Origin: Gemmatimonadota bacterium
GTDB lineage: Bacteria; Gemmatimonadota; Gemmatimonadetes; Longimicrobiales; Gaopeijiaceae
DNA length: 64,000 nucleotides
Assembly (NCBI GenBank): GCA_007121455.1
Contig: SKKN01000003.1
Span: 62,001 to 126,000, forward strand
Direction: 5' to 3'
Positions 1 through 64,000 of this stretch are shown in pieces; the stretch's first letter is position 1, and every line of letters begins with the position of its first letter. Position numbers and translations under genes: made by a program. A model generated the notes under the pieces. That model was not told the origin of the DNA, did no database searches, and worked only from the letters and a program-made list of their open reading frames with translations.

Positions 1-1623
1 CGGAACGCGAACACGCGGGCTGATGTGAGCGTCAAGCTCGTCGCGGCGATGGGCGTCGGGGCGGTGGCCGCCGGAGTCGCGAAGGCTGGGGCCGATCACA
101 TCCTGATCTCGGGACACGATGGAGGGACGGGGGCTTCGCCGCTGACGAGCATCAAACATGCCGGCCTCCCCTGGGAGCTCGGGATCTCCGAGGTCCACCA
201 GACGCTCGTGATGAACGATCTTCGAGGCCGGGTCCGCCTCGAGACGGATGGACAGATGAAAACCGGCCGCGATGTGGTGATCGCGGCGCTGCTCGGGGCC
301 GAGGAGTTCGGGTTCTCCACTGCGCCCTTGATCAGCATCGGGTGCATCATGATGCGAAAGTGCCATCTCAATACGTGCCCGGTGGGCGTCTGCACCCAGG
401 ACCCGGAGCTGAGGGCTCGGTTTTCGGGACAGCCGGAGCACGTGATCAACTACCTGTTTCTGGTGGCGGAGGAGGCGCGCGAGCTCATGGCGGGGCTCGG
501 TATCCGCACGATGGATGAGCTGATCGGCCGCGCCGACCTGCTGGAGGCGAACCTGGATCATGCGGAAGAGCGGGCTGCCGGCCTCGACCTCACGCCGATC
601 ACCACTTCGGCGGTGGCTCCGCGACCCGGTGTGGCGGTGCATCGAGTGAGAAGCCAGTCGCGCGGGTTGGACCAGGTCCTGGATCGCAAGCTGATCTCGG
701 AAGCCCGCGAAGCCCTCGAGCATGGGCGGCCGGTGCGGGTGAAGACCGCAATCCGGAATGTGGACCGAACCGTGGGCACGCTTCTCAGCCAGGAGATCGT
801 CCGGAGGTATGGGCCAGGCGGAATCCCCGACGGAGCCGTAGCGGTGGAGCTCGCGGGCTCTGCCGGCCAGAGCTTCGGAGCATGGCTCGTCGAAGGCGTC
901 ACGCTCGAGCTGGAGGGCGACGCGAACGACTACGTCGGAAAGGGCCTGTCCGGTGGACGGATCATCATCCGGCCTCCGGCGGAATCTCCCTTCGTGGCGG
1001 AGGAACACGTCGTGCTCGGAAACGTGGCGCTCTACGGGGCGATTCGAGGCCAAGCCTACTTCAGGGGCAAAGCGGGCGAGCGGTTCTGCGTCCGCAACTC
1101 GGGGGCCGTGGCCGTGGTGGAAGGAGTCGGAGATCATGGCTGTGAGTACATGACCGGAGGGCGGGCCGTCATCCTGGGTGCCACCGGACGGAACTTCGCC
1201 GCCGGCATGAGCGGAGGAGTGGCGTACGTTTGGGACGTCGACGGGAGGTTGGCGAGCCGGTGCAACATGGAGCTCGTGGAGCTGGGGGGAGTGCACGAAG
1301 CGGACCAGAAGGAGCTCCGCTCTCTGGTGGAGGCGCACCTCCGGTACACGGGGTCGAATGTGGCGCGCCGGCTTCTCGCGGAGTGGGAGGCGGAGGTCCG
1401 GCGGTTCGTGAAGGTGATTCCCGCCGAGTACCGGAGGGCGCTCGAACGGCGGAAGGAGCAGGCCCAGATGGAAGAAGGGGAGAAGGTCGTGCTGACGGAC
1501 ATGGGGAGTGGCGGGCCGGGATCGCACCGGTCGGGTGCCGTGCGTGGCGGCGAGGCGAACGGCGCACAGACGTCCGTCGACCGAAAGGACAAGGCTCTCT
1601 CGCCGCGTGCAGGAGACGACTGA
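1..1623 (+). CDS. gltB: Glutamate synthase large subunit, C-terminal part (5' end outside window)
   Basis: About 540 C-terminal residues of the large (alpha) subunit of NADPH-dependent glutamate synthase, which makes two glutamates from glutamine and 2-oxoglutarate. The reading frame is open from base 1. Seen: part of the FMN-binding barrel ([19 protein letters not shown]), then the [3Fe-4S] cluster cysteines in [17 protein letters not shown] near residues 116-132, then the Gly-rich right-handed helix domain ([21 protein letters not shown]-like repeats). The last 50 or so residues form a polar, low-complexity tail beyond the usual end of the family. The stop overlaps the gltD start as ATGA, so the two subunits are translationally coupled. 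Confidence 0.97.
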
Positions 1624-3161
1624 TGGGAGATCCGAGAGGCTTTCTCAAGCATCGGCGCACGGAGGTTCCGGAGCGGGATGCGCGTCAGCGGCTTACCGAC
1701 TTCCTCGAAATCTACGCGGAGGAGGACCAGGGAGAGCTTCGCGCACAGGGCGGCCGTTGCATGGATTGCGGAGTGCCCTTCTGCCAGGCCGACGCGGGAT
1801 GCCCGATCGAGAACCTGATTCCCGAGTGGAACGATCAGGTTCATCAGGGACGATGGAGGGATGCCTTCGAGCGATTGTCGCGCACGAACAACTTCCCCGA
1901 GTGGACGGGGAGGATCTGCCCCGCTCCCTGTGAGGACGCTTGTGTGCTGGGCATCACCAGCCCTCCGGTGACGATCAAGCGGATCGAGCATGCGATCGCG
2001 GACGAAGCGTTCCGACAGGGCTGGATCGTTCCGAATCCGCCGTCGACCCGCACTGGGAAGCGCGTTGCGATCATCGGTAGCGGCCCGGCCGGTCTCACCG
2101 CGGCAGATCAGTTGAACCAGGCTGGTCACTCCGTCACCGTATTCGAGCGTGACGACCGCATCGGCGGGCTTCTCATGTATGGTGTCCCCAACCCGAAGCT
2201 GGAAAAGGGGCTGGTGGAGGAGCGCGTGGACGTGCTCGCGGAGGAAGGCATAGAGTTCGTTCTCAACACCGAGGTGGGAGTCGATGTCTCCGCGGAGGAA
2301 ATCCACCGCGAGTTCGATGCTTGTCTCCTCGCATGCGGAGCACTCCAGCATCGGGATCTCGGCCTCCCCGGGCGGGAGCTCGAGGGCGTGCACTTCGCGA
2401 TGGACTACTTGAAGGGCGTGACGAAGAGTTTCCTCGACTCGGGCTTCGAGGATGGGCACTACATCGACGCGCGCGGCAAGGACGTGGTAGTGATCGGAGG
2501 AGGGGACACGGGAGCGGACTGCATCGCGACGGCCTTCAGGCAGGAGTGCCGGAGCCTTCTCAACATCACTCGCCGCGATCGGGAACCCGGGCAGCGGGAC
2601 GAGCGGCATCCATGGCCGGGGCCGAAGGGGACGTACTTTCTCGACTACGCTCACGTGGAAGGTGCGGAAGTCCTGGGCCGAGACCCCCGCGAGTACGGTG
2701 TTCTCCCCCTCGAGTTCGTGGATGATGGAGACGGCCGCCTCGGCGGAGTCCGAATCGAGCGGATTCGGTGGGAGGCTGACTCCTCCGGACAGAAGCAGAT
2801 GATCCGAACAGGAGACGTGACGGTTCTCGACGCGGACCTGGTCTTCCTCGCCATTGGCTTCGTCGGCCACGACACTCCTTCGCTTCTTCAAGATCTGAGC
2901 GTGCCGGAGAGCCGGGGACTCGTCCCCCCCGCACGGAGCCACTACCACACCGAGGTCGAGGGGGTCTTCGTGGCTGGGGATATGCGACGCGGTGCTTCGC
3001 TCGTGGTCTGGGCCATGGCCGAGGGGCGCGGTGCTGCTTACGAGATCGACGCATGGCTGATGGGGTCATCCGATCTGGAGGCTCCCTCCTCGGCGTTCGT
3101 CGTGCCTCCGGGGGCCAGCTGGGGGAGAGAGGTCGCCAGTCGCCAGGAACGTGCAGGTTGA
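1623..3161 (+). CDS. gltD: Glutamate synthase small subunit
   Basis: 512 residues. The beta subunit takes electrons from NADPH through FAD and two [4Fe-4S] clusters and delivers them to GltB. Seen: N-terminal cluster cysteines (CMDCGVPFCQ, later CPAPCEDAC), the FAD-binding motif IIGSGPAGLTAADQL and the NADPH-binding motif VVIGGGDTGADC. I chose ATG 1623 because it overlaps the gltB stop in the common ATGA arrangement and gives the standard N-terminus ([12 protein letters not shown]). Its length matches the family. Its stop codon lies inside the -35 element of the candidate promoter at 3158. Confidence 0.97.
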   Translation: MGDPRGFLKHRRTEVPERDARQRLTDFLEIYAEEDQGELRAQGGRCMDCGVPFCQADAGCPIENLIPEWNDQVHQGRWRDAFERLSRTNNFPEWTGRICPAPCEDACVLGITSPPVTIKRIEHAIADEAFRQGWIVPNPPSTRTGKRVAIIGSGPAGLTAADQLNQAGHSVTVFERDDRIGGLLMYGVPNPKLEKGLVEERVDVLAEEGIEFVLNTEVGVDVSAEEIHREFDACLLACGALQHRDLGLPGRELEGVHFAMDYLKGVTKSFLDSGFEDGHYIDARGKDVVVIGGGDTGADCIATAFRQECRSLLNITRRDREPGQRDERHPWPGPKGTYFLDYAHVEGAEVLGRDPREYGVLPLEFVDDGDGRLGGVRIERIRWEADSSGQKQMIRTGDVTVLDADLVFLAIGFVGHDTPSLLQDLSVPESRGLVPPARSHYHTEVEGVFVAGDMRRGASLVVWAMAEGRGAAYEIDAWLMGSSDLEAPSSAFVVPPGASWGREVASRQERAG

Positions 3162-3186
3162 CCCTCGACAGTCGCCCGGTTACGTT
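3158..3186 (+). promoter_or_regulatory. Candidate sigma-70 promoter for the cold-shock gene
   Basis: TTGACC at 3158-3163 and TACGTT at 3181-3186 are separated by 17 bases. The -35 hexamer matches consensus at five of six positions; the -10 is weaker. Transcription would start near 3193, upstream of the hairpins at 3207-3273, which would place those hairpins in the mRNA leader. Confidence 0.45.
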
Positions 3187-3206
3187 TTCCGTTGTCGGTG
3201 AGCGTT

Positions 3207-3249
3207 CTTCGGCATCTTAGCCGAAGTCCAAGGTGTGAGGACCTGGACT
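3207..3249 (+). promoter_or_regulatory. Leader hairpin and putative antiterminator
   Basis: Two hairpins are visible. The first is CTTCGGC (3207-3213) with GCCGAAG (3220-3226). The second pairs AGTCCA-GGT (3225-3234, one bulged A) with ACC-TGGACT (3241-3249). The second uses bases 3241-3249, which also belong to the left arm of the terminator at 3237-3273, so the two folds exclude each other. This is the layout of a transcription attenuator; the inducing signal is unknown, with temperature the obvious guess given the downstream cold-shock gene. Confidence 0.5.
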
Positions 3250-3273
3250 CTTACCGTCCGGTCCTCTTTTTTT
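3237..3273 (+). terminator. Intrinsic terminator between gltD and the cold-shock gene
   Basis: Stem GAGGACC (3237-3243), bulged T, GGAC (3245-3248) pairing with GTCC (3256-3259) and GGTCCTC (3260-3266), followed by seven T (3267-3273). An 11-bp stem plus T-tract is a strong rho-independent terminator. It may end the gltBD transcript, act as an attenuator of the cold-shock gene, or both. Confidence 0.85.
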
Positions 3274-3379
3274 GTGCTTCACCGACAGCGTACGGGGGCG
3301 TCTTCCCCCGGGACTCACAGGTGATCGATCGGTGCGGACATACCGGACCTCGAGACACCAGTACAAGCACGGAGGCGGT

Positions 3380-3589
3380 ATGCGCAGCACAGGAACGGTC
3401 AAGTGGTTCAACGACGCCAAGGGCTTCGGATTCATCACGCCTGAGGACGGCGCCAAGGACTGCTTCGTCCATCACAGCGCGATCCAGGGCAGCGGGTTCA
3501 AGAGCCTGAACGAGGGCGACAAGGTCGAGTTCGACGTCGTCCAGGGCCAAAAGGGCCCGGCAGCCGAGAACGTCGTAAAGGTCAGCTGA
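3380..3589 (+). CDS. Cold-shock domain protein (CspA family)
   Basis: 69 residues, the full length of a single cold-shock domain. These proteins bind single-stranded RNA and DNA and act as RNA chaperones. Seen: the opening [19 protein letters not shown] with RNP1 (KGFGFI), RNP2 as CFVHHS, and the closing strand (AAENVVKVS). The family usually has Val or Ile where this protein has Cys before FVH. ATG 3380 follows GGAGG at 3371-3375; the in-frame extension upstream is leader, not protein. The gene has its own candidate promoter, a structured leader and a strong terminator, so it appears to be monocistronic. Confidence 0.97.
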
Positions 3590-3642
3590 CGAGACCCTGA
3601 CGTTCGGATCGCTCCGATCGGTTTCGGAGTGTGAGGAAAAAA

Positions 3643-3678
3643 CGGCCACCCCGGTCATCCGGGGTGGCCGTTTTTTTT
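3643..3678. terminator. Bidirectional intrinsic terminator after the cold-shock gene
   Basis: Perfect 10-bp stem CGGCCACCCC (3643-3652) with GGGGTGGCCG (3661-3670), followed by eight T. An A-tract (3637-3642) precedes it, so it can also work on the minus strand. Confidence 0.95.
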
Positions 3679-3778
3679 AAAAGAGGCAAGTTGATTTACC
3701 CGGCCTCGATCATCCGCCTTACCGGGCCGATCACCCCCATGTTGCCCGCACAGGGCCCGTCGATTGGAGTCGCAGCGA

Positions 3779-6700
3779 ATGAGTTGCATGTCGCGAACCG
3801 TTTTTCTCCTCCCCTTCCTGTGGACGCTGGGCGTTCCGCTCCATGCCCAATCGCAGGAGCAGGGCGAGCTCCCCCTCGACGCTTCCGGCGTTCTCGAATT
3901 CACCACGGACGAGGGCACCTGGATCTCGCTCGACGTGACTCCGGACGGCCAAACCATCCTCTTCGAGTTGATGGGGGACCTCTACCGAGTGGCCCTCGAG
4001 GGCGGCGAAGCGACCCGTGTGACCGAGGGAATGGGCTTCGACAGCCAGCCGCAGATTTCTCCGGATGGCGAGTGGGTGGCCTTCGTGTCGGACCGGGACG
4101 GGAACGATAACCTCTGGGTCGCTCGAATCGATGGATCGGACGCGCGCAAGCTCTCCTCTGAACGGCGGGGAGCGGTCTTTTCGCCGAGCTGGACTCCGGA
4201 CGGACGGTACCTGGTGGTTTCCCAGAGGGGCGAGCGAGGGGGAATCGAGCTTCGGATGTACCACCGAGAGGGTGGTTCGGGCTTTCCGCTGGAGGGAGGC
4301 GATGGAGAGGAGGGCGGCGGCTCGACCTCGACGAGCACTCCGACCCGGATGGGGCCGGTGGTGTCCCCGGACGGTCGGTACCTCTTCTTTTCGCAGGCGC
4401 CCACGGGCTCCTCGCAGCCCTTCCCCCGCTGGCAAATCGGGCGGATGGAGATGGCGACCGGGGCGGTGGACCTCCTGACCCAGGCGGAGTTCGGTGCGGT
4501 CCGTCCCGCCCTTTCGCCGGACGGGCGTCTTCTGGTCTACGCGACACGGCACGAGACGGAAACGGGGCTGCGGTTGAGGAACCTCGAGACCGGGGAAGAC
4601 CGCTGGCTGGTCTGGCCCGTGCAGCCGGACGAGATCGAGTCAGGGGGAAGCCCGAGCAGAGACCTCTTTCCCGGATATGCGTTCACGCCGGACGGCCGTG
4701 AAGTGGTGGTGACGTTCGATGGCGGCATTCACCGGGTGGATGTGGAGACCGGTGAAGCGTCTCCGATCCCCTTCGAGGCCCGGGTCTCGGTCCCGGTCGG
4801 CCCCGATCTGGAGGCGCCCTACCGGTTGGATGATGGGCCTGTTCGGGCGACGCTCCTGCAGGACCCGCAGCTCTCCCCGAATGGTCAGCATCTCGTTTTT
4901 TCACTCCTCACGCACATCTACACCCTGGAACTCGGCCCCGAAGGCGAGCCCGAGGGGACGCCGCAAAGGCTCACATCGAGCCAGGACTGGGAGTTCAAGC
5001 CGACCTGGTCACCCGATGGGCGCTGGATCGCCTATGTGACGTGGGACGGATCCGATGGCCATGTCTGGAGGGTCCCGGCGGATGGCAGCGGTACTCCGGA
5101 GCGACTGACCTCCGTCTCCGCGTTCTATACGGACCTCGTCTATGCTCCGGATGGCGACAGGATCGTCGGACTCAGAGGAAACGCATACCTGAGGCAGCAG
5201 ACCTTCAGCGAGTTCGGTGGCCTTCGGATCCCGCTGGATCTCGTGTGGCTTCCGGCCACGGGCGGGGATGTGGAGTTGGTCGCACCGGCACGGGGCCTCG
5301 GGGCGCCTCATTTCACAGGTGATCGAGAGCGCATCTTCGTCTACTCCAGCGAAGGTCTGATTTCGCTGCGATTCGACGGAACGGACCGGAAGACCCACCT
5401 CGAGGTCAGGGGCCCCGGCCGTTTCGGCGTCACTCGACCACCGGCGGCTTCCAGCGTCGTCATGCATCCCGACGGTGGAACCGCCCTCGCAGCCGTGAAC
5501 AACCAGATCTGGGTCGTGGCTGTTCCGCCCTTCACCGGCTCGGCAGCGACGGTGAACGTGCGAAGCCCATCGTTACCCGCCTACCGGCTCACCGACATCG
5601 GTGCCGACTATTTCGGATGGGCCGACGAGGGAGGGACGATCACCTGGGCGGTCGGCTCCACATTCTACCGTCGCTCCCTCGAAAGCGTCGAACTGGGCGC
5701 AGAAGGGGCCGAAGGCGAGGATGACGGCGACGAGGAGAACGGTGTCGAGGGGCCGCGGGACCTCCACGAGGCAGTCGACGCCCTGGAGATCGTGATGGAG
5801 TTTCCGCGTGCGATTCCGCGCGGGACGGTGGTGCTTCGTGGCGGGACCGCGATCACGATGAACGGGGACGAGGTGATTCCCTCCGCCGACGTGGTCATCA
5901 CGGACAACCGAATCACATACGTGGGGCCGATCGAGGAGGTGGACACCCCCGAGGACGCGCGCATCTTCGACGTCTCCGGAACGTATATCGTACCGGGCTT
6001 CATCGACACGCATGCACACTGGGAATTCCGAACCCACGACGTTCTCGAGCCACACAACTGGAGTCTCATCGCGAACCTCGCCTACGGCGTGACGGCCGGG
6101 TTGGACGTGCAGACATCCACGAACGACTACTTCGCCTACCGGGATCTGGTGGAAACAGGCCAAGCGCTCGGGCAGCGCGCTTTCATGACCGGGCCGGGGG
6201 TCTTCTCGAATCAGGATTTTCGCTCCTACGACGAAGTCCTGGCATATCTGCAGCGCTACCGTGACCACTACCGGACCGTGAACATAAAGTCTTACATGGT
6301 CGGCAATCGGGAGCAGCGGCAGTGGGTCGTCATGGCGGCCGAGGAGTTGGGGCTCATGCCCACGACCGAAGGCGGCCGGGATCTGAGGCTCAACATGACC
6401 CACGCTCTCGACGGCATGCACGGAAACGAGCACACGCTGCCGGTCTTTCCTCTCTTCAGGGACGTGACGGAGCTTTTCGCCCGTACCCGGACGGCGTACA
6501 CGCCCACGCTACTCGTGCAATACGGGGGACCATCGGCCCGGGAATGGTTCTTCACCCGTACGGAGGTGTTGGATGACCCGAAGGTCAACCGGTTCAACCC
6601 GAGAAATCGACTGTCCGAAATGGCCCGTCGTCGCTCCCTCTGGGTGAGGGACGATGAATTCCGGATCGAGGAGGCCGCGGCGCAGGCCGCAAAGATCAAG

Positions 6701-7075
6701 CGGGCCGGAGGCCTCGTCGGAGTGGGAGGGCACGGGGAGCTTCAGGGGCTCGGGTATCACTGGGAGATGTGGGCGCTCGCGATGGGCGGGATGGAAGCGA
6801 GGGAGGTGCTCGAGGCGGCGACCATCGACGGAGCGCGAATCATCGGGTTCGCGGACGATCTGGGAAGCTTGGAGGAAGGGAAGCTCGCCGACCTGGTCGT
6901 GCTGGAATCGAACCCCCTCGAGGACATCCGGAATACCACCGACATTCGCTGGGTGATGAAGAACGGTGAGCTCTTCGACGGAGAGTCGATGGATCAGCTC
7001 TGGCCGGAGGAGCGAGAACTGACACCGTTCTGGTGGTGGGGGGAGGGGCCCGACGACCGAAGAGGAGGCCCCTGA
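3779..7075 (+). CDS. Exported TolB-like beta-propeller / amidohydrolase fusion
   Basis: 1098 residues with a Sec signal peptide (MSCMSRTVFLLPFLW...LHAQ). The first 600 or so residues carry repeated PD40/TolB propeller motifs (ISPDGEWVAFVSDRDGNDNLW, LSPDGRLLVYA, WSPDGRWIAYVT). The C-terminal 430 residues form a metal-dependent amidohydrolase: metal site GFIDTHAHWEF, a lysine in VNIKSY, His in NMTHALDGMHGNEH and GGHGE, and the usual closing GSLEEGKLADLVVLESNPL. A cyclic amide or peptide substrate in the periplasm is likely but cannot be named. I chose ATG 3779 because GGAG lies about nine bases upstream; a TTG at 3764 is also in frame. The gene stands alone, converging on the next one. Confidence 0.9.
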   Translation: MSCMSRTVFLLPFLWTLGVPLHAQSQEQGELPLDASGVLEFTTDEGTWISLDVTPDGQTILFELMGDLYRVALEGGEATRVTEGMGFDSQPQISPDGEWVAFVSDRDGNDNLWVARIDGSDARKLSSERRGAVFSPSWTPDGRYLVVSQRGERGGIELRMYHREGGSGFPLEGGDGEEGGGSTSTSTPTRMGPVVSPDGRYLFFSQAPTGSSQPFPRWQIGRMEMATGAVDLLTQAEFGAVRPALSPDGRLLVYATRHETETGLRLRNLETGEDRWLVWPVQPDEIESGGSPSRDLFPGYAFTPDGREVVVTFDGGIHRVDVETGEASPIPFEARVSVPVGPDLEAPYRLDDGPVRATLLQDPQLSPNGQHLVFSLLTHIYTLELGPEGEPEGTPQRLTSSQDWEFKPTWSPDGRWIAYVTWDGSDGHVWRVPADGSGTPERLTSVSAFYTDLVYAPDGDRIVGLRGNAYLRQQTFSEFGGLRIPLDLVWLPATGGDVELVAPARGLGAPHFTGDRERIFVYSSEGLISLRFDGTDRKTHLEVRGPGRFGVTRPPAASSVVMHPDGGTALAAVNNQIWVVAVPPFTGSAATVNVRSPSLPAYRLTDIGADYFGWADEGGTITWAVGSTFYRRSLESVELGAEGAEGEDDGDEENGVEGPRDLHEAVDALEIVMEFPRAIPRGTVVLRGGTAITMNGDEVIPSADVVITDNRITYVGPIEEVDTPEDARIFDVSGTYIVPGFIDTHAHWEFRTHDVLEPHNWSLIANLAYGVTAGLDVQTSTNDYFAYRDLVETGQALGQRAFMTGPGVFSNQDFRSYDEVLAYLQRYRDHYRTVNIKSYMVGNREQRQWVVMAAEELGLMPTTEGGRDLRLNMTHALDGMHGNEHTLPVFPLFRDVTELFARTRTAYTPTLLVQYGGPSAREWFFTRTEVLDDPKVNRFNPRNRLSEMARRRSLWVRDDEFRIEEAAAQAAKIKRAGGLVGVGGHGELQGLGYHWEMWALAMGGMEAREVLEAATIDGARIIGFADDLGSLEEGKLADLVVLESNPLEDIRNTTDIRWVMKNGELFDGESMDQLWPEERELTPFWWWGEGPDDRRGGP

Positions 7076-7145
7076 CGACCTGGACCTTCGGGCGAGCGGT
7101 GAGGTCGACGGGATCGGGCGGGGCGTGGTACTTCCCTGTCTCGGA

Positions 7146-8663
7146 TCAGGGGCTCGGGAGCCCCTGGAGAAGCTGCTCTCCTTCCGCCGTCCAACTCGGC
7201 GCTTCCGGATCCGAGGCGAGACGATGGGCCAGGAGGAAGGTGAGGCGAGCTACACGCGCGACCTTGTCCGCGTCGATCTTTTCGACGGTGTCCGAAGGCA
7301 GGTGGTAGTCGTCGTGTAGCCAGCTCGTGAGCATCAGCGCGGGAATGCCCTGCTGGACGAAGCTGTAGTGATCGCTTCGGAGGAACGCCTGCTCCTCCGG
7401 CTCGGGGTCCGGGGCGACGACGAGGCCGAGCTCCGGGTGTTCCGCTGCTACCTCCTCGATCAGCGCGCCGACCGTGGTGTATTCCTCGCCGATCGCATAG
7501 ATGGTGTCCGGGTGGTTCCGCCCGACCATGTCCATGTTCAGATTCGCCACGATTTCCTCGAGGGGGACCGTGGGGGACTGTGCGTAGTGCTGCGAACCGA
7601 GAAGACCCTTCTCCTCTCCGCTCACGGCGAGGAAGATCAGCGACCGAGCGGGAGGCTCCGGAAGGTCTGCAAAGGCCCCGGCGACCTTGAGGAGCGCGGC
7701 GGTGCCCGAAGCATTGTCGTCCGCTCCGTTGTAGATGGAGTCGCCGGTCTCGTCGGGGGGACCCACGCCCACGTGATCGAAGTGTGCGGTGAGCACGATG
7801 TAGGAGTCTGCCAGAGCGGGGTCCGATCCGCGGATCTTTGCCACGACGTTCGGGACCTCGTCCACCGCCGGGTCGAAGGCGATCCGGAAGGAAAGCTGTA
7901 CGTTTTCCAGGACGGAAGGCGGATCCCGGGCGCTCGCAAGCTCGATCCCAGCGTCTCTGAGCAGCGCTTCTCCGATGTCGTGGCGAATCCCCAATACCGC
8001 GAACGGAAGCTGCCCGGCTGCTCCCGCTTCCAGGGCCTCCGAGATCTGGTGGATGTCCGACTCGGCCGTCTCCTCGTCCATGATCAGGACGATCCCGGTC
8101 GCGCCATGCTGCATCCCGGACTGAATCACGAGCCCGAAGTCGGCTCCGAGACCTTCGGGAAGAAAGACGAGGAGGGGCCTTCCCCGTGCTTCTTCCGGCA
8201 GGTCCATGACCATGGACGGGTCGGGCACGAACAGGGGAGCTCCCTCGACGGGGTCTCCCGGCGTGGGGATGGCAAAATACTCGGTTGCATACTCCCACGT
8301 CCGCTCCGTCTCGCCGATCCGGGCCGTGACCTCGCTCGCGGTCTGGTCGAGCACCACGCGCTGGAAGGGCCAGCGCTGGATGAACCCGCCGTCGTCGCCC
8401 GCTCCGTCCAGACCCATCTGTTCGAACCGATCCGCCAGGTACTCTGCCGCCCGTTCCAACTCCGGGCTCGGAGTGTCCCTGCCTCGCATCTCGTCCGCAG
8501 CGAGGTAGTCGATATGCTCGAACGCGGCATCCGCGGTGATGCGGGCTTCGGCGACCGATGCCGGCGTCGCGGCATCGACCGGAGCCGGAGCTTCGGGCGC
8601 CGGCGCTGGGGCGCACGCTGCCGCGACGAGGAGGAGAAGGGCGAAGGGGAAATGACGTCGCAT
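7146..8663 (-). CDS. M28-family zinc peptidase lipoprotein
   Basis: 505 residues. The N-terminus MRRHFPFALLLLVAAAC is a lipoprotein signal with the lipobox Cys at about residue 17, followed by an Ala-Pro linker. A PA-like insert (about 130-290) precedes the M28 aminopeptidase core. The two-zinc site is visible: His-Asp in LTAHFDHVGVG, Asp in NGADDNASGTAAL, Glu-Glu in SGEEKGLLGS, Asp in NLNMDMVGRN and His in SDHYSFVQQG. It is probably an envelope-anchored aminopeptidase feeding peptide scavenging. The frame is open further upstream, but ATG 8663 is the only start that gives a clean signal peptide. Confidence 0.93.
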   Translation of the reverse strand: MRRHFPFALLLLVAAACAPAPAPEAPAPVDAATPASVAEARITADAAFEHIDYLAADEMRGRDTPSPELERAAEYLADRFEQMGLDGAGDDGGFIQRWPFQRVVLDQTASEVTARIGETERTWEYATEYFAIPTPGDPVEGAPLFVPDPSMVMDLPEEARGRPLLVFLPEGLGADFGLVIQSGMQHGATGIVLIMDEETAESDIHQISEALEAGAAGQLPFAVLGIRHDIGEALLRDAGIELASARDPPSVLENVQLSFRIAFDPAVDEVPNVVAKIRGSDPALADSYIVLTAHFDHVGVGPPDETGDSIYNGADDNASGTAALLKVAGAFADLPEPPARSLIFLAVSGEEKGLLGSQHYAQSPTVPLEEIVANLNMDMVGRNHPDTIYAIGEEYTTVGALIEEVAAEHPELGLVVAPDPEPEEQAFLRSDHYSFVQQGIPALMLTSWLHDDYHLPSDTVEKIDADKVARVARLTFLLAHRLASDPEAPSWTAEGEQLLQGLPSP

Positions 8664-8932
8664 GGAAGACCGCCGGTTCGGGGTGTTCGGGTCCGACAAG
8701 ATCCCCGAGCCGTCTGTGCGACGCAAGGAGAGGGTCACGGAAAGCTCTCTGGCCAAGCCCTGTCGCGGCCGAGAATGCCTTCGGTCTCGGATCACCGTGA
8801 GTGCGTGAGGTCTTCCCGATACAGACGACCAGCCCCGACCGTTCCGTTCGTGGATCACACCCGGTAGGTTGATCCGTCGTTCGCTATCTTTGGAATTGCA
8901 TGTTTCCGTCTCCTCGTGCTCAAGGGCGTTCG

Positions 8933-9763
8933 ATGCACGTCGCTCGGTACGCGCTGCCCCGCGGGGGCTGCTGGATTCTTCTCTCCGCCGCGCTGTTTCC
9001 CGCTGTGGGAGCAGAGGCCCAGATGCTGGACCCTCAGCCCCTCCGCAATACGTTGGTGTCCGAAATGGGAGGGGCGGAGGTGCTCTGGTCGAATCCGGCC
9101 GCTCTCGGGTTCGGTGACGACACGGCTCTCCTCGGGCTGGTTTCGTTCATCCCGGAGCCCGGCGAAACGGATGCCGGGTTCGGTCAGGCGCTCCTGGGCG
9201 CGCGGATGGGTGGAGTCGGGGTTGGAGTGCGACGGGAACGCTTCCAGCCGGATGCTGGACTCGATCCGGTCATGGGCACGGGACTCACCATCTCCGTCGG
9301 CTTCGGAACGGACCGATTCGCTGCAGGCGTGTCGAACGATCAGTACCGACGGGGCATCACCAGCTCACGCTGGGACATCGGGGGGATGTGGCGAGCTTCA
9401 AACCGGGTCTGGGTCGGAGCGGCATGGAGGGATGTCGCCTCTCCGGTGGTCATTTCCCAGGATCGCGAACAGAGCGTGGTCGGCGGGGTGACGGTCCATT
9501 CCCTGAACGAGAGGATCGCCATTTCGGCCGAGAGCACGCTCCAGGGTGGCTCGCTGGTCGGGTATCGGGCGCTCCTTCGGGTGCACCACGCGGCGGCGGA
9601 CGTTCGGGTGTCCGCGGAGATGGATTCCGACGGAGTCCTGCGCGGGTTCGGGCTTGGATTCGGCTACCGGATCGGAGCGAACCGGGCGTTCGGCACCCTC
9701 GAAAGGGAGCGGGAGCCCGCTTCGGCTTCGTCCTATATGCTGGGGGCTGCGAGGGAGCTCTGA
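8933..9763 (+). CDS. Outer-membrane-like exported protein of unknown function
   Basis: 276 residues with a signal peptide ending near GAEAQ. The body is made of alternating short amphipathic strands and glycine turns (LLGARMGGVGVGVRRE, GLTISVGFGTDRFAAGVS, GFGLGFGYRIGANRAFG), as in small beta-barrels. Its opening (MLDPQPLRNTLVSEMGGAEVLWSNPAAL-like pattern) resembles PorV/UPF0164-type barrels, which begin with an asparagine-proline 'NPA' motif. I cannot assign a function. ATG 8933 gives the better signal peptide; ATG 8900 is also in frame. It is divergent from the M28 gene and I see no clear promoter in the 269 bases between them. Confidence 0.7.
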   Translation: MHVARYALPRGGCWILLSAALFPAVGAEAQMLDPQPLRNTLVSEMGGAEVLWSNPAALGFGDDTALLGLVSFIPEPGETDAGFGQALLGARMGGVGVGVRRERFQPDAGLDPVMGTGLTISVGFGTDRFAAGVSNDQYRRGITSSRWDIGGMWRASNRVWVGAAWRDVASPVVISQDREQSVVGGVTVHSLNERIAISAESTLQGGSLVGYRALLRVHHAAADVRVSAEMDSDGVLRGFGLGFGYRIGANRAFGTLEREREPASASSYMLGAAREL

Positions 9764-9822
9764 TTCCGGAGCGGTGGCGGACCTCCAGGCTCCCCCGGCT
9801 CGAGCCGGAACATCGGTGCGAT

Positions 9823-9851
9823 TTGATGGCATTCCCCTGCGGCCGTAAGTT
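9823..9851 (+). promoter_or_regulatory. Candidate promoter of the molybdoenzyme operon
   Basis: TTGATG (9823-9828) and TAAGTT (9846-9851) are spaced by 17 bases, 64 bases before the GTG start at 9915. In GC-rich DNA this is suggestive only. Confidence 0.35.
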
Positions 9852-9914
9852 TCCGATCGTTCTGACGGCTTCGTTAACGGGGCCGACTCCGGTCCCCTTG
9901 GAGAAGGCTCATTC

Positions 9915-11552
9915 GTGTCTCGAGGCTCGGACGCATCGCCGCCCCCTGACCATGCTTTCCCAGGGGCGGAGACGGCGACCCCCGACCTGGTCCAGTGGGC
10001 CAAGGTCATCGATCACACCCGCTGCATCGCGTGCCACGCCTGTACGGTTGCGTGCAAGTCGGAGAACGAGGTCCCGCTTTCCGTCACGCGAACGTATGTG
10101 AAGCATGTGGAGGTGGGCTCCTTCCCCCGGGTCCGGCGGGCGTACCAGGTCACCCGGTGCAATCAGTGTGCGGATGCGCCGTGCGTCACGGCCTGTCCCA
10201 CCTCCGCGATGTTCAAGAGGTCGGATGGCATCGTCGACTTCGACAAGGAAGCGTGCATCGGCTGCAAGGCATGCATCGCCGCCTGTCCCTACGATGCCAT
10301 CTTCGTCAACCCGGAGGACCACTCCGCGGAGAAGTGCAACTTCTGCGCTCACAGGATCGACATGGGACTGGAGCCGGCATGCGTCGTCGTCTGTCCCACC
10401 GAGGCGATCCTGGTAGGTAATTTGCACGACCCCGATTCGCGTGTCGCTCGCCTCATCCATGGCGACGCGGTGCAGGTCCGCAGGCCGGAGAAGGAGACGC
10501 GGCCCACCCTCTTCTACAAGGGGGCGCACCAGGCGACGCTGGACCCTCTTGCGGCTCGGCGTCCCGGAGGAGGCCTCTTTGCGTACAGCGAGCAGCCGAA
10601 CGGAGCGGACGCGGTTCCATCCGGCCATCCGGAAGGGCAGGGACCATGGAACAGCTCGGCCGCCGCACTCCTCACCTACGATGTCGCGCACAAGGTCCCC
10701 TGGGACTTCCGCGTAAGCCTCTACACGTGGACGAAGGGGATGGCGTCCGGGATCTATCTGGTGGCCGTCGGCCTGCTTCTGGCGGGCTTTCTCACCGCGT
10801 CCGACCCCCTGTGGCTGGTTGGCGTTCCGGTCGTGGCGGGGTTGTTCATGGTGGCTACCTCGGCCCTTCTGGTGTGGGACCTCGAGCACCCGAAGCGATT
10901 CCTATACATCTTCCTTCGGCCGCAGTGGCGAAGCTGGCTCGTGCGTGGGGGGGTGATCCTGACTCTGTTCGGCCTCCTCCTCGCGCTCCACTTCGGTGCC
11001 GGGGTACTCGGACACGAGGGTCTCACCGCGGCGCTGGCATGGGCCGGCGTGCCGTTCGCGGTGCTCACCGCGATCTATACTGCATACCTCTTCGCCCAGG
11101 CCCGAGCACGAGATCTGTGGCAGAACCCGATGTTGCCCGGCCACTTTCTCGTGCAGGCGGTTCTGGCAGGAGCAGCGATCCTCCTCCTTCTCGGAGCGGG
11201 AACCGGCTGGGCGGTGCCCGGTCAGGGTGCCGGCGCGGGCCTCCTCGGCGTGTCCTCCGGCAGTGACCTCGCCGCTCCTCTCCTCCTCGTTCTGGCGGGT
11301 GCTTCAGCAGCTCACCTGCTCCTCGTGGCGGGGGAGGTGACGCTCACCCACGGAACGGCCCACGTTCGTCTCGCAGTGTCGGAAATGGTTCGAGGCCGAC
11401 ATCGAAAGACATTCTGGGCAGGGACGGCTTTGGGGATTGTCGGTCTGCTGGCTCCCTGGATCGGCGTCTGGGCCGGGCTTCCTGCACTCGTGGGGCTCGT
11501 CCTCTACGAGCACGCCTATGTGCAGGCGGGACAATCGGTGCCACTCGCATGA
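9915..11552 (+). CDS. Fused four-cluster ferredoxin / NrfD-type quinone-interacting membrane subunit
   Basis: 545 residues joining two subunits that are usually separate in DMSO-reductase-family complexes. Residues 30-170 hold four [4Fe-4S] motifs: CIACHACTVAC, CNQCADAPCVTAC, CIGCKACIAAC and CNFCAH...CVVVC, as in DmsB/PsrB. Residues 245-540 contain eight or nine hydrophobic helices of the NrfD/PsrC family, which exchange electrons with quinones. The start is GTG 9915, preceded by GGAGAAGG. The catalytic subunit follows 88 bases downstream and its TorD-like chaperone after that. The fusion ties the electron wire directly to the membrane anchor and keeps the ferredoxin domain on the side of its N-terminus. 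Confidence 0.93.
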   Translation: MSRGSDASPPPDHAFPGAETATPDLVQWAKVIDHTRCIACHACTVACKSENEVPLSVTRTYVKHVEVGSFPRVRRAYQVTRCNQCADAPCVTACPTSAMFKRSDGIVDFDKEACIGCKACIAACPYDAIFVNPEDHSAEKCNFCAHRIDMGLEPACVVVCPTEAILVGNLHDPDSRVARLIHGDAVQVRRPEKETRPTLFYKGAHQATLDPLAARRPGGGLFAYSEQPNGADAVPSGHPEGQGPWNSSAAALLTYDVAHKVPWDFRVSLYTWTKGMASGIYLVAVGLLLAGFLTASDPLWLVGVPVVAGLFMVATSALLVWDLEHPKRFLYIFLRPQWRSWLVRGGVILTLFGLLLALHFGAGVLGHEGLTAALAWAGVPFAVLTAIYTAYLFAQARARDLWQNPMLPGHFLVQAVLAGAAILLLLGAGTGWAVPGQGAGAGLLGVSSGSDLAAPLLLVLAGASAAHLLLVAGEVTLTHGTAHVRLAVSEMVRGRHRKTFWAGTALGIVGLLAPWIGVWAGLPALVGLVLYEHAYVQAGQSVPLA

Positions 11553-11640
11553 GGTGCTGGCGTCGAACGGCCCGGAAGGACCGAGGTGCTGAGAGCGAGC
11601 GGTTTGTCGAGGGCGTAAGCCCTCCTCATGCGGGGGCACG

Positions 11641-14598
11641 ATGAAGCGAAAGCGCCGAGCGAGCCTGGACGATCTGAACGACCGCCTCTCGGCGCGAAGG
11701 GAGGAGGTGGAGGGCCGGGGAGAGACCTTCTATCCCGGGCCGAGCGGAGTGAATCTGGCAGCTTATCCCCCCCGTGAGCGGTGGGACGACTGGGTTGAGC
11801 TCGACGCGAAGGCATGGCCGGAGCGGAAGGAACGCCGGTACGCCCTCGTCCCCACCACCTGCTTCAACTGCGAATCCGCGTGCGGCCTTCTTGCGTATGT
11901 GGACCGGGAAACCCTCGAGCTTCGGAAGTTCGAAGGAAACCCCGAGCATCCGGGCTCGCGGGGGCGGAACTGTGCCAAAGGTCCCGCAACTCAGACCCAG
12001 ATCACGGATCCCGATCGAATCCTCCATCCGCTGAAGCGCACGGGCGAGCGAGGGGAGGGGAAGTGGGTGCGGGTCGAGTGGGACGAGGTGCTGGACGAGA
12101 TCGCGGGACGGATTCGCCGGGCGATCGAGGAGGAGCGGCGGGACGAGGTCATGTACCATGTGGGCCGGCCGGGCGAGGACGGGTTCACCGAACGGGTGAT
12201 GGCCGCGTGGGGAATCGATGGACACAACTCGCACACGAACATCTGCTCGAGCGGGGCCCGTGCAGGCTACCACTTCTGGATGGGCATCGACCGTCCCAGC
12301 CCGGACCACGCGAATGCGGAGGTGATCCTGTTGGTGAGCAGTCACCTCGAGTCCGGGCACTATTTCAATCCACATGCCCAGCGGATCATGGACGGCAAGG
12401 GACGCGGGGCCAAGCTGATCGTCTTCGATGTGCGCCTTTCGAACACGGCGACCCATGCGGACCATTGGATCGCACCGGTGCCTGGTTCGGAGGCAGCGAT
12501 CCTCCTCGCAGCCGCGAACCACCTCATCCAGACCGGAAGTTACAACCGCGAGTTCGTGCGACGGTGGTGGAACTGGGAGGAGTACCTCAGGCGGGAACAT
12601 GCGGATGAGGAGTGCACCTTCGAGCACTTCGAGGAGGTTCTCCGGGGCCTCTACGCGGAGTACACTTTCGAATTCGCGGCGAAGGAGTCGGGAGTCTCAG
12701 CAAAGGACCTCGAGGCGATGGCGGAGACGGTCGCTCGGGCCGGGACCCGGCTCTCCACCCACAACTGGCGCTCGGCCGCAGCCGGAAACTTGGGCGGATG
12801 GCAGGTTTCACGGACGCTCTTCCTGCTGAACGCCTTGATGGGTGCGGTGGCGACGAAGGGGGGAACGTTTCCCAACGCCTGGAACAAGTTCGTCCCCCGT
12901 CCGATCCACTCCCCCGACCACCCGCAGCACTGGAACGAGCTCACCTGGCCGCGTGAGTACCCGCTGTCGCTACATGAACTTTCCTTCCTTCTTCCACACT
13001 TCCTGGAGGAGGGAAGGGGGCGTGTGGATGTGTATTTCACCCGCGTCTACAACCCGGTCTGGACGAATCCCGACGGCTTCGCCTGGATCAAGGCGCTCCT
13101 GAACGAAGAGAAGGTGGGCCTCCACATCGCCCTCACGCCGACCTGGAACGAGACGGCCTACTTCGCGGACTACGTCCTCCCGATGGGGCACAGCTCCGAG
13201 CGGCACGACGTCCACTCGTACGAGCAGTACGACGGCCAGTGGATCGGCTTCCGGCAGCCGGTACTACGGACTTTGCGGCAGCGGCTGGGTGAGGAACTGA
13301 CCGATACTCGCCAGGTGAATCCTGGCGAGGTATGGGAGGAGAACGAGTTCTGGATCGACCTCTCCTGGAGGATCGACCCCGACGGAGCGATGGGGATTCG
13401 GCGCAACTTCGAGTCGAAGAAGGAGCCCGGGACGAAGCTTACCGTCGACGAGTACTATGGATGGATGTTCGAGAACTCCGTTCCCGGGCTTCCCGAGAGG
13501 GCGCAGGAGGAGGGCGTCACGCCGCTGGAGTACATGCGGCGCTACGGCGCCTTCGAGGTGAGAAAGGGCGTGGGGGCCCTCTACGAGGAGGAGGTTCCGG
13601 AGGAGGAGCGGCAGGATCTTCGAGTCGACGATGCATCCCGGGCGTTCACCCGGACACCGAAGCCCGACTCCCCGAACGTGGTTCCGCTTCCCCCGCAGGA
13701 TGCGGATGCCGAGGGGCGGAGGATGGCCGGTGTCGAGGTCGACGGTCGGATCCTCCGGGGCTTCCCGACCCCGTCCGGAAAGCTCGAGTTCTACTCCCGG
13801 ACCCTCGTCGATTGGGGTTGGCCAGAGTACGCGCTTCCCACCTATATACCGAGCCATGTTCATCCCGACCGTCTCGGGGAAGACGGAATGGTGCTCATCT
13901 CCACCTTCCGCCTCCCCGTACAGATCCACACGCGGAGCGGGAACTCGAAGTGGTTGGACGAGATCGGTCACTCGAACCCCCTCTGGCTCCATCCTCGGGA
14001 CGCGAGCCGGATCGGGGTCGAGACCGGTGAGCCGGTACGCGTGGAGACGGAGATCGGCCACTTCGTGGTGAAGGCGTGGGTCACCGAGGGAATCCGTCCT
14101 GGAGTCGTGGCCTGTAGTCATCACATGGGCCGCTGGAAGCTCCCCGGGCACGAGGGGCAGCGCGCGATCATGGCCACGGTGGACCTCGAGCGGGAGGGGC
14201 GGGGGAATGGTGCGGCTGAGGGATGGGGGATTCGGGCTCGAAGCGGGGTGAAGCCGTTCGAGTCCACGGATTCCGACACGCTGAGGATCTGGTGGACGGA
14301 TGTGGGGGTCCATCAGAACCTCACCTTTTCCGTCCACCCGGATCCGATATCGGGCATGCACTGCTGGCATCAGGGCGTTCGAGTCCGGAAGGCGGAAGCG
14401 GGCGACCGGCCTGGAGACGTCCACGCTGATCTCGCGCGGTCTCGGGCGGCCTACCGCGAGTGGTTGAAGCTCACCCGAAAGGCGGACGACGTGTCGCCGG
14501 ACGGCACGCGGAGACCGTACTGGCTTCTGCGCCCGGTCAGGCCGACGCGGAAGGCGTACCGACTCGACGGTGGGGGAAGCCCTCCGCCAGTGGAATGA
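11641..14598 (+). CDS. Molybdopterin-dependent oxidoreductase, catalytic subunit (PsrA/ArrA-like clade)
   Basis: 985 residues. Seen: an N-terminal [4Fe-4S] site (C74, C77, C81 and C111 in CFNCESAC...RNCAKG), then Mo-bis-MGD domains (HVGRPGEDGF, ILLVSSHLESGHYFNPH, VYFTRVYNPVWTNPDG) and a C-terminal aspartate-decarboxylase-like barrel ending in cofactor-contacting HQNLTF. A cysteine in TNICSSGARAG is the likely molybdenum ligand. No twin-arginine signal is present, only a basic start (MKRKRR), so it appears to work in the cytoplasm. The substrate is unknown; sulfur or arsenic compounds and organic N- or S-oxides are the known range of the superfamily. Confidence 0.9.
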   Translation: MKRKRRASLDDLNDRLSARREEVEGRGETFYPGPSGVNLAAYPPRERWDDWVELDAKAWPERKERRYALVPTTCFNCESACGLLAYVDRETLELRKFEGNPEHPGSRGRNCAKGPATQTQITDPDRILHPLKRTGERGEGKWVRVEWDEVLDEIAGRIRRAIEEERRDEVMYHVGRPGEDGFTERVMAAWGIDGHNSHTNICSSGARAGYHFWMGIDRPSPDHANAEVILLVSSHLESGHYFNPHAQRIMDGKGRGAKLIVFDVRLSNTATHADHWIAPVPGSEAAILLAAANHLIQTGSYNREFVRRWWNWEEYLRREHADEECTFEHFEEVLRGLYAEYTFEFAAKESGVSAKDLEAMAETVARAGTRLSTHNWRSAAAGNLGGWQVSRTLFLLNALMGAVATKGGTFPNAWNKFVPRPIHSPDHPQHWNELTWPREYPLSLHELSFLLPHFLEEGRGRVDVYFTRVYNPVWTNPDGFAWIKALLNEEKVGLHIALTPTWNETAYFADYVLPMGHSSERHDVHSYEQYDGQWIGFRQPVLRTLRQRLGEELTDTRQVNPGEVWEENEFWIDLSWRIDPDGAMGIRRNFESKKEPGTKLTVDEYYGWMFENSVPGLPERAQEEGVTPLEYMRRYGAFEVRKGVGALYEEEVPEEERQDLRVDDASRAFTRTPKPDSPNVVPLPPQDADAEGRRMAGVEVDGRILRGFPTPSGKLEFYSRTLVDWGWPEYALPTYIPSHVHPDRLGEDGMVLISTFRLPVQIHTRSGNSKWLDEIGHSNPLWLHPRDASRIGVETGEPVRVETEIGHFVVKAWVTEGIRPGVVACSHHMGRWKLPGHEGQRAIMATVDLEREGRGNGAAEGWGIRARSGVKPFESTDSDTLRIWWTDVGVHQNLTFSVHPDPISGMHCWHQGVRVRKAEAGDRPGDVHADLARSRAAYREWLKLTRKADDVSPDGTRRPYWLLRPVRPTRKAYRLDGGGSPPPVE

Positions 14599-14667
14599 CC
14601 GCACGGTCCCTTCTTACAGTCCGCGGACACGCAACTTCGGCTCGCCCCAGCCGGGCGGGAGGCTGAC

Positions 14668-15627
14668 CTGTCCCGGCCGAGAGCGGAAATCTGGCGTGCA
14701 CTGGGATCCCTGTTGGGGCCCCCCACGGCGGAGCGGGCGGCGGTGGCGGATGCCCTGGGGCTCGGTCGTCTTCCCGGTCCGGAGGAGCATACGGAGCTCT
14801 TCCTCCTACAACTCCCTCCCTACGCCTCCGTGTACCTTGGGCCCGAAGGCATGCTCGGCGGTGAAGCGCGGGGACGGGTGAGCGGCTTCTGGCGTGCAGT
14901 GGGTCGCACTCCCCCCGCAGAGTGCGACCACATTGGATTCCTGCTCGGCCTCCATGCCTCGTTGCTCGAGGAGGAGGCGGAGATCTCCGCCGGAGGGCCC
15001 GCGGCGGAGTCCGATCCGCGACCGGCCTCGGATGACTCGAAGGGGCGTCTCGCCCGCCACGCCCGGCACGCCCACTTCCATGAGCACCTCGCCTGCTGGC
15101 TCTTCCCCTACCTCCTCAAAGTGGAGGAGATCGCCGCTCCATTCTACCGCGGCTGGTCCGAGCTGCTTCGGGAGACGCTCGAGGAGGAGGCGGGGCTTCT
15201 GGGCTCCGGAGAACGGCTTCCCGTCCATCTGGACGAGGCGCCGGAATGGGATGAGGGAACAGTGGCCGCCGCACCGGCGGCGGAGGACGCGGCGGCGCCC
15301 GAAGGCGAGGGGGCGAGCCGGGGATCGCACGACCTCGTCGCCGGGCTGCTCACCCCCGTGCGAAGCGGCCTGATTCTCACCCGTTCGGATCTCCTCCGTG
15401 CCTCCCGGACCCGGGGGCTCCCCCTGCGCATCGGCGAGCGACGGTTCGCGCTGCGTGCGATGCTCGCGGCGGAGCAGGAGGAATCCCTGGCGTGGCTATC
15501 CGAGGAGGCGGAGGGATGGGCCGAGCGGCACCGCGAGTGGGAGGTATCGGGGGGGAGAACGGCCCGGTTCTGGCAGGAGCGGGCGCGAGCGACCGCGGAG
15601 CTTCTACGGGGACTGCGCTCGAGCTGA
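14668..15627 (+). CDS. TorD/DmsD-like molybdoenzyme chaperone, probable CTG start
   Basis: About 319 residues, rich in Glu and Leu, with the helical pattern of TorD chaperones (LLGPPTAERAAVADALGL, HARHAHFHEHLACWLFPYL). Such proteins bind and mature the molybdoenzyme catalytic subunit, here encoded just upstream. The frame opens right after that gene's stop and contains no ATG or GTG in its first part. TTG 14713 is the first conventional start but cuts into a convincing N-terminus (SRPRAEIWRALGSLL). CTG 14668 lies five bases after GGGAGG (14657-14662), so I propose it as the start. The gene is longer than typical TorD (about 200) because of an Ala/Glu-rich insert near the middle. Confidence 0.75.
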   Translation: MSRPRAEIWRALGSLLGPPTAERAAVADALGLGRLPGPEEHTELFLLQLPPYASVYLGPEGMLGGEARGRVSGFWRAVGRTPPAECDHIGFLLGLHASLLEEEAEISAGGPAAESDPRPASDDSKGRLARHARHAHFHEHLACWLFPYLLKVEEIAAPFYRGWSELLRETLEEEAGLLGSGERLPVHLDEAPEWDEGTVAAAPAAEDAAAPEGEGASRGSHDLVAGLLTPVRSGLILTRSDLLRASRTRGLPLRIGERRFALRAMLAAEQEESLAWLSEEAEGWAERHREWEVSGGRTARFWQERARATAELLRGLRSS

Positions 15628-15680
15628 ACGCGAAGTCGTTCCGGTGTCGAGGCCGCATCCCCGGCCTCAGGCCCAAGGGA

Positions 15681-16949
15681 TCAGGAGTCGAGACGGAGCA
15701 GGACCGTCCCAAGAGCCGCTACCGCCTCCTCGATCTGCCGGTCGGAGAGGTAGGGGGCGGGTCCAAGGCGCAGAATTCCTCCCCGTTGGTCCGCGAAGAC
15801 TCCCTCTTCCCGGAGCAGCCTCACCAGAACGTCCGCTCGCGAAGCCCGGAGAGGGAGGAATCCGGCGGTACGCTCCAGGGGCCAACCATGATTCCGCGAG
15901 ATGACGTGGGGGTCCGCGTCCAGCTCATCGAACCGGCGGGCGAGGAGCTCCACCTGGTGTCTGCTGACTTCGCGCAGAAGGGGAGCGGCGAGCCCCATCT
16001 CCTCGAAAAAGTCGAAGACGGCCGCTCCACGGTAGTGGCTCGTTGGATCGTACGTGGCTCCGGCGAACCGGGCAGGACCGGGCCCATAGGTGACGCCGGC
16101 TCCGTCCGGATCGCGGCGATCGCTGCTCGTCGGTCCGGTCGGGTCCGCTTCCGCTCTCCCCTCGTCCAACACCGCCCCGAACTCCGCGAACCAGCCGGTG
16201 ATGACGGGACGAAGAGAGGGGTCGGGAGGGACGCGGAGGAAACAGTTCCCCTCCCCCAACTGGCAGTACTTGTATCCTCCCCCCACGACGAAGGCGTCGC
16301 CGAGGTCCATTGCCTCGATCGAGAAGGGCACGATGTTCAGGTGGTGGTATGCGTCGACCAGGAGGCGAGCGCCGACGCGTCGGCAACGTGCGGCCATCCG
16401 ATCGAATCCGGGCACGATCCGGGCGTTCTCGAAGAGGACGGAGGAGACGATCGCCGCGGCGGTCCGGTCATCGAGGGCTGCTTCGATCCGGGTCGGGATC
16501 GCGTCCACCGGATCGACGGGCACGCGCACGATCTCGAGACCCTCCTCCTCCAGTCGCTCGAGTTGCCGACGCACGGTGTGGAACTCGCCGTGGGTGGTCA
16601 CGAGCCGAGGTCGCGTCCGGAGGGGAAGGGCCGAGAGAAAGCGCACGACCAGCTCGTGTGTGTTCTGGCCGAGGGCGAGGTGCTCGGGTGCCTCGCCCAG
16701 GAGCCGCCCGAAGCCTCGACGCACCCGGTCGGCCTCTTCGAAGGCCCGCTCCCATTTCTCATCCACCTGCTCTGCCGCATCGTCCCACGCTCGAATTTGA
16801 GCGTCGCGAGCACGGTCGGGCCACGCCTGATGCGAGTGTCCGGTGAGCAGATGCCGTTCCCTCACCCGAAACCGGGAGTAGTGGCCGGCAAGTGCGTTCG
16901 GGGTGCGGTAGAGGTCCAGTGGGCGCACCCCTTTCGTGCCCCTCCTCAC
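15681..16949 (-). CDS. Kynureninase-like PLP enzyme (aminotransferase class V fold)
   Basis: Up to 422 residues. Kynureninase cleaves kynurenine to anthranilate and alanine. Context supports this: tryptophan 2,3-dioxygenase is 43 bases upstream on the same strand. Seen: TGHSHQAWPD near the N-terminus, ENARIVPGFDRM, LLVDAYHHLNIVPF, and the PLP lysine in GGGYKYCQLGEGN. Classic kynureninases read YKYLNxGPG there, so this is a divergent relative. The start is GTG 16949 or, more probably, GTG 16928, which lies 12 bases after AGGAGG. No formamidase gene, needed between the two steps, is seen in the window. Confidence 0.75.
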   Translation of the reverse strand: MRRGTKGVRPLDLYRTPNALAGHYSRFRVRERHLLTGHSHQAWPDRARDAQIRAWDDAAEQVDEKWERAFEEADRVRRGFGRLLGEAPEHLALGQNTHELVVRFLSALPLRTRPRLVTTHGEFHTVRRQLERLEEEGLEIVRVPVDPVDAIPTRIEAALDDRTAAAIVSSVLFENARIVPGFDRMAARCRRVGARLLVDAYHHLNIVPFSIEAMDLGDAFVVGGGYKYCQLGEGNCFLRVPPDPSLRPVITGWFAEFGAVLDEGRAEADPTGPTSSDRRDPDGAGVTYGPGPARFAGATYDPTSHYRGAAVFDFFEEMGLAAPLLREVSRHQVELLARRFDELDADPHVISRNHGWPLERTAGFLPLRASRADVLVRLLREEGVFADQRGGILRLGPAPYLSDRQIEEAVAALGTVLLRLDS

Positions 16950-16992
16950 GATGGGGATTCCCGCAGGGCCGGAAGCCGCCGCCTCCGACGCT

Positions 16993-17775
16993 TCACAGTT
17001 CGGTCCGGATTTCCCACAGGTCCGGGAAGAGCGGCCGGGAGACGGTGGCCATCAGATACTCCGCCCCCGCGCTGCCCCCCGTGCCTCGTTTTCTCCCGAT
17101 CGTTCGCTCCACCATCTTCACGTGCCGGTATCGCCACTCCTGGAGACCCTCATCGAGGTCGACCAGGCGTTCACAGACGGAGGTGACGGTCGGGTCCGCA
17201 CGGTAGATCCGGACCAGGAGTGTCTGGAGCGGGGAGGAGGGCTCGACCGGGGCGGCCACGTCCCGTTCGAGCACGTCCCGAGGAACCGGGTAGCCCCGAC
17301 CCGCGAGGTAACGGAGAAAGCTGTCCCACACGGACGGCTCCAGGTACCGTCTTTCCAGCCGGTCCCGTGCCTGTTGCCCGACCGGATAATGGTCCACTGC
17401 CGCTCTCCGTTTATGCCCGAGGACGAACTCGAGCTCACGGAACTGGAAGGACTGGAACCCGCTCCCGGATTCCAGCCGGTCTCGAAAGGACATGAACTCG
17501 AGGGGGGTCATCGTCTCCAGCACGTCGATCTGCGCCACGAGGACCTTCAGGATCGTCAAGATGCGCTTCAAGGTGTGCTGGGACCTGCTCGTCTCGTCCT
17601 GCTCGAGGAGCACCTTGAGGTGATCCAGTTCGTGGAGAAGCTGCTTGAACCAGAGTTCGTAGACCTGGTGGATGACGATGAAGAGCATCTCGTCGTGCTC
17701 GGGCCCGTCCGATCGCGGTTGCTGAAGGGCGAGCAGCTCGTCGAGTCTTAGATAGCTCGAGTAGGTGACCGGCAT
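16993..17775 (-). CDS. kynA: Tryptophan 2,3-dioxygenase
   Basis: 260 residues, the usual bacterial length. A heme enzyme that opens the indole ring of tryptophan to N-formylkynurenine. Seen: EHDEMLFIVIHQVYELWFKQ with the substrate-contacting His, FQSFQFRELE, and the heme-ligand region RHVKMVERTIGRKRGTGGS. I chose ATG 17775 (MPVTYSSYLRLDELL) because GGTGGAG directly precedes it; a longer frame upstream has no family similarity. It is the first gene of a two-gene run with the kynureninase-like gene. Confidence 0.96.
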   Translation of the reverse strand: MPVTYSSYLRLDELLALQQPRSDGPEHDEMLFIVIHQVYELWFKQLLHELDHLKVLLEQDETSRSQHTLKRILTILKVLVAQIDVLETMTPLEFMSFRDRLESGSGFQSFQFRELEFVLGHKRRAAVDHYPVGQQARDRLERRYLEPSVWDSFLRYLAGRGYPVPRDVLERDVAAPVEPSSPLQTLLVRIYRADPTVTSVCERLVDLDEGLQEWRYRHVKMVERTIGRKRGTGGSAGAEYLMATVSRPLFPDLWEIRTEL

Positions 17776-17941
17776 ATCTCCACCCCACGGTGCGGGTTCG
17801 CGATCGGTGCGATCGGGAAGCTCCCCTCCACACAATACCGGATCGGAGCGCTCCACGGGGAGGGGGCCTGGATCGTGAAGCTTGCGGCAGCTCCTCGTGC
17901 AGGCGAGGGTGGCAGCGAAGAACCTGCCCAGGACGGCGAGC

Positions 17942-18220
17942 CTCGAAGGCTGTTGAAGAAGGGGAGTAGGGCCCGCGCAGGGGGCTTGCGTGTGTTCAGG
18001 CGAGGAACGACAACGAGTCGTAGCAGAGCTACGGCGAGGAGGAGAGACGATGGATCAACCATGCAATCCCCCTGCGCCCTTCGGGTTGGGGCGGCACGGG
18101 CCCGTATGCGTCGTTGCCACTCCTCCCCGATGCGCAAGGCATCGCGTCGTCGCGCCGCCTTGCCTCCGCACCCGTGGCGCTCCCAACGGGCCCTGCTCCC
18201 CTTCTTCAACAGCCTTCTAG
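17942..18220. repeat. Structured inverted-repeat element (MITE-like or structured RNA)
   Basis: Arms of 30 bases at 17946-17975 and 18187-18216 are complementary throughout, with one T opposite G that becomes a U-G pair in plus-strand RNA. Inside, GCGCAGGGGG and TTGC (17975-17989) pair with GCAA and CCCCCTGCGC (18063-18077). A second arm pairs GTTGGG and a near match (18084-18100) with 18171-18187, and carries the hairpin GCAAGGC (18134-18140) / GCCTTGC (18157-18163), itself enclosing CGCG-TCGT-CGCG. A small CGTAG/CTACG hairpin lies at 18019-18033. The element fills the kynA-thioesterase gap and its right edge touches the thioesterase ribosome-binding site (18219-18224). No transposase is present, and I found no second copy in the window. 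Confidence 0.8.
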
Positions 18221-18229
18221 GAGGAACGG

Positions 18230-18667
18230 ATGGCAGACGAATCGGCGGCGCGAATCACCTTGATTCGACGGATCGACTGGATCGATACGGATGCGGCGGG
18301 CGTCTACCACTGGACCACGGTCTTCCGACTCGTCGAAGCTGCGGAGGCGGCCCTCCACGAGCGACTCGGGATCCGGTCGCTGATGTTCGGGCGCACCCCC
18401 AGAGTCCACGTCGAAACATCGTTCCAGAGGGAGCTCCGGTTCTACGACGCCGTGGAGGTCCGTTTCCGGGTTTCGGCCGTCGGACGTACGTCACTGACCT
18501 ATGCGTTCACTCTCCACCGCGAGGCGGAAGAGGAGGAGGCGGCGGAGGGGCGGCTGGTCGTGGTGCACGTGACGGATCAGCCGGGCGGCACCCCGGCCCC
18601 GTGGCCGCAGGACGTCCGGGTTCGGCTCCTCGAAGGGGGTGACCAGGGTCGGGTGGGGGGCGACTGA
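18230..18667 (+). CDS. Hotdog-fold acyl-CoA thioesterase (4HBT/YbgC type)
   Basis: 145 residues, normal for the family. The signature WIDTDAAGVYHWTTVFRLVE near residues 17-36 contains the catalytic Asp of 4-hydroxybenzoyl-CoA-type thioesterases, and the strand pattern continues (VHVETSFQRELRFYDAVEV). The acyl-CoA substrate is unknown; an aryl-CoA is possible beside tryptophan-breakdown genes, but that is only context. ATG 18230 follows AGGAGG at 18219-18224. That site overlaps the outer end of the inverted-repeat element, so translation could depend on how the leader folds. Confidence 0.88.
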   Translation: MADESAARITLIRRIDWIDTDAAGVYHWTTVFRLVEAAEAALHERLGIRSLMFGRTPRVHVETSFQRELRFYDAVEVRFRVSAVGRTSLTYAFTLHREAEEEEAAEGRLVVVHVTDQPGGTPAPWPQDVRVRLLEGGDQGRVGGD

Positions 18668-18680
18668 CGACCGACCGGTG

Positions 18681-20438
18681 TCAGCCCGCGGCTCCTGCGA
18701 GCTCGGACTCCTCCGGCACGGCACGGTGGGGGTACGCCAGCGCGAGATACTCCAGCATCATCCGTCGGGTATGGAAGTGGGAGCCATTGAAGGCGACCGC
18801 TCCACGCATCACGCGGGCCCAACCTTCCGGGTCGTCATGGAAGAGGGGAAGCACTACGCTCTCCAGCTTCTCGAGAAGCGCCTCGGCCTCCTGGTCGGAA
18901 TCGGACTCGTCCCGCCAGTCCTCGTCGATCGACCAACCGGTGAGACCTTCCGCGTGCCCTTCGATCCACCAGCCATCCAGGACGCTGAGGCAGGGGACTC
19001 CGTTCAGGGCCGCCTTCATCCCACTCGTTCCTGAGGCCTCGAGCGGCTTTCTCGGGTTGTTGAGCCAGAGGTCTGCTCCCGAGGTCAGGAGTCGCCCGAG
19101 CTCCATGTCGTAGTTTTCGAGGTACACCACCTCGACTCCAGCACCCGCCTCGGCCCCCGCCAAAATAATCCGCTGGATCATCTCCTTTCCCTTCGCGTCC
19201 CGTGGGTGCGCCTTCCCGGCGTAGAGGATCTGGAGCCCGCCCACCTCCCGCGACATGGCGGCGAGCCGGCCCGGGTCCGCCATCAGAAGATCTGCCCGCT
19301 TGTATGGGGTCGCCCGCCTCGCGAAGGCGATCGTAAAACGGTCTGCAGAGAGCTCCACTCCCGTCCGTCGCTGCACATGCTCCAGAAGTGCCTCCTTGGA
19401 GAGTCGATGGGCCGACCGGAACTCCTCGAGAGGGATCGTGATGGCCTGCCGGAGGAGAAAGGGATCGTTTCGCCACCCGGGAAGGTGTCGGTCGAACAGG
19501 GCCCGGAACCCATCACCCGTCCACGTCGCAGCGTGCACCCCGTTCGTGATCGCATGGATCTCCGCTCCGGGGAAGAGCTTCCGGGAGACCGCGCCATGGC
19601 GAGCTGCGACCCCATTCGTGAAACGGGAGAACTGTAGCGCGACATGGGTGAGGTTCACACCGTCGTCCATGACGCACTCGGCTGCTTCGAGCAGCGCGGC
19701 GCGCCGCTCACCGAGCACCGTTCGGACGAGGTCGAGCTCGAACTGATCGTGCCCGGCGGGGACCGGGGTGTGCGTGGTGAAGACGGTCCGCGCCCGAACG
19801 GCCGCCAGCCCTTCGGCGATGTCGACGGCGGCCGGCTCCCCCGCGATTCCCTCGAGCTCATCCTCCATCAGGGCGAGTGAGAGGAGCGCCGAATGCCCCT
19901 CGTTCATGTGATACGTCTCCAGACCATCGGCCTGGAGGGCGTTCAGGAGCTCCACACCCCCCAGGCCCAGCACCGTCTCCTGCATGAGGCGGTACCGCTG
20001 GTCTCCCCCGTAGAGGGAGTCGGTGATCCTGCGGTCCTCCTCGGTATTCTCTTCGAGGTCGGTGTCGAGGAGCAGAACGGGCACTTCATGTCCGGTGACC
20101 CCCTCCACCCGAAATTCCCAGGCCCGGATCAGAACCGGGCGCCCCTCGATCGTGATGCGGACTCGCGGCCCCACCTCGAGAAGTTCCTCTGCGGGATCCC
20201 ATGGGTCCGCCTGCTCCCGCTGAACTCCGTCTTCCCCGAGCGACTGCCGGAAGTACCCCTTACGATGCACCAGGGAGACGGCAACGAAGGGAAGCTCCAG
20301 GTCTGCCGCGGAGCGGATCGTGTCTCCGGCGAGGACGCCGAGTCCACCGCTGTACGTCGGAAGGTCGGAGCGAAGTCCGACCTCCATGGAGAAGTATGCG
20401 GTGCGCAGATCGAGGTGGTTCGGGGCCGTGGTGCTCAT
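18681..20438 (-). CDS. glgP: Alpha-glucan (glycogen) phosphorylase
   Basis: 585 residues, the short bacterial/archaeal GT35 form. It releases glucose-1-phosphate from alpha-1,4-glucans. Seen: TAYFSMEVGLRSDLPTYSGG near the N-terminus, YHMNEGHSAL, FTTHTPVPAGHD, and the PLP-binding segment EASGTSGMKAALNG. ATG 20438 (MSTTAPNHLDLRTAYFS) follows TTTGGAG; the frame runs further upstream but without family similarity. It is divergent from glgE and converges within 13 bases on the thioesterase gene. It would mobilise the polymer made by the GlgE route. Confidence 0.96.
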   Translation of the reverse strand: MSTTAPNHLDLRTAYFSMEVGLRSDLPTYSGGLGVLAGDTIRSAADLELPFVAVSLVHRKGYFRQSLGEDGVQREQADPWDPAEELLEVGPRVRITIEGRPVLIRAWEFRVEGVTGHEVPVLLLDTDLEENTEEDRRITDSLYGGDQRYRLMQETVLGLGGVELLNALQADGLETYHMNEGHSALLSLALMEDELEGIAGEPAAVDIAEGLAAVRARTVFTTHTPVPAGHDQFELDLVRTVLGERRAALLEAAECVMDDGVNLTHVALQFSRFTNGVAARHGAVSRKLFPGAEIHAITNGVHAATWTGDGFRALFDRHLPGWRNDPFLLRQAITIPLEEFRSAHRLSKEALLEHVQRRTGVELSADRFTIAFARRATPYKRADLLMADPGRLAAMSREVGGLQILYAGKAHPRDAKGKEMIQRIILAGAEAGAGVEVVYLENYDMELGRLLTSGADLWLNNPRKPLEASGTSGMKAALNGVPCLSVLDGWWIEGHAEGLTGWSIDEDWRDESDSDQEAEALLEKLESVVLPLFHDDPEGWARVMRGAVAFNGSHFHTRRMMLEYLALAYPHRAVPEESELAGAAG

Positions 20439-20731
20439 TGTCCACTCCAAATGGTTCGAAAAGAGGCACGAGCTCGAGTCCGGAAAGCGAAGGCGAATAG
20501 CTTCGCATGTTCTGGTCCCGACGTCCATCCTCACACAGCCCTCGCAAGGAGTTATCAGGGAGAATACCGTGTTGCCGGCGGCGATGGGGGGTTTGCGCCC
20601 CCCCGAGGACTCTTTCAACTTAGTAGCCCCGCCGCTGAGTCGCGTCGTCGTGTGCCCATGTCAGGGCCCGCCGTGACCGTGCCCGCGGCGGGTTCTCCCC
20701 GATCCTCGCACTCCGGCTGCCGTCCGGAACC
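20439..20731. other. Intergenic region between divergent glgP and glgE
   Basis: 293 bases that must hold the promoters of both the glgP gene and the glgE operon. The only structure I see is a six-base-pair G/C hairpin, GGGGGG (20586-20591) with CCCCCC (20598-20603), loop TTTGCG. I could not pick out convincing promoter hexamers. Confidence 0.5.
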
Positions 20732-22855
20732 ATGGAGAACAGGTTGAGCACCACTCCACGATCAGACGAAGCGAAGACCTCCACCCGCCCGCCACGTCGT
20801 AAGAGAAAATCCCGGACATTGCCGGATGAAGGCCGAAGGCGCGCGCAGATTGAAGCGGTGACCCCAGAGGTCGATGCCGGCCGGTTCCCGTCCAAGGGAA
20901 TCGTGGGGGACGAGCTTCGTGTGGAGGCCGACGTCTTCGCCGATGGACACGACCGGGTGGCGGCGGTGCTCGCCTATCAGAAGGTGGGTGCGCGGCGTTG
21001 GCGGGAGGTCGCCATGGAGTCGGGGCCGAACGACCGCTGGTCCGCGTCCTTCCCTCTGGAAGAGCTCGGACGCTACCGATTTACGGTCCTCGCCTGGGTC
21101 GACCCCTTGCTCACCTGGATCCGGGATCTGGAGAAATGGGTGGCGGCAGGCAGGGGGGAGGAGGTGGTCGTCGAGCTCCTGGCCGGAGTCGACCTCGTGG
21201 AGGCCACCGCCGAACGGGCCCGGCGGGGATCCAAGTCCGAAGCACGTTTCGCCGACAAGCTCCTGGACTGGTCGCGGCGCCTCCGGGAGGGATCCGAGGA
21301 TCCCGGGCTCCGGAAGGAGCCGCACCGCCTCGCGGAAAAGGGCGGGCCGCTGGACGGTGCTTTGGCCGCACTGGCCAACCGATTCCCGGACCGGGAGTTC
21401 GAGACGCGCTATCCCCGGGAGCTCGAGGTCGTCGTCGATCGACCCCTCGCGCGCTTCAGCGCGTGGTACGAGTTCTTTCCCCGTTCCACGGGGGATGATC
21501 CCACGCGCCACGGGACCTTCGGCGATGCAAAGCGAATGCTTCCGTACGTCCGGGAGATGGGGTTCGATGTGGTCTACCTCCCGCCGATCCATCCCGTCGG
21601 AGACACGAACCGGAAGGGGCGCAACAACAAGCGCACGGCAGAGCCGGGAGAGCCGGGTAGCCCCTGGGCCATCGGCTCCGACCGGGGCGGGCACACGGCG
21701 GTCCATCCCGAGCTCGGGTCCCTCGACGACTTTCGATCCTTTCGGAAGGCTGCGGAGAAGGAAGGGTTGGAGGTGGCGCTCGACGTGGCCTACCAATGCT
21801 CGCCCGACCATCCGTGGGTGAAGGAGCACCCCGAGTGGTTCCGACACCTCCCGGATGGCTCGATCCGGTACGCGGAGAATCCTCCGAAGAAATATGAGGA
21901 CATCTATCCAGTCGACTTCCAGACGGACGATTGGCCGGCCCTCTGGGAGGAGCTCAAAGGGGTTTTTTCCTTCTGGGCATCGGAGGGGGTTCGCGTCTTC
22001 CGGGTCGACAATCCGCATACCAAAGCGCTTGCCTTCTGGGAGTGGGCGATCGCTCAACTCAAGCGGGAGTACCCCGACCTCATCTTCCTTTCGGAGGCGT
22101 TTACCCGGCCGAAGATGATGTACCGGCTCGCAAAGCTCGGCTTCACGCAGTCGTACACCTATTTCGCCTGGCGAAATACGAAGTGGGAGCTCACGGAGTA
22201 CATGGAGGAGCTCGCGCACGGCCCGGCGTGCGATTACTTCCGCCCCAATTTCTGGCCGAATACGCCGGACATCCTCACCGAGGCCCTGCAGTCCGGAAAG
22301 CGCCCGACCTTCGTTACCCGGCTCGTTCTCGCGGCGACGATGTCATCGAACTATGGGATCTACGGGCCGGCCTTCGAGCTCATGGAACACCTGCCGCGCG
22401 AGCCTGGGAGCGAGGAGTATCTGGATTCGGAGAAGTACCAGATCCGGCACTGGGACCTCGCGCGGCCGGACAGCCTGAAGGACCTGATCGCACGGGTGAA
22501 CCGCATCCGGCGTGGGAATCCGGCTCTCCAGCGAAACGACACGATCCGCTTCCATCCGGTCGACAATGAAGCGATCGTCGCCTATTCCAAGCACGATCCC
22601 GACGTCGGAAACCGCATCCTCACCGTGGTGAGTCTCGATCCCGATCATACGCAGAGCGGCTGGGTGAACCTGGACCTCTCGGCGCTGGGAATGGAAATCG
22701 ATGAGCGGTTCACCGTGGAGGACTGTCTCGCCGGTGGGAGGTTCGTCTGGCAGGGCGCTCGGAACTTCGTCGACCTGAATCCGGAGATCTGTCCGGCGCA
22801 CGTCTTCCGGCTGGGTCGCGAGCTTCGCCCCCACCCCGAAATCGAGACTCCCTGA
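20732..22855 (+). CDS. glgE: Alpha-1,4-glucan:maltose-1-phosphate maltosyltransferase
   Basis: 707 residues, GH13 subfamily 3. It adds maltose units from maltose-1-phosphate to the non-reducing end of alpha-glucans. Seen: N-terminal beta-sandwich (about 40-160), EFFPRS and GFDVVYLPPIHPVG, the nucleophile Asp in VRVFRVDNPHTK, the acid Glu in FLSEAFTRPK, and GIYGPAFELME. The N-terminal 30 residues are Arg/Lys-rich and probably disordered. It heads a run with the treS-maltokinase gene nine bases downstream, so the enzyme that makes its substrate is co-expressed. Confidence 0.97.
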   Translation: MENRLSTTPRSDEAKTSTRPPRRKRKSRTLPDEGRRRAQIEAVTPEVDAGRFPSKGIVGDELRVEADVFADGHDRVAAVLAYQKVGARRWREVAMESGPNDRWSASFPLEELGRYRFTVLAWVDPLLTWIRDLEKWVAAGRGEEVVVELLAGVDLVEATAERARRGSKSEARFADKLLDWSRRLREGSEDPGLRKEPHRLAEKGGPLDGALAALANRFPDREFETRYPRELEVVVDRPLARFSAWYEFFPRSTGDDPTRHGTFGDAKRMLPYVREMGFDVVYLPPIHPVGDTNRKGRNNKRTAEPGEPGSPWAIGSDRGGHTAVHPELGSLDDFRSFRKAAEKEGLEVALDVAYQCSPDHPWVKEHPEWFRHLPDGSIRYAENPPKKYEDIYPVDFQTDDWPALWEELKGVFSFWASEGVRVFRVDNPHTKALAFWEWAIAQLKREYPDLIFLSEAFTRPKMMYRLAKLGFTQSYTYFAWRNTKWELTEYMEELAHGPACDYFRPNFWPNTPDILTEALQSGKRPTFVTRLVLAATMSSNYGIYGPAFELMEHLPREPGSEEYLDSEKYQIRHWDLARPDSLKDLIARVNRIRRGNPALQRNDTIRFHPVDNEAIVAYSKHDPDVGNRILTVVSLDPDHTQSGWVNLDLSALGMEIDERFTVEDCLAGGRFVWQGARNFVDLNPEICPAHVFRLGRELRPHPEIETP

Positions 22856-22864
22856 GGACCGCGC

Positions 22865-25800
22865 ATGCTCCCGACCGACTCCCTCGACCTCCCGCTCGAC
22901 GACGACCCGCTCTGGTACAAGGATGCGGTCATCTACGAGCTCCACGTCCGCTCCTTCTATGATTCCAACGAGGACGGGATCGGAGACTTCCGGGGACTCA
23001 CCAAGAAGCTCGACTACCTCGAGGAGTTGGGGGTCACCGCGATCTGGATCCTTCCCTTCTATCCATCCCCCTTGAGGGATGACGGATACGACATCGCGGA
23101 CTACCGGACGGTCAACCCGGACTACGGGACGCTCAGGCAGTTCCGCACGTTTCTTCGAGAGGCGCATCGCAGGGGACTGAGGGTCATCACGGAGCTCGTC
23201 ATCAACCACACCTCGGATCAGCATCCGTGGTTCCAGCGCGCGCGCAGAGCGAAGCCCGGCAGCGTCCACCGCGACTACTACGTCTGGAGCGACGACCCCG
23301 AGCGGTACGCCGACACGCGCATCATCTTCAAGGATTTCGAGCCGTCCAACTGGACCTGGGATCCGGTCGCGGAGGCGTACTACTGGCACCGCTTCTACCA
23401 CCACCAGCCCGACCTGAATTTCGACAGCCCGGCGGTGCACCAGGAGCTGCTCCGGATCATGGACTTCTGGCTGGAGATGGGCGTGGACGGCATGCGCCTC
23501 GACGCGATCCCCTATCTGTACCAGCGGGAGGGGACGAACTGCGAGAACCTCCCGGAGACACACGAGTTTCTGAAGAAGCTCCGAGCGCACGTGGACCGGA
23601 AGTTCTCCAACCGTATGCTCCTGGCGGAGGCGAATCAGTGGCCGGAGGATGCCGCGCAGTACTTCGGGGACGGGGACGAGTGCCACATGAATTTTCACTT
23701 CCCTCTCATGCCCCGCCTCTTCATGGCGGTCCGGATGGAAGATCGCTTCCCGATCGTCGACATCCTCGAACAGACGCCGCAGATCCCCGACTCCTGTCAG
23801 TGGGGACTCTTCCTCAGGAATCACGACGAGCTCACGCTCGAGATGGTCACCGATGAAGAGCGGGACTACATGTACCGGGTCTATGCCGACGATCCGACGG
23901 CCCGGATTAACCTCGGCATCCGCCGCCGGCTCGCTCCACTCCTGAACAACAATCGGCGGAAGATCGAGCTGCTGAACTCCCTCCTCATGTCGCTGCCCGG
24001 CACGCCGGTTCTGTACTACGGGGACGAGATCGGGATGGGCGACAACTTCTATCTCGGCGACCGGAATGGTGTGCGGACGCCGATGCAATGGAGTGGGGAC
24101 CGGAATGCGGGCTTCTCGGCGGCGAATCCGCAGAAGCTCTTCCTTCCGGTGATCATCGACCCGGAATACCATTCGGAATCGGTGAATGTCGAAGCGCAGC
24201 ATCGAAACGCGAGCTCGCTGCTCTGGTGGATGCGGCGCCTCATCGCGCTTCGCAAACAGCATCCGGCCTTCGGACGCGGTACCTTCGAATGGGTGGAGCA
24301 CGACACCCCGAAGGTGGTTGCGTTCATCCGGCGGCACGAGGGAGACGCGGTGCTCGTCGTCGCCAACCTCTCCCGCTTCTCGCAGCCGGTTGCACTCGAC
24401 CTCTCCGACTTCACGGGTCATTTGCCGCTCGAACTCTTCGGGCGAAGCCACTTTCCCGAGGTCACGGACACCGCGTACCCGATGACGCTGGCTCCGCACG
24501 GTTTCTTCTGGTTCGTCCTCGAGCCCGAGGAGGAGGCGGAAGCGCGACTCGAGATCCGGACGGGTGCCGGAAGGGGACCGGATGAGATGCCGGAGCTCCG
24601 CCCCCGGCAGCGGTGGACGGAGGTTCTGGAGGGCCGGCGCCGAAAGCGGCTCGAGGAGCGACTGGTCGAGTACATTCGCAGGCAGCGGTGGTTCGCCGGA
24701 AAGGGCCGCGAGATCAAGGGAGGTCGCGTAGAGGAGGTGGTCCCGGTTTCCCTGAACGGGAGCGAGGCTCGGATCATCGTCGTCCTCATGGACTATGTGG
24801 ACCACGATCCGAGCCGCTACCTCGTTCCCGTTGCGTACTCCGCTGGCGAAGCCGCAGAGGCGATCTGGGAGGAACACCCCGAAATGGTCATCTGCCGCGT
24901 CTCGGTGGGGACGGAGCACGGGATCCTCTACGATTCCCTGGCGGATGCTCGCTTTCCCCGCGCACTCCTGGAGGTGATCGCCCGCGGGTCGGAGCTCGCC
25001 GGGGAGCTCCGGGTGCTGGCGGGCTCCTCCCACCGATCTCGGAAGGAGCTCCTCGGAGACGATCCAGCGGCGCTGGAGCCGACTCTGGGGAGGGCGGAGC
25101 AGAGCAACTCCTCCGTTCGCTTCGGTACGCGCTGGATCCTCAAGCTTTTCCGCCGGGTAGAGGCGGGCGTGAGCCAGGACGTGGAGGTCGGGGAGTTCCT
25201 CCGACAATCCAAGTTCCCACACACTCCGGAGCTCGTCGGCGTTCTGGAGTTCCGGAGGGATGAGCGGGTGACCGCGACGGCGGCGGTCCTGCACGAGTTC
25301 GTCCCGAACCAGGGGGACGCCTGGGAGCACTCGCTCGACTCGCTGGGCCAGTTCTTCGAAAGCGCACTCGCCTCCGAAGATTATCCGGAGACCCTCCCGA
25401 TGCCGACCGACGGGTTTCTCGAGACGGCGATGCGGCATGTCGACCGTGCGGAGGAGCTCCCCCAATCCGTTCGACGTGTCGTGGGTCCGTATCTGGGATC
25501 GGCCCGCACCCTCGGTGAGCGGACCGGGGATCTGCATCGCACCCTCGCCGCCCGCCCCGAGGTGGAGGCCTTCCGGCCGGAAGCGTTCAGCACGCTCTAT
25601 CAACGCTCGTTGTACCAATCCATGCGGAACCTCCTCGGCACGAGTCTGGACCGGCTGGGCCGCCGTGCCTACCGGCTCGAGGAGGAGGAGAGGGGGATCG
25701 CGCGGCGGGTTCTGGAGCTGCGCCCAGGCATTCTGGATCGTTTTCGGGCACTCCTCCACGGAAAGCTCGAGGGGCGCCGGATCCGGTGCCACGGCGATTA

Positions 25801-26263
25801 TCACCTCGGCCAGGTCCTCTTCACGGGAAAGGACTTCCAGATCATCGACTTCGAAGGTGAGCCGGACCGGCCGCTCAGTGAGCGGAGGCTCAAGCGGTCT
25901 CCGCTGAGAGACGTGGCGGGAATGCTCCGGTCGTTCGACTACGCGTCGCGAACGGTACACCGCTCCCTTCCGGAGCTTGGCCTCACGACGGATACGCGCG
26001 CAGAGCCGGCAGTCGCATGCTGGCGCAGGCTCTGGACGGAATGGGTCTCGGTGGAGTTTCTCGCCGGGTACCTCGGGGTGGTGGAAGGGACGAGGCTTCT
26101 GCCGGAGGACCCGGCGGGGCGCCGGCTCTTGTTGGATCTCTTCCTGCTCGAAAAGGCGCTCTACGAGTTGGGCTACGAGTTGAACAATCGCCCGGCATGG
26201 GCACGTTTGCCCCTGGAGGGGATTCTTTCACTGATGGAAGCGGGAGAGGAGGGAAGTGGTTGA
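22865..26263 (+). CDS. treS: Trehalose synthase / maltokinase fusion
   Basis: 1132 residues. The N-terminal 550 or so are GH13 trehalose synthase, interconverting trehalose and maltose: WYKDAVIYELHVRSF, nucleophile Asp in GVDGMRLDAIPYL, acid Glu in LLAEANQWPEDA, RNHDELTLEMV. The C-terminal 450 are a maltokinase (Mak/Pep2): QRWFAGKGREIKG, the lysine strand WILKLFRR, and the kinase catalytic site CHGDYHLGQVL followed by IIDFEGEP. The fusion channels maltose straight to maltose-1-phosphate for GlgE. Its stop overlaps the malQ GTG start by eight bases. Confidence 0.97.
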   Translation: MLPTDSLDLPLDDDPLWYKDAVIYELHVRSFYDSNEDGIGDFRGLTKKLDYLEELGVTAIWILPFYPSPLRDDGYDIADYRTVNPDYGTLRQFRTFLREAHRRGLRVITELVINHTSDQHPWFQRARRAKPGSVHRDYYVWSDDPERYADTRIIFKDFEPSNWTWDPVAEAYYWHRFYHHQPDLNFDSPAVHQELLRIMDFWLEMGVDGMRLDAIPYLYQREGTNCENLPETHEFLKKLRAHVDRKFSNRMLLAEANQWPEDAAQYFGDGDECHMNFHFPLMPRLFMAVRMEDRFPIVDILEQTPQIPDSCQWGLFLRNHDELTLEMVTDEERDYMYRVYADDPTARINLGIRRRLAPLLNNNRRKIELLNSLLMSLPGTPVLYYGDEIGMGDNFYLGDRNGVRTPMQWSGDRNAGFSAANPQKLFLPVIIDPEYHSESVNVEAQHRNASSLLWWMRRLIALRKQHPAFGRGTFEWVEHDTPKVVAFIRRHEGDAVLVVANLSRFSQPVALDLSDFTGHLPLELFGRSHFPEVTDTAYPMTLAPHGFFWFVLEPEEEAEARLEIRTGAGRGPDEMPELRPRQRWTEVLEGRRRKRLEERLVEYIRRQRWFAGKGREIKGGRVEEVVPVSLNGSEARIIVVLMDYVDHDPSRYLVPVAYSAGEAAEAIWEEHPEMVICRVSVGTEHGILYDSLADARFPRALLEVIARGSELAGELRVLAGSSHRSRKELLGDDPAALEPTLGRAEQSNSSVRFGTRWILKLFRRVEAGVSQDVEVGEFLRQSKFPHTPELVGVLEFRRDERVTATAAVLHEFVPNQGDAWEHSLDSLGQFFESALASEDYPETLPMPTDGFLETAMRHVDRAEELPQSVRRVVGPYLGSARTLGERTGDLHRTLAARPEVEAFRPEAFSTLYQRSLYQSMRNLLGTSLDRLGRRAYRLEEEERGIARRVLELRPGILDRFRALLHGKLEGRRIRCHGDYHLGQVLFTGKDFQIIDFEGEPDRPLSERRLKRSPLRDVAGMLRSFDYASRTVHRSLPELGLTTDTRAEPAVACWRRLWTEWVSVEFLAGYLGVVEGTRLLPEDPAGRRLLLDLFLLEKALYELGYELNNRPAWARLPLEGILSLMEAGEEGSG

Positions 26264-28403
26264 GCGAGACCGGTCGGGGACGGATGTGACGAAGGAGCTC
26301 GGGGAGCTCGAAGCGCTTGCGCGCCTGAGTGGCGTCCAGACCTCCCATCAGGACGGGTTCAGGGAGGATGTGAAGCCGTCGCCGGAGGCCCTGCTCGCGG
26401 TGCTTCGGGCGCGTGGCGTCCCGGTCTCCGGGCTCCGGGACGTTCCCGAAGCCCTCGCGGCCGCCCAGGCCCGCAGAGCGAAGCTCGTTCTCGAGCCTGT
26501 GAGCGTGGTCTGGACCGAGGGGCCGAGATCGATCCGGGTCGGACCCGGGCTCGTCGAAGGGGCGGAGGTGGACGCGCGCCTGTCCGCGGAGGGGGGGGGG
26601 ATCGAATGGAGGGGGACCGTCCGACGGCGGCCTTCGTTTCCGGCCGATGGAGCGTGGACTTCCGCAGAGGGTGAGCCGGGCCTCGAGATCCCGCTTCCCC
26701 GCGAACTTCCGCACGGATATCACGAAATTGCGGTCCAGGCGGACTCCGGGACATATACGGGGCTCGTCGTCTCAGCACCCTCGCGAGCGTTCGGGGCACC
26801 GGAAGAGCCTGCGGAAGGTCGCCGCAATTCCCGGAAGTGGGGCCTGTTCCTTCCCCTCTACGCACTCCGCCACTCCCGGGATTGGGGGGTGGGAGATCTG
26901 GACGCGCTCGGGCGGCTGCTCGAGTGGACGGGGGAGCGGGGGGGCGAGGTCGTGGGTACGCTTCCTCTCTTCGCCGCCTATCTCGACGATCCCCTCGAAC
27001 CGAGTCCGTACTCCCCCGTCAGCCGTCTCTTCTGGAACGAGCTCTATCTGGACCCCCGCGCGCTGCCCGAATGGGACGCGTCGGAGGAGGCGCGGGCGCT
27101 GGTCGGGTCGTCCCGCTTCGAGTCGGCGCTCGTCGATCTCAGGGAGCAGCCCCACGTGGAGTACCGGGAAGCCGCGCGGCTTCGGCACGCGGTCCTGGAT
27201 TTGCTCGCGCGGAGGTGGCAGGAGGGGGGAGGGGAGGACAGCGCGGAGCTCCGCTCCTTCGCGTCCGCCTCCCCGGAGGTCCATCGGTACGCCGAGTTCC
27301 GGGCCGGGGTCGACCATGTGGGCCTACCGCGAGGGCGGTGGCCGGAGACGTGGAACGCGTCGGGCATCCCGAACGAGGCTCAGGCGCCGGGGTCCCGTCT
27401 GAGGCACCTCTACGCACAGCTTCGATTTCCGGACCAGCTCCGCGCGGTCCGCGGATCCGAGGGGGGAAGGAACGTGGGACTCTATCTCGACCTTCCGCTC
27501 GGCGCGCACGGTGATGGCTTCGACGTCTGGGCGCACCCCGACCTCTTCGTCGGGGGGATGACCCTCGGCGCTCCGCCCGACGGATTTCAGACGGCCGGGC
27601 AGGACTGGGGCCTTCCGCCTCTCGACCCGGGGGCGTCGCGCCGGGAGGGCCACGACCATTTCCGGAGAGTGCTCGGGACTCTCATGAGCCATTCCGCCCA
27701 CCTCCGAATCGATCATGTAATGGGTCTCCATCGTCTCTACTGGGTTCCGGAGGGAATGGGCGCACGAGACGGGGCGTACGTGCGCTATCCGGCCGAGGAG
27801 CTCTACGCCATCCTCGCGTTGGAGTCGCATCGCCACGGAACGGCGGTGGCGGGCGAGGACCTGGGCACGGTCCCGCCGGAGGTCCGCAAGGCGATGGAGG
27901 GGGTCGGGCTCGGCAAGAGCTATGTGGTCCCCTTCGAGGTGCGGCCGGACGACCGAGAGGGGCTCACCCCGGTTTCCGAAGGGGCGGTGGCTTCCCTCAA
28001 CACGCACGACCTCCCGCCCTTCGCCTCCTATTGGAGAGGCCTGGATTTGACGGAGCGGGGAAGCGGGGAGGACCTCGAGGAATCGGAGACCGAGGAGGCA
28101 GAGTGGCGCGAGAAGTGCCGCGAGGCCCTTTCCCGCGCCTCTGGTGTGCGTAGAGAGGGGGAGGCCGGCCTCCTGGAGGTCCTCGAAGGCCTTCTCGAAA
28201 GGCTCGGCAGAAGCCGGGCCGGTCTGGTTCTCGTGAACCTGGAGGACCTCTGGCTCGAGGAGAAGCCCCAGAACCGACCCGGCGTCCCGGATCCATACAA
28301 CTGGCGGCGCAGGACGCGGCTCACTCTCGAGAAGCTGATCGAGGAGCCGGTGATCGTAAGGCTGTTGGACGCATTGGACCGCGCGAGGAGGGGAGCATCG
28401 TGA
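26256..28403 (+). CDS. malQ: 4-alpha-glucanotransferase (amylomaltase)
   Basis: 715 residues, GH77. It moves maltodextrin segments between alpha-1,4 chains. Seen: the nucleophile region HLRIDHVMGLHRLYW, the acid Glu in VAGEDLGTVPPEV, and the third carboxylate in NTHDLPPFASYW. The N-terminal 150 residues are a variable domain also seen in longer MalQ proteins. GTG 26256 follows GAGAGGAGGGAA and overlaps the end of the treS gene. Its stop shares bases with the glgB start (TGATG). Confidence 0.94.
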   Translation: MVERDRSGTDVTKELGELEALARLSGVQTSHQDGFREDVKPSPEALLAVLRARGVPVSGLRDVPEALAAAQARRAKLVLEPVSVVWTEGPRSIRVGPGLVEGAEVDARLSAEGGGIEWRGTVRRRPSFPADGAWTSAEGEPGLEIPLPRELPHGYHEIAVQADSGTYTGLVVSAPSRAFGAPEEPAEGRRNSRKWGLFLPLYALRHSRDWGVGDLDALGRLLEWTGERGGEVVGTLPLFAAYLDDPLEPSPYSPVSRLFWNELYLDPRALPEWDASEEARALVGSSRFESALVDLREQPHVEYREAARLRHAVLDLLARRWQEGGGEDSAELRSFASASPEVHRYAEFRAGVDHVGLPRGRWPETWNASGIPNEAQAPGSRLRHLYAQLRFPDQLRAVRGSEGGRNVGLYLDLPLGAHGDGFDVWAHPDLFVGGMTLGAPPDGFQTAGQDWGLPPLDPGASRREGHDHFRRVLGTLMSHSAHLRIDHVMGLHRLYWVPEGMGARDGAYVRYPAEELYAILALESHRHGTAVAGEDLGTVPPEVRKAMEGVGLGKSYVVPFEVRPDDREGLTPVSEGAVASLNTHDLPPFASYWRGLDLTERGSGEDLEESETEEAEWREKCREALSRASGVRREGEAGLLEVLEGLLERLGRSRAGLVLVNLEDLWLEEKPQNRPGVPDPYNWRRRTRLTLEKLIEEPVIVRLLDALDRARRGAS

Positions 28404-30370
28404 TGAAGGCAAACAGAAGCGGGAAGCCGGAGGGGAAGCGAACGGACGAAGCAGCGGCCTACTCTCGCCTGACGGACGACGATCTCCATCTCTTCAACGA
28501 GGGGACCCACAGCCGCCTCTACAGGAAGCTGGGAGCCCATGTGTCGACGGACCCGAACACTCCGGGTACCCGGTTCGGGGTTTGGGCTCCGAATGCCGAG
28601 CGTGTGTCCGTCGTGGGTGACTTCAACGGATGGGACGCCGAAGCTCATCCACTCGACGCGAAGGGGGCTTCCGGGATCTGGCAGGCGTTCGTTCCGGAGG
28701 CGGAGGAAGGGGCGGTGTACAAGTACGATATCCGGTCCCGGCACCGGAGCTACCGCGTGCAGAAGGCCGATCCATTCGGCTTTCGTCATGAGATGCCCCC
28801 CCGGACCGCTTCCGTGGTGGTGGACCTCGAATACGACTGGAACGACCAGGAGTGGATGGCCACGCGGGCGGAGAGGAATTCCGCGGACGCGCCCATGTCC
28901 GTGTACGAAGTGCATCTCGGATCATGGAGGCGGGACCCGAACGATCCCACCAGGTATCTCTCGTACCGTGAGATCGCTCCTCTCCTGATCGAGCACCTCC
29001 GCGAGACGGCGTTCACCCACATCGAGCTCCTGCCGGTGATGGAGCACCCGTTCTACGGTTCGTGGGGATATCAGACGACGGGCTACTTCGCCCCGACTGC
29101 GCGCCATGGGGGGCCGAAGGACTTCATGTACCTCATCGACCAGCTCCATCAGAACGGCTTCGGCGTGATCCTCGATTGGGTGCCTTCGCATTTCCCGTCG
29201 GATGAGCACGGCCTCGGCTACTTCGATGGGACCCATCTATTCGAGCATGAGGATCCGCGGCAGGGCTTCCATCCGGACTGGGACAGCTTGATCTTCAACT
29301 TCGGCCGAAACGAGGTGCGGAGCTTTCTGGTCAGCAGCGCCCACTTCTGGCTCGACCATTACCACATCGACGGGATTCGGGTCGATGCGGTAGCCTCCAT
29401 GCTCTACCTCGACTACTCGCGGGAGGGGGGTGAATGGATTCCCAACGAACACGGGGGGCGGGAGAACCTGGAGGCGATCGGATTTCTGCGTCGGTTGAAT
29501 GAGGAGGTCTACAGCAACTATCCCGATGTGCAGACGATCGCGGAGGAGTCGACGGCATGGCCGATGGTGTCCCGACCGACCTATCTGGGCGGGCTCGGAT
29601 TCGGGATGAAGTGGGATATGGGTTGGATGCACGATTCCCTCGAGTATTTCAAGCGGGATCCCGTGTATCGCGGCCATCATCACAATGAGCTCACGTTCCG
29701 AGCGGTCTACCAGTTCACCGAGAACTTCATGCTTCCGCTCTCGCACGACGAGGTGGTGCACGGAAAGGGTTCACTGATCGGGAGGATGCCCGGCGACGAG
29801 TGGCAGAAGCGGGCGAACCTCCGGTTGCTGTTCGCCTGTCAATTCCTCCAACCCGGGAAAAAGCTCCTCTTCATGGGATGCGAGCTGGGCCAGTGGTCGG
29901 AATGGAACCACGACGGAGGACTGGAGTGGCACCTTCTCGATGACCCCGCGCATCGAGGAATCCCGCGTGTCATCGGTGACTTGAATCGTCTCTACCAGGA
30001 TGAGCCTGCCCTCCACACGGGGGATTTCCGGCACGAGGGATTCGAGTGGATCGATGCGAACGACAGCTCTCAGAGCACCATGAGCTTCCTGAGGAAGGAT
30101 CCGAGTGAAGCGCGGGCGCCCTCGCTCGCAGCGGTTTTCAACTTCACCCCGGTCCCGAGGGAGAACTACCGGCTCGGCGTCTCGATAGGAGGCCGTTGGA
30201 CCGAGGTGTTGAACACGGACTCCGAGGAGTACGGGGGAAGCGGCTGGGGGAATTTCGGAGGTGTGGATTCCAACCCCATTCCGGCACACGGACGCTACCA
30301 CTCGCTCGTACTGTCCGTCCCGCCGCTCTCCGCGGTCGTGCTCAAGGCGCCGGTCGGGGCGGCCGAATGA
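28403..30370 (+). CDS. glgB: 1,4-alpha-glucan branching enzyme
   Basis: 655 residues, GH13 with an N-terminal CBM48-like domain. It introduces alpha-1,6 branches. Seen: RFGVWAPNAERVSVVGDFNGW, the conserved MSVYEVHLGSWRR, HPFYGSWGYQTTGYFAPT, nucleophile Asp in IDGIRVDAVASMLYLDY, acid Glu in QTIAEESTAWP, and PLSHDEVVHGKGSL. ATG 28403 overlaps the malQ stop; GTG 28400 immediately before it is possible. Its own stop overlaps the next start as ATGA. Confidence 0.97.
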   Translation: MKANRSGKPEGKRTDEAAAYSRLTDDDLHLFNEGTHSRLYRKLGAHVSTDPNTPGTRFGVWAPNAERVSVVGDFNGWDAEAHPLDAKGASGIWQAFVPEAEEGAVYKYDIRSRHRSYRVQKADPFGFRHEMPPRTASVVVDLEYDWNDQEWMATRAERNSADAPMSVYEVHLGSWRRDPNDPTRYLSYREIAPLLIEHLRETAFTHIELLPVMEHPFYGSWGYQTTGYFAPTARHGGPKDFMYLIDQLHQNGFGVILDWVPSHFPSDEHGLGYFDGTHLFEHEDPRQGFHPDWDSLIFNFGRNEVRSFLVSSAHFWLDHYHIDGIRVDAVASMLYLDYSREGGEWIPNEHGGRENLEAIGFLRRLNEEVYSNYPDVQTIAEESTAWPMVSRPTYLGGLGFGMKWDMGWMHDSLEYFKRDPVYRGHHHNELTFRAVYQFTENFMLPLSHDEVVHGKGSLIGRMPGDEWQKRANLRLLFACQFLQPGKKLLFMGCELGQWSEWNHDGGLEWHLLDDPAHRGIPRVIGDLNRLYQDEPALHTGDFRHEGFEWIDANDSSQSTMSFLRKDPSEARAPSLAAVFNFTPVPRENYRLGVSIGGRWTEVLNTDSEEYGGSGWGNFGGVDSNPIPAHGRYHSLVLSVPPLSAVVLKAPVGAAE

Positions 30371-32826
30371 GCGAGCGACGGATCTGCATCCACGGGCACT
30401 TCTATCAGCCCCCGCGGGAGAACCCGTGGCTCGAGGCGATCGAGCGGGAAGAATCGGCACGCCCTTTTCACGACTGGAACGAGCGGATCACCCACGAGGC
30501 CTACGCGCCGAACGCCTTTTCCAGGATTCTCGATGGGAGCGGACGGATCTCGAGGATCGTCAACAACTACAGTCGCATCAGCTTCAACTTCGGTCCCACG
30601 CTCCTCGCATGGATGGAGCGGAAGGCGCCGGAGGCGTATACCGCGATCCTCCATGCGGATCGGCTCAGTCAGGAGCGCTTCTCCGGGCACGGATCCGCCC
30701 TTGCGCAGGCCTACAGCCACTCGATCCTTCCCCTCTCCGGCCCCCGCGACCGGCGGACGCAGGTCCTCTGGGGAATCCGGGACTTCGTGCATCGCTTCGG
30801 GAGAGACCCGAAGGGGATGTGGCTTCCGGAGACGGCTGTGGACACCGATACCCTGGAACACATGGCAGAGGCGGGGATCCAGTTCACGATTCTCGCCCCT
30901 CGACAAGCGGAAGCCGTGCGGGATCCCGGCGGCGAGTGGCGGTGGCTCGAAGGAGACGAGGTCGATACGACACAGCCGTACCGGGTGTCGCTTCCGTCTG
31001 GGCGGGAGATCGTCGTCTTCTTCTACAACGGCGAGCTTTCGCGGGCCGTGGCATTCGAGAGACTGCTCTCGAGCGGGGATCAGTTCGCGGACCGGCTTCT
31101 CGGGGCGGGGCGTTCCGGCCATGGGGCCGGGACGCTGGCGCATATCGCGACCGACGGGGAGACCTACGGACATCACCACCGGCACGGTGAGATGGCTCTC
31201 TCCTTCGCACTCCAGCGGATCGAGGAGGAAGGCGTCGGGCTCACGAACTACATGGAGCATCTCGAGGAGCATCCACCGGTTCGCGAGGCCCGGATCCGCG
31301 AGGGGAGCTCCTGGAGCTGCGCTCACGGCGTCGAGCGCTGGCGTGCGGACTGCGGGTGTTCCACCGGGGGACCTACGGAATGGAACCAGCGCTGGCGGGC
31401 TCCGCTCCGCGAGGCTCTGGATTGGCTTCGGGACTCCCTGGAGCCGAGGTTCGAGGAGGAGGCCGGCGAGCTGCTGCGAGATCCGTGGGGGGCTCGCGAC
31501 CGGTACGTCGATCTGGTCCTGGACCGCGCTCCGGAAAACGTGGAGCGGTTCCTCGAGGAGGAAGGCGCTCGGGCGCTGTCCGCGGCAGATCGTACCCGGG
31601 TCCTCAAGCTCCTGGAGCTTCAGCGGCATGCGATGCTCATGTACACGAGCTGCGGATGGTTCTTCAATGACATCTCCGGCCTGGAGAGTCTTCAGGTCCT
31701 CAAGTATGCGGCGCGCGCGCTTCACCTCTCCGAGATCCTCTTTTCCGACCGGCTGGAGGAGGAGTTCAAGGATCGACTGGCGAGTGCGAAGAGCAACGTC
31801 CTCGACCAGGGAAGCGGCCGGGATCTGTACGAGCGCAAAGTCCGGACCGTGCGGGTGGGTCTTCCCAAGGTCGCCGCGCACCACGCCGTCTCGACCCTCT
31901 TCCACAACGGAGTCGGAGAAGAGCGCCCGGTCTACTGCTACTCGGTCGTATCACGAGACGACGACCGCATGCGTTCCGGGCGCGCACGGCTGGCACTCGG
32001 GCGGCTGCACGTGACCTCGCGGATCACCGGGAGCACGAACGAGTTCAGCTATGCAGTGCTCCACATGGGTGACCATAACCTCGTGGGAGGCGTCCGGCCC
32101 TTTCGCGATCCGGAGTCCTACCGCAGCCTCATGCGGAAGCTCACCGACGAGTTCGAAAACACGAGATTTCCCGACGTCATCCGGACCCTCGACCAGGAGT
32201 TTCACGCGGCGACCTATTCCCTCCACTCCCTCTTCCGGGACGAGCAGGAGTGGGTCGTCGATCGCATCCTCGAAGGCTCCCTCGCCGATGCGGAGGGGGT
32301 GCTCACGGGCCTCTACGAGAGCCGGGCTCCGCTGATGCGATTCCTCGCCGAGCTGTCGATCTCGCAGCCTCGGCCCTTCCGAACGGCGGGGGAGTTCGTC
32401 ATCAATACACGGCTCGAGCGAGCGCTCGCGGCGGATCCGCCCGACCTGGAGGGGGCGGAAGGGCTCATCGCCGAGGCCCGGAAGAACCGCCTGGAGCTCG
32501 ACGGGGAGGCGATGGCGTACAGGATGGGAGAGGCGTTGCATGCCCTTTTCGACCGACTCGACCGGGACCCGAACGACCGGGAGTGCATCGACGCCCTTCT
32601 TCGGACGACGGGCTTCCTCGAGCTCCTCCCCTTCTCGGCGGAGTTGTGGTGGGCCCAGAACCACTACTTTGGAACCCTGGACGAGGTGGTGCCGGGCTTC
32701 ATCGAGAAGGCTTCTCGGGGGGACGAGGAGGCGAAGCGCTGGCTCCAGGCGTTCCGCACCATCGGAGAGCGCCTCGCCATCTCCGTTCCCGACGAGCTTT
32801 CGGCGGCCGGACGTCGCCTGGGCTGA
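30367..32826 (+). CDS. GH57 family glycoside hydrolase with DUF3536 domain
   Basis: 819 residues. The first 300 or so match GH57 alpha-glucan-active enzymes: CIHGHFYQPPRENPW, nucleophile-type Glu in GMWLPETAVD and acid Asp in HIATDGETYGHHH. The remainder matches DUF3536, a helical domain that usually follows this GH57 type. Exact activity is not established; amylase-like or branching-related roles are known in GH57. ATG 30367 gives an ATGA overlap with glgB, so the gene belongs to the alpha-glucan operon. The frame runs further upstream, but only inside glgB. Confidence 0.9.
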   Translation: MSERRICIHGHFYQPPRENPWLEAIEREESARPFHDWNERITHEAYAPNAFSRILDGSGRISRIVNNYSRISFNFGPTLLAWMERKAPEAYTAILHADRLSQERFSGHGSALAQAYSHSILPLSGPRDRRTQVLWGIRDFVHRFGRDPKGMWLPETAVDTDTLEHMAEAGIQFTILAPRQAEAVRDPGGEWRWLEGDEVDTTQPYRVSLPSGREIVVFFYNGELSRAVAFERLLSSGDQFADRLLGAGRSGHGAGTLAHIATDGETYGHHHRHGEMALSFALQRIEEEGVGLTNYMEHLEEHPPVREARIREGSSWSCAHGVERWRADCGCSTGGPTEWNQRWRAPLREALDWLRDSLEPRFEEEAGELLRDPWGARDRYVDLVLDRAPENVERFLEEEGARALSAADRTRVLKLLELQRHAMLMYTSCGWFFNDISGLESLQVLKYAARALHLSEILFSDRLEEEFKDRLASAKSNVLDQGSGRDLYERKVRTVRVGLPKVAAHHAVSTLFHNGVGEERPVYCYSVVSRDDDRMRSGRARLALGRLHVTSRITGSTNEFSYAVLHMGDHNLVGGVRPFRDPESYRSLMRKLTDEFENTRFPDVIRTLDQEFHAATYSLHSLFRDEQEWVVDRILEGSLADAEGVLTGLYESRAPLMRFLAELSISQPRPFRTAGEFVINTRLERALAADPPDLEGAEGLIAEARKNRLELDGEAMAYRMGEALHALFDRLDRDPNDRECIDALLRTTGFLELLPFSAELWWAQNHYFGTLDEVVPGFIEKASRGDEEAKRWLQAFRTIGERLAISVPDELSAAGRRLG

Positions 32827-32849
32827 CCGCCCCGCTCCGAGCCTCGGTG

Positions 32850-34907
32850 ATGAGTCTCCGCTCCCCGGTTCTCGCGCCGCACCTTCGCCACTCCGCGACG
32901 GAACCCATGGTGTCTCCCTCCGGGACCTCCACGAGGGGGTTCACGTGCTGGCTCCTCGCTCTCGTTCTATGGGTGGGAATGCTCACCTGGCCTCTCCCGG
33001 AGCTGTCCGCCGCCGGCCCGGAAAAGGCCCGCTCGGTGAGCGAGCCCACCGGGAGTGGCTCTGGTCATGCGGGGGAGGCCCGATCGGTCCGTGGGCCCGC
33101 GCCGGCCCCGGTCGATACGCTGGATTTGAGCCGAGCGGTGGTCGAGCTCATGGCGGAGCATCGAATACCGGGAGTGGGGCTCGCGCTCGTCTCCCGGGAC
33201 TCCCTGATCTGGGTGGGCAGCTGGGGCGTCGCGGACCGGAACACCGGGCAGGCGGTGGATGCCACGACCGTGTTCCGAGCGGGGGAGATATCGGAAAGCG
33301 TCACGGCCGTCGTGGCCCTCATACTCGCACGGGAAGGTCGAATCGCGCTCGACGACCCGGTCGTCGAGCGGATACCAGACTTCGGGATCGACAATGCCTG
33401 GGCCCCCGGGCAACCCGTCCGGATCGTCCACCTTTTCGAGCATACCGCCGGGTTCGGCGCACTCCCTCTCTGGTCCTGGGGCCTTCGGGATCCGGACCTT
33501 TCGCTGCGCGACGGTCTCGAGCGGGTTCTCGGGGGTGTGCGCTGGCCCCCCGGCTCCTTCCATCTGCCATCGCCGGTGGGACCGTCGGTCGGCGCGTACC
33601 TGCTCGAGGAGGTTTCCGAGGAGCCTTTCGAAGAGCTCGCCGCCCGCCGCGTCTTCGTGCCGCTCGGGATGGAGGTTGCCGACTTCCGACTCACCTCTTC
33701 GGTGGAGCGGAGCCTCGCCCAGGGGCACCGCGGAGCCGGAAGGACCCCGGTGCCGTACGGCCCGCCGGTCCTTCCTCCGTCCGCCGGGCTCAATGCGAGC
33801 CCGCGGGAGTTGGGTGCGTTCGTCCGTCTACTTCTGGGAAGAGGGAGCGTCGACGGCGTGGAGCTCCTCCCGGAGGAGCTCGTCTCATGGATGGAGCGGC
33901 CGGCCACCGGCCCGGCGGCACGCGCAGGCCTGGACGCCGGATATGGGTTCGGCCTCGCCACCTCCGTGGGGGAAGGCTTCGTGTTTCTGGGCCGAGCAGG
34001 CTCGATCGACGGCTTTGCAGCCGATTTCGGGTACCTTCCGAACGAGGGGCTCGGTTATGTGCTCATGACCAACAGCAGCGGCCCCGGCTTCGACGATCTC
34101 CGGGGTGTGGTCCGATCCCACCTGGTCCGCGAGCTCGGGCCGCCCCCCCGACCTCCGAGGGCACAGGTGTCTCCGGAGCGCATCCGAGCGTGGACCGGGT
34201 ACTACGAACAGGTCACCCCCGAGCACGAGACGGCACGATTCCTCGACCGCCTCTTCTCGATCACCCGCGTGACACCCACGGAGGATGGGAGCCTGAGGGT
34301 TCGGCGCCTTCTTGGGGACGACCTGGAGCTCGTACCGGTGGGGCCGAGTCAGCTTCGACTGGAGGATGAGCCGGTCGCGACGGTCGCCTTCCTGACGGAC
34401 GAACGAAATCGACTCGTGCTGAGCGGCACCGGAAGCGCCCTCCGCGGTGGGTACGTTCCGGTACCCGCGTGGGGCGCATGGACCCGATGGACGGTCGCCT
34501 CGGGGGTGGCCGTGCTGATTGCGAGCGCGCTCCTCCTCTCCCTCTGGTGGGCTCCCCGCTGGTTCAAGCACGGCGTCCCGGCAGGTGAGCGGTGGACCCT
34601 CCGGGTGCTGCCCGCGGCAGCGTCCTGGTGCCTCCTCCTCTCCCTCCTCCTTCTGCTCGCGGCGACCGGGGACGAGGAGGCTCGCCGGCTTGGCCTGCCT
34701 ACCTTCTGGTCCGTGGGGATCTTCGTGCTCGTCCTGCTCTTCAGCCTCTCCACCCTTGCGGCGCTCGTCGAGGCGGTGCGTGCACGGGAGGCCTGGGGTT
34801 CCCGGGGCGTTCGACTCCATGCCCTCCTCGTCTCCGGTGCGAACCTCCTCGTCCTCATCTATCTCGGAGCGCACGGGCTCGTCGGATTCCGCCCCTGGAC
34901 CGGGTGA
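32850..34907 (+). CDS. Beta-lactamase-like membrane protein lacking catalytic residues (pseudoenzyme)
   Basis: 685 residues: a signal or anchor segment (about 30-50), a class C beta-lactamase/CubicO-like domain (about 90-420) and four C-terminal membrane helices (about 545-680). The fold is clear from IPGVGLALVSRDSLIWVGSWGV-type spacing, HLFEHTAGFG and VFVPLGMEV. The catalytic SxxK position, normally GSxxK, reads GEISE, putting Glu at residues 146 and 149; the YxN position (SFHLPSPVG) and the HTG position (GRAGS) are also lost. It therefore cannot act by the usual serine mechanism and may be a ligand-binding or signalling protein. It follows the GH57 gene by 23 bases. Confidence 0.8.
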   Translation: MSLRSPVLAPHLRHSATEPMVSPSGTSTRGFTCWLLALVLWVGMLTWPLPELSAAGPEKARSVSEPTGSGSGHAGEARSVRGPAPAPVDTLDLSRAVVELMAEHRIPGVGLALVSRDSLIWVGSWGVADRNTGQAVDATTVFRAGEISESVTAVVALILAREGRIALDDPVVERIPDFGIDNAWAPGQPVRIVHLFEHTAGFGALPLWSWGLRDPDLSLRDGLERVLGGVRWPPGSFHLPSPVGPSVGAYLLEEVSEEPFEELAARRVFVPLGMEVADFRLTSSVERSLAQGHRGAGRTPVPYGPPVLPPSAGLNASPRELGAFVRLLLGRGSVDGVELLPEELVSWMERPATGPAARAGLDAGYGFGLATSVGEGFVFLGRAGSIDGFAADFGYLPNEGLGYVLMTNSSGPGFDDLRGVVRSHLVRELGPPPRPPRAQVSPERIRAWTGYYEQVTPEHETARFLDRLFSITRVTPTEDGSLRVRRLLGDDLELVPVGPSQLRLEDEPVATVAFLTDERNRLVLSGTGSALRGGYVPVPAWGAWTRWTVASGVAVLIASALLLSLWWAPRWFKHGVPAGERWTLRVLPAAASWCLLLSLLLLLAATGDEEARRLGLPTFWSVGIFVLVLLFSLSTLAALVEAVRAREAWGSRGVRLHALLVSGANLLVLIYLGAHGLVGFRPWTG

Positions 34908-35055
34908 TCTGCCTTGTTTCCCCCGGAGCTTGCTGGTACAGTCCCCCTACTGGGGGAAGCTTTCCCGGACCACGATTCGCCTTTCTCGCGTCACCAGGGC
35001 CGGGCCGCGCCATTCCTGGACTCGAAGCAGTTCCCATGCGGATCAGGAGCTCGTC

Positions 35056-37374
35056 ATGAATCGCCCATTTCTTTTTTTCGCTGCCATCGCGTTCTTTGGT
35101 GCCGGGTGCGGAGCCGCTCCAAATCCTGACATTCCCAGCCCCGAGGACCACTTCGGGTATGCTCCCGGGGCAGAGGGGGAGTTGGCGAACTGGGATGAGC
35201 TCACCGCCTATTATGACCGACTGGCGGAGACGAGTGGCCGGGTAACCGTGGACACGGTGGGAACGTCGACCCGTGGGCAGCCCTTCGTGATGATGACGAT
35301 CACGAGCCAGGAGAATCATCGCGACCTGGAACGTCTCCGGGAGACGAACCTCAGGATCCAGGACCCGCGCACCATTTCCGGGGCGGACGAGCTGGAGTCC
35401 CGGCTCCACGAAGGTCGGACCGTCGTGCTCGTGACGAACCACATCCACTCCACCGAGGTTGCGAGCGGACAGATGCCGCCCCGCACCGCCTATCGTCTCG
35501 CTACGTCCAATGACCCGGCGGTGCTCGAGATACTCGACGAGGTCATCGTGCTCATGGTCCCTTCCCTGAACCCGGACGGAACCCAATGGACATCGGACTG
35601 GTGGCGGGAGTGGCGCGGCACGGAGTACGAGGGCGCTCCGCTACCCTTCCTCTATCACTACTACGTCGGCCACAACAACAACCGGGATTGGTATCCGCTG
35701 ATCCAGCAGGAGACCCGTCTGGCGGTGGAGCACGCACACAACGCGTGGAGGCCACACATCGTCCACGACATCCACCAGATGGGCCCCACGGGCGCGAGGT
35801 ATTTCGTCCCTCCCTACATCGATCCGATCGATCCGAATACGGACCCGAAGCTGGTGACGGCGCTGAATCAGCTGGGGGCGTACATGGCCGCGGAGATGAC
35901 GGCCGAAGGGAAACAGGGGATCGTCGTGAACGCGATCTTCGATCTCTACACCCCGGCTCGAGCGTATCAGCACTATCATGGAGGAGTGCGCATCCTCTCG
36001 GAGACCGCACAGGCCGATTGGGCGAACACGCGGGTCGTCGACCCCGATGAACTCGGCCCGGGAAGAGAGTACCACGCCGGCGAGCGGAGCTGGAAGTTTC
36101 CCGATCCCTGGCCGGGAGGGGAGTGGAGCCTCGAGGATGCCGTGGACTACATGGATGCCGGGGTGATGGCGCTCCTCCGCAACGCCGCGAAGAATCGGAG
36201 GTTCTGGCTGGAGAATGCCCACGCAGTGATGGGGCGGGCCGTGGGCGGTTGGGAGGAATGGCCGGCGGCGTGGGTCATCCCCGCGGAACAGGAGAACGAG
36301 ATGGGGCTCGCGGAGCTCCTGCGGATTCTGACCATGGGCGATGTGGAGGTGCACCGGGCGGAGTCTTCCTTCACGGCCGGAGTCGACTTCCCGGCTGGAA
36401 GTTATGTGATCCCGATGAATCAGCCGCACGGCTCCTTCGCCCATACGCTGCTCGAGCAGCCCGAGTACCCGGATCTGAGGGAGTATCCCGGCGGTCCTCC
36501 CCAGCGCCCCTACGATGCCACTTCGTGGAACCTTCCCCTCCTGCTCGACGTGGAAGCGCATCGGGCGGAGGAGCCGGTGGACGTGGCTCTTTCCGATCCG
36601 CTCCCCGTCACCGAGTCCCAGTACGAGGCCCCCGAAGCGCTCCTCGGACCCGAGGCGCCGAGGATCGCATACTACAAGGGGTACCGGGAGCTTCGGGAAG
36701 CGGGGTGGACCCGGTGGCTCTTCGACCAGACGGGGATCGAGTACGACACGCTCCATCACCACGACGTACGTGCCGGTGGGCTCGACGAGCGGTACGACGT
36801 GATCCTCTTCCAGGATCAGCCGGGGGACCACCTGATGGATGGGTGGCCGGAGGACGTGATGCCGGAGCCGTATCACGGCGGGATCGGGGAGGAGGGGATG
36901 GCGGCCCTCCGCACGTTCGTCGAGGGGGGAGGACGAGTGGTCGCCGTCGAGCAGGCTACGGACTTCGTCGTGGAGACCTTCGACCTGGGGGTTTCCAACG
37001 TCCTCGCCGGGCTCGATCCGGAGGACTTCTACATCCCCGGGTCGATTCTGGAGTTGACCTTCGATCAGGGGAGCGACCTCGGCGAAGGGATGGACAGCGA
37101 AGGTGTGGCATGGTTCTGGAGTGCAGAGGCCCGTGAGCTCAGTCGCGCATTCCGCATCGACGACCCCGGCATCACCGTGGCTGCCCGGTATGGGGAGGTG
37201 TTGTCCGGCTGGGCCCTCGGCCCCGAGCACGTTGCGGACCAACCCGCGCTCGTGGAGGCGTCCGTCGGCGAGGGCTCGGTGGTCCTCTTCGGCTTCCAGC
37301 CGAACTACCGAGGACATTCCATGGCAACCTGGCCACTGTTGTTCAACAGCCTCAGCGTTCCGAGGCGGCCGTAG
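35056..37374 (+). CDS. M14-family zinc carboxypeptidase-like lipoprotein
   Basis: 772 residues with a lipoprotein signal (MNRPFLFFAAIAFFGAGC). Zinc ligands of M14 are visible: His and Glu in NHIHSTEV and His in HDIHQMG, with substrate-site VPSLNPDG and NNNRDW between. The C-terminal 250 residues resemble a class I glutamine-amidotransferase-like or DUF4350-like domain (VILFQDQPG, GGGRVVAVEQ). It probably trims peptides at the cell envelope. ATG 35056 follows AGGAG at 35045-35049. A second, shorter M14 gene lies on the other side of ftsH. Confidence 0.9.
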   Translation: MNRPFLFFAAIAFFGAGCGAAPNPDIPSPEDHFGYAPGAEGELANWDELTAYYDRLAETSGRVTVDTVGTSTRGQPFVMMTITSQENHRDLERLRETNLRIQDPRTISGADELESRLHEGRTVVLVTNHIHSTEVASGQMPPRTAYRLATSNDPAVLEILDEVIVLMVPSLNPDGTQWTSDWWREWRGTEYEGAPLPFLYHYYVGHNNNRDWYPLIQQETRLAVEHAHNAWRPHIVHDIHQMGPTGARYFVPPYIDPIDPNTDPKLVTALNQLGAYMAAEMTAEGKQGIVVNAIFDLYTPARAYQHYHGGVRILSETAQADWANTRVVDPDELGPGREYHAGERSWKFPDPWPGGEWSLEDAVDYMDAGVMALLRNAAKNRRFWLENAHAVMGRAVGGWEEWPAAWVIPAEQENEMGLAELLRILTMGDVEVHRAESSFTAGVDFPAGSYVIPMNQPHGSFAHTLLEQPEYPDLREYPGGPPQRPYDATSWNLPLLLDVEAHRAEEPVDVALSDPLPVTESQYEAPEALLGPEAPRIAYYKGYRELREAGWTRWLFDQTGIEYDTLHHHDVRAGGLDERYDVILFQDQPGDHLMDGWPEDVMPEPYHGGIGEEGMAALRTFVEGGGRVVAVEQATDFVVETFDLGVSNVLAGLDPEDFYIPGSILELTFDQGSDLGEGMDSEGVAWFWSAEARELSRAFRIDDPGITVAARYGEVLSGWALGPEHVADQPALVEASVGEGSVVLFGFQPNYRGHSMATWPLLFNSLSVPRRP

Positions 37375-37480
37375 CGTTCGGCGGCCGGGCCCGCCACGAG
37401 CCGAAGGACGACCGGGCGTTCCGGATCGGGGGCCGAGCTCGAGGCACAGGGGGCCCGGAATGTCAGGGAGGAGGTCGCGC

Positions 37481-39445
37481 ATGACGGAAGAGGCATCGGA
37501 CAGAGGCCGCTCGAAGGGGGGCGAGAGGCACGACGCGGGAGAGAAGCGCGTGGAGAGGAAATCCCCCCACCGCCCTCCTCCCCCGGCTCTCCGTCCCCTC
37601 CGCCACCTCCTCTGGATCTTCCTCGCCGTCTTTCTGGCAATGTGGGTGTGGAGTGTCGTCGCGGAACGGGACCCGTGGGCCTCGATCAGCTATACGACCT
37701 TCCGGACGCACCTCGTCGAGAACCGGATCGAACGTGTCGAGGTGGAAGGTGATCGGATCCGGGGAGAGCTCGTGGAGCCCGTGCAGACGCGGGTCCTGGA
37801 CGAAGAGGATCCGGTCACCTACGAACGCTTCGTCACGCATGTCCCCGGGTTCGGGGACGAGGGGCTGCTCGAGCTGCTGGAAGCGCACGGGGTCGAAGTC
37901 GAGACCCGGCCCGAGTCGCTCTTCTCGTGGTGGATGATCCTCTTCTACCTCGTTCCCTTCCTCCTCCTGCTCCTCCTCTTCTTCCTCATCGTCCGCGGAG
38001 GCCAGGCCCAGGGTCAGCGGATGATGTCGATCGGCGAAAATCGTGCTCGTCCCTACGATCGCAGCAAGCAGCAGACGACGTTCGCGGACGTGGCCGGGCA
38101 GCGCGGGGCGAAACAGGAGCTCGAGGAGCTCGTTGCCTTCCTGAAGGAGCCGTCTCGGTTCGAGGAGCTGGGCGGAGAAATTCCGCGGGGCTTCCTCCTC
38201 GTGGGTCCACCCGGAACGGGCAAGACGCTCATGGCCCGAGCGGTGGCGGGTGAGGCGGGGGTCCCCTTCTTCCACATGTCCGGCTCCGACTTCATGGAGA
38301 TGCTCGTGGGCGTAGGCGCCGCCCGGGTGAGGAAGCTCTTCGAGGAGGCGAAGAAGGAGGCTCCGGGGATCGTCTTCATCGACGAGTTGGACTCAGTGGG
38401 CCGGAAGCGTGGGGCCGGATTGGGGGGCGGCCACGACGAGCGCGAGCAGACGCTGAATCAACTCCTCTCCGAGATGGATGGGTTCGAGCCGAACGAAGGG
38501 GTGGTCGTGATGGCGGCGACGAACCGTCCGGACATCCTCGATCCCGCCCTCCTCCGCCCCGGCCGGTTCGATCGACAGGTGACCATGGGGCTGCCCACCC
38601 GGGAGGACCGGGAGGCGATCCTCCGGATCCATGCGAAGCGGAAGCCCCTTGCCCCGGATGTCGACCTGGACAAGTTCGCTGGAGGAACCCCGGGCTTCAG
38701 CGGTGCCGATCTGCGGAATCTGCTGAACGAGGCTGCTCTCCTCGCCGCCCGCAAGGAGCGCACGGAGATCGGCTCGGCCGAGATCGAGGAAGCCCGGGAC
38801 AAGGTTCTGCTCGGCCTCGAACGAGAGGGGCTGGCGTTGACCGAGGATGAGCGGCAGCTTCTGGCGTACCATGAAGGCGGGCACGCCGTGCTCGCTGCGG
38901 TCTTGCCGCACGCCGATCCCCTCCACAAAGTGACGATCGTGCCGAGGGGGCGCGCGATGGGAGTCACACAGCAGCTTCCGGAGCGGGACCGGTACGTCTT
39001 CTCCCGGGACTTGCTGGAAGACCGCCTCGCAGTGCTGATGGGTGGGCGGGCCTCGGAAGAACTCGTGCTCGACACCATGACGAGCGGTGCAGAGGACGAC
39101 CTGCGCCAGGCGTCCAAGCTCGCTCGTCGGATGGTCCTCTCGTGGGGCATGAGCGAACGGTTCGGTCGCGTCGCGCCGGTGGGAGAGCAAGAGGAGGTCT
39201 TCCTGGGCCAGGACATCGCGCAGAAACGCGAGTACAGCGACTCGACCGCCCGGGAAGTCGACCAGGAGATCCGCAGGATCGTCGAGGCCGCGTACGAACG
39301 CGCCCGCTCGACACTCCAGCACCACCGGGCCGGGCTGGACCGAGTCGCGGAAGCGCTCCTCGAGGATGAGGAGATCAGTGGGGAGAGGGTCCGGCGGCTT
39401 CTGGGCCTCGAGCCCGAGGAAGCTCAGGCATCCCCGGCCGTATGA
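37481..39445 (+). CDS. ftsH: ATP-dependent zinc metalloprotease FtsH
   Basis: 654 residues. A membrane-anchored AAA+ protease that degrades misfolded and regulatory membrane or cytoplasmic proteins. Seen: TM1 (about 41-61), a short periplasmic domain, TM2 (about 145-170), Walker A GPPGTGKT, Walker B IVFIDELD, the second-region-of-homology arginines (RPGRFDRQV) and the zinc site HEGGH with the distal Asp downstream. ATG 37481 follows AGGGAGGAGG; an upstream ATG at 37460 is less well placed. The N-terminal tail is longer and more charged than in E. coli FtsH. Confidence 0.96.
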
Positions 39446-39496
39446 CGGAAGCCGGAGTGTCCGGCTGCGTACGTTCCATGCCCTTCAGGAGATACG

Positions 39497-41074
39497 ATGA
39501 TCGATTCGATGTTCAGGCACGTTCGTGTGACGGCGCTGGGCGGGCTGATGCTCCTGCTCGCCGTGCTGCCGTTGCACGGTCAGGAGGATCTGCGCACGGG
39601 AGCGGAAGAATCCGGGTTCACCCGGTACACCTCGTACGCGGAGATGATGGAGTACCTGGAGGACGTCCGTGCGGCTTCGACGGATGTACGCATGGGCATT
39701 TACGGGACGACCTTCGAGGGCCGTGAGCTTCCGTACCTCGTCTTCAGCCGCCCGGGGGTGACCCGGGGGTGGGAGGCCGCTGCGCTGGGTCGGCCGGTCG
39801 TCGAGCTCCATGCGAACGTCCACGGGGGCGAGCGGACGCTCAGGGAGTCGCTCCTCATCCTCGTTCGGAAGCTCGCGACGGCGGGCACGCCGGAGAACGC
39901 CCTTCTCGATGACCTGGTCATCGTCGTGTCTCCCCAGATCAACCCGGACGGCTTCGAGGCGACCCCCTCGGCGACACGGGGGAACGCGTGGGGCATCGAC
40001 ATGAACCGGGACTATATGAAGCTCGAGCAGCCGGCCGTCACGAACTGGGTTCGGAACGTCTTCCAGGAGTGGAATCCGCACGTCTTCGTCGATGGCCATA
40101 ATGGAGGCCAGTTCCCCTACAACCTTCTCTACCAGTGCCCCGGCCACGCGGACCCGGACCAGGGGATCACCCAGCTCTGCGACGATGAGATCTTTCCCGG
40201 TGTGGATGCCCGGCTCGCCGCGGAGGGCTTCGAGTCGTTCTTCTGGTCGAGCGGGAACGAGGAGCGTTGGAGCGGCGGTCAGACGGACGCGCGCATCTCG
40301 CGGAACTATGCCGGGTTCGTGAACTCGATCGGGATCCTCTTCGAATCTCCGGGCTGGCAGGAGATGGAGGATGGCGTGGAAGCGGGGATCCTCGGGTACC
40401 TGTCGGTCGTGGAGTACGTGCGGGACAACCCGGAGCGGGTCATGGAGACCGTGAACCGGGCTCGACGGGAAGCGGTCCTGCTCGGCAGCGAGGCGCGTGG
40501 AGATGTAGTCGTCCAGATGGATGTGGAGCCGGAGGACGAGCTCGTCACCTACTTCATCGGAGAAGGTGAGGGAGAGGATCGCGAGCGGAGGGAGGTCCGG
40601 GACGCTCCGATCTACAAGAAGCCGGTGGCGACGCTCACCCGTCCTCGCCCCTACGCCTACGTGTTGCCCCGGGATGCAGTGGCGGCCGTCGATCTCCTCC
40701 AGCGGCACAACATCACCGTCGAAGTTCTCCGAAAGAGCACGACGCTCGAGGTGGATGCCTACACCCTCACGGGAGTGAGCTACGAGACGGCGTACAACCA
40801 CCAGGCCGCAACCAAGGTGGAGGTGGGGGAGGTGGTCACGATCGAGGAGAACTTCCCCGCAGGGACGTATGTCGTTCCCACGGGACAGATGATGGGACGG
40901 GTGGCATCACACCTTCTGGAGCCTGAGACCCGCGACAATCTCGTCTACTGGAACACCATGGATGCCTGGCTCCCTCTCGCGCAGCTCAACGACGATTCGG
41001 CGGAGGGGCCTGCGCTGGTTCCGATCTACAAACTCATGGCACCGACTTCGCTTCCGGCGCGGCTCGTGAAGTGA
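39497..41074 (+). CDS. Exported M14-family zinc carboxypeptidase
   Basis: 525 residues with a Sec signal peptide (to about LPLHGQ). Zinc site: His and Glu in HANVHGGE and His in VDGHNGG; substrate-binding SPQINPDGFE and DMNRDY are present. The C-terminal half is a beta-rich domain typical of this exported M14 group. It is shorter than the M14 lipoprotein upstream of ftsH. Its 3' end overlaps the convergent decarboxylase gene by 41 bases. Confidence 0.92.
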   Translation: MIDSMFRHVRVTALGGLMLLLAVLPLHGQEDLRTGAEESGFTRYTSYAEMMEYLEDVRAASTDVRMGIYGTTFEGRELPYLVFSRPGVTRGWEAAALGRPVVELHANVHGGERTLRESLLILVRKLATAGTPENALLDDLVIVVSPQINPDGFEATPSATRGNAWGIDMNRDYMKLEQPAVTNWVRNVFQEWNPHVFVDGHNGGQFPYNLLYQCPGHADPDQGITQLCDDEIFPGVDARLAAEGFESFFWSSGNEERWSGGQTDARISRNYAGFVNSIGILFESPGWQEMEDGVEAGILGYLSVVEYVRDNPERVMETVNRARREAVLLGSEARGDVVVQMDVEPEDELVTYFIGEGEGEDRERREVRDAPIYKKPVATLTRPRPYAYVLPRDAVAAVDLLQRHNITVEVLRKSTTLEVDAYTLTGVSYETAYNHQAATKVEVGEVVTIEENFPAGTYVVPTGQMMGRVASHLLEPETRDNLVYWNTMDAWLPLAQLNDDSAEGPALVPIYKLMAPTSLPARLVK

Positions 41075-42536
41075 GGGGGGTCTCCCCCAGGTCCTCGAGC
41101 GTCTGCCGAAGGAACGCCAGGTAGCGGTCAACCGTGTAGAGGTGGGTACGAAAGCAGAGGGCGGCGAGGCGCAGGACGAAGGTGCCGTTCAACGTCGTGG
41201 ACGAGATGAAGGTGTGCCCGTCCTCGAGAATCGCGCGGAGGAGTGCACGATTGAAGGCGTCCGCGTCGCCCTCTGCCGGCACCCAGCGGTAATGGACCAC
41301 CGAAAGGTCGGGCTCCGGCCCGACTTCGAAGCCCATCTCGAGGGCCCGTTCGCGGAAGTAGCGGGCGAGTAGAGCCTTTTCCTCGAGGGCCGCTCGAAAG
41401 GGGCGGGTCCCGAAGAGCATCAGGGGAAGCCACATGCGCGGGGCTCGCCAGTGCTTGGTGAGCTCGGGGGAGCGGTCGGCAGGAGAGGGCGCTCCTCCGT
41501 CTTCGCGGTGCGTGTCCTGGAGGTAATGGGCGTGCCGAGTGTGGGCCCCGCGAAGCGTCTCGTCGTCCCGCACGAGGACGGCTCCCAGGCCGTAGGGCAG
41601 GAAGAGTCCTTTGTGAGGGTCGAGGACGAGAGAGTCCGCCTGGGCCATTCCTCTCAGCTTCGGGCGGAACTCGGGGCAGAGGGCAAAGAAGCCCCCGTAC
41701 GCCGCGTCCACGTGGTACCAGAGTCCTTCCTCCCGGGCCACTTCTCCGATCTCGTCGAGCGGGTCCACCGCCCCCACGTCCGTCGTCCCTGCCGATGCGA
41801 TGACCATCCAGGGATTCCTCCTCCCCGCCCGACGATCCTCGGCCACGGCGGCGGCGAGCTCGGTTGGGCGCATCCGCCCTCCGTCATCCATCGGCACGTG
41901 CCGAACTTGGCACTCCCCGAGGCCCGCGATATGAAGCGCCTTTTCCAGACAGTGGTGCATCTGTTCCGTGCCGTAGACCACCGCCCGGGAATATTCCGCC
42001 GCTCGCAGCCCCCGCGCCTCCCGCGCCGTAACGACCGCGATGAGGTTCGCGACGCTTCCCCCCGAGGCGAGGTTGCCTCCTGATCCTTCGGGGAATCCGA
42101 CGACTTCCGCCATCCAGCGAATCAGGAGGTTCTCCATCTCCACGGCGCCCGGTCCTGCGTACGCGATGCCGGCGTAGTGGTTCGTGATCGCGGCGATGTA
42201 GTCGCCGAGGGAGGAGGGGTAGAGGCCCCCGCCCGGGATGTACGCGAGGTGCCCCGCCGAGGAAGGCTTGAGGCCCGGGGTGTCGACGCACCGGTCGAGG
42301 AGCGCCACGACGTGTTCCGGCGGAACCGGCTCCTCAGGGATCCGGACGTCCCGGAGATCTCGTGCCGCCGTCGTGTCGGACCGGTACGCGGGTGTCCGTC
42401 CAAGCTCATCGAGGAAACGCTCCGCGTACTCGACGATCGGTTCCCGAAGACGGGCGCGCGCGTGGGGGTCCGGCTCGAGCCTCCGGCTGAGGTGCTCGAG
42501 CTCCCGGAGCCGCTCGATCATCGAGAGGTCCGTCAC
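41034..42536 (-). CDS. PLP-dependent (aromatic) amino acid decarboxylase, group II
   Basis: 500 residues. Group II decarboxylases convert amino acids such as Tyr, Trp, DOPA or Glu to amines. Seen: substrate-loop HLAYIPGGG, NLASGGSVANL, WYHVDAAYGGFF and the PLP lysine in LVLDPHKGLFLPYGLG. The last looks closest to aromatic or cyclic amino acid decarboxylases. GTG 42536 overlaps the stop of the preceding protease gene (GTGA), which suggests coupled translation; ATG 42521 five codons later is an alternative. The exact substrate cannot be told from sequence. Confidence 0.9.
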   Translation of the reverse strand: MTDLSMIERLRELEHLSRRLEPDPHARARLREPIVEYAERFLDELGRTPAYRSDTTAARDLRDVRIPEEPVPPEHVVALLDRCVDTPGLKPSSAGHLAYIPGGGLYPSSLGDYIAAITNHYAGIAYAGPGAVEMENLLIRWMAEVVGFPEGSGGNLASGGSVANLIAVVTAREARGLRAAEYSRAVVYGTEQMHHCLEKALHIAGLGECQVRHVPMDDGGRMRPTELAAAVAEDRRAGRRNPWMVIASAGTTDVGAVDPLDEIGEVAREEGLWYHVDAAYGGFFALCPEFRPKLRGMAQADSLVLDPHKGLFLPYGLGAVLVRDDETLRGAHTRHAHYLQDTHREDGGAPSPADRSPELTKHWRAPRMWLPLMLFGTRPFRAALEEKALLARYFRERALEMGFEVGPEPDLSVVHYRWVPAEGDADAFNRALLRAILEDGHTFISSTTLNGTFVLRLAALCFRTHLYTVDRYLAFLRQTLEDLGETPLTSRAAPEAKSVP

Positions 42537-43990
42537 TTGAAGTTTCCGAAGTCCACCTCGGCCGTGGGATCGTCCGCCCAGTCCACCTCGACGCTTCCCG
42601 AGGACTCCCGCAGCACGTGCCCCTCGACCCAGTCCACCAGCTCGGCGACCCGTGCGAATGCCATCGGGGGCTGACAGGTGAAGGCGCCGAAGCTGCTGAT
42701 GCCCACCTGGATCCACAGGTCGCCTTCCTGCACCATCAAGGGGCCGCCGCTGTCCCCCCTGCAGATGCTCTCCAGGCCTCCGATCGCCCCGGCGCAGATC
42801 GTGCTTGCGACGATGTTCTCACTCAGCATCTGCTGGCATTCCCCGTTGGAGATGAGGTCCATCTCGACCTTTCGGAGTGTCGTGGAGATCGAGCCGGTCC
42901 GGGAAGTTCGGCCCCATCCGGTCGCCACTGCCGGGGTTCCCGGAAGGGAGTGGGCGGGGCGGGCCCGGGTCTGGAGCTCCGTCCGTGGGATCATGAACGA
43001 CTCCTCGAGCTCGACGAGCGCGATGTCGTTTCCGACGAAGGAGTGCGCCCCGTAGGCAGGAAACACGTGGATGCGGCGCACCCCGACCCGCTCTCCTCCG
43101 GAGGTGAGGCTCCGCGTCCCCACCACCACCTCGAGGTTGTCCGGATTCCTCCGCACGGCCTCCGTTTCCACGCAGTGCGCCGCAGTGAGGACCCAGGATG
43201 CCGCGATGAAGGTGCCGCCGCAGAAGAACCGGTCCTGATTCGGCCCGCCACCCGCCACCCGGAGCGCCACCATGAAGGGAAATTCGCCCTCCTCCGCCTC
43301 CGACCCCCCGATGATCCGGGCCGGAGGCGCCGGCGCGGCTCTCCCCGCGAACGTGTTCGTCCAGCCGATTCCGAGCTGCTGCGTCACGGTGTGAGGGCGC
43401 GTCGTGTCGACACCCTCGAACGTGTAGCTTCCGTCCTCGTCGGTGAACGTGAAGGTCTCCCCCGGGTCCAGGGTCCCATTTTCGTTCTCGTCGAGGAAGA
43501 CGATCGCGCCGGGCACCCCACGCTCGTCCCCGCGCGCTGCACCGTCGCCCTCGCGGTCGTGCCAGACCGTGCCCTGGATCGTGCCCTCTCCTTCCCCTGG
43601 CGCGGACGTGGCCGTGATCGCGGAGCCTGCTGCATGATCACGTGCTCCGGCGTCGTCTCGCACCTCGAGCGTGGGCCGGAAGTGCCCGGGGTCTTCGTAG
43701 GTATGGGTGACGGTCGCCCCCTCCCCCTCCTCTCCGTCGCCGAAGTTCCAGCGGTAGGCGACGATCTCCCCTGCGGGGGCCGACGACTGCGTCGCGTCGA
43801 AGCGGACTTCGAGCGGAGCGGAGCCGCGGTTCACATCCGTGGTGAAGCTCGCGGTCGGGGGCAGGTCGCTGCCTGGACCCGTTCCTGGCCCGGCAGGATC
43901 GCCCTCATCGCCGCAGCCCAGGAGGACGAGCGCCAGGGCGACCGATGCGATCAGCGGCAATGGCCGTATCGCTAGGAGATCTCGCGTCAT
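42533..43990 (-). CDS. S1-family serine protease lipoprotein with PKD and SdrD B-like domains
   Basis: 485 residues. Order: lipoprotein signal (lipobox LLGC), PKD-type immunoglobulin-like domain (PLEVRFDATQSS, YRWNFGDGEEG), an SdrD B-like domain with an acidic Ca-binding-type loop (DENENGTLDPGE), then a trypsin-fold protease beginning at the activation-like IIGGSEAEEGEFPFMV. The triad is complete: His in LTAAHC, Asp in NDIALVE, Ser in CRGDSGGP. The residue six before that Ser, which sets the S1 pocket, is Ser (SICRGDS), pointing to chymotrypsin-like rather than trypsin-like preference. ATG 43990 is chosen for its spaced GAGG; ATG 44026 is also in frame. Confidence 0.92.
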   Translation of the reverse strand: MTRDLLAIRPLPLIASVALALVLLGCGDEGDPAGPGTGPGSDLPPTASFTTDVNRGSAPLEVRFDATQSSAPAGEIVAYRWNFGDGEEGEGATVTHTYEDPGHFRPTLEVRDDAGARDHAAGSAITATSAPGEGEGTIQGTVWHDREGDGAARGDERGVPGAIVFLDENENGTLDPGETFTFTDEDGSYTFEGVDTTRPHTVTQQLGIGWTNTFAGRAAPAPPARIIGGSEAEEGEFPFMVALRVAGGGPNQDRFFCGGTFIAASWVLTAAHCVETEAVRRNPDNLEVVVGTRSLTSGGERVGVRRIHVFPAYGAHSFVGNDIALVELEESFMIPRTELQTRARPAHSLPGTPAVATGWGRTSRTGSISTTLRKVEMDLISNGECQQMLSENIVASTICAGAIGGLESICRGDSGGPLMVQEGDLWIQVGISSFGAFTCQPPMAFARVAELVDWVEGHVLRESSGSVEVDWADDPTAEVDFGNFK

Positions 43991-44042
43991 CACACGACCT
44001 CGTATGCATCTGCGGACGTCGGTCATTCGAGCGGAGCACCTC

Positions 44043-45707
44043 TCAGTCGAGGCGGCCGAAGCGGAGGTCGTAGACGCGAGCCTGACGGAGGCTCACCTCC
44101 GTCACCTCACCCTCATCATTCCGAATGAAGCGGACCAGGAGCCCGGTTCCCGCCATTCGGAAGGCGTCGGCGTACAGCGGCTCCAGCCGAATCTCGTCGG
44201 CTGGCCGCCGGTGGAAAAAGAGCTCCTTCCCCCGAGCCTCGACCTCGACGGTCATCTCCGCATCCTCCGAGTGATACCGACCTGCATAGTTGCTCAGTTC
44301 CTCCGCGGATGGGTCGAATTCCGCGAGCGCCAGGTACTCATCCCCCTCGAACGTACCCACGAGCGTGCGGATTCGTGTCGGCCCCCCATTCTGCGATGGC
44401 ACGAAACGGAATACCTGATCGGTCGTGCCGACCTGGAATTCCGTCGCGGAACGCGGGATGAGGTGGTTCCCACCGTCCATCACGAGTCGTCCCTCCTGGA
44501 CCGCGAGGCGCATCGGCTCTCCGGTGAATTCGTTCCTGTAGAGCCCTTCCGTTTCGCGGAGCACCTCCGGCGCCAGCTCGATTCCCGAGGGTGCTTCCGC
44601 CGTTACGGCAACATCGCCGAGGAAGAGGTCGACGACCGCACGTCCGGCCTGTCCCGGGTTCTGGGAGCTGATGTTGCACAGGAGCGCCACATGGAGGTCC
44701 TGCTCGGGATAGTGGCCGAGGAATGCGCGATATCCTCGCGTCGAGCCGGTGTGTGCGACCTCGGGCACTCCGCGATGCTGATCCACCTGAAGTCCGGCGG
44801 CGTAGGTGATCGTGCGACCGTCGTTCAGCACGGCCTGGGAGTGCATCGTTTCCGAGAAGGTGGGTCCTCCGAGGTCTCCGGAACGGATTGCGGCGCTCCA
44901 GGCGAGGAGGTCTTCGACCGTGGTGAGCAGGCCTCCGTTTCCATGAACGTTCTCATTGGGACGCGCGATGGAGAACCCTCCGCCGGAACGAGGCGCATAT
45001 GCGCTCGCTCTCCCGGGGACGATGCGCGTGTAGTCGTTTCGCCACTCCGTATTGTTCAAGGAAAGCGTCTCGAAGATCCGCTCCTGCGAGAAGTCGGCAA
45101 AACGACTTCCCCCGGCTCGTTCCACGATCATCGCGAGGAGATTGTATCCGGAGTTGCTGTAGGAATAGCGGTCTCCCGGAGGAAAGTTGAGGGCGCTTTG
45201 TCGCACGAGGATGTCGAGGACGTGGTCGTGGTCGTGCACCCTCGCCTCCCGTCCCCAGCCGGTGATCGCGGCCACGCTTCCCCAGTCTCTCAGGCCGCTC
45301 GTATGCGTCAGGAGGTGGCGGATCGTGATCGTGGGTCCGTAGTCGGGCAGCTCGGGAATGTGTGCTCGCACATCGTCATCGAGGGAGAGCACCCCATCTT
45401 CCGCGAGGAGCACGACGGCGGCAGCAGTGAACTGCTTCGAAACCGATCCGGCCTCGAAGATCGTCTCGGGTGTGTTCGGCACGCCGTGTTCGAGATCGGC
45501 CATCCCGTACGCCGACTCGAGCACGGTGGCTCCCCCCTCCTTCACCCCGACAGCGCACCCCGGCGTCTCCTCCGAATCCCATCGCTCGAAGATCTGGTCG
45601 ACCCGCTCCTGAACGGAGGGGGATGCCTGGGCGCGGAGGTCGCTCGTCGGGAAGGGGGCGAACGCTAAAGCGAGTACGATCGTGAGGACGGAGGAAGCTC
45701 GATTCAT
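44043..45707 (-). CDS. Exported serine hydrolase, class C beta-lactamase / CubicO family
   Basis: 554 residues with a signal peptide (to about DLRAQ). Catalytic residues are intact: SxxK in AGSVSKQFTA, YxN in YSYSNSGYN, and HTG in VAHTGSTRGY, so it should be an active esterase, peptidase or DD-peptidase-like enzyme. A C-terminal lipocalin-like domain (about 400-550) follows, as in many CubicO proteins. ATG 45707 (MNRASSVLTIV) follows AGGAG. It is first in a minus-strand run with the S1 protease and the decarboxylase, with 52 bases to the protease start. Confidence 0.93.
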   Translation of the reverse strand: MNRASSVLTIVLALAFAPFPTSDLRAQASPSVQERVDQIFERWDSEETPGCAVGVKEGGATVLESAYGMADLEHGVPNTPETIFEAGSVSKQFTAAAVVLLAEDGVLSLDDDVRAHIPELPDYGPTITIRHLLTHTSGLRDWGSVAAITGWGREARVHDHDHVLDILVRQSALNFPPGDRYSYSNSGYNLLAMIVERAGGSRFADFSQERIFETLSLNNTEWRNDYTRIVPGRASAYAPRSGGGFSIARPNENVHGNGGLLTTVEDLLAWSAAIRSGDLGGPTFSETMHSQAVLNDGRTITYAAGLQVDQHRGVPEVAHTGSTRGYRAFLGHYPEQDLHVALLCNISSQNPGQAGRAVVDLFLGDVAVTAEAPSGIELAPEVLRETEGLYRNEFTGEPMRLAVQEGRLVMDGGNHLIPRSATEFQVGTTDQVFRFVPSQNGGPTRIRTLVGTFEGDEYLALAEFDPSAEELSNYAGRYHSEDAEMTVEVEARGKELFFHRRPADEIRLEPLYADAFRMAGTGLLVRFIRNDEGEVTEVSLRQARVYDLRFGRLD

Positions 45708-45989
45708 CGGTGGGCTCCTGGGTCTCGTGGACGTCGTTCTGCGGACACCGGGAGTCCGGTGCCATGCGCTCGGTGGATCGTGTCGTGGGGGACGGCCCTG
45801 CGCCGCGAAAGGTAGAGTTCGGATCGGATAGGCGCCATTCGCGGGAAGGCATCCTGGTCGAAGCCGCTGCTTGAGTGCCATCGTGCCCATGCGATATGTT
45901 GCCATTCGACCGGCTTCGGCGCGCTGGAGCTTGCGCTCCGAGAGTACGGACGAAATGGAAGAGCTGCCCCACGGACCGGAGGACGGCGT

Positions 45990-47357
45990 GTGAACGATCG
46001 GGCCCCGCTCGGAGAGTCGGGAGAGAAGGAGGGGGGCATCGACCGGCGCACCTTTCTTCGCAGAGGAGGGATCGGCGCCGGAACCGTCGCGCTCTCCGGT
46101 TCCATCGCGGGAGCCCTGTCCGCATGCGCGGCGCCAGCTGCGCTCCGAGGAGGAGCGGGGACGGACGTCGTGGTGATCGGCGCCGGCGCGTTTGGGGGGT
46201 GGACTGCGCTCAATCTCGTCGAGATGGGTGCGAGCGTGACGCTCGTCGACCTCTACGGGCCGGGGAATTCCCGATCCACTTCCGGGGACGAGACCCGGGG
46301 GATCCGGACGGGCTATGCCGGTCGGGACCTCTGGACCTCCTGGGCCAGGAGGGCGATCGAGCGCTGGAGAGAGTTCGACGATGAATGGGCGCCGGTTCTC
46401 GGAGGAAGGATCTTCTTCAGCGCCGGAAATCTGGTGCTTCGTCCTTCCTGGGAAGGGGAGCTGGAGGAGACGCGGGAGACGTGGGACCGGGCGGGTGTTC
46501 GGTACGAATCCCTCGATCCCGGGGAGGTGGCCTACCGCTGGCCGCAGCTCCGCGCCGACGGTCTGGAGGCGGCGGTCTTCGAGCCGGATGCCGGGGTGGC
46601 CAGGTCACGGGCTGCGTGCCTGAGGGTCGCGGAGATCTTCCGAAGGAAAGGAGGGGAGATCAGGACGGGGCGAGCGACGCTCGGGAGCGGTTCGGGCGGC
46701 CGGCTCTTCGAGGTCGACCTCGAGCCCGGTTTCCCGCTCGGTGCCAACCTCTTCGTCTTCGCCCTGGGGCCGTGGTTTCCCACCGCCTTCCCGGAGTTGA
46801 TGGCCGAGCGGATGAGGATTCCGATGGGGCACGTCTTCTACTGGGGCACACCTCCCGGAGACGATCGATTCTCACATCCTCGTCTGCCGAGCTGGAGCAT
46901 TCCGGGCGTTACCGGTTGGCCGACGTACCCGCCCGACCACAGGGGATTTCGCGTCCGGACCGGCGGCAGGCCCGGCGACGACCCCGACACGTCGGATCGA
47001 TGGATCCCGGAGGAGTTCCTGGAGCGTCCGCGGGAGGTCCTGGCGGAGCGATTCCCGGACCTCCTCTCCCAACCGGTTCTGGAGACACGGGCGTGTCACT
47101 ACGAGTCGAGCGTGACCCGCGACTGGTTCATCGATCGGCACCCCCAGTGGGAGAACGTCTGGCTCGCCGGCGGCGGCAGCGCCGAGGGCTTCAAGTTCGG
47201 ACCGGTTCTGGGAGAATTCATCGCGAGCCGGGTCCTGGGCGGCGGCCTTCACCCGGAGTTGGAGGAGGAGTTTCGGCTCGGGTCGGAGGAGTTGGGACGA
47301 ACGGATGGAGGGAGCGGTTCCCTTCGGGAAGATATCGAGGAGGGCGTGGTACGCTGA
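45990..47357 (+). CDS. Tat-exported FAD-dependent oxidoreductase (sarcosine oxidase / DadA type)
   Basis: 455 residues. The N-terminus carries a twin-arginine signal (DRRTFLRRGGIGAG), so the protein is exported folded with its cofactor. FAD binding: VVVIGAGAFGGWTAL. The C-terminal ACHYESSVTRDWFIDRHP and AEGFKFGP match the region of monomeric sarcosine oxidase in which the Cys of a Cys-x-Tyr motif attaches FAD covalently; that Cys is present. The substrate is probably an amino acid or N-methyl amine. GTG 45990 follows GGAGGA. A 282-base divergent region separates it from the serine hydrolase; I see no clear promoter there. Confidence 0.88.
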   Translation: MNDRAPLGESGEKEGGIDRRTFLRRGGIGAGTVALSGSIAGALSACAAPAALRGGAGTDVVVIGAGAFGGWTALNLVEMGASVTLVDLYGPGNSRSTSGDETRGIRTGYAGRDLWTSWARRAIERWREFDDEWAPVLGGRIFFSAGNLVLRPSWEGELEETRETWDRAGVRYESLDPGEVAYRWPQLRADGLEAAVFEPDAGVARSRAACLRVAEIFRRKGGEIRTGRATLGSGSGGRLFEVDLEPGFPLGANLFVFALGPWFPTAFPELMAERMRIPMGHVFYWGTPPGDDRFSHPRLPSWSIPGVTGWPTYPPDHRGFRVRTGGRPGDDPDTSDRWIPEEFLERPREVLAERFPDLLSQPVLETRACHYESSVTRDWFIDRHPQWENVWLAGGGSAEGFKFGPVLGEFIASRVLGGGLHPELEEEFRLGSEELGRTDGGSGSLREDIEEGVVR

Positions 47358-47406
47358 CCGGCGGCATTTCCTTGCACGTCGGCAGTGGCCTTCTCTCGAG
47401 AAAACC

Positions 47407-47443
47407 TTGTGCAATCGGCCATGATTGGTTCATAGTTATGAAC
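47407..47443 (+). promoter_or_regulatory. Candidate promoter overlapped by a palindromic operator
   Basis: The perfect inverted repeat GTTCATA-GT-TATGAAC (47428-47443) lies 38 bases before the DUF1592 start in an AT-rich pocket of otherwise GC-rich DNA. A weak promoter (TTGTGC at 47407-47412, 18-base gap, CATAGT at 47431-47436) runs into it, so a dimeric repressor bound here would block transcription. Confidence 0.45.
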
Positions 47444-47481
47444 TTGCCAGAACCATCGTGTCGACCCACGGGAGGCCGGGA

Positions 47482-50034
47482 ATGAAGGGAGTTGCCGTCG
47501 CAGCCGCGGCAGCCGGCATTGCACTGGTGCTCTTCGGTCAGGCCCCCGAGGCCTCCGTCGAGCTATCCATGGAGCATCGGGCGGAAGCACCGCTTTCGCT
47601 CGTCAGTGGCCCGGAGGCGGTCAGCACCGCCGCCGCGTCCACGATGCCCGCGCCCCCCGCCGCAGTTCCGCTTTCATCACCGTCGGACGAGGACGACCGC
47701 CGCCCCACTCCCGAGGAGTTGACCCAGGTGGTGCGGCAGTACTGCGTCGCCTGTCACAACGACCAGATGGAGACCGCGAACCTCTCGCTCCAGAGCTTCG
47801 ACGTGGCGTCCGCCGCCGAAATGGCCGACAAGGCCGAGAAGATGGTCCGCAAGCTCCGGCCCGAGATGATGCCGCCGCCGGGGATGCCACGTCCGGATGA
47901 GGAAACGCTCCTCGCGCTCGTCGAGACGCTCGAGGAGACCCTGGACGAGCGGGCTGCCGTCGAGCCGAACCCCGGGACGCGGGCGTTTCAGAGGCTCAAC
48001 CGCGTCGAATACGCCACCGCCGTCAAGAGCCTGCTCGGGCTCGAGGTGGATGCCGGGGCCTGGCTGCCGCTCGACAGCTATCTGGCTGGGTTCGATCATA
48101 TGGCCGACGCCCAGCCGCTCTCCCCGCAGTTGCTCGACGCGTACCTGACGGCGGCCGGGGTGATCAGCCGCCTCGCGGTCGGGGATCCGGAAGCGAGCCT
48201 TGCCCGCGAGACGTACAGCATCTCCGGACGGATGTCCCAGCACCAGTGGGACCACGTCGAAGGCGCTCCCTTCGGGACGCGGGGTGGGATGGTCGTGGAG
48301 CACGTCTTCCCCGTCGACGGGGAGTACGTGTTCGACCTGGAGGTTCGCGCGGGCAACCGGGCGGAGTTCGAGGACCTCGACCTCTCCATCAACGGAGAGC
48401 AGGTGGCACTTCTTCCCGTGGAGCCCGGAGTCTCCAGCGGAAATCGGGGCGGAGGGATCCCCGTCCGGACCGAGCCGGTCTTCGTTCCTGCCGGCCAGCA
48501 CAAGGTCTCCGCCGCGTTCGTACGGCAGTTCGCCGGCCCGTACGAGGATCTGCTCCGTCCCCACGATTGGTCCCTCGCCGGGGAAGGGGAGAGCGCGGGA
48601 TACGGTGTGACCGTGCTGCCGCACCTCTGGGTGATGTCGATCACCGGTCCTCACAATCCGAGCGAGGTCTCGGACTCGCCGACCCGTCAGAGGATCTTCA
48701 CCTGCCGGCCGACCTCGGCCGCGGAGGAGCGACCCTGCGCGGAATCGATCATCTCCCGGATGGGGGATGAGGCGTATCGTCGGCCGCTCACGGAGCAGGA
48801 CTTCGAGGGGCTGATGTCCTTCTATGACCAGGGAGCGGAGGAAGGCGGTTTCGAGAACGGGGTTCGGCTGGCGCTTCAGGCGATCCTCGCAAGCCCGCAT
48901 TTCATCTTCCGTATGGAGCGGGAGCCTTCGGACGTCGCACCGGGTGAGATCTACGCGCTGAACGACCTCGATCTCGCGTCCCGGTTGTCGTTCTTCCTCT
49001 GGGGCACCCCCCCGGACAGCGAACTCATCGGGCTCGCGACCGAAAACCAGCTCTCCGATCCGGACGTGCTCGAAGCCCAGGCTCGGAGGATGCTCGAGGA
49101 CCCTCGTGCCGAGGCCCTGGCAACGCGCTTCGCCGCCCAGTGGCTGCGCTTGCAGGACATGGAGAACATCGACCCCGACATGTACTGGTTCCCGAACTTC
49201 AGCCATAACCTGAGGTCGGACCTGCGGCGGGAGACGGAGCTCTTCTTCGAGCATCTCGTGCAGGAGGACCGGAGTTTCCTCGAGGTGCTGAGTGCCGACT
49301 ACACCTTCGTGAACGAGCGCCTGGCTCGCCACTATGGTTTTTCGGACGTGATCGGGGACGATTTCCGACGGGTGGAGTACCCGGCCGGCACCAGCCGACG
49401 GGGCGTGCTCAGCCATGGGAGTGTCCTGCTCCTGACCTCGATGGGAACCCGCACATCACCGGTTCTGCGTGGGAAATGGGTGATGGAGGTCCTGCTTGGA
49501 ACGCCGCCACCCCCGCCGCCTCCGGTCCCGGCGCTCGAGGAAACGGCGCCCGTTACGGCCGGGGAGGTCATGACCACACGACAGCGGATGGAGATGCATC
49601 GGGACAACCCCGCCTGCATGTCGTGTCACCAGATGATCGATCCGATCGGCATCGCCCTGGACAACTACGACGTGGTCGGCCAGTGGCGCGTGCGTGAACG
49701 GGCAGCTCCGCTCGACACCCGTGGTGAGTTGTGGGACGGAACTCCGGTGGACTCGCCGCTCGAGCTGTCCGGCGCGCTCCTCGAGCACCCGGTCCCCATC
49801 GTGAGGACTTTCACCTCCTACCTGATGTCGTATGCGATCGCGCGTCCGGTGGAGGATCATGACCAGCCGGCGATCCGGGAGATCGCGCGGCAGGCCGAGG
49901 CGGATGACTACCGGATGTCATCGCTCATTCTCGGAGTCGTCATGAGCGATCCGTTCCGCTTGCGGAGGGCGGAGGCGATCGCCGATAACGATGCCGAGCT
50001 CGAGGTTCGATTCGAAGACCAGCAGCACGAGTAG
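47482..50034 (+). CDS. DUF1592-family exported protein with cytochrome c-like heme motifs
   Basis: 850 residues with an N-terminal signal or anchor helix. A planctomycete-type cytochrome c motif (YCVACHN, about residue 90) precedes the DUF1587/1595/1592/1588/1585 domains that always occur together in this family. A second CxxCH (ACMSCHQMIDPIG) sits in DUF1588. The function is not established; the two motifs suggest one or two bound hemes and electron transfer outside the cytoplasm. ATG 47482 follows GGGAGG. The DUF1552 and ankyrin genes follow with 57- and 96-base gaps, forming one unit. Confidence 0.9.
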   Translation: MKGVAVAAAAAGIALVLFGQAPEASVELSMEHRAEAPLSLVSGPEAVSTAAASTMPAPPAAVPLSSPSDEDDRRPTPEELTQVVRQYCVACHNDQMETANLSLQSFDVASAAEMADKAEKMVRKLRPEMMPPPGMPRPDEETLLALVETLEETLDERAAVEPNPGTRAFQRLNRVEYATAVKSLLGLEVDAGAWLPLDSYLAGFDHMADAQPLSPQLLDAYLTAAGVISRLAVGDPEASLARETYSISGRMSQHQWDHVEGAPFGTRGGMVVEHVFPVDGEYVFDLEVRAGNRAEFEDLDLSINGEQVALLPVEPGVSSGNRGGGIPVRTEPVFVPAGQHKVSAAFVRQFAGPYEDLLRPHDWSLAGEGESAGYGVTVLPHLWVMSITGPHNPSEVSDSPTRQRIFTCRPTSAAEERPCAESIISRMGDEAYRRPLTEQDFEGLMSFYDQGAEEGGFENGVRLALQAILASPHFIFRMEREPSDVAPGEIYALNDLDLASRLSFFLWGTPPDSELIGLATENQLSDPDVLEAQARRMLEDPRAEALATRFAAQWLRLQDMENIDPDMYWFPNFSHNLRSDLRRETELFFEHLVQEDRSFLEVLSADYTFVNERLARHYGFSDVIGDDFRRVEYPAGTSRRGVLSHGSVLLLTSMGTRTSPVLRGKWVMEVLLGTPPPPPPPVPALEETAPVTAGEVMTTRQRMEMHRDNPACMSCHQMIDPIGIALDNYDVVGQWRVRERAAPLDTRGELWDGTPVDSPLELSGALLEHPVPIVRTFTSYLMSYAIARPVEDHDQPAIREIARQAEADDYRMSSLILGVVMSDPFRLRRAEAIADNDAELEVRFEDQQHE

Positions 50035-50091
50035 AGGCCGAACAGCAGCATAAGATCAATCGACCCCGTAGGAAGAGGAGAGAGGAGACCC

Positions 50092-51522
50092 ATGGAATTC
50101 ATCACTGGAAAGCACATCGCCCGTCGCACGTTCCTCCGCGGCATGGGTGCGACGGTCGCGCTTCCGTTCCTGGACGCGATGGTTCCCGCTGGGCGCCTCT
50201 GGTCCGATGCCATGCGAGAGCAGGGAGCGATGCGCCTCGTTTGCATGGAGGAGCCGCACGGAGTGGCCGGATCGAACGATTGGGGTGCCAAGCAGCACCT
50301 CTTCGCTCCGGAAACGGTCGGGCGCAACTTCTCGATGAACCCCGAAAACGTGCTGAAGCCGCTCGAGCCGTTCCAGGACTACATGACGATTGTCAGCAAC
50401 ACGGACGTCCGCATGGCGGAAGCGTGGGACCCGGCCGAGATCGGAGGGGACCACTTCCGCTCGAGCGCCGTGTTCCTTACCCAATCCCATCCGAAGCAGA
50501 CCCAGGGGTCGGATCTCTACGCTGGGGTGTCTCTTGACCAGTTGTATGCGAACCGGTTCGGCCAGGAGACGCCAATTCCCTCGATGCAGCTCTGCATCGA
50601 CAACACCGACCAGTCGGGAGGGTGTCACTACAACTACGCCTGCGCCTACACTGACTCGATCAGCTGGGCTTCTCCGACCCAACCTCTTCCCCTGGTTCGG
50701 GATCCGCGGGTGGTCTTCGAGATGCTCTTCGGGGTCGGGGGCACCGAGGCGGAGCGGATCGTGCGCCGTCGGGAAAACCGGAGCATCCTGGATTGGATCA
50801 CGGGTGAGGTCGCCGGGCTGAAGCGGGAGCTGGGGGCAGCGGACCAGCGACGGATGGATCAGTACCTGAACGATGTCCGGGAGTTGGAGCGGAGGATCGA
50901 GCTCGTGGAAGCGAGGAATCTGAGCGGGGAGGACCGTCAGCTTCCCGAGGCGCCGGTCGGCGTACCGGATTCATTCGAGGAGCACATGCACATCATGTTC
51001 GACCTTCAGCTTCTCGCCTTCGAGTCCGATGTCACCCGGGTCTTCTCGTTCAAGTGGGGCCGGGACGGGTCGAACCGCACCTTCCCGGAGAGCGGAATCG
51101 ACCGCCCGATCCACCCCGCGTCCCACCACGGGGAGAACGAGGAGCGGATTCTGGAGTGGAACAAGCTTCACCAGTGGCGGATGAACACGCTTCCGTACTT
51201 CCTGGAGAAGCTCGAAAACACCATGGAGGGAGATTCCCACCTCCTGGACAAGACAATGGTCATCTGGGGCTCGCCCATGGCGGACGGGAACCTCCACAAC
51301 CATCGCCGATGCCCGCTGGTGGCGATCGGTGGAGCCAACGGAGAGCTCGAAGGGAACGTTCACCTGAAGGCGCCGGACGGCACCCCGATGGCGAACGCGA
51401 TGCTTGGCCTCTTGCACAAGCTTGGCCTCGACGAGATGAACAGCTTCGGCGACAGCACGTCCGTCCTTTCGTTCAGCGCCCCGAGCACGAGCCCGATGGC
51501 CGCGGCGAACGACGCGAGCTGA
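50092..51522 (+). CDS. Tat-exported DUF1552 protein
   Basis: 476 residues. A twin-arginine signal (ARRTFLRGMGATVALPF) opens the protein. The rest matches DUF1552, a family of unknown function with a fold related to DUF1501/sulfatase-type proteins and almost always encoded beside DUF1592 proteins. Conserved motifs seen: SSAVFLTQSHPKQT, SMQLCIDN, HHGENEERILEWNK and KTMVIWGSPMADGNLHNH. Presumably the partner of the heme-motif protein upstream. Confidence 0.9.
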   Translation: MEFITGKHIARRTFLRGMGATVALPFLDAMVPAGRLWSDAMREQGAMRLVCMEEPHGVAGSNDWGAKQHLFAPETVGRNFSMNPENVLKPLEPFQDYMTIVSNTDVRMAEAWDPAEIGGDHFRSSAVFLTQSHPKQTQGSDLYAGVSLDQLYANRFGQETPIPSMQLCIDNTDQSGGCHYNYACAYTDSISWASPTQPLPLVRDPRVVFEMLFGVGGTEAERIVRRRENRSILDWITGEVAGLKRELGAADQRRMDQYLNDVRELERRIELVEARNLSGEDRQLPEAPVGVPDSFEEHMHIMFDLQLLAFESDVTRVFSFKWGRDGSNRTFPESGIDRPIHPASHHGENEERILEWNKLHQWRMNTLPYFLEKLENTMEGDSHLLDKTMVIWGSPMADGNLHNHRRCPLVAIGGANGELEGNVHLKAPDGTPMANAMLGLLHKLGLDEMNSFGDSTSVLSFSAPSTSPMAAANDAS

Positions 51523-51618
51523 CGAAGAAAGGGGTCCTTCGGCGGCTCGGAGCGATTCGCCGGAGGGTAGCGGCGAGTTGACGCGTAGTTCCCGATGCAG
51601 AGCAATGGGGAGAGATCG

Positions 51619-53427
51619 ATGAGAAGTGGTGTCCGTATGGTGGGCATTCTATCCATGGTGTTGCTTTTCTCCGGCATGATGATGGAGACGAACTCACCCC
51701 TCGCCGACGCGGTGATGCGCGGCGACCAGGATGCCGTGTGGGCTCTGATCGCGGACGAGTCCGCCGATGTGAACGAGGCGCAGCCGGATGGCATGACCGC
51801 ACTCCATTGGGCGGCGTACCGCGGTGATGCCGATGTCGCGGAGGCGCTGCTCGAGCGGGGCGCCGACGTGACGAAGGAGACTCGCCTCGGTAGCTACACC
51901 CCCCTCCACCTTGCGAGCAGGTCCGGGAGCGGTGCCATCGTCCGGCTCCTCCTGGATGCGGGTAGCGACCCGCATCGCACCACAACGCAGGGAGACGCTG
52001 CTCCTCTGCATCTCGCTGCTGCAGCCGGCGATGCCGACGCGGTGGCGGCTCTGGTCGAGCGCGGTGCGGACGTGAATGTAGAAGAGGCCCAGTGGGGCCA
52101 GACTCCCCTCATCTTCGCGGCGTCGGCGAACCGGCCCCACGCAATCCGCGTACTCCTCGAAGCGGGAGCCGACCCTTCGGTGACCACACGTGCGATCCAC
52201 GTTCCGGATCTCGTGGATCTGCACTCGGACGCCCGGGAGCGCTGGCAGGAGGTTCTGGACGAGTACCGGGAGGAGGCGGATGCGGAGGAAGACTCTTCCT
52301 GGACGCCGACCACAAAGCAACTCGAGAGCGCCGCGAAAGCAGCGCGTGAGGTGCTTCGCGACGGACGGACCGAGGTGTATTCGGCGGTGGACACTGAGCC
52401 GGATCCGGGCTCGACGAATCAGAACGAACTGGTGGGAAGCTGGGGTGGCCTGACGGCGCTCCTCCACGCGGCACGGCAGGGTCACACCGAGGCAGCGATG
52501 GAGCTTCTCGACGGCGGAGCCGACATCAACCAGGTGAGCGCGGGGGACGAGACGAGTCCGCTTCTGATCGCAGCCATCAATGGGCAATTCGATCTGGCGC
52601 TTCGGTTGGTCGAGCGGGGCGCCAACCCGAACCTGGCGAGCCACTCGGGCGCGACGCCGCTTTATGCCGCCATCGAGCGGCAGTGGACGCCGCGGTCGCG
52701 ATATCCGCAGGTGCGGGAGCACGAGTATCAGGACGCGGACCATATCGATGTCATGGAGGCTCTGCTCGAAGCCGGCGCTGACCCGAACGTGCGCCTGAAC
52801 CGGCACCTCTGGTACATGTCTCACATCAGCTGCGGCAACTTCAACTGCGGCCTCGAAATCGCTTGGGGAGCTACTCCGTTCTGGCGAGCTGCGTATGGAC
52901 TCGACGTGCCTGCGATGCGTCTCCTCGTGGCGTACGGCGCGGACCCGAACATCCCGAACAGGCGTCCTCCTGAGCGGGGGAGCAGCTATAGCGACGACGA
53001 GGATGAAGAGGAGGAGGTCGATCCGTCCGGTCTTCCGCCGATCGAGCTCGGCGGACCGGGGGTCTTTCCCATTCATGCCGCGTCCGGGGTCGGGTATGGC
53101 CAGGGTTTCGCCGGAAACGCCCACAGCCATGCACCTCGAGGGTGGGTCCCCGCCGTGCAGTTCCTCGTCGAGGAGATCGGAGCAGACGTCAACCAGCGGG
53201 ATTACAATGGATTCACGGCCCTCCATCATGCGGCGGCTCGTGGGGACGACGAGTTGGTGCTCTATCTCGTGGGCGAGGGCGCAGACGTCACCGCTGTTGC
53301 CCGGACGGGTCAGACGACCGCCGACATGGCAAATGGTCCGGTCCAGAGGGTCACACCCTATGTCGAGACGGTGCGGCTTCTGGAGAGCCTCGGGTCGAAG
53401 AACAACGACAACTGCGTGTCCTGCTGA
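51619..53427 (+). CDS. Exported ankyrin-repeat protein
   Basis: 602 residues with a hydrophobic signal (MRSGVRMVGILSMVLLFSG). At least eight ankyrin repeats are visible, for example GMTALHWAAYRGDADVAEAL, SYTPLHLASRSGSGAIVRLL and GFTALHHAAARGDDELVLYL. A charged insert (about 190-260) and an acidic segment (SDDEDEEEEVDPSG) interrupt them. The C-terminus NDNCVSC ends in a Cys-x-x-Cys pair. It is probably a periplasmic or surface scaffold for the DUF1592/DUF1552 pair. ATG 51619 follows GGGGAGAG; ATG 51595 is also in frame. Confidence 0.9.
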   Translation: MRSGVRMVGILSMVLLFSGMMMETNSPLADAVMRGDQDAVWALIADESADVNEAQPDGMTALHWAAYRGDADVAEALLERGADVTKETRLGSYTPLHLASRSGSGAIVRLLLDAGSDPHRTTTQGDAAPLHLAAAAGDADAVAALVERGADVNVEEAQWGQTPLIFAASANRPHAIRVLLEAGADPSVTTRAIHVPDLVDLHSDARERWQEVLDEYREEADAEEDSSWTPTTKQLESAAKAAREVLRDGRTEVYSAVDTEPDPGSTNQNELVGSWGGLTALLHAARQGHTEAAMELLDGGADINQVSAGDETSPLLIAAINGQFDLALRLVERGANPNLASHSGATPLYAAIERQWTPRSRYPQVREHEYQDADHIDVMEALLEAGADPNVRLNRHLWYMSHISCGNFNCGLEIAWGATPFWRAAYGLDVPAMRLLVAYGADPNIPNRRPPERGSSYSDDEDEEEEVDPSGLPPIELGGPGVFPIHAASGVGYGQGFAGNAHSHAPRGWVPAVQFLVEEIGADVNQRDYNGFTALHHAAARGDDELVLYLVGEGADVTAVARTGQTTADMANGPVQRVTPYVETVRLLESLGSKNNDNCVSC

Positions 53428-53470
53428 GGCGGTAATGCCATGAGCTGACCCGCGGGCGGACCGGCCGATA

Positions 53471-53513
53471 CGGGGAGGGAGCATGATCGATGCTCCCTCC
53501 CCGTTTTTTTTTT
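53471..53513 (+). terminator. Intrinsic terminator after the ankyrin gene
   Basis: Perfect 14-bp stem CGGGGAGGGAGCAT (53471-53484) with ATGCTCCCTCCCCG (53490-53503), five-base loop, then ten T. It closes the DUF1592-DUF1552-ankyrin unit. Confidence 0.96.
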
Positions 53514-53621
53514 CGCCGCGTGAGGGATATCGTCTTCCCGAATCGACCAGGCTCCGGCGTTCCTGGATCGTTCCGGCTTCGCTCAGACCCGTGTCTGGCG
53601 CGGCACGATCGTGGGAGTAGC

Positions 53622-53651
53622 TTGAGCATACGGGGGGCGGGGGCGTACTTT
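53622..53651 (+). promoter_or_regulatory. Candidate promoter of the cstA operon
   Basis: TTGAGC (53622-53627) and TACTTT (53646-53651) are separated by 18 G-rich bases, 71 bases before the cstA start. A plausible but unproven sigma-70 site. Confidence 0.35.
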
Positions 53652-53722
53652 GCCGCACGTGCCGGAGGTGTGGAATTGTCCGCCTTCGCACCCGATGACC
53701 CGAGGAAAAGAGAGGGAAGGGC

Positions 53723-55411
53723 ATGAGCGCGATCGTCCTGGCAGCACTGGGCCTGGGGGGCTTCGCCCTCGGCTACGTATTCTACTCCCGCTTCATCGCC
53801 GACCGCATCTTCCAGCTCGACCCGGACTTCGAGACGCCGGCACATGCCCAGGAGGACGGGGTGGACTTCGTGCCGACGAACCGATGGGTTCTCTGGGGGC
53901 ACCATTTCACGTCGATCGCCGGTGCGGCGCCGATCGTCGGCCCCGCGATCGGGGTGATCTGGGGATGGCTGCCGGCGTTCCTCTGGGTGACGGTGGGGAC
54001 GGTCTTCTTCGCCGGGGTTCACGACGCGGGGGCTCTCTGGGCGAGCGTGAGGAACCGCGGAGAGTCCATCGGAGCGCTGACGGAGTCGGTAGTCGGAAAG
54101 CGTGCGCGAAGCCTCTTCATGGTCGTGATCTTCCTCCTCCTCCTGATGGTAAATGCCGTCTTCGCGATCATCATCGCGCAGCTCTTCGTGGACGTCCGGA
54201 GCAGTGTCATCCCGGCGTGGTTCGTGATCGCCGTCGCCCTGGGAATCGGGTGGCTCCTTTATCGGCGCGGCGTGCCGCTTCTCTGGCCCTCGCTGATTGC
54301 TCTGGGCCTCCTTTACGCGTCGATGTTCGTCGGGGCCGTCTTCCCCGTGAGCCTTCCCGAAGAAGTGCTGGGCTTGCAAGAGCCGGCGCAGTGGGTGCTG
54401 ATCCTCTTCGTATACGCGGCGATCGCGTCGCTCCTCCCGGTGTGGGTGCTCCTTCAACCGAGGGACTACATCAACGGGATTCAGCTCTTCGTCGGCTTGG
54501 CGATCTTCTTCATGGCCGTGCTCCTCGCGAACCCGACCGTCGTGGCTCCCGCGTTCAACACCGGCCTTCCGGACGATGTGCCTCCACTCCTGCCACTTCT
54601 CTTCGTGACGATCGCCTGTGGTGCGATCTCCGGTTTCCACGGGCTCGTCTCATCGGGTACGACGTCGAAGCAGCTCGACAAGGAATCGGACGTGCGGTTC
54701 GTGGGGTATCTGGGATCGGTGGGGGAGGGTGCGCTTGCCCTGGCAGCGATCATCGCGTGTACTGCCGGGTTTGCGACGCTCGGAGAGTGGGATTCGTTCT
54801 ATTCGACGTTTGCGGCGGGCGGAATTCCGGCGTTCGTCCAAGGCGGTGGGGCGATCATATCGGAGGGGCTGCGGCTGCCGGTTCACTTCGCGGAGACGTT
54901 GCTCGCCGTGATGGCGGTGCTGTTCGCGGCGACGACCATGGATACCGGAGTTCGGCTTCAACGCTACATCGTGCAGGAGTGGGGTGTGATTTACGACCTG
55001 CCGATCCTCACGGGGAGGGTAGCGGCGACGATCATCGCGGTGGGGCTGTGCATCGCCCTCGCGTTCGGAGCGGGAGGAGGCGCTGGAACGGGCGGACTGA
55101 TGATCTGGCCGCTGTTCGGGACGACGAACCAGCTCCTCGCCGGCCTCACTCTTCTGATTCTGAGCGTGATTCTCATGAAGCTCGGGAGGCCGACGATCTA
55201 TACGCTCGTGCCGATGGTCTTCGTGCTCGTCATGACCGTGCTTGCTCTTCTGGTGCAGCTCGCTGGATTCTGGCGCCAGGAGCAGTATTTCCTCCTCGTC
55301 ATGGACCTGTTCATCCTCGCGGCCGCGATCTGGGTCGCGCTCGAGGCCCTTTCGACGCTTCGACGCGCCCGGATGTCCGAGCCGGAGGAGGAGGTTGAAG
55401 TGGGTGTATAG
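53723..55411 (+). CDS. cstA: CstA-family (carbon starvation) transporter
   Basis: 562 residues with about fifteen membrane helices. CstA/BtsT proteins import peptides or pyruvate in E. coli; substrates elsewhere are mostly unknown. Seen: VPTNRWVLWGHHFTSIAGAAPIVGP-type opening motif, the conserved HDAGALWASVRNRGESIG, SGFHGLVSSGTTSKQL, and TTMDTGVRLQRYIVQE. It is shorter than E. coli CstA (about 700), lacking its extra C-terminal helices. The usual small partner YbdD is missing; three thiol/ATPase genes follow instead, the first overlapping or closely abutting the cstA stop. Confidence 0.95.
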   Translation: MSAIVLAALGLGGFALGYVFYSRFIADRIFQLDPDFETPAHAQEDGVDFVPTNRWVLWGHHFTSIAGAAPIVGPAIGVIWGWLPAFLWVTVGTVFFAGVHDAGALWASVRNRGESIGALTESVVGKRARSLFMVVIFLLLLMVNAVFAIIIAQLFVDVRSSVIPAWFVIAVALGIGWLLYRRGVPLLWPSLIALGLLYASMFVGAVFPVSLPEEVLGLQEPAQWVLILFVYAAIASLLPVWVLLQPRDYINGIQLFVGLAIFFMAVLLANPTVVAPAFNTGLPDDVPPLLPLLFVTIACGAISGFHGLVSSGTTSKQLDKESDVRFVGYLGSVGEGALALAAIIACTAGFATLGEWDSFYSTFAAGGIPAFVQGGGAIISEGLRLPVHFAETLLAVMAVLFAATTMDTGVRLQRYIVQEWGVIYDLPILTGRVAATIIAVGLCIALAFGAGGGAGTGGLMIWPLFGTTNQLLAGLTLLILSVILMKLGRPTIYTLVPMVFVLVMTVLALLVQLAGFWRQEQYFLLVMDLFILAAAIWVALEALSTLRRARMSEPEEEVEVGV

Positions 55412-55844
55412 TGAGCAGGCCGGAGTGGGCACCGTGTCCGAGGCCCGGGTTCCCGAGCACAGCCTCATCCTGATCCGGGAGTGGGAGCAGCAGATGTCGT
55501 CGAGCGGATGTTGTGGGCGGCTCGAGGGCGATCTCCTGGAGTGGGGAGGAACGCGCTGCTTTCCGGAACGGAGGAGACACATGGAGGAGGCGGGATCGGT
55601 CTACCGTGCTTTCCGGGAACGACTCGGTGCGTCCGCCGAAATCCGCGTCGTGGACCCCCGGAACTTCCTTGCGCTCCTTCCCACCCTGATCCGGGACATT
55701 CGGAGGTACCGCGTTTCGGGTCGGGAGGCGGTGAGGACGATCTTCGGGCTCGGGGTGAATTCCGTCGTGCTGGATGGACGGCTGGTTGCCCGAGGGCGCT
55801 GGCAGGTGTCCGACCTCCTCGCGAGGCTGGAGGCTTCCCCGTGA
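55404..55844 (+). CDS. ArsD-like thioredoxin-fold thiol protein
   Basis: Up to 146 residues. I recognise no named family with certainty, but the layout resembles the arsenic metallochaperone ArsD: a first strand (HSLILIREW), a vicinal Cys pair soon after (SSSGCCGRLEG, residues 36-37), a third Cys at 52, and a closing strand-helix (GVNSVVLDGRLVARGRW) like ArsD's LLLLDGETVMAGRY. Start options are GTG 55404, nine bases after GGAGGAGGAGG and overlapping the cstA stop, or GTG 55434 after GGAG. Its stop overlaps the next start as GTGA. Probably passes a metal, metalloid or thiol-bound ligand to its neighbours. Confidence 0.7.
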   Translation: MYSEQAGVGTVSEARVPEHSLILIREWEQQMSSSGCCGRLEGDLLEWGGTRCFPERRRHMEEAGSVYRAFRERLGASAEIRVVDPRNFLALLPTLIRDIRRYRVSGREAVRTIFGLGVNSVVLDGRLVARGRWQVSDLLARLEASP

Positions 55845-56113
55845 GCGGCTCGGGGTTCTCCGAGCGCCTCGACCGCTTCCTCGATCTGCTGCGTGAGTTT
55901 TACGAGAGCCGGCATCGCGGGGCCCTGGCGCGCGAAATGAGGGATGAGGACGACCTCTTCATGCTTCTGGTCTTCTCCGAGATGATGGGGATCCCCAACC
56001 CCGCAAGCTATTATACCCTGGAGCTCCTCCCGGTCCTCTACGAGGGCTTCCACGACTGGCACATCCGGATGGGGATGGAGCATTCGCCGTTGGATCACTT
56101 TCGGTGTTGCTGA
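55841..56113 (+). CDS. Small cory-CC-star-type protein ending in Cys-Cys
   Basis: 90 residues, helical, ending exactly in two cysteines before the stop (DHFRCC). This matches my recollection of the small 'cory-CC-star' family, defined by the terminal Cys-Cys. Other features: an acidic patch (MRDEDDLF), MMGIPNPASYYTLELLP and HDWHIRMGMEHSP, rich in Met and His. GTG 55841 overlaps the upstream stop (GTGA) and follows GGAGG by eight bases. The next gene's GTG start lies within the Cys-Cys codons. No signal peptide or membrane helix. A thiol ligand-transfer role beside an ArsA-type ATPase is inferred. Confidence 0.85.
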   Translation: MSGSGFSERLDRFLDLLREFYESRHRGALAREMRDEDDLFMLLVFSEMMGIPNPASYYTLELLPVLYEGFHDWHIRMGMEHSPLDHFRCC

Positions 56114-57210
56114 GACGCGATCCCGGCCCACTTCGACTGAAGGGGAGGAAGCTCGTCTTCGTGGGCGGAAAAGGTGGAGTGGGAAAGACGACCACCGCGG
56201 CCGCCCTTGCCCTCCGGGCTGCGGATGCAGGGGAACGGGTGCTTCTCGTTTCGACGGACCCCGCGCATTCCCTGGGAGATCTCTTCGATCTCAGGATCGG
56301 GGACCGGAAGAGGGAGATCCAGCCTGGACTCCAGGCCCTCGAGATCGATCCGGAGGCGGAGGTGGACCGCTACCTCGGGCGCGTCCAGGCGAACATGCGC
56401 CAGTTCGTGCGCCCGGCGATGTACTCCGAGATCGAGCGTCAGATCGAGCTCACGCGGCACTCCCCCGGTGCCGTCGAGGCCGCGCTCATGGATCGACTCG
56501 CCGAGTTGATGGGTGAAGCGGGCAAGGTCCATGACCGGGTCGTCTTCGACACCGCTCCCACCGGGCATACGCTTCGACTCCTGTCCCTCCCGGAGGTCAT
56601 GGCCGCGTGGACGGATGGCCTGCTGCGGAGCCGCGACCGATCCGATTCGATGGGGCGCGCGCTCGACCGCCTGACGGGGGGGAGTTCGGGCGCCGGGGGA
56701 TCCGGAAGCAAAGGTGCCGGGACCCCCGCCCCGGGCGAGGAGGAAAGCCCGCCATCCGTTGACGAACCAGGGGGCGACGATCTCTCGTGGTTCGACGACC
56801 CGAAGGAGGAGCGTCAGGATTCCCGCACTCGAAAGATCCGGGAGGTACTCCTCGAACGCCGGCGCAAGTTCTCACGGGCGAGGCGGCTTCTCCTGGATCG
56901 GAACGACACGGCGTTCCTCCTCGTTCTGGTGCCGGAGAAGCTTCCCATTCTGGAGAGCGAAAAAGCTGTCCGGGTCCTGAGGCACCACCGGGTGCCTCTG
57001 GCCGGACTGGTTGTGAACCGCGTGCTTCCCGAGGGCCCACTCGGAGACTTTCTGGAGAGCCGACGGGCTCAGGAGGCGGCGTACCTGAAGCGGATCGATG
57101 GACTCTTCGGGGATCTTCCTCGGGTCCAGGTTCCGCTGTTTGCGAAGGACGTGGAGGGGGTGGAGAACCTGCGTCGCGTTGCCGCCGAGTTGGGAGTGAC
57201 GCTGGGATAG
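56104..57210 (+). CDS. ArsA/GET3-type ATPase without cysteines
   Basis: 368 residues, one ATPase domain. P-loop VGGKGGVGKTT (residues 20-30), A-loop STDPAHSLGD and the switch sequence DTAPTGHTLRLL identify the ArsA/Get3 family, which couples ATP hydrolysis to metalloid export or to tail-anchored protein delivery. The translated sequence contains no Cys, so neither the ArsA three-thiol metalloid site nor the Get3 CxxC zinc site can exist. A Gly/Ser/Pro-rich linker occupies about 195-235. GTG 56104 sits inside the last codons of the preceding gene; TTG 56107 is an alternative. No arsB, arsC or arsR is nearby, so arsenic resistance is not indicated. Confidence 0.93.
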   Translation: MLLRRDPGPLRLKGRKLVFVGGKGGVGKTTTAAALALRAADAGERVLLVSTDPAHSLGDLFDLRIGDRKREIQPGLQALEIDPEAEVDRYLGRVQANMRQFVRPAMYSEIERQIELTRHSPGAVEAALMDRLAELMGEAGKVHDRVVFDTAPTGHTLRLLSLPEVMAAWTDGLLRSRDRSDSMGRALDRLTGGSSGAGGSGSKGAGTPAPGEEESPPSVDEPGGDDLSWFDDPKEERQDSRTRKIREVLLERRRKFSRARRLLLDRNDTAFLLVLVPEKLPILESEKAVRVLRHHRVPLAGLVVNRVLPEGPLGDFLESRRAQEAAYLKRIDGLFGDLPRVQVPLFAKDVEGVENLRRVAAELGVTLG

Positions 57211-57305
57211 CTCCGCTCGGTCCGGCCGGGAGCCTCTTCATTCTGGAGGGGCAACAACCCGGCGGAAATCGCCGCGAGGGTCGTAGGCAGGGATCAGAAC
57301 GTCGG

Positions 57306-58760
57306 TCAAGAAGCCGCTTTCGCAAAACCTTGTTCTTCGTCGAACGACATCCGCAACGGCTCGCCCTTCACCTTGGTGTCCAGTACCACCGGCCTGCCCC
57401 ACAGTCGTTGGAGGCGTTTGAGGCTTTCGCGGGCGTAGTCCGGGTCGAGGTCTCGACCATCGTGTTCGTGGCGCAGGTGGAGCGTGCCGCTCCGCCCCAG
57501 GTCGGCGTCATGGATCCGGATGACGGGTACCGAACCCATCCCGGTCTGGCGAAGCAGCGTCTCCTTGACCGCCTTCCACTGGTCGGGGTCGGCAACGCGG
57601 GACGCGATCAACTCCTTTCCTTTGCGCTCGTACTCGAACAGGTCGAGCGCGCGCATCCGTTCCTCATCGAGAAATCGACGGAGGAACGAAACGTCTCGAT
57701 CCACTTCGCGGACCTCGAAGATCTTCTCTTCTCCGGGAAGGCGATCGCCACCGGCTTCCGCAAGTCTCGGGGAGTCGACCATTCCTGGCTGCCCCGGCTC
57801 CTCCGCAGCCTCTCTTCGGATCTCGTGCCAGAGGACGAATCCGAGGTGGTATGGGTTCACGCCGTGGGGATCCCGACGGATCACCTGGTTGTGATGGACC
57901 AGAAACTCCATGTGGAGGTCTTCGGGTAGTCGCAACGCGTTGAGGATCCGGTGGTGCCAGTACGTGGCCCACCCCTCGTTCATGATCTTCGTTTCGATCT
58001 GCGGAAGAAAGTATCGCGCCTGCTCATGAACGATCGTGAGGACGTCCTTCTCCCACTCCGAGAGGTACGGGTTGTGATCCCGAATGAAGAGGAGGATGTC
58101 CTCCTCCGGCTCGAGGGGAACGCGTGTGAGGTCCACGTCCTGTCGTTCCTCGGGTGTCCGAATCGAACGGTGTGGGTCCCGACGGGGGGTCGCCTGCTCG
58201 ACGGCCCGCACCTCCTGTTCGGCGCGGGTGAGCTTTCGGCTCGCCGGATTCCTCCGCAGATGAAGCGAAAGCGCATGGGCTGCGTCGAGCACCTCTTCCA
58301 CCTGCTCCAATCCGATGGACGGATCCTCGACATAGCGCCGAATTCGTTCCGCTCGGAGCTTGAATCGACTCACCGTCAGGTCCATGGGGACTTGGCGAAA
58401 GTGGAAGTTGTTCTCGAAGAAATCGTTGTGCCCATAGACATGGGCAATGGTGAGGATCTGCTGGCAGAGCGTGTTGTCGCGCATGAGGTAGGCGAGCGCC
58501 GGATCGCTGTTGATCACCATCTCGTACGGGAGCCCGGTGAGGCCGTAATGGTGGAGCGTCTTCAGCTTCTCGTAGCGTTTCCCGAACGACCAATGTGGGT
58601 AGTGGGCCGGCATACCCGTGTAGGCCATGTAGCCGAGCATCTGGCTCTGGCCGCAAACCTCGAACTCCTGTCCTCGGAGAACGAGTCCGAAGCCATCCGC
58701 GACCTCCCGGATGCGTTCGTCCCACCTTTTCAGGTCCTCGATCGACCAGTCCGTCGCCAT
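57306..58760 (-). CDS. SpoVR family protein
   Basis: 484 residues, the usual size of SpoVR/YcgB. Function is unknown beyond a role in spore cortex formation in Bacillus and in stress physiology elsewhere. Conserved segments: PYEMVINSDPALAYLMRDN, IAHVYGHNDFFENN and MNEGWATYWHH, each holding His residues that could bind metal. ATG 58760 follows GAGGGAGG. It is last in the prkA-yeaH-spoVR run, 13 bases after the yeaH-like gene. Confidence 0.96.
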   Translation of the reverse strand: MATDWSIEDLKRWDERIREVADGFGLVLRGQEFEVCGQSQMLGYMAYTGMPAHYPHWSFGKRYEKLKTLHHYGLTGLPYEMVINSDPALAYLMRDNTLCQQILTIAHVYGHNDFFENNFHFRQVPMDLTVSRFKLRAERIRRYVEDPSIGLEQVEEVLDAAHALSLHLRRNPASRKLTRAEQEVRAVEQATPRRDPHRSIRTPEERQDVDLTRVPLEPEEDILLFIRDHNPYLSEWEKDVLTIVHEQARYFLPQIETKIMNEGWATYWHHRILNALRLPEDLHMEFLVHHNQVIRRDPHGVNPYHLGFVLWHEIRREAAEEPGQPGMVDSPRLAEAGGDRLPGEEKIFEVREVDRDVSFLRRFLDEERMRALDLFEYERKGKELIASRVADPDQWKAVKETLLRQTGMGSVPVIRIHDADLGRSGTLHLRHEHDGRDLDPDYARESLKRLQRLWGRPVVLDTKVKGEPLRMSFDEEQGFAKAAS

Positions 58761-58773
58761 CCTCCCTCTCTCC

Positions 58774-59991
58774 TCAGGACCTGGAGGCTTCAGTGCCTTC
58801 CTTGGACAGAAGAGCACGGAAGCCAGGCCACAGGTCCTCCTTTCTCTCGACCTTCACGGTCTGGAAGTTGGGTGCGTCGAGACCTTTGAAGACCTCGAGC
58901 ATGCTGCTGCCGTAGTGCCGGGAATTCAGGGGCTTGATCTCCCCGTATCCGAACAGGTTCGCTACCGTGCACAGCTCCCCTGCCGTTTCGATGGCCCGGT
59001 CATGATCAGAAGGCCAGTTGTCGCCATCGGAGCAGTGGAAGGCGTAGATGTTCCACAGAGAGGGGTGATACCGTTCGTCGATGATCTCCAGGGCCTTTTC
59101 GTACCCGGAGGAAATGAGCGTACCTCCCGCCTGCCCCTTTTGAAAGAACTCCTCCTCCGAGACCTCGCGGGCGCGGGCGTCGTGTGCCACGAAGGCCACC
59201 TCGACGTTCTGGTAGCGCGTCCGAACGAATTGATGGAGGAGGAAGAAGAAGCTCCGGGCGAGGTATTTCTTGAGCGTGTCCATCGAGCCGGAGGTGTCCA
59301 TGATGCATACCACGACGGCGTTTGAATGGGGTACCTCATCCCGGACCAGGCGCTTGTAGGTGAGGTCCTCCGGATGGAACGGGAACCGATTCGGCTCGTC
59401 GCCCTCGTCCCTCCTGTCCGAGTCGGCATCACCGCCATTTCCCTGACCACGCGCGATCTTTCTCCGGATCCGGGAGCGAGCGGTGCGTTTCCGGTCCAGG
59501 TGCGCTCGCACCCCCGCCCGCCGGAACCCCTTCCTGCGCCGCTCGGACTCCACCGGGATCTCACGGAGCCGCTTTCGCTCCATCTCCGGGAGTTCGAGGT
59601 CTTCGAACATGATGTCCACGAGTTCCTCGAGGGAGATCTCGGTCTCGTAGTAGTCGGCTCCGGGCTGGTCTCCGGCGGGTCCCGGCCGCTGCCCCTGTCC
59701 CGGCTCCCCGGCCTTGCCGACGACCTGGCCGGGCTCGGTGCCTCCATCGCCCGTTCCTACACCGGGTTGCTGGTCGCCGTAGACGAAGCGGTATTCCCGG
59801 ATGCCGCGGATCGGCACCTTCACGATGCGGTCCCCGCTCCGGCCGATGATCGCCTCCTCGGCGATCACGTCAGCGATGTTCTCCCGGATCGCCTCGCGGA
59901 CCTTCTGTCGGTGCCGTTGCCGGTCCCCTGCGCTCCGGTCGGAGCGCAGGGCGTCAGACTCGGAGTATGGGCGAAAAATAGTGTCGCTCAT
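58774..59991 (-). CDS. YeaH/YhbH family protein (DUF444)
   Basis: 405 residues. The C-terminal half has a von Willebrand A-like fold with an intact metal-ion-dependent adhesion motif (CIMDTSGSMDTLKK). The N-terminal half is charged and low in complexity (Gly/Pro/Gln-rich about 85-120, Arg-rich about 150-190). The family is the standing partner of the PrkA kinase. ATG 59991 follows GGGAG and lies 26 bases after the prkA stop. Confidence 0.95.
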   Translation of the reverse strand: MSDTIFRPYSESDALRSDRSAGDRQRHRQKVREAIRENIADVIAEEAIIGRSGDRIVKVPIRGIREYRFVYGDQQPGVGTGDGGTEPGQVVGKAGEPGQGQRPGPAGDQPGADYYETEISLEELVDIMFEDLELPEMERKRLREIPVESERRRKGFRRAGVRAHLDRKRTARSRIRRKIARGQGNGGDADSDRRDEGDEPNRFPFHPEDLTYKRLVRDEVPHSNAVVVCIMDTSGSMDTLKKYLARSFFFLLHQFVRTRYQNVEVAFVAHDARAREVSEEEFFQKGQAGGTLISSGYEKALEIIDERYHPSLWNIYAFHCSDGDNWPSDHDRAIETAGELCTVANLFGYGEIKPLNSRHYGSSMLEVFKGLDAPNFQTVKVERKEDLWPGFRALLSKEGTEASRS

Positions 59992-60017
59992 CTCGCTCTC
60001 CCCTCGACGGCCCCCAC

Positions 60018-61952
60018 TCAATCCTTCCAGAGGTTGTTCGCAGCGTATCGGAGCACCATCTCGGCGGAGTCCTCGTTGTATCCGCGCTCGATGAGCGCTG
60101 CGATCAGGTCATCGTACTTCTTCCCCTGCTCTTCATCTCGGGTCCGGGCCTTCGTGATGACGCGGCTCATCTCTCGTGCCGAGCTCATCAGCCTCTTTTC
60201 GATCGCTTCACGGAGCGGCTCATAGGACCGGTAACTCACCGAATCCCCTCGACGGCTTGCAGCCCACAGATATGCCATCACCTCCTGCCGGAAGCCGTCG
60301 GCGGCCGATCCCACGATCGCGATCTGTTCCTCGACGGACTTCAAGAAATCCTCGTCCGGCTGGAGATCCTCCCCCGTGTTAGAATCCTTCACCTTGCTCT
60401 TGTTGACGTACGCCTCGGCGTGATCGAGGTAGTTCTGGAAGAGGGTCTCCGCCTGTTCCTCGAAGGAGTAGACGAACGCCTTGGTGATTTCCTTCTCGAG
60501 GATGCTCAGGTATTCCTTATGGATCGTATCCTGAAGGAGCTCGAGGTACGTCTTCTTCCTGTCGTCCGGGATGTCGGCCGCCTTGACCATCTGCACCAGG
60601 GTTTCCCGGATGTTGATCGGATGGATCCCCTTCGGGTGGTCGGAAAGCGTGCTGTCCAGCGCCTTCATGATGAATCGGGTGCTGATACCTTCCATGCCCT
60701 CCCGCGGAGCCGCTTCCTGAAGCTCTCGGGGGTCCAGCTTCACCGTCTTGCCCTTCTCGACCACCTGCTCTCCGTTGTAGAGGCGGAGCTTCGTCATGAT
60801 GTCGCACTTGTTCGTCGGTTCCAGACGGCTGAGGACGGCGAACATCGAGGCGATCTCGAGCGTGTGTGGCGCGATCGCCGACTGGAAGTTCGAGCGACCG
60901 AGAAGCTTTTCGTAGATCTTCACCTCCTCCGAGAGCCGGAGGTTGTACGGGACCTTCACGACGACGAGTCGGTCCAGGATCGCCTCGTTCGTGTGGTCGC
61001 CCTTGAACCGGCGCCATTCCGCTTCGTTGGAGTGGGCCACGATCACCGTATCGACATAGACGGTGCCGTGACGCCCCGGTGCCGGGATGAACTTCTCCTG
61101 CGTCGCGGTCAGGATCGTATGGAGGTACTCCGTTTCGTTCTTGAAGACCTCGATGAACTCGGTCATCCCCCGGTTGCCCACGTTGAAAGCGCCGCTGAGC
61201 TCGAGGATCCGTGGATCTCCTTCGGAAAACCGGTCGAGCTTGGAGATGTCCTCCGACCCGATCAGCACGGAGGTGTCCTGGTTGTTCGGGTCGACCGGGG
61301 GAACCACGCCAATGCCCCTTCGCTCGTGGCGTGAGAAGGGGACGGTCATCACCGGGACCTCCTCGTACCGCCCGTCGAACTCCTCCTTGAGTCGGTAGCG
61401 ACAGATCGGGCAGAGCTCCCCTTCGATCCGTACGTCGAGCATGCTCTCGAACTCTTCGCGGAGATGCTTGGGGATGAGGTGGAGTGGCTCTTCGGCCATC
61501 GGGCATCCCTCGATCGAGTACATGGGCGCCGAGGTCTCGAGGCCGCGTTGAAGCTTCTCGACCAGGGAACTCTTTCCCGCACCGACGGGGCCGATGAAGC
61601 AGAGGACCTGCCGGCTCTCCTCCCCCCGACGAGCCGCCGCATGGAAATAGCGAGCGATCTGGTCGAGGGCCTTCTCGATCCCGAAGAACTCGTCCTTGAA
61701 GAAGTTGTGGACCCGGGTCGACTCCTCACCGAAGACGCGTCGAGCCGAGGGATCTTCGGAGTCGCGGATGTGAGTGTGTCCCGCTTCGGCGATCACCCCA
61801 TGGAGTCGCTCATGCGCGAGGCGGGGAATGGTCGGGTCTGTCCGGACGCGCTCCAGGTACTCGAGAAACGTCCCTTCCCACCCGTGGTCCCGACGAACCT
61901 CCCGGTCCGCCGCGATCAACTGTTCGATGCGAGTCTTCTTCTCGGACATCAT
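60018..61952 (-). CDS. prkA: PrkA-family AAA+ serine protein kinase
   Basis: 644 residues, full length. Seen: Walker A FIGPVGAGKSSLV near residue 120, a PrkA-specific insert with Cys-x-x-Cys (ELCPICRYR), the sensor region VYVDTVIVAHSNEAEW and the C-terminal kinase-like domain. In E. coli (YeaG) the set is sigma-S- and nitrogen-starvation-induced. It heads the run with yeaH-like and spoVR genes. ATG 61952 or the adjacent ATG 61949 follows GGAG. Confidence 0.96.
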   Translation of the reverse strand: MMSEKKTRIEQLIAADREVRRDHGWEGTFLEYLERVRTDPTIPRLAHERLHGVIAEAGHTHIRDSEDPSARRVFGEESTRVHNFFKDEFFGIEKALDQIARYFHAAARRGEESRQVLCFIGPVGAGKSSLVEKLQRGLETSAPMYSIEGCPMAEEPLHLIPKHLREEFESMLDVRIEGELCPICRYRLKEEFDGRYEEVPVMTVPFSRHERRGIGVVPPVDPNNQDTSVLIGSEDISKLDRFSEGDPRILELSGAFNVGNRGMTEFIEVFKNETEYLHTILTATQEKFIPAPGRHGTVYVDTVIVAHSNEAEWRRFKGDHTNEAILDRLVVVKVPYNLRLSEEVKIYEKLLGRSNFQSAIAPHTLEIASMFAVLSRLEPTNKCDIMTKLRLYNGEQVVEKGKTVKLDPRELQEAAPREGMEGISTRFIMKALDSTLSDHPKGIHPINIRETLVQMVKAADIPDDRKKTYLELLQDTIHKEYLSILEKEITKAFVYSFEEQAETLFQNYLDHAEAYVNKSKVKDSNTGEDLQPDEDFLKSVEEQIAIVGSAADGFRQEVMAYLWAASRRGDSVSYRSYEPLREAIEKRLMSSAREMSRVITKARTRDEEQGKKYDDLIAALIERGYNEDSAEMVLRYAANNLWKD

Positions 61953-62442
61953 CCCTTTCCGCTCCTGTCAGTCCGACCTTGTTTGATGTGGGCGTGCGGC
62001 TGAACGCCGGCACGGTACGCGCGAGTCCACGGATCGAGATCTCTCATGGAGCCGCCACCATCCCCTCGTCCTCTGACGGGACCGGAGTGATTGGGGCTGG
62101 CTGAAGAATTCCTGCCGGATGAGCCGAACCCCCGGTCCTCGGCTCCCCGCGGCCTCGGAAAAGATGAGGCGTCCGGTGACCCGGTGGGTGGGTCGGGGAG
62201 GTCAGTCGGGATCAATCCCAACGAAGGGATGCCCTTCGATACGCAAATCCTTGTTAATTCCTAACCGACACGGCGGGAGGATGTTCCCGGAGTGAGCCTC
62301 CCTCGGGGTCGGTTCGGATCACGGCGGTACGAGCCGCTGGCGGTGAGCGGACCCGTGGGGTATCGTAGGGTTATATCATCCGGATGCTCGCCCCAACACC
62401 GCGAGCAGGTGTACGTACACCACTTCCAGCAAGGAGCTGGAT
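61953..62442. other. Intergenic region between divergent prkA and lipoprotein genes
   Basis: 490 bases with no convincing gene. Two small hairpins are visible: CGAAGGG/CCCTTCG near 62222-62238, and GGGAGG (62275-62280) with CCTCCC (62297-62302). It must hold the promoters of both flanking genes, but I found no clear sigma-70 or sigma-54 site. Short open frames here are Arg/Pro-rich and look like GC artefacts. Confidence 0.6.
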
Positions 62443-62832
62443 ATGCCGGCGTCGAAGATGCAGTCCTTCACACTCGGCCGAGTTCTCCCCGTCCTCTTCT
62501 TGACGGTATGGCTCGCGGCGCTCTCCGGTTGCGGGTTGCTCTCGAGCCGTGAGCCCCGAGGTTGGACGGCCGGGAACGAGAACAGCACCGAGGTGATCCT
62601 CGACATCCGCAACGACAACGCGAACGACGCGCGTGTCTACGTGCGGTGGAACGGCGACCGTCGCCGGTTGGGTTCGGTGACTGCGAAGAGTTCGGCGACC
62701 TTCCGCACACCGTGGAGGGCGAGTGACCTGAGGATCGAGGTGGATTTCCTCGCGGGGCGCGGGTTTCTGAGCGATCCCGCGATCGTCTCCCCGGGAGATC
62801 GCGTCGATTTCCGGATCCCCGTCAACCGTTGA
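62443..62832 (+). CDS. Small lipoprotein of unknown function
   Basis: 129 residues. Signal with lipobox (TVWLAALSGC, Cys at about residue 30), then a single beta-sandwich-like domain of about 95 residues (VILDIRNDNANDARVYVRW, DRRRLGSVTAKSSATFRT, LRIEVDFLAGRGFLSDP). It resembles small exported proteins of unknown role found in the same phylum. ATG 62443 follows AAGGAG by seven bases. Confidence 0.85.
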   Translation: MPASKMQSFTLGRVLPVLFLTVWLAALSGCGLLSSREPRGWTAGNENSTEVILDIRNDNANDARVYVRWNGDRRRLGSVTAKSSATFRTPWRASDLRIEVDFLAGRGFLSDPAIVSPGDRVDFRIPVNR

Positions 62833-62905
62833 AGCCCGAGGCCCCCGTGCGCTGCTTCTACCGAGACCTGGAAATGCGGTGCCCTTCCTCCTGGATGCCT
62901 GCGTG

Positions 62906-63310
62906 ATGCAGTTGCGTGTACCGGTATCCGCAGGTGAGCTCCTCGACAAGATCTCGATCCTCGAGATCAAGTCCGAGCGGATCGATGACGCGGGCAAGCT
63001 CGTGAATATACGAAGGGAGCTCGACCTCCTCCACGAGGTCTGGACAGAGGTCGCTCCGGACGGCGATCCCCAGGTGGACCGGCTTCGGGAAGAGCTCAAG
63101 GAAGTGAACGAGGAACTCTGGGAGATCGAGGACGCGATTCGGGAGCAGGAATTCGCGGGAACGTTCGGCCCCACATTCGTCGAGCTGGCGCGGAGCGTGT
63201 ACCTGACGAACGACCGGAGGGCCGACCTCAAGAAGAGGCTCAACCTCCGCCTGGGTTCCGAGTTGGTCGAGGAGAAGTCCTACTCCGACTATCGTCCTGC
63301 GGGAGATTGA
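62906..63310 (+). CDS. DUF6165 family protein
   Basis: 134 residues. The opening VPVSAGELLDKISILEIKSERI is the hallmark of this small, largely helical family, found with lipopolysaccharide glycosyltransferase genes. A long charged helix pair follows (EELKEVNEELWEIEDAIREQE). ATG 62906 gives the standard N-terminus; GTG 62879 would add nine residues. The gene overlaps the convergent glycosyltransferase by 22 bases at its 3' end. Confidence 0.88.
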   Translation: MQLRVPVSAGELLDKISILEIKSERIDDAGKLVNIRRELDLLHEVWTEVAPDGDPQVDRLREELKEVNEELWEIEDAIREQEFAGTFGPTFVELARSVYLTNDRRADLKKRLNLRLGSELVEEKSYSDYRPAGD

Positions 63311-64000
63311 GGCCATCGGGTCTCACGGATCCGCGGTGGAGAAACGACCTCTCGCCCCTCCTCCATTTCCTCTACAAGCCGATCGAGCGTCTCGACCACG
63401 GGTGCGACCTCGATCAGGTCCATGACCCCCGGTTCTTCGATCTTCTCGGCCCACGGCAACTCGTGCTCCGGCCTCCCGCGGAACCCCCCGGCTGCTTCGG
63501 AAAAGACATCCACACACCATTGAAGGCTGCGGTACGGTCCACTTCGAGCCGATCGGGTCGCGGCGTGCAACCCGATCACGGGGGTCCCGACCGCGCTCGC
63601 CATGTGGGCGGGCCCGGAATCGGGCGACAGCACCACCGTGGCACGCTCGAGCACGGCGAGTAGCCTCTTCAGGGTATCTCGTCCCACGAGGTTGGTCACA
63701 GGACGATCGATTGCCCGCGAGATCGCGTCTGCCATCGCCCTCTCGGTTTCGGTCGGGCTTCCGCAGATCACGATCCGCATCCGGTGCTGGTCCACCGCGT
63801 GCGCTGCCACTCGTGCGTACCGCTCGGGACTCCAGTTCCGGAGGGTATGACTCGAGCAGGGGCTGATCACCATGCACCGCTCCCCGTCCGGCAGGTGCGC
63901 GCGGGCAAAGCGGCGGTCCTCCTCGGAGAGGGGGATCTCCCAGCGCAGCACCGGGCTGTCCACACCGAGACTCCGGGCGAAGGAGAAGAAGCTCTCGAGG
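63289..64000 (-). CDS. Family 9 glycosyltransferase (heptosyltransferase-like), partial
   Basis: About 236 C-terminal residues; the frame is open through base 64000 (reading LESFFSFARSLG), so the N-terminus is outside the window. The GT9 donor site is clear: ISPCSSHTLRNWSPERYA and VVLSPDSGPAHMASAVGTPV. Such enzymes add heptose or related sugars to the lipopolysaccharide core, using ADP-sugars at the inner membrane. The DUF6165 gene beside it fits that pathway. Confidence 0.92.
   Translation of the reverse strand, partial: LESFFSFARSLGVDSPVLRWEIPLSEEDRRFARAHLPDGERCMVISPCSSHTLRNWSPERYARVAAHAVDQHRMRIVICGSPTETERAMADAISRAIDRPVTNLVGRDTLKRLLAVLERATVVLSPDSGPAHMASAVGTPVIGLHAATRSARSGPYRSLQWCVDVFSEAAGGFRGRPEHELPWAEKIEEPGVMDLIEVAPVVETLDRLVEEMEEGREVVSPPRIRETRWPQSPAGR

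Follow-up and report, generated by a model that had tools for sequence, protein, structure and literature searches.

A dispersed gene-less element of Gemmatimonadota with a covarying two-arm body and exchanged terminal repeats

Bacterial MITEs are commonly regarded as dead ends, derived by deletion from a single insertion sequence (IS), and the interior of an ordinary MITE resembles its parent IS. The bcr1-type repeats of Bacillus cereus are mobile, duplicate their target, and have a conserved secondary structure, like the element described here. TIMEs, Tn3-derived inverted-repeat miniature elements, are non-autonomous and moved in trans (PMC4133298), and ISPse1, a published member of the IS1182 family, has ends of 16 bp and duplicates 4 bp of its target (PMC3281130). 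Our literature searches found no paper on MITEs in Gemmatimonadota, and those on IS1182 with MITEs or CTAG returned nothing about the element reported here. This element lies upstream of a thioesterase gene in the window, the 64,000-nucleotide stretch of Gemmatimonadota DNA that was analyzed, and is very probably a MITE, a non-autonomous DNA transposon without genes that IS1182-family DDE transposases mobilize in trans.

The element at the thioesterase locus

The initial annotation described positions 17942-18220 as a folded inverted-repeat element, and the structure is borne out far beyond chance. An inverted-repeat search of the window finds 35-nt outer arms (17941-17975 and 18187-18221; 94% complementary), a nested arm at 17975-17992 and 18060-18077, and a second arm at 18086-18187; T17967 opposite G18195 is the sole mismatch within the 30-nt outer arms. 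The plus-strand RNA fold is -171.5 kcal/mol, compared with -117.4 +/- 5.2 for shuffled sequences (z -10.5, with 0 of 200 shuffles as good), and the minus strand of 17942-18220 is nearly equal in folding (z -9.4 against shuffles). The borders required correction, as the annotated interval includes the 4-bp target-site copies (CTCG and CTAG); the element itself spans the 271 bp between them, 17946-18216 (Table 1), and its terminal inverted repeats are identical (16 of 16). The right edge does touch the AGGAGG of the thioesterase as annotated, with the CTAG running into it. The ORFs overlapping the element resemble open-frame artefacts of high GC, and it has no coding gene.

Table 1. Parts of the element at the thioesterase locus (window positions)
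Feature	Position	Strand	Basis or remark
Target-site copy on the left, CTCG, differing from CTAG at one base	17942-17945		Other copies have CTAG/TTAG on both sides
Left 16-bp terminal inverted repeat, class A, AAGGCTGTTGAAGAAG	17946-17961	+	Identical to right end; of the same type as the IS1182-family IS ends in L077 and L243
Outer stem, inner part, holds T17967	17962-17975		Pairs with 18187-18200
Arm I, hairpin module	17976-18076	+	Covariance model R1, 106.8 bits; pair counts
Arm I tandem G.A motif	18008-18017 / 18035-18044	+	One G.A is A.A in the window copy
Central mini-hairpin CCCTTCGGG	18077-18085		Alignment; a hairpin of ~35-40 nt instead in many relatives
Arm II, inverted second copy of the hairpin module	18086-18187	-	R1 match 18085-18187, minus strand, E 3.9e-8
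Arm II G.A motif	about 18118-18128 / 18144-18153	-	Pair counts
Outer stem, inner part, right side, holds G18195	18188-18200		Inverted-repeat search; alignment
Right 16-bp terminal inverted repeat, class A	18201-18216	-	Identical to left end
Right target-site copy CTAG	18217-18220		Overlaps the thioesterase ribosome-binding site (CTAGGAGG)

Such stable folding ahead of a ribosome-binding site could signify a riboswitch-like cis-regulatory RNA leader of the thioesterase gene, and a structured leader was one of the two readings initially offered; it is now highly improbable. A conserved leader is largely refuted because the related genome G001 has the same divergent tryptophan dioxygenase (TDO) and thioesterase genes without the element between them, its neighboring gene being recognized from reading the sequence. 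The region upstream of the G015 thioesterase orthologue also has no element, and copies elsewhere are intergenic, beside unrelated genes and in every orientation. Moreover, folding is nearly as good on the minus strand, Rfam gave no covariance-model match up to E 5, and a promoter/terminator scan of the element found neither a promoter-like site nor anything else. Gene orientation around copies shows no significant bias (15 forward and 8 backward among tandem cases, with rough gene calls). Comparison of these loci shows the insertion at this locus to be lineage-specific, and the copy here probably has no role beyond that of a bystander, making the upstream region of the thioesterase longer. 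We note that the neighboring genes (18681-26263 in the window) look like a glycogen/trehalose cluster; the phosphorylase matches Pfam PF00343, and by eye we take further genes in this region to code for a GlgE-like maltosyltransferase and a trehalose synthase-maltokinase fusion.

Dispersal, target sites, and exchange of ends

The other initial reading, a small MITE-like element spread through the genome, is supported by dispersed copies, a CTAG target, empty sites, and IS1182-like ends. A DNA search finds copies in 17 of 39 related genomes, often with more than 10 per genome; many are at contig ends, as expected of a repeat that breaks assemblies, and all of the genomes compared are drafts. 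The genome that includes the window has this one full copy together with one or two contig-end pieces that have both arms (contigs C55 and C7). At the end of C55 (L007 4146-4435) and the start of C7 (L008 1-288) the contigs stop inside a second type of the element, of nearly the same sequence in both, with the assembly breaking at the palindrome. Scanning 84,980 species with a degenerate arm I pattern yielded 34 loci, every one in Gemmatimonadota, and an arm I covariance model, run on 298 genomes of this phylum, matched 36, most of them in the element's own family and with a patchy distribution.

Full copies span about 208 to 430 bp. Small GC-rich hairpins of the form GACC-stem-GGTGCC are present at several fixed sites inside elements, in both orientations, with copies growing to 430 bp; they are seen in L181-L200 (all G019), L007 (4196-4224), L008 (210-238), L053, L060, L074, L110, and L119. 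G019 has 43 of them, compared with 6 for a control pattern, and nearly all are within these elements, for which reason an independent REP-like family was rejected.

Most of the 53 distinct full copies have CTAG or TTAG at both start and end; at the window locus the duplication is imperfect, with CTCG on the left and CTAG on the right. Empty sites were sought in related genomes with queries in which one CTAG linked the two flanks of a G019 copy (eight copies in all), and uninterrupted counterparts were found in G143, G003, and G013, holding a single target copy where the alignment is clean. The clearest is at L048, which reads AAGCCAG-TTAA-GTC in G003 and AAGCCGC-TTAG-[element]-CTAG-GTC in G019; this is the main site at which the 4-bp duplication is both exact and clean, and some other empty sites differ by small indels. 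The class B element at L048 (1445-1752) lies within a gene, judged by eye to be an integrase-type transposase, that is uninterrupted in G003 and G013.

The same genome as the window carries an IS remnant (L077 1255-2426) flanked by CTAG and CTAA, with ends AAGGCTGTTGAAAAAA and AAGGCTGTTGAAGAAC, the left of which agrees with the class A end at 14 of 16 bases. Its truncated transposase matches NF033551 (IS1182 family, E 3e-53), and a G015 protein (L242) with 87% identity to this remnant over 233 aa scores above the curated NF033551 cut-off. A 1.6-kb IS in G032 (L243) has CTAG on both sides, ends AAGTCTGTTGAAAATC and AAATCTGTTGAAAAAT, and a full-length transposase ORF of 492 aa that matches NF033551 with E 2e-79, although its score is 2.5 bits below the curated cut-off. 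Ends and CTAG target were matched to a complete IS for class A only; no whole partner IS was found for classes B, C, D, and F, of which B, C, and D have only contig-end fragments in these draft assemblies, and G025, which is rich in class B copies, gave no IS1182 match. The element is thus dispersed, inserts at CTAG-like sites with a 4-bp duplication, and has ends common to IS1182-family IS elements. Because ends and target are shared with IS1182 elements, we infer that it is mobilized in trans by an IS1182 transposase. A resident transposase of this type would bind the 16-bp ends, excise or copy the element, and insert it at CTAG.

We also considered mobilization as a REP/REPIN by a RAYT (Y1) transposase, as the initial annotation had raised, given the element's REPIN-like pair of inverted, imperfect hairpins and the tetranucleotide (CTAG) at its borders. 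A matching RAYT gene was sought, but PF01797 is absent from the element's own genome and from most element-rich genomes (6 of 7 others tested, with only a partial match in the seventh). With the element being ~280 nt long, its 16-bp ends matching IS1182, and its 4-bp target duplicated, this assignment is scarcely credible.

The outer 16 bp of the copies fall into classes A (shown in Table 1), B (CAGGTCGCTGAAAAAG), C (AAGGGTGATCGGAAAG), and D (GGAAGCTCTGCACAAG), with a further class F (CAGTCTGATCGGAAAG) and a single E-like one, giving at least five classes around the same body. Left and right ends within a copy differ by a mean of 1.2 mismatches of 16 (41 copies), compared with 5.2 between copies. 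One copy (L109 330-639) has a left E-like end (GAGCCTGTCC type) and a right D end (GGAAGCTCTGCACAGG), and is perhaps an end-exchange intermediate.

A body tree was built without the ends, and changes were counted on supported branches; at least five end changes are forced for class B, at least three for class C, and at least eight for class A. End classes change even between near-identical bodies of one genome: two G019 copies, L027 (class A) and L048 (class B), are 99% identical in arm I and 94% in arm II, but only 69% in their ends. The 16-bp ends have therefore been exchanged repeatedly around a body that predates them, one folded core being found with all of these classes. Recombination among bodies could contribute, and in both cases ends and bodies behave as exchangeable modules. 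The element seems to switch transposase partners while its folded core is kept; once another IS1182-type element is activated, those copies that acquire its ends would take over.

Covariation and strand use in the folded body

A single covarying hairpin module, present twice in inverted orientation, makes up the body, with arms of ~100 nt each. Among 41 copies, 94.9% of cells are paired over 78 base pairs, and 70 of the 78 pairs have compensatory changes on both sides; there are 545 double-changed cells, compared with 148 when shuffled and 63 to 89 in slid controls. Of the 35 arm II sequences, 30 match the arm I profile at E < 0.01 when reverse-complemented, and none does so in the forward or merely reversed controls. 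In the alignment, some copies have an arm I of the arm II type.

Four tandem G.A/A.G steps occur in arm I, with each of their positions kept in 23 to 30 of 30 sequences, and the Watson-Crick pairs between these steps covary (e.g., C-G 20, G-C 7, and T-A 2). In arm II the minus strand has the best-kept G.A step (34 and 23 of 35), and tandem G.A mismatches are thus conserved on the strand reading inward from each end.

Strand preference was assessed from wobble-type cells: a helix of RNA or single-stranded DNA predicts more G.T than A.C on its working strand, whereas double-stranded DNA predicts equal numbers. The overall G.T:A.C ratio of 158:73 was rejected as a sign of RNA selection, as three near-fixed columns dominate it and it is about even without them, and the cells were recounted by arm and by strand. 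The outer stem has 31 G.T and 32 A.C cells with its one fixed T.G column left out, and the earlier suggestion that the T-G wobble shows the RNA form to matter therefore fails in the form given. In four copies from one genome (L015, L030, L053, and L057 of G003) this near-fixed T.G is reversed to C.A, as if the ends were swapped. There is a weaker single-strand signal inside the arms, on opposite strands for arm I (plus, 22 versus 18) and arm II (minus, 38 versus 17). Taken together as column-by-genome events, the arms give 54 versus 30 (p about 0.01, uncorrected for relatedness of copies). Such a bias would fit a model in which each arm functions on whichever strand reads inward from that arm's end, although it is suggestive only because the copies are related.

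It is quite conceivable, if short of probable, that the compensatory changes are unselected, arising by template switching in a long palindrome or by arm conversion, and that the body is a passive relic. The absence of wobble bias in the outer stem, the about equal folding of both strands, and the modest size of the arm bias all agree with this. However, the G.A steps stay mismatched while the intervening pair switches among C-G, G-C, and T-A, which argues against palindrome repair because correction would remove the mismatches, and the bodies outlast the exchange of ends.

Since G.A mismatches are kept on the inward strand and G.T exceeds A.C there, the arms may instead work as single-strand folds, either as cruciform or single-stranded DNA in replication or transposition, or as RNA. 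A transcribed structured RNA borne by the element would account for the conserved G.A steps and UUCG-type loop, which are RNA-like, and for the G.T excess within the arms. Yet the arms want opposite strands and therefore no single transcript would have both motifs, and the promoter scan found none, making this unlikely; the two-fold symmetry favors a DNA-level role over a one-strand RNA. We tentatively suggest that the element could be a transposase-hopping parasite with a two-arm core selected as single strands, in which the tandem G.A hairpins, arranged in two-fold symmetry, would be bound by a protein of the host or of the element, and that it could persist in Gemmatimonadota by adopting, time after time, the 16-bp ends of active CTAG-targeting transposases.

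Relation to known mobile elements

Like REP/REPIN elements with their RAYTs, the element has two inverted imperfect hairpins, but it is much longer, has DDE-type ends with target duplication, and resides in a genome with no Y1 transposase. The bcr1-type repeats differ from it in sequence and phylum, and we know of no end exchange among them. TIMEs are similarly non-autonomous miniature elements moved in trans, but have Tn3-family rather than IS1182/CTAG ends (PMC4133298). In form the element resembles the MITEs of bacterial IS elements (here IS1182), which are short, gene-less, and dispersed, with ends and a 4-bp target duplication in common with an autonomous element. The element described here differs from ordinary MITEs in its conserved, covarying two-arm body and in the several end classes found on that one body, and offers a natural example in which partner switches by a parasite of parasites can be counted.
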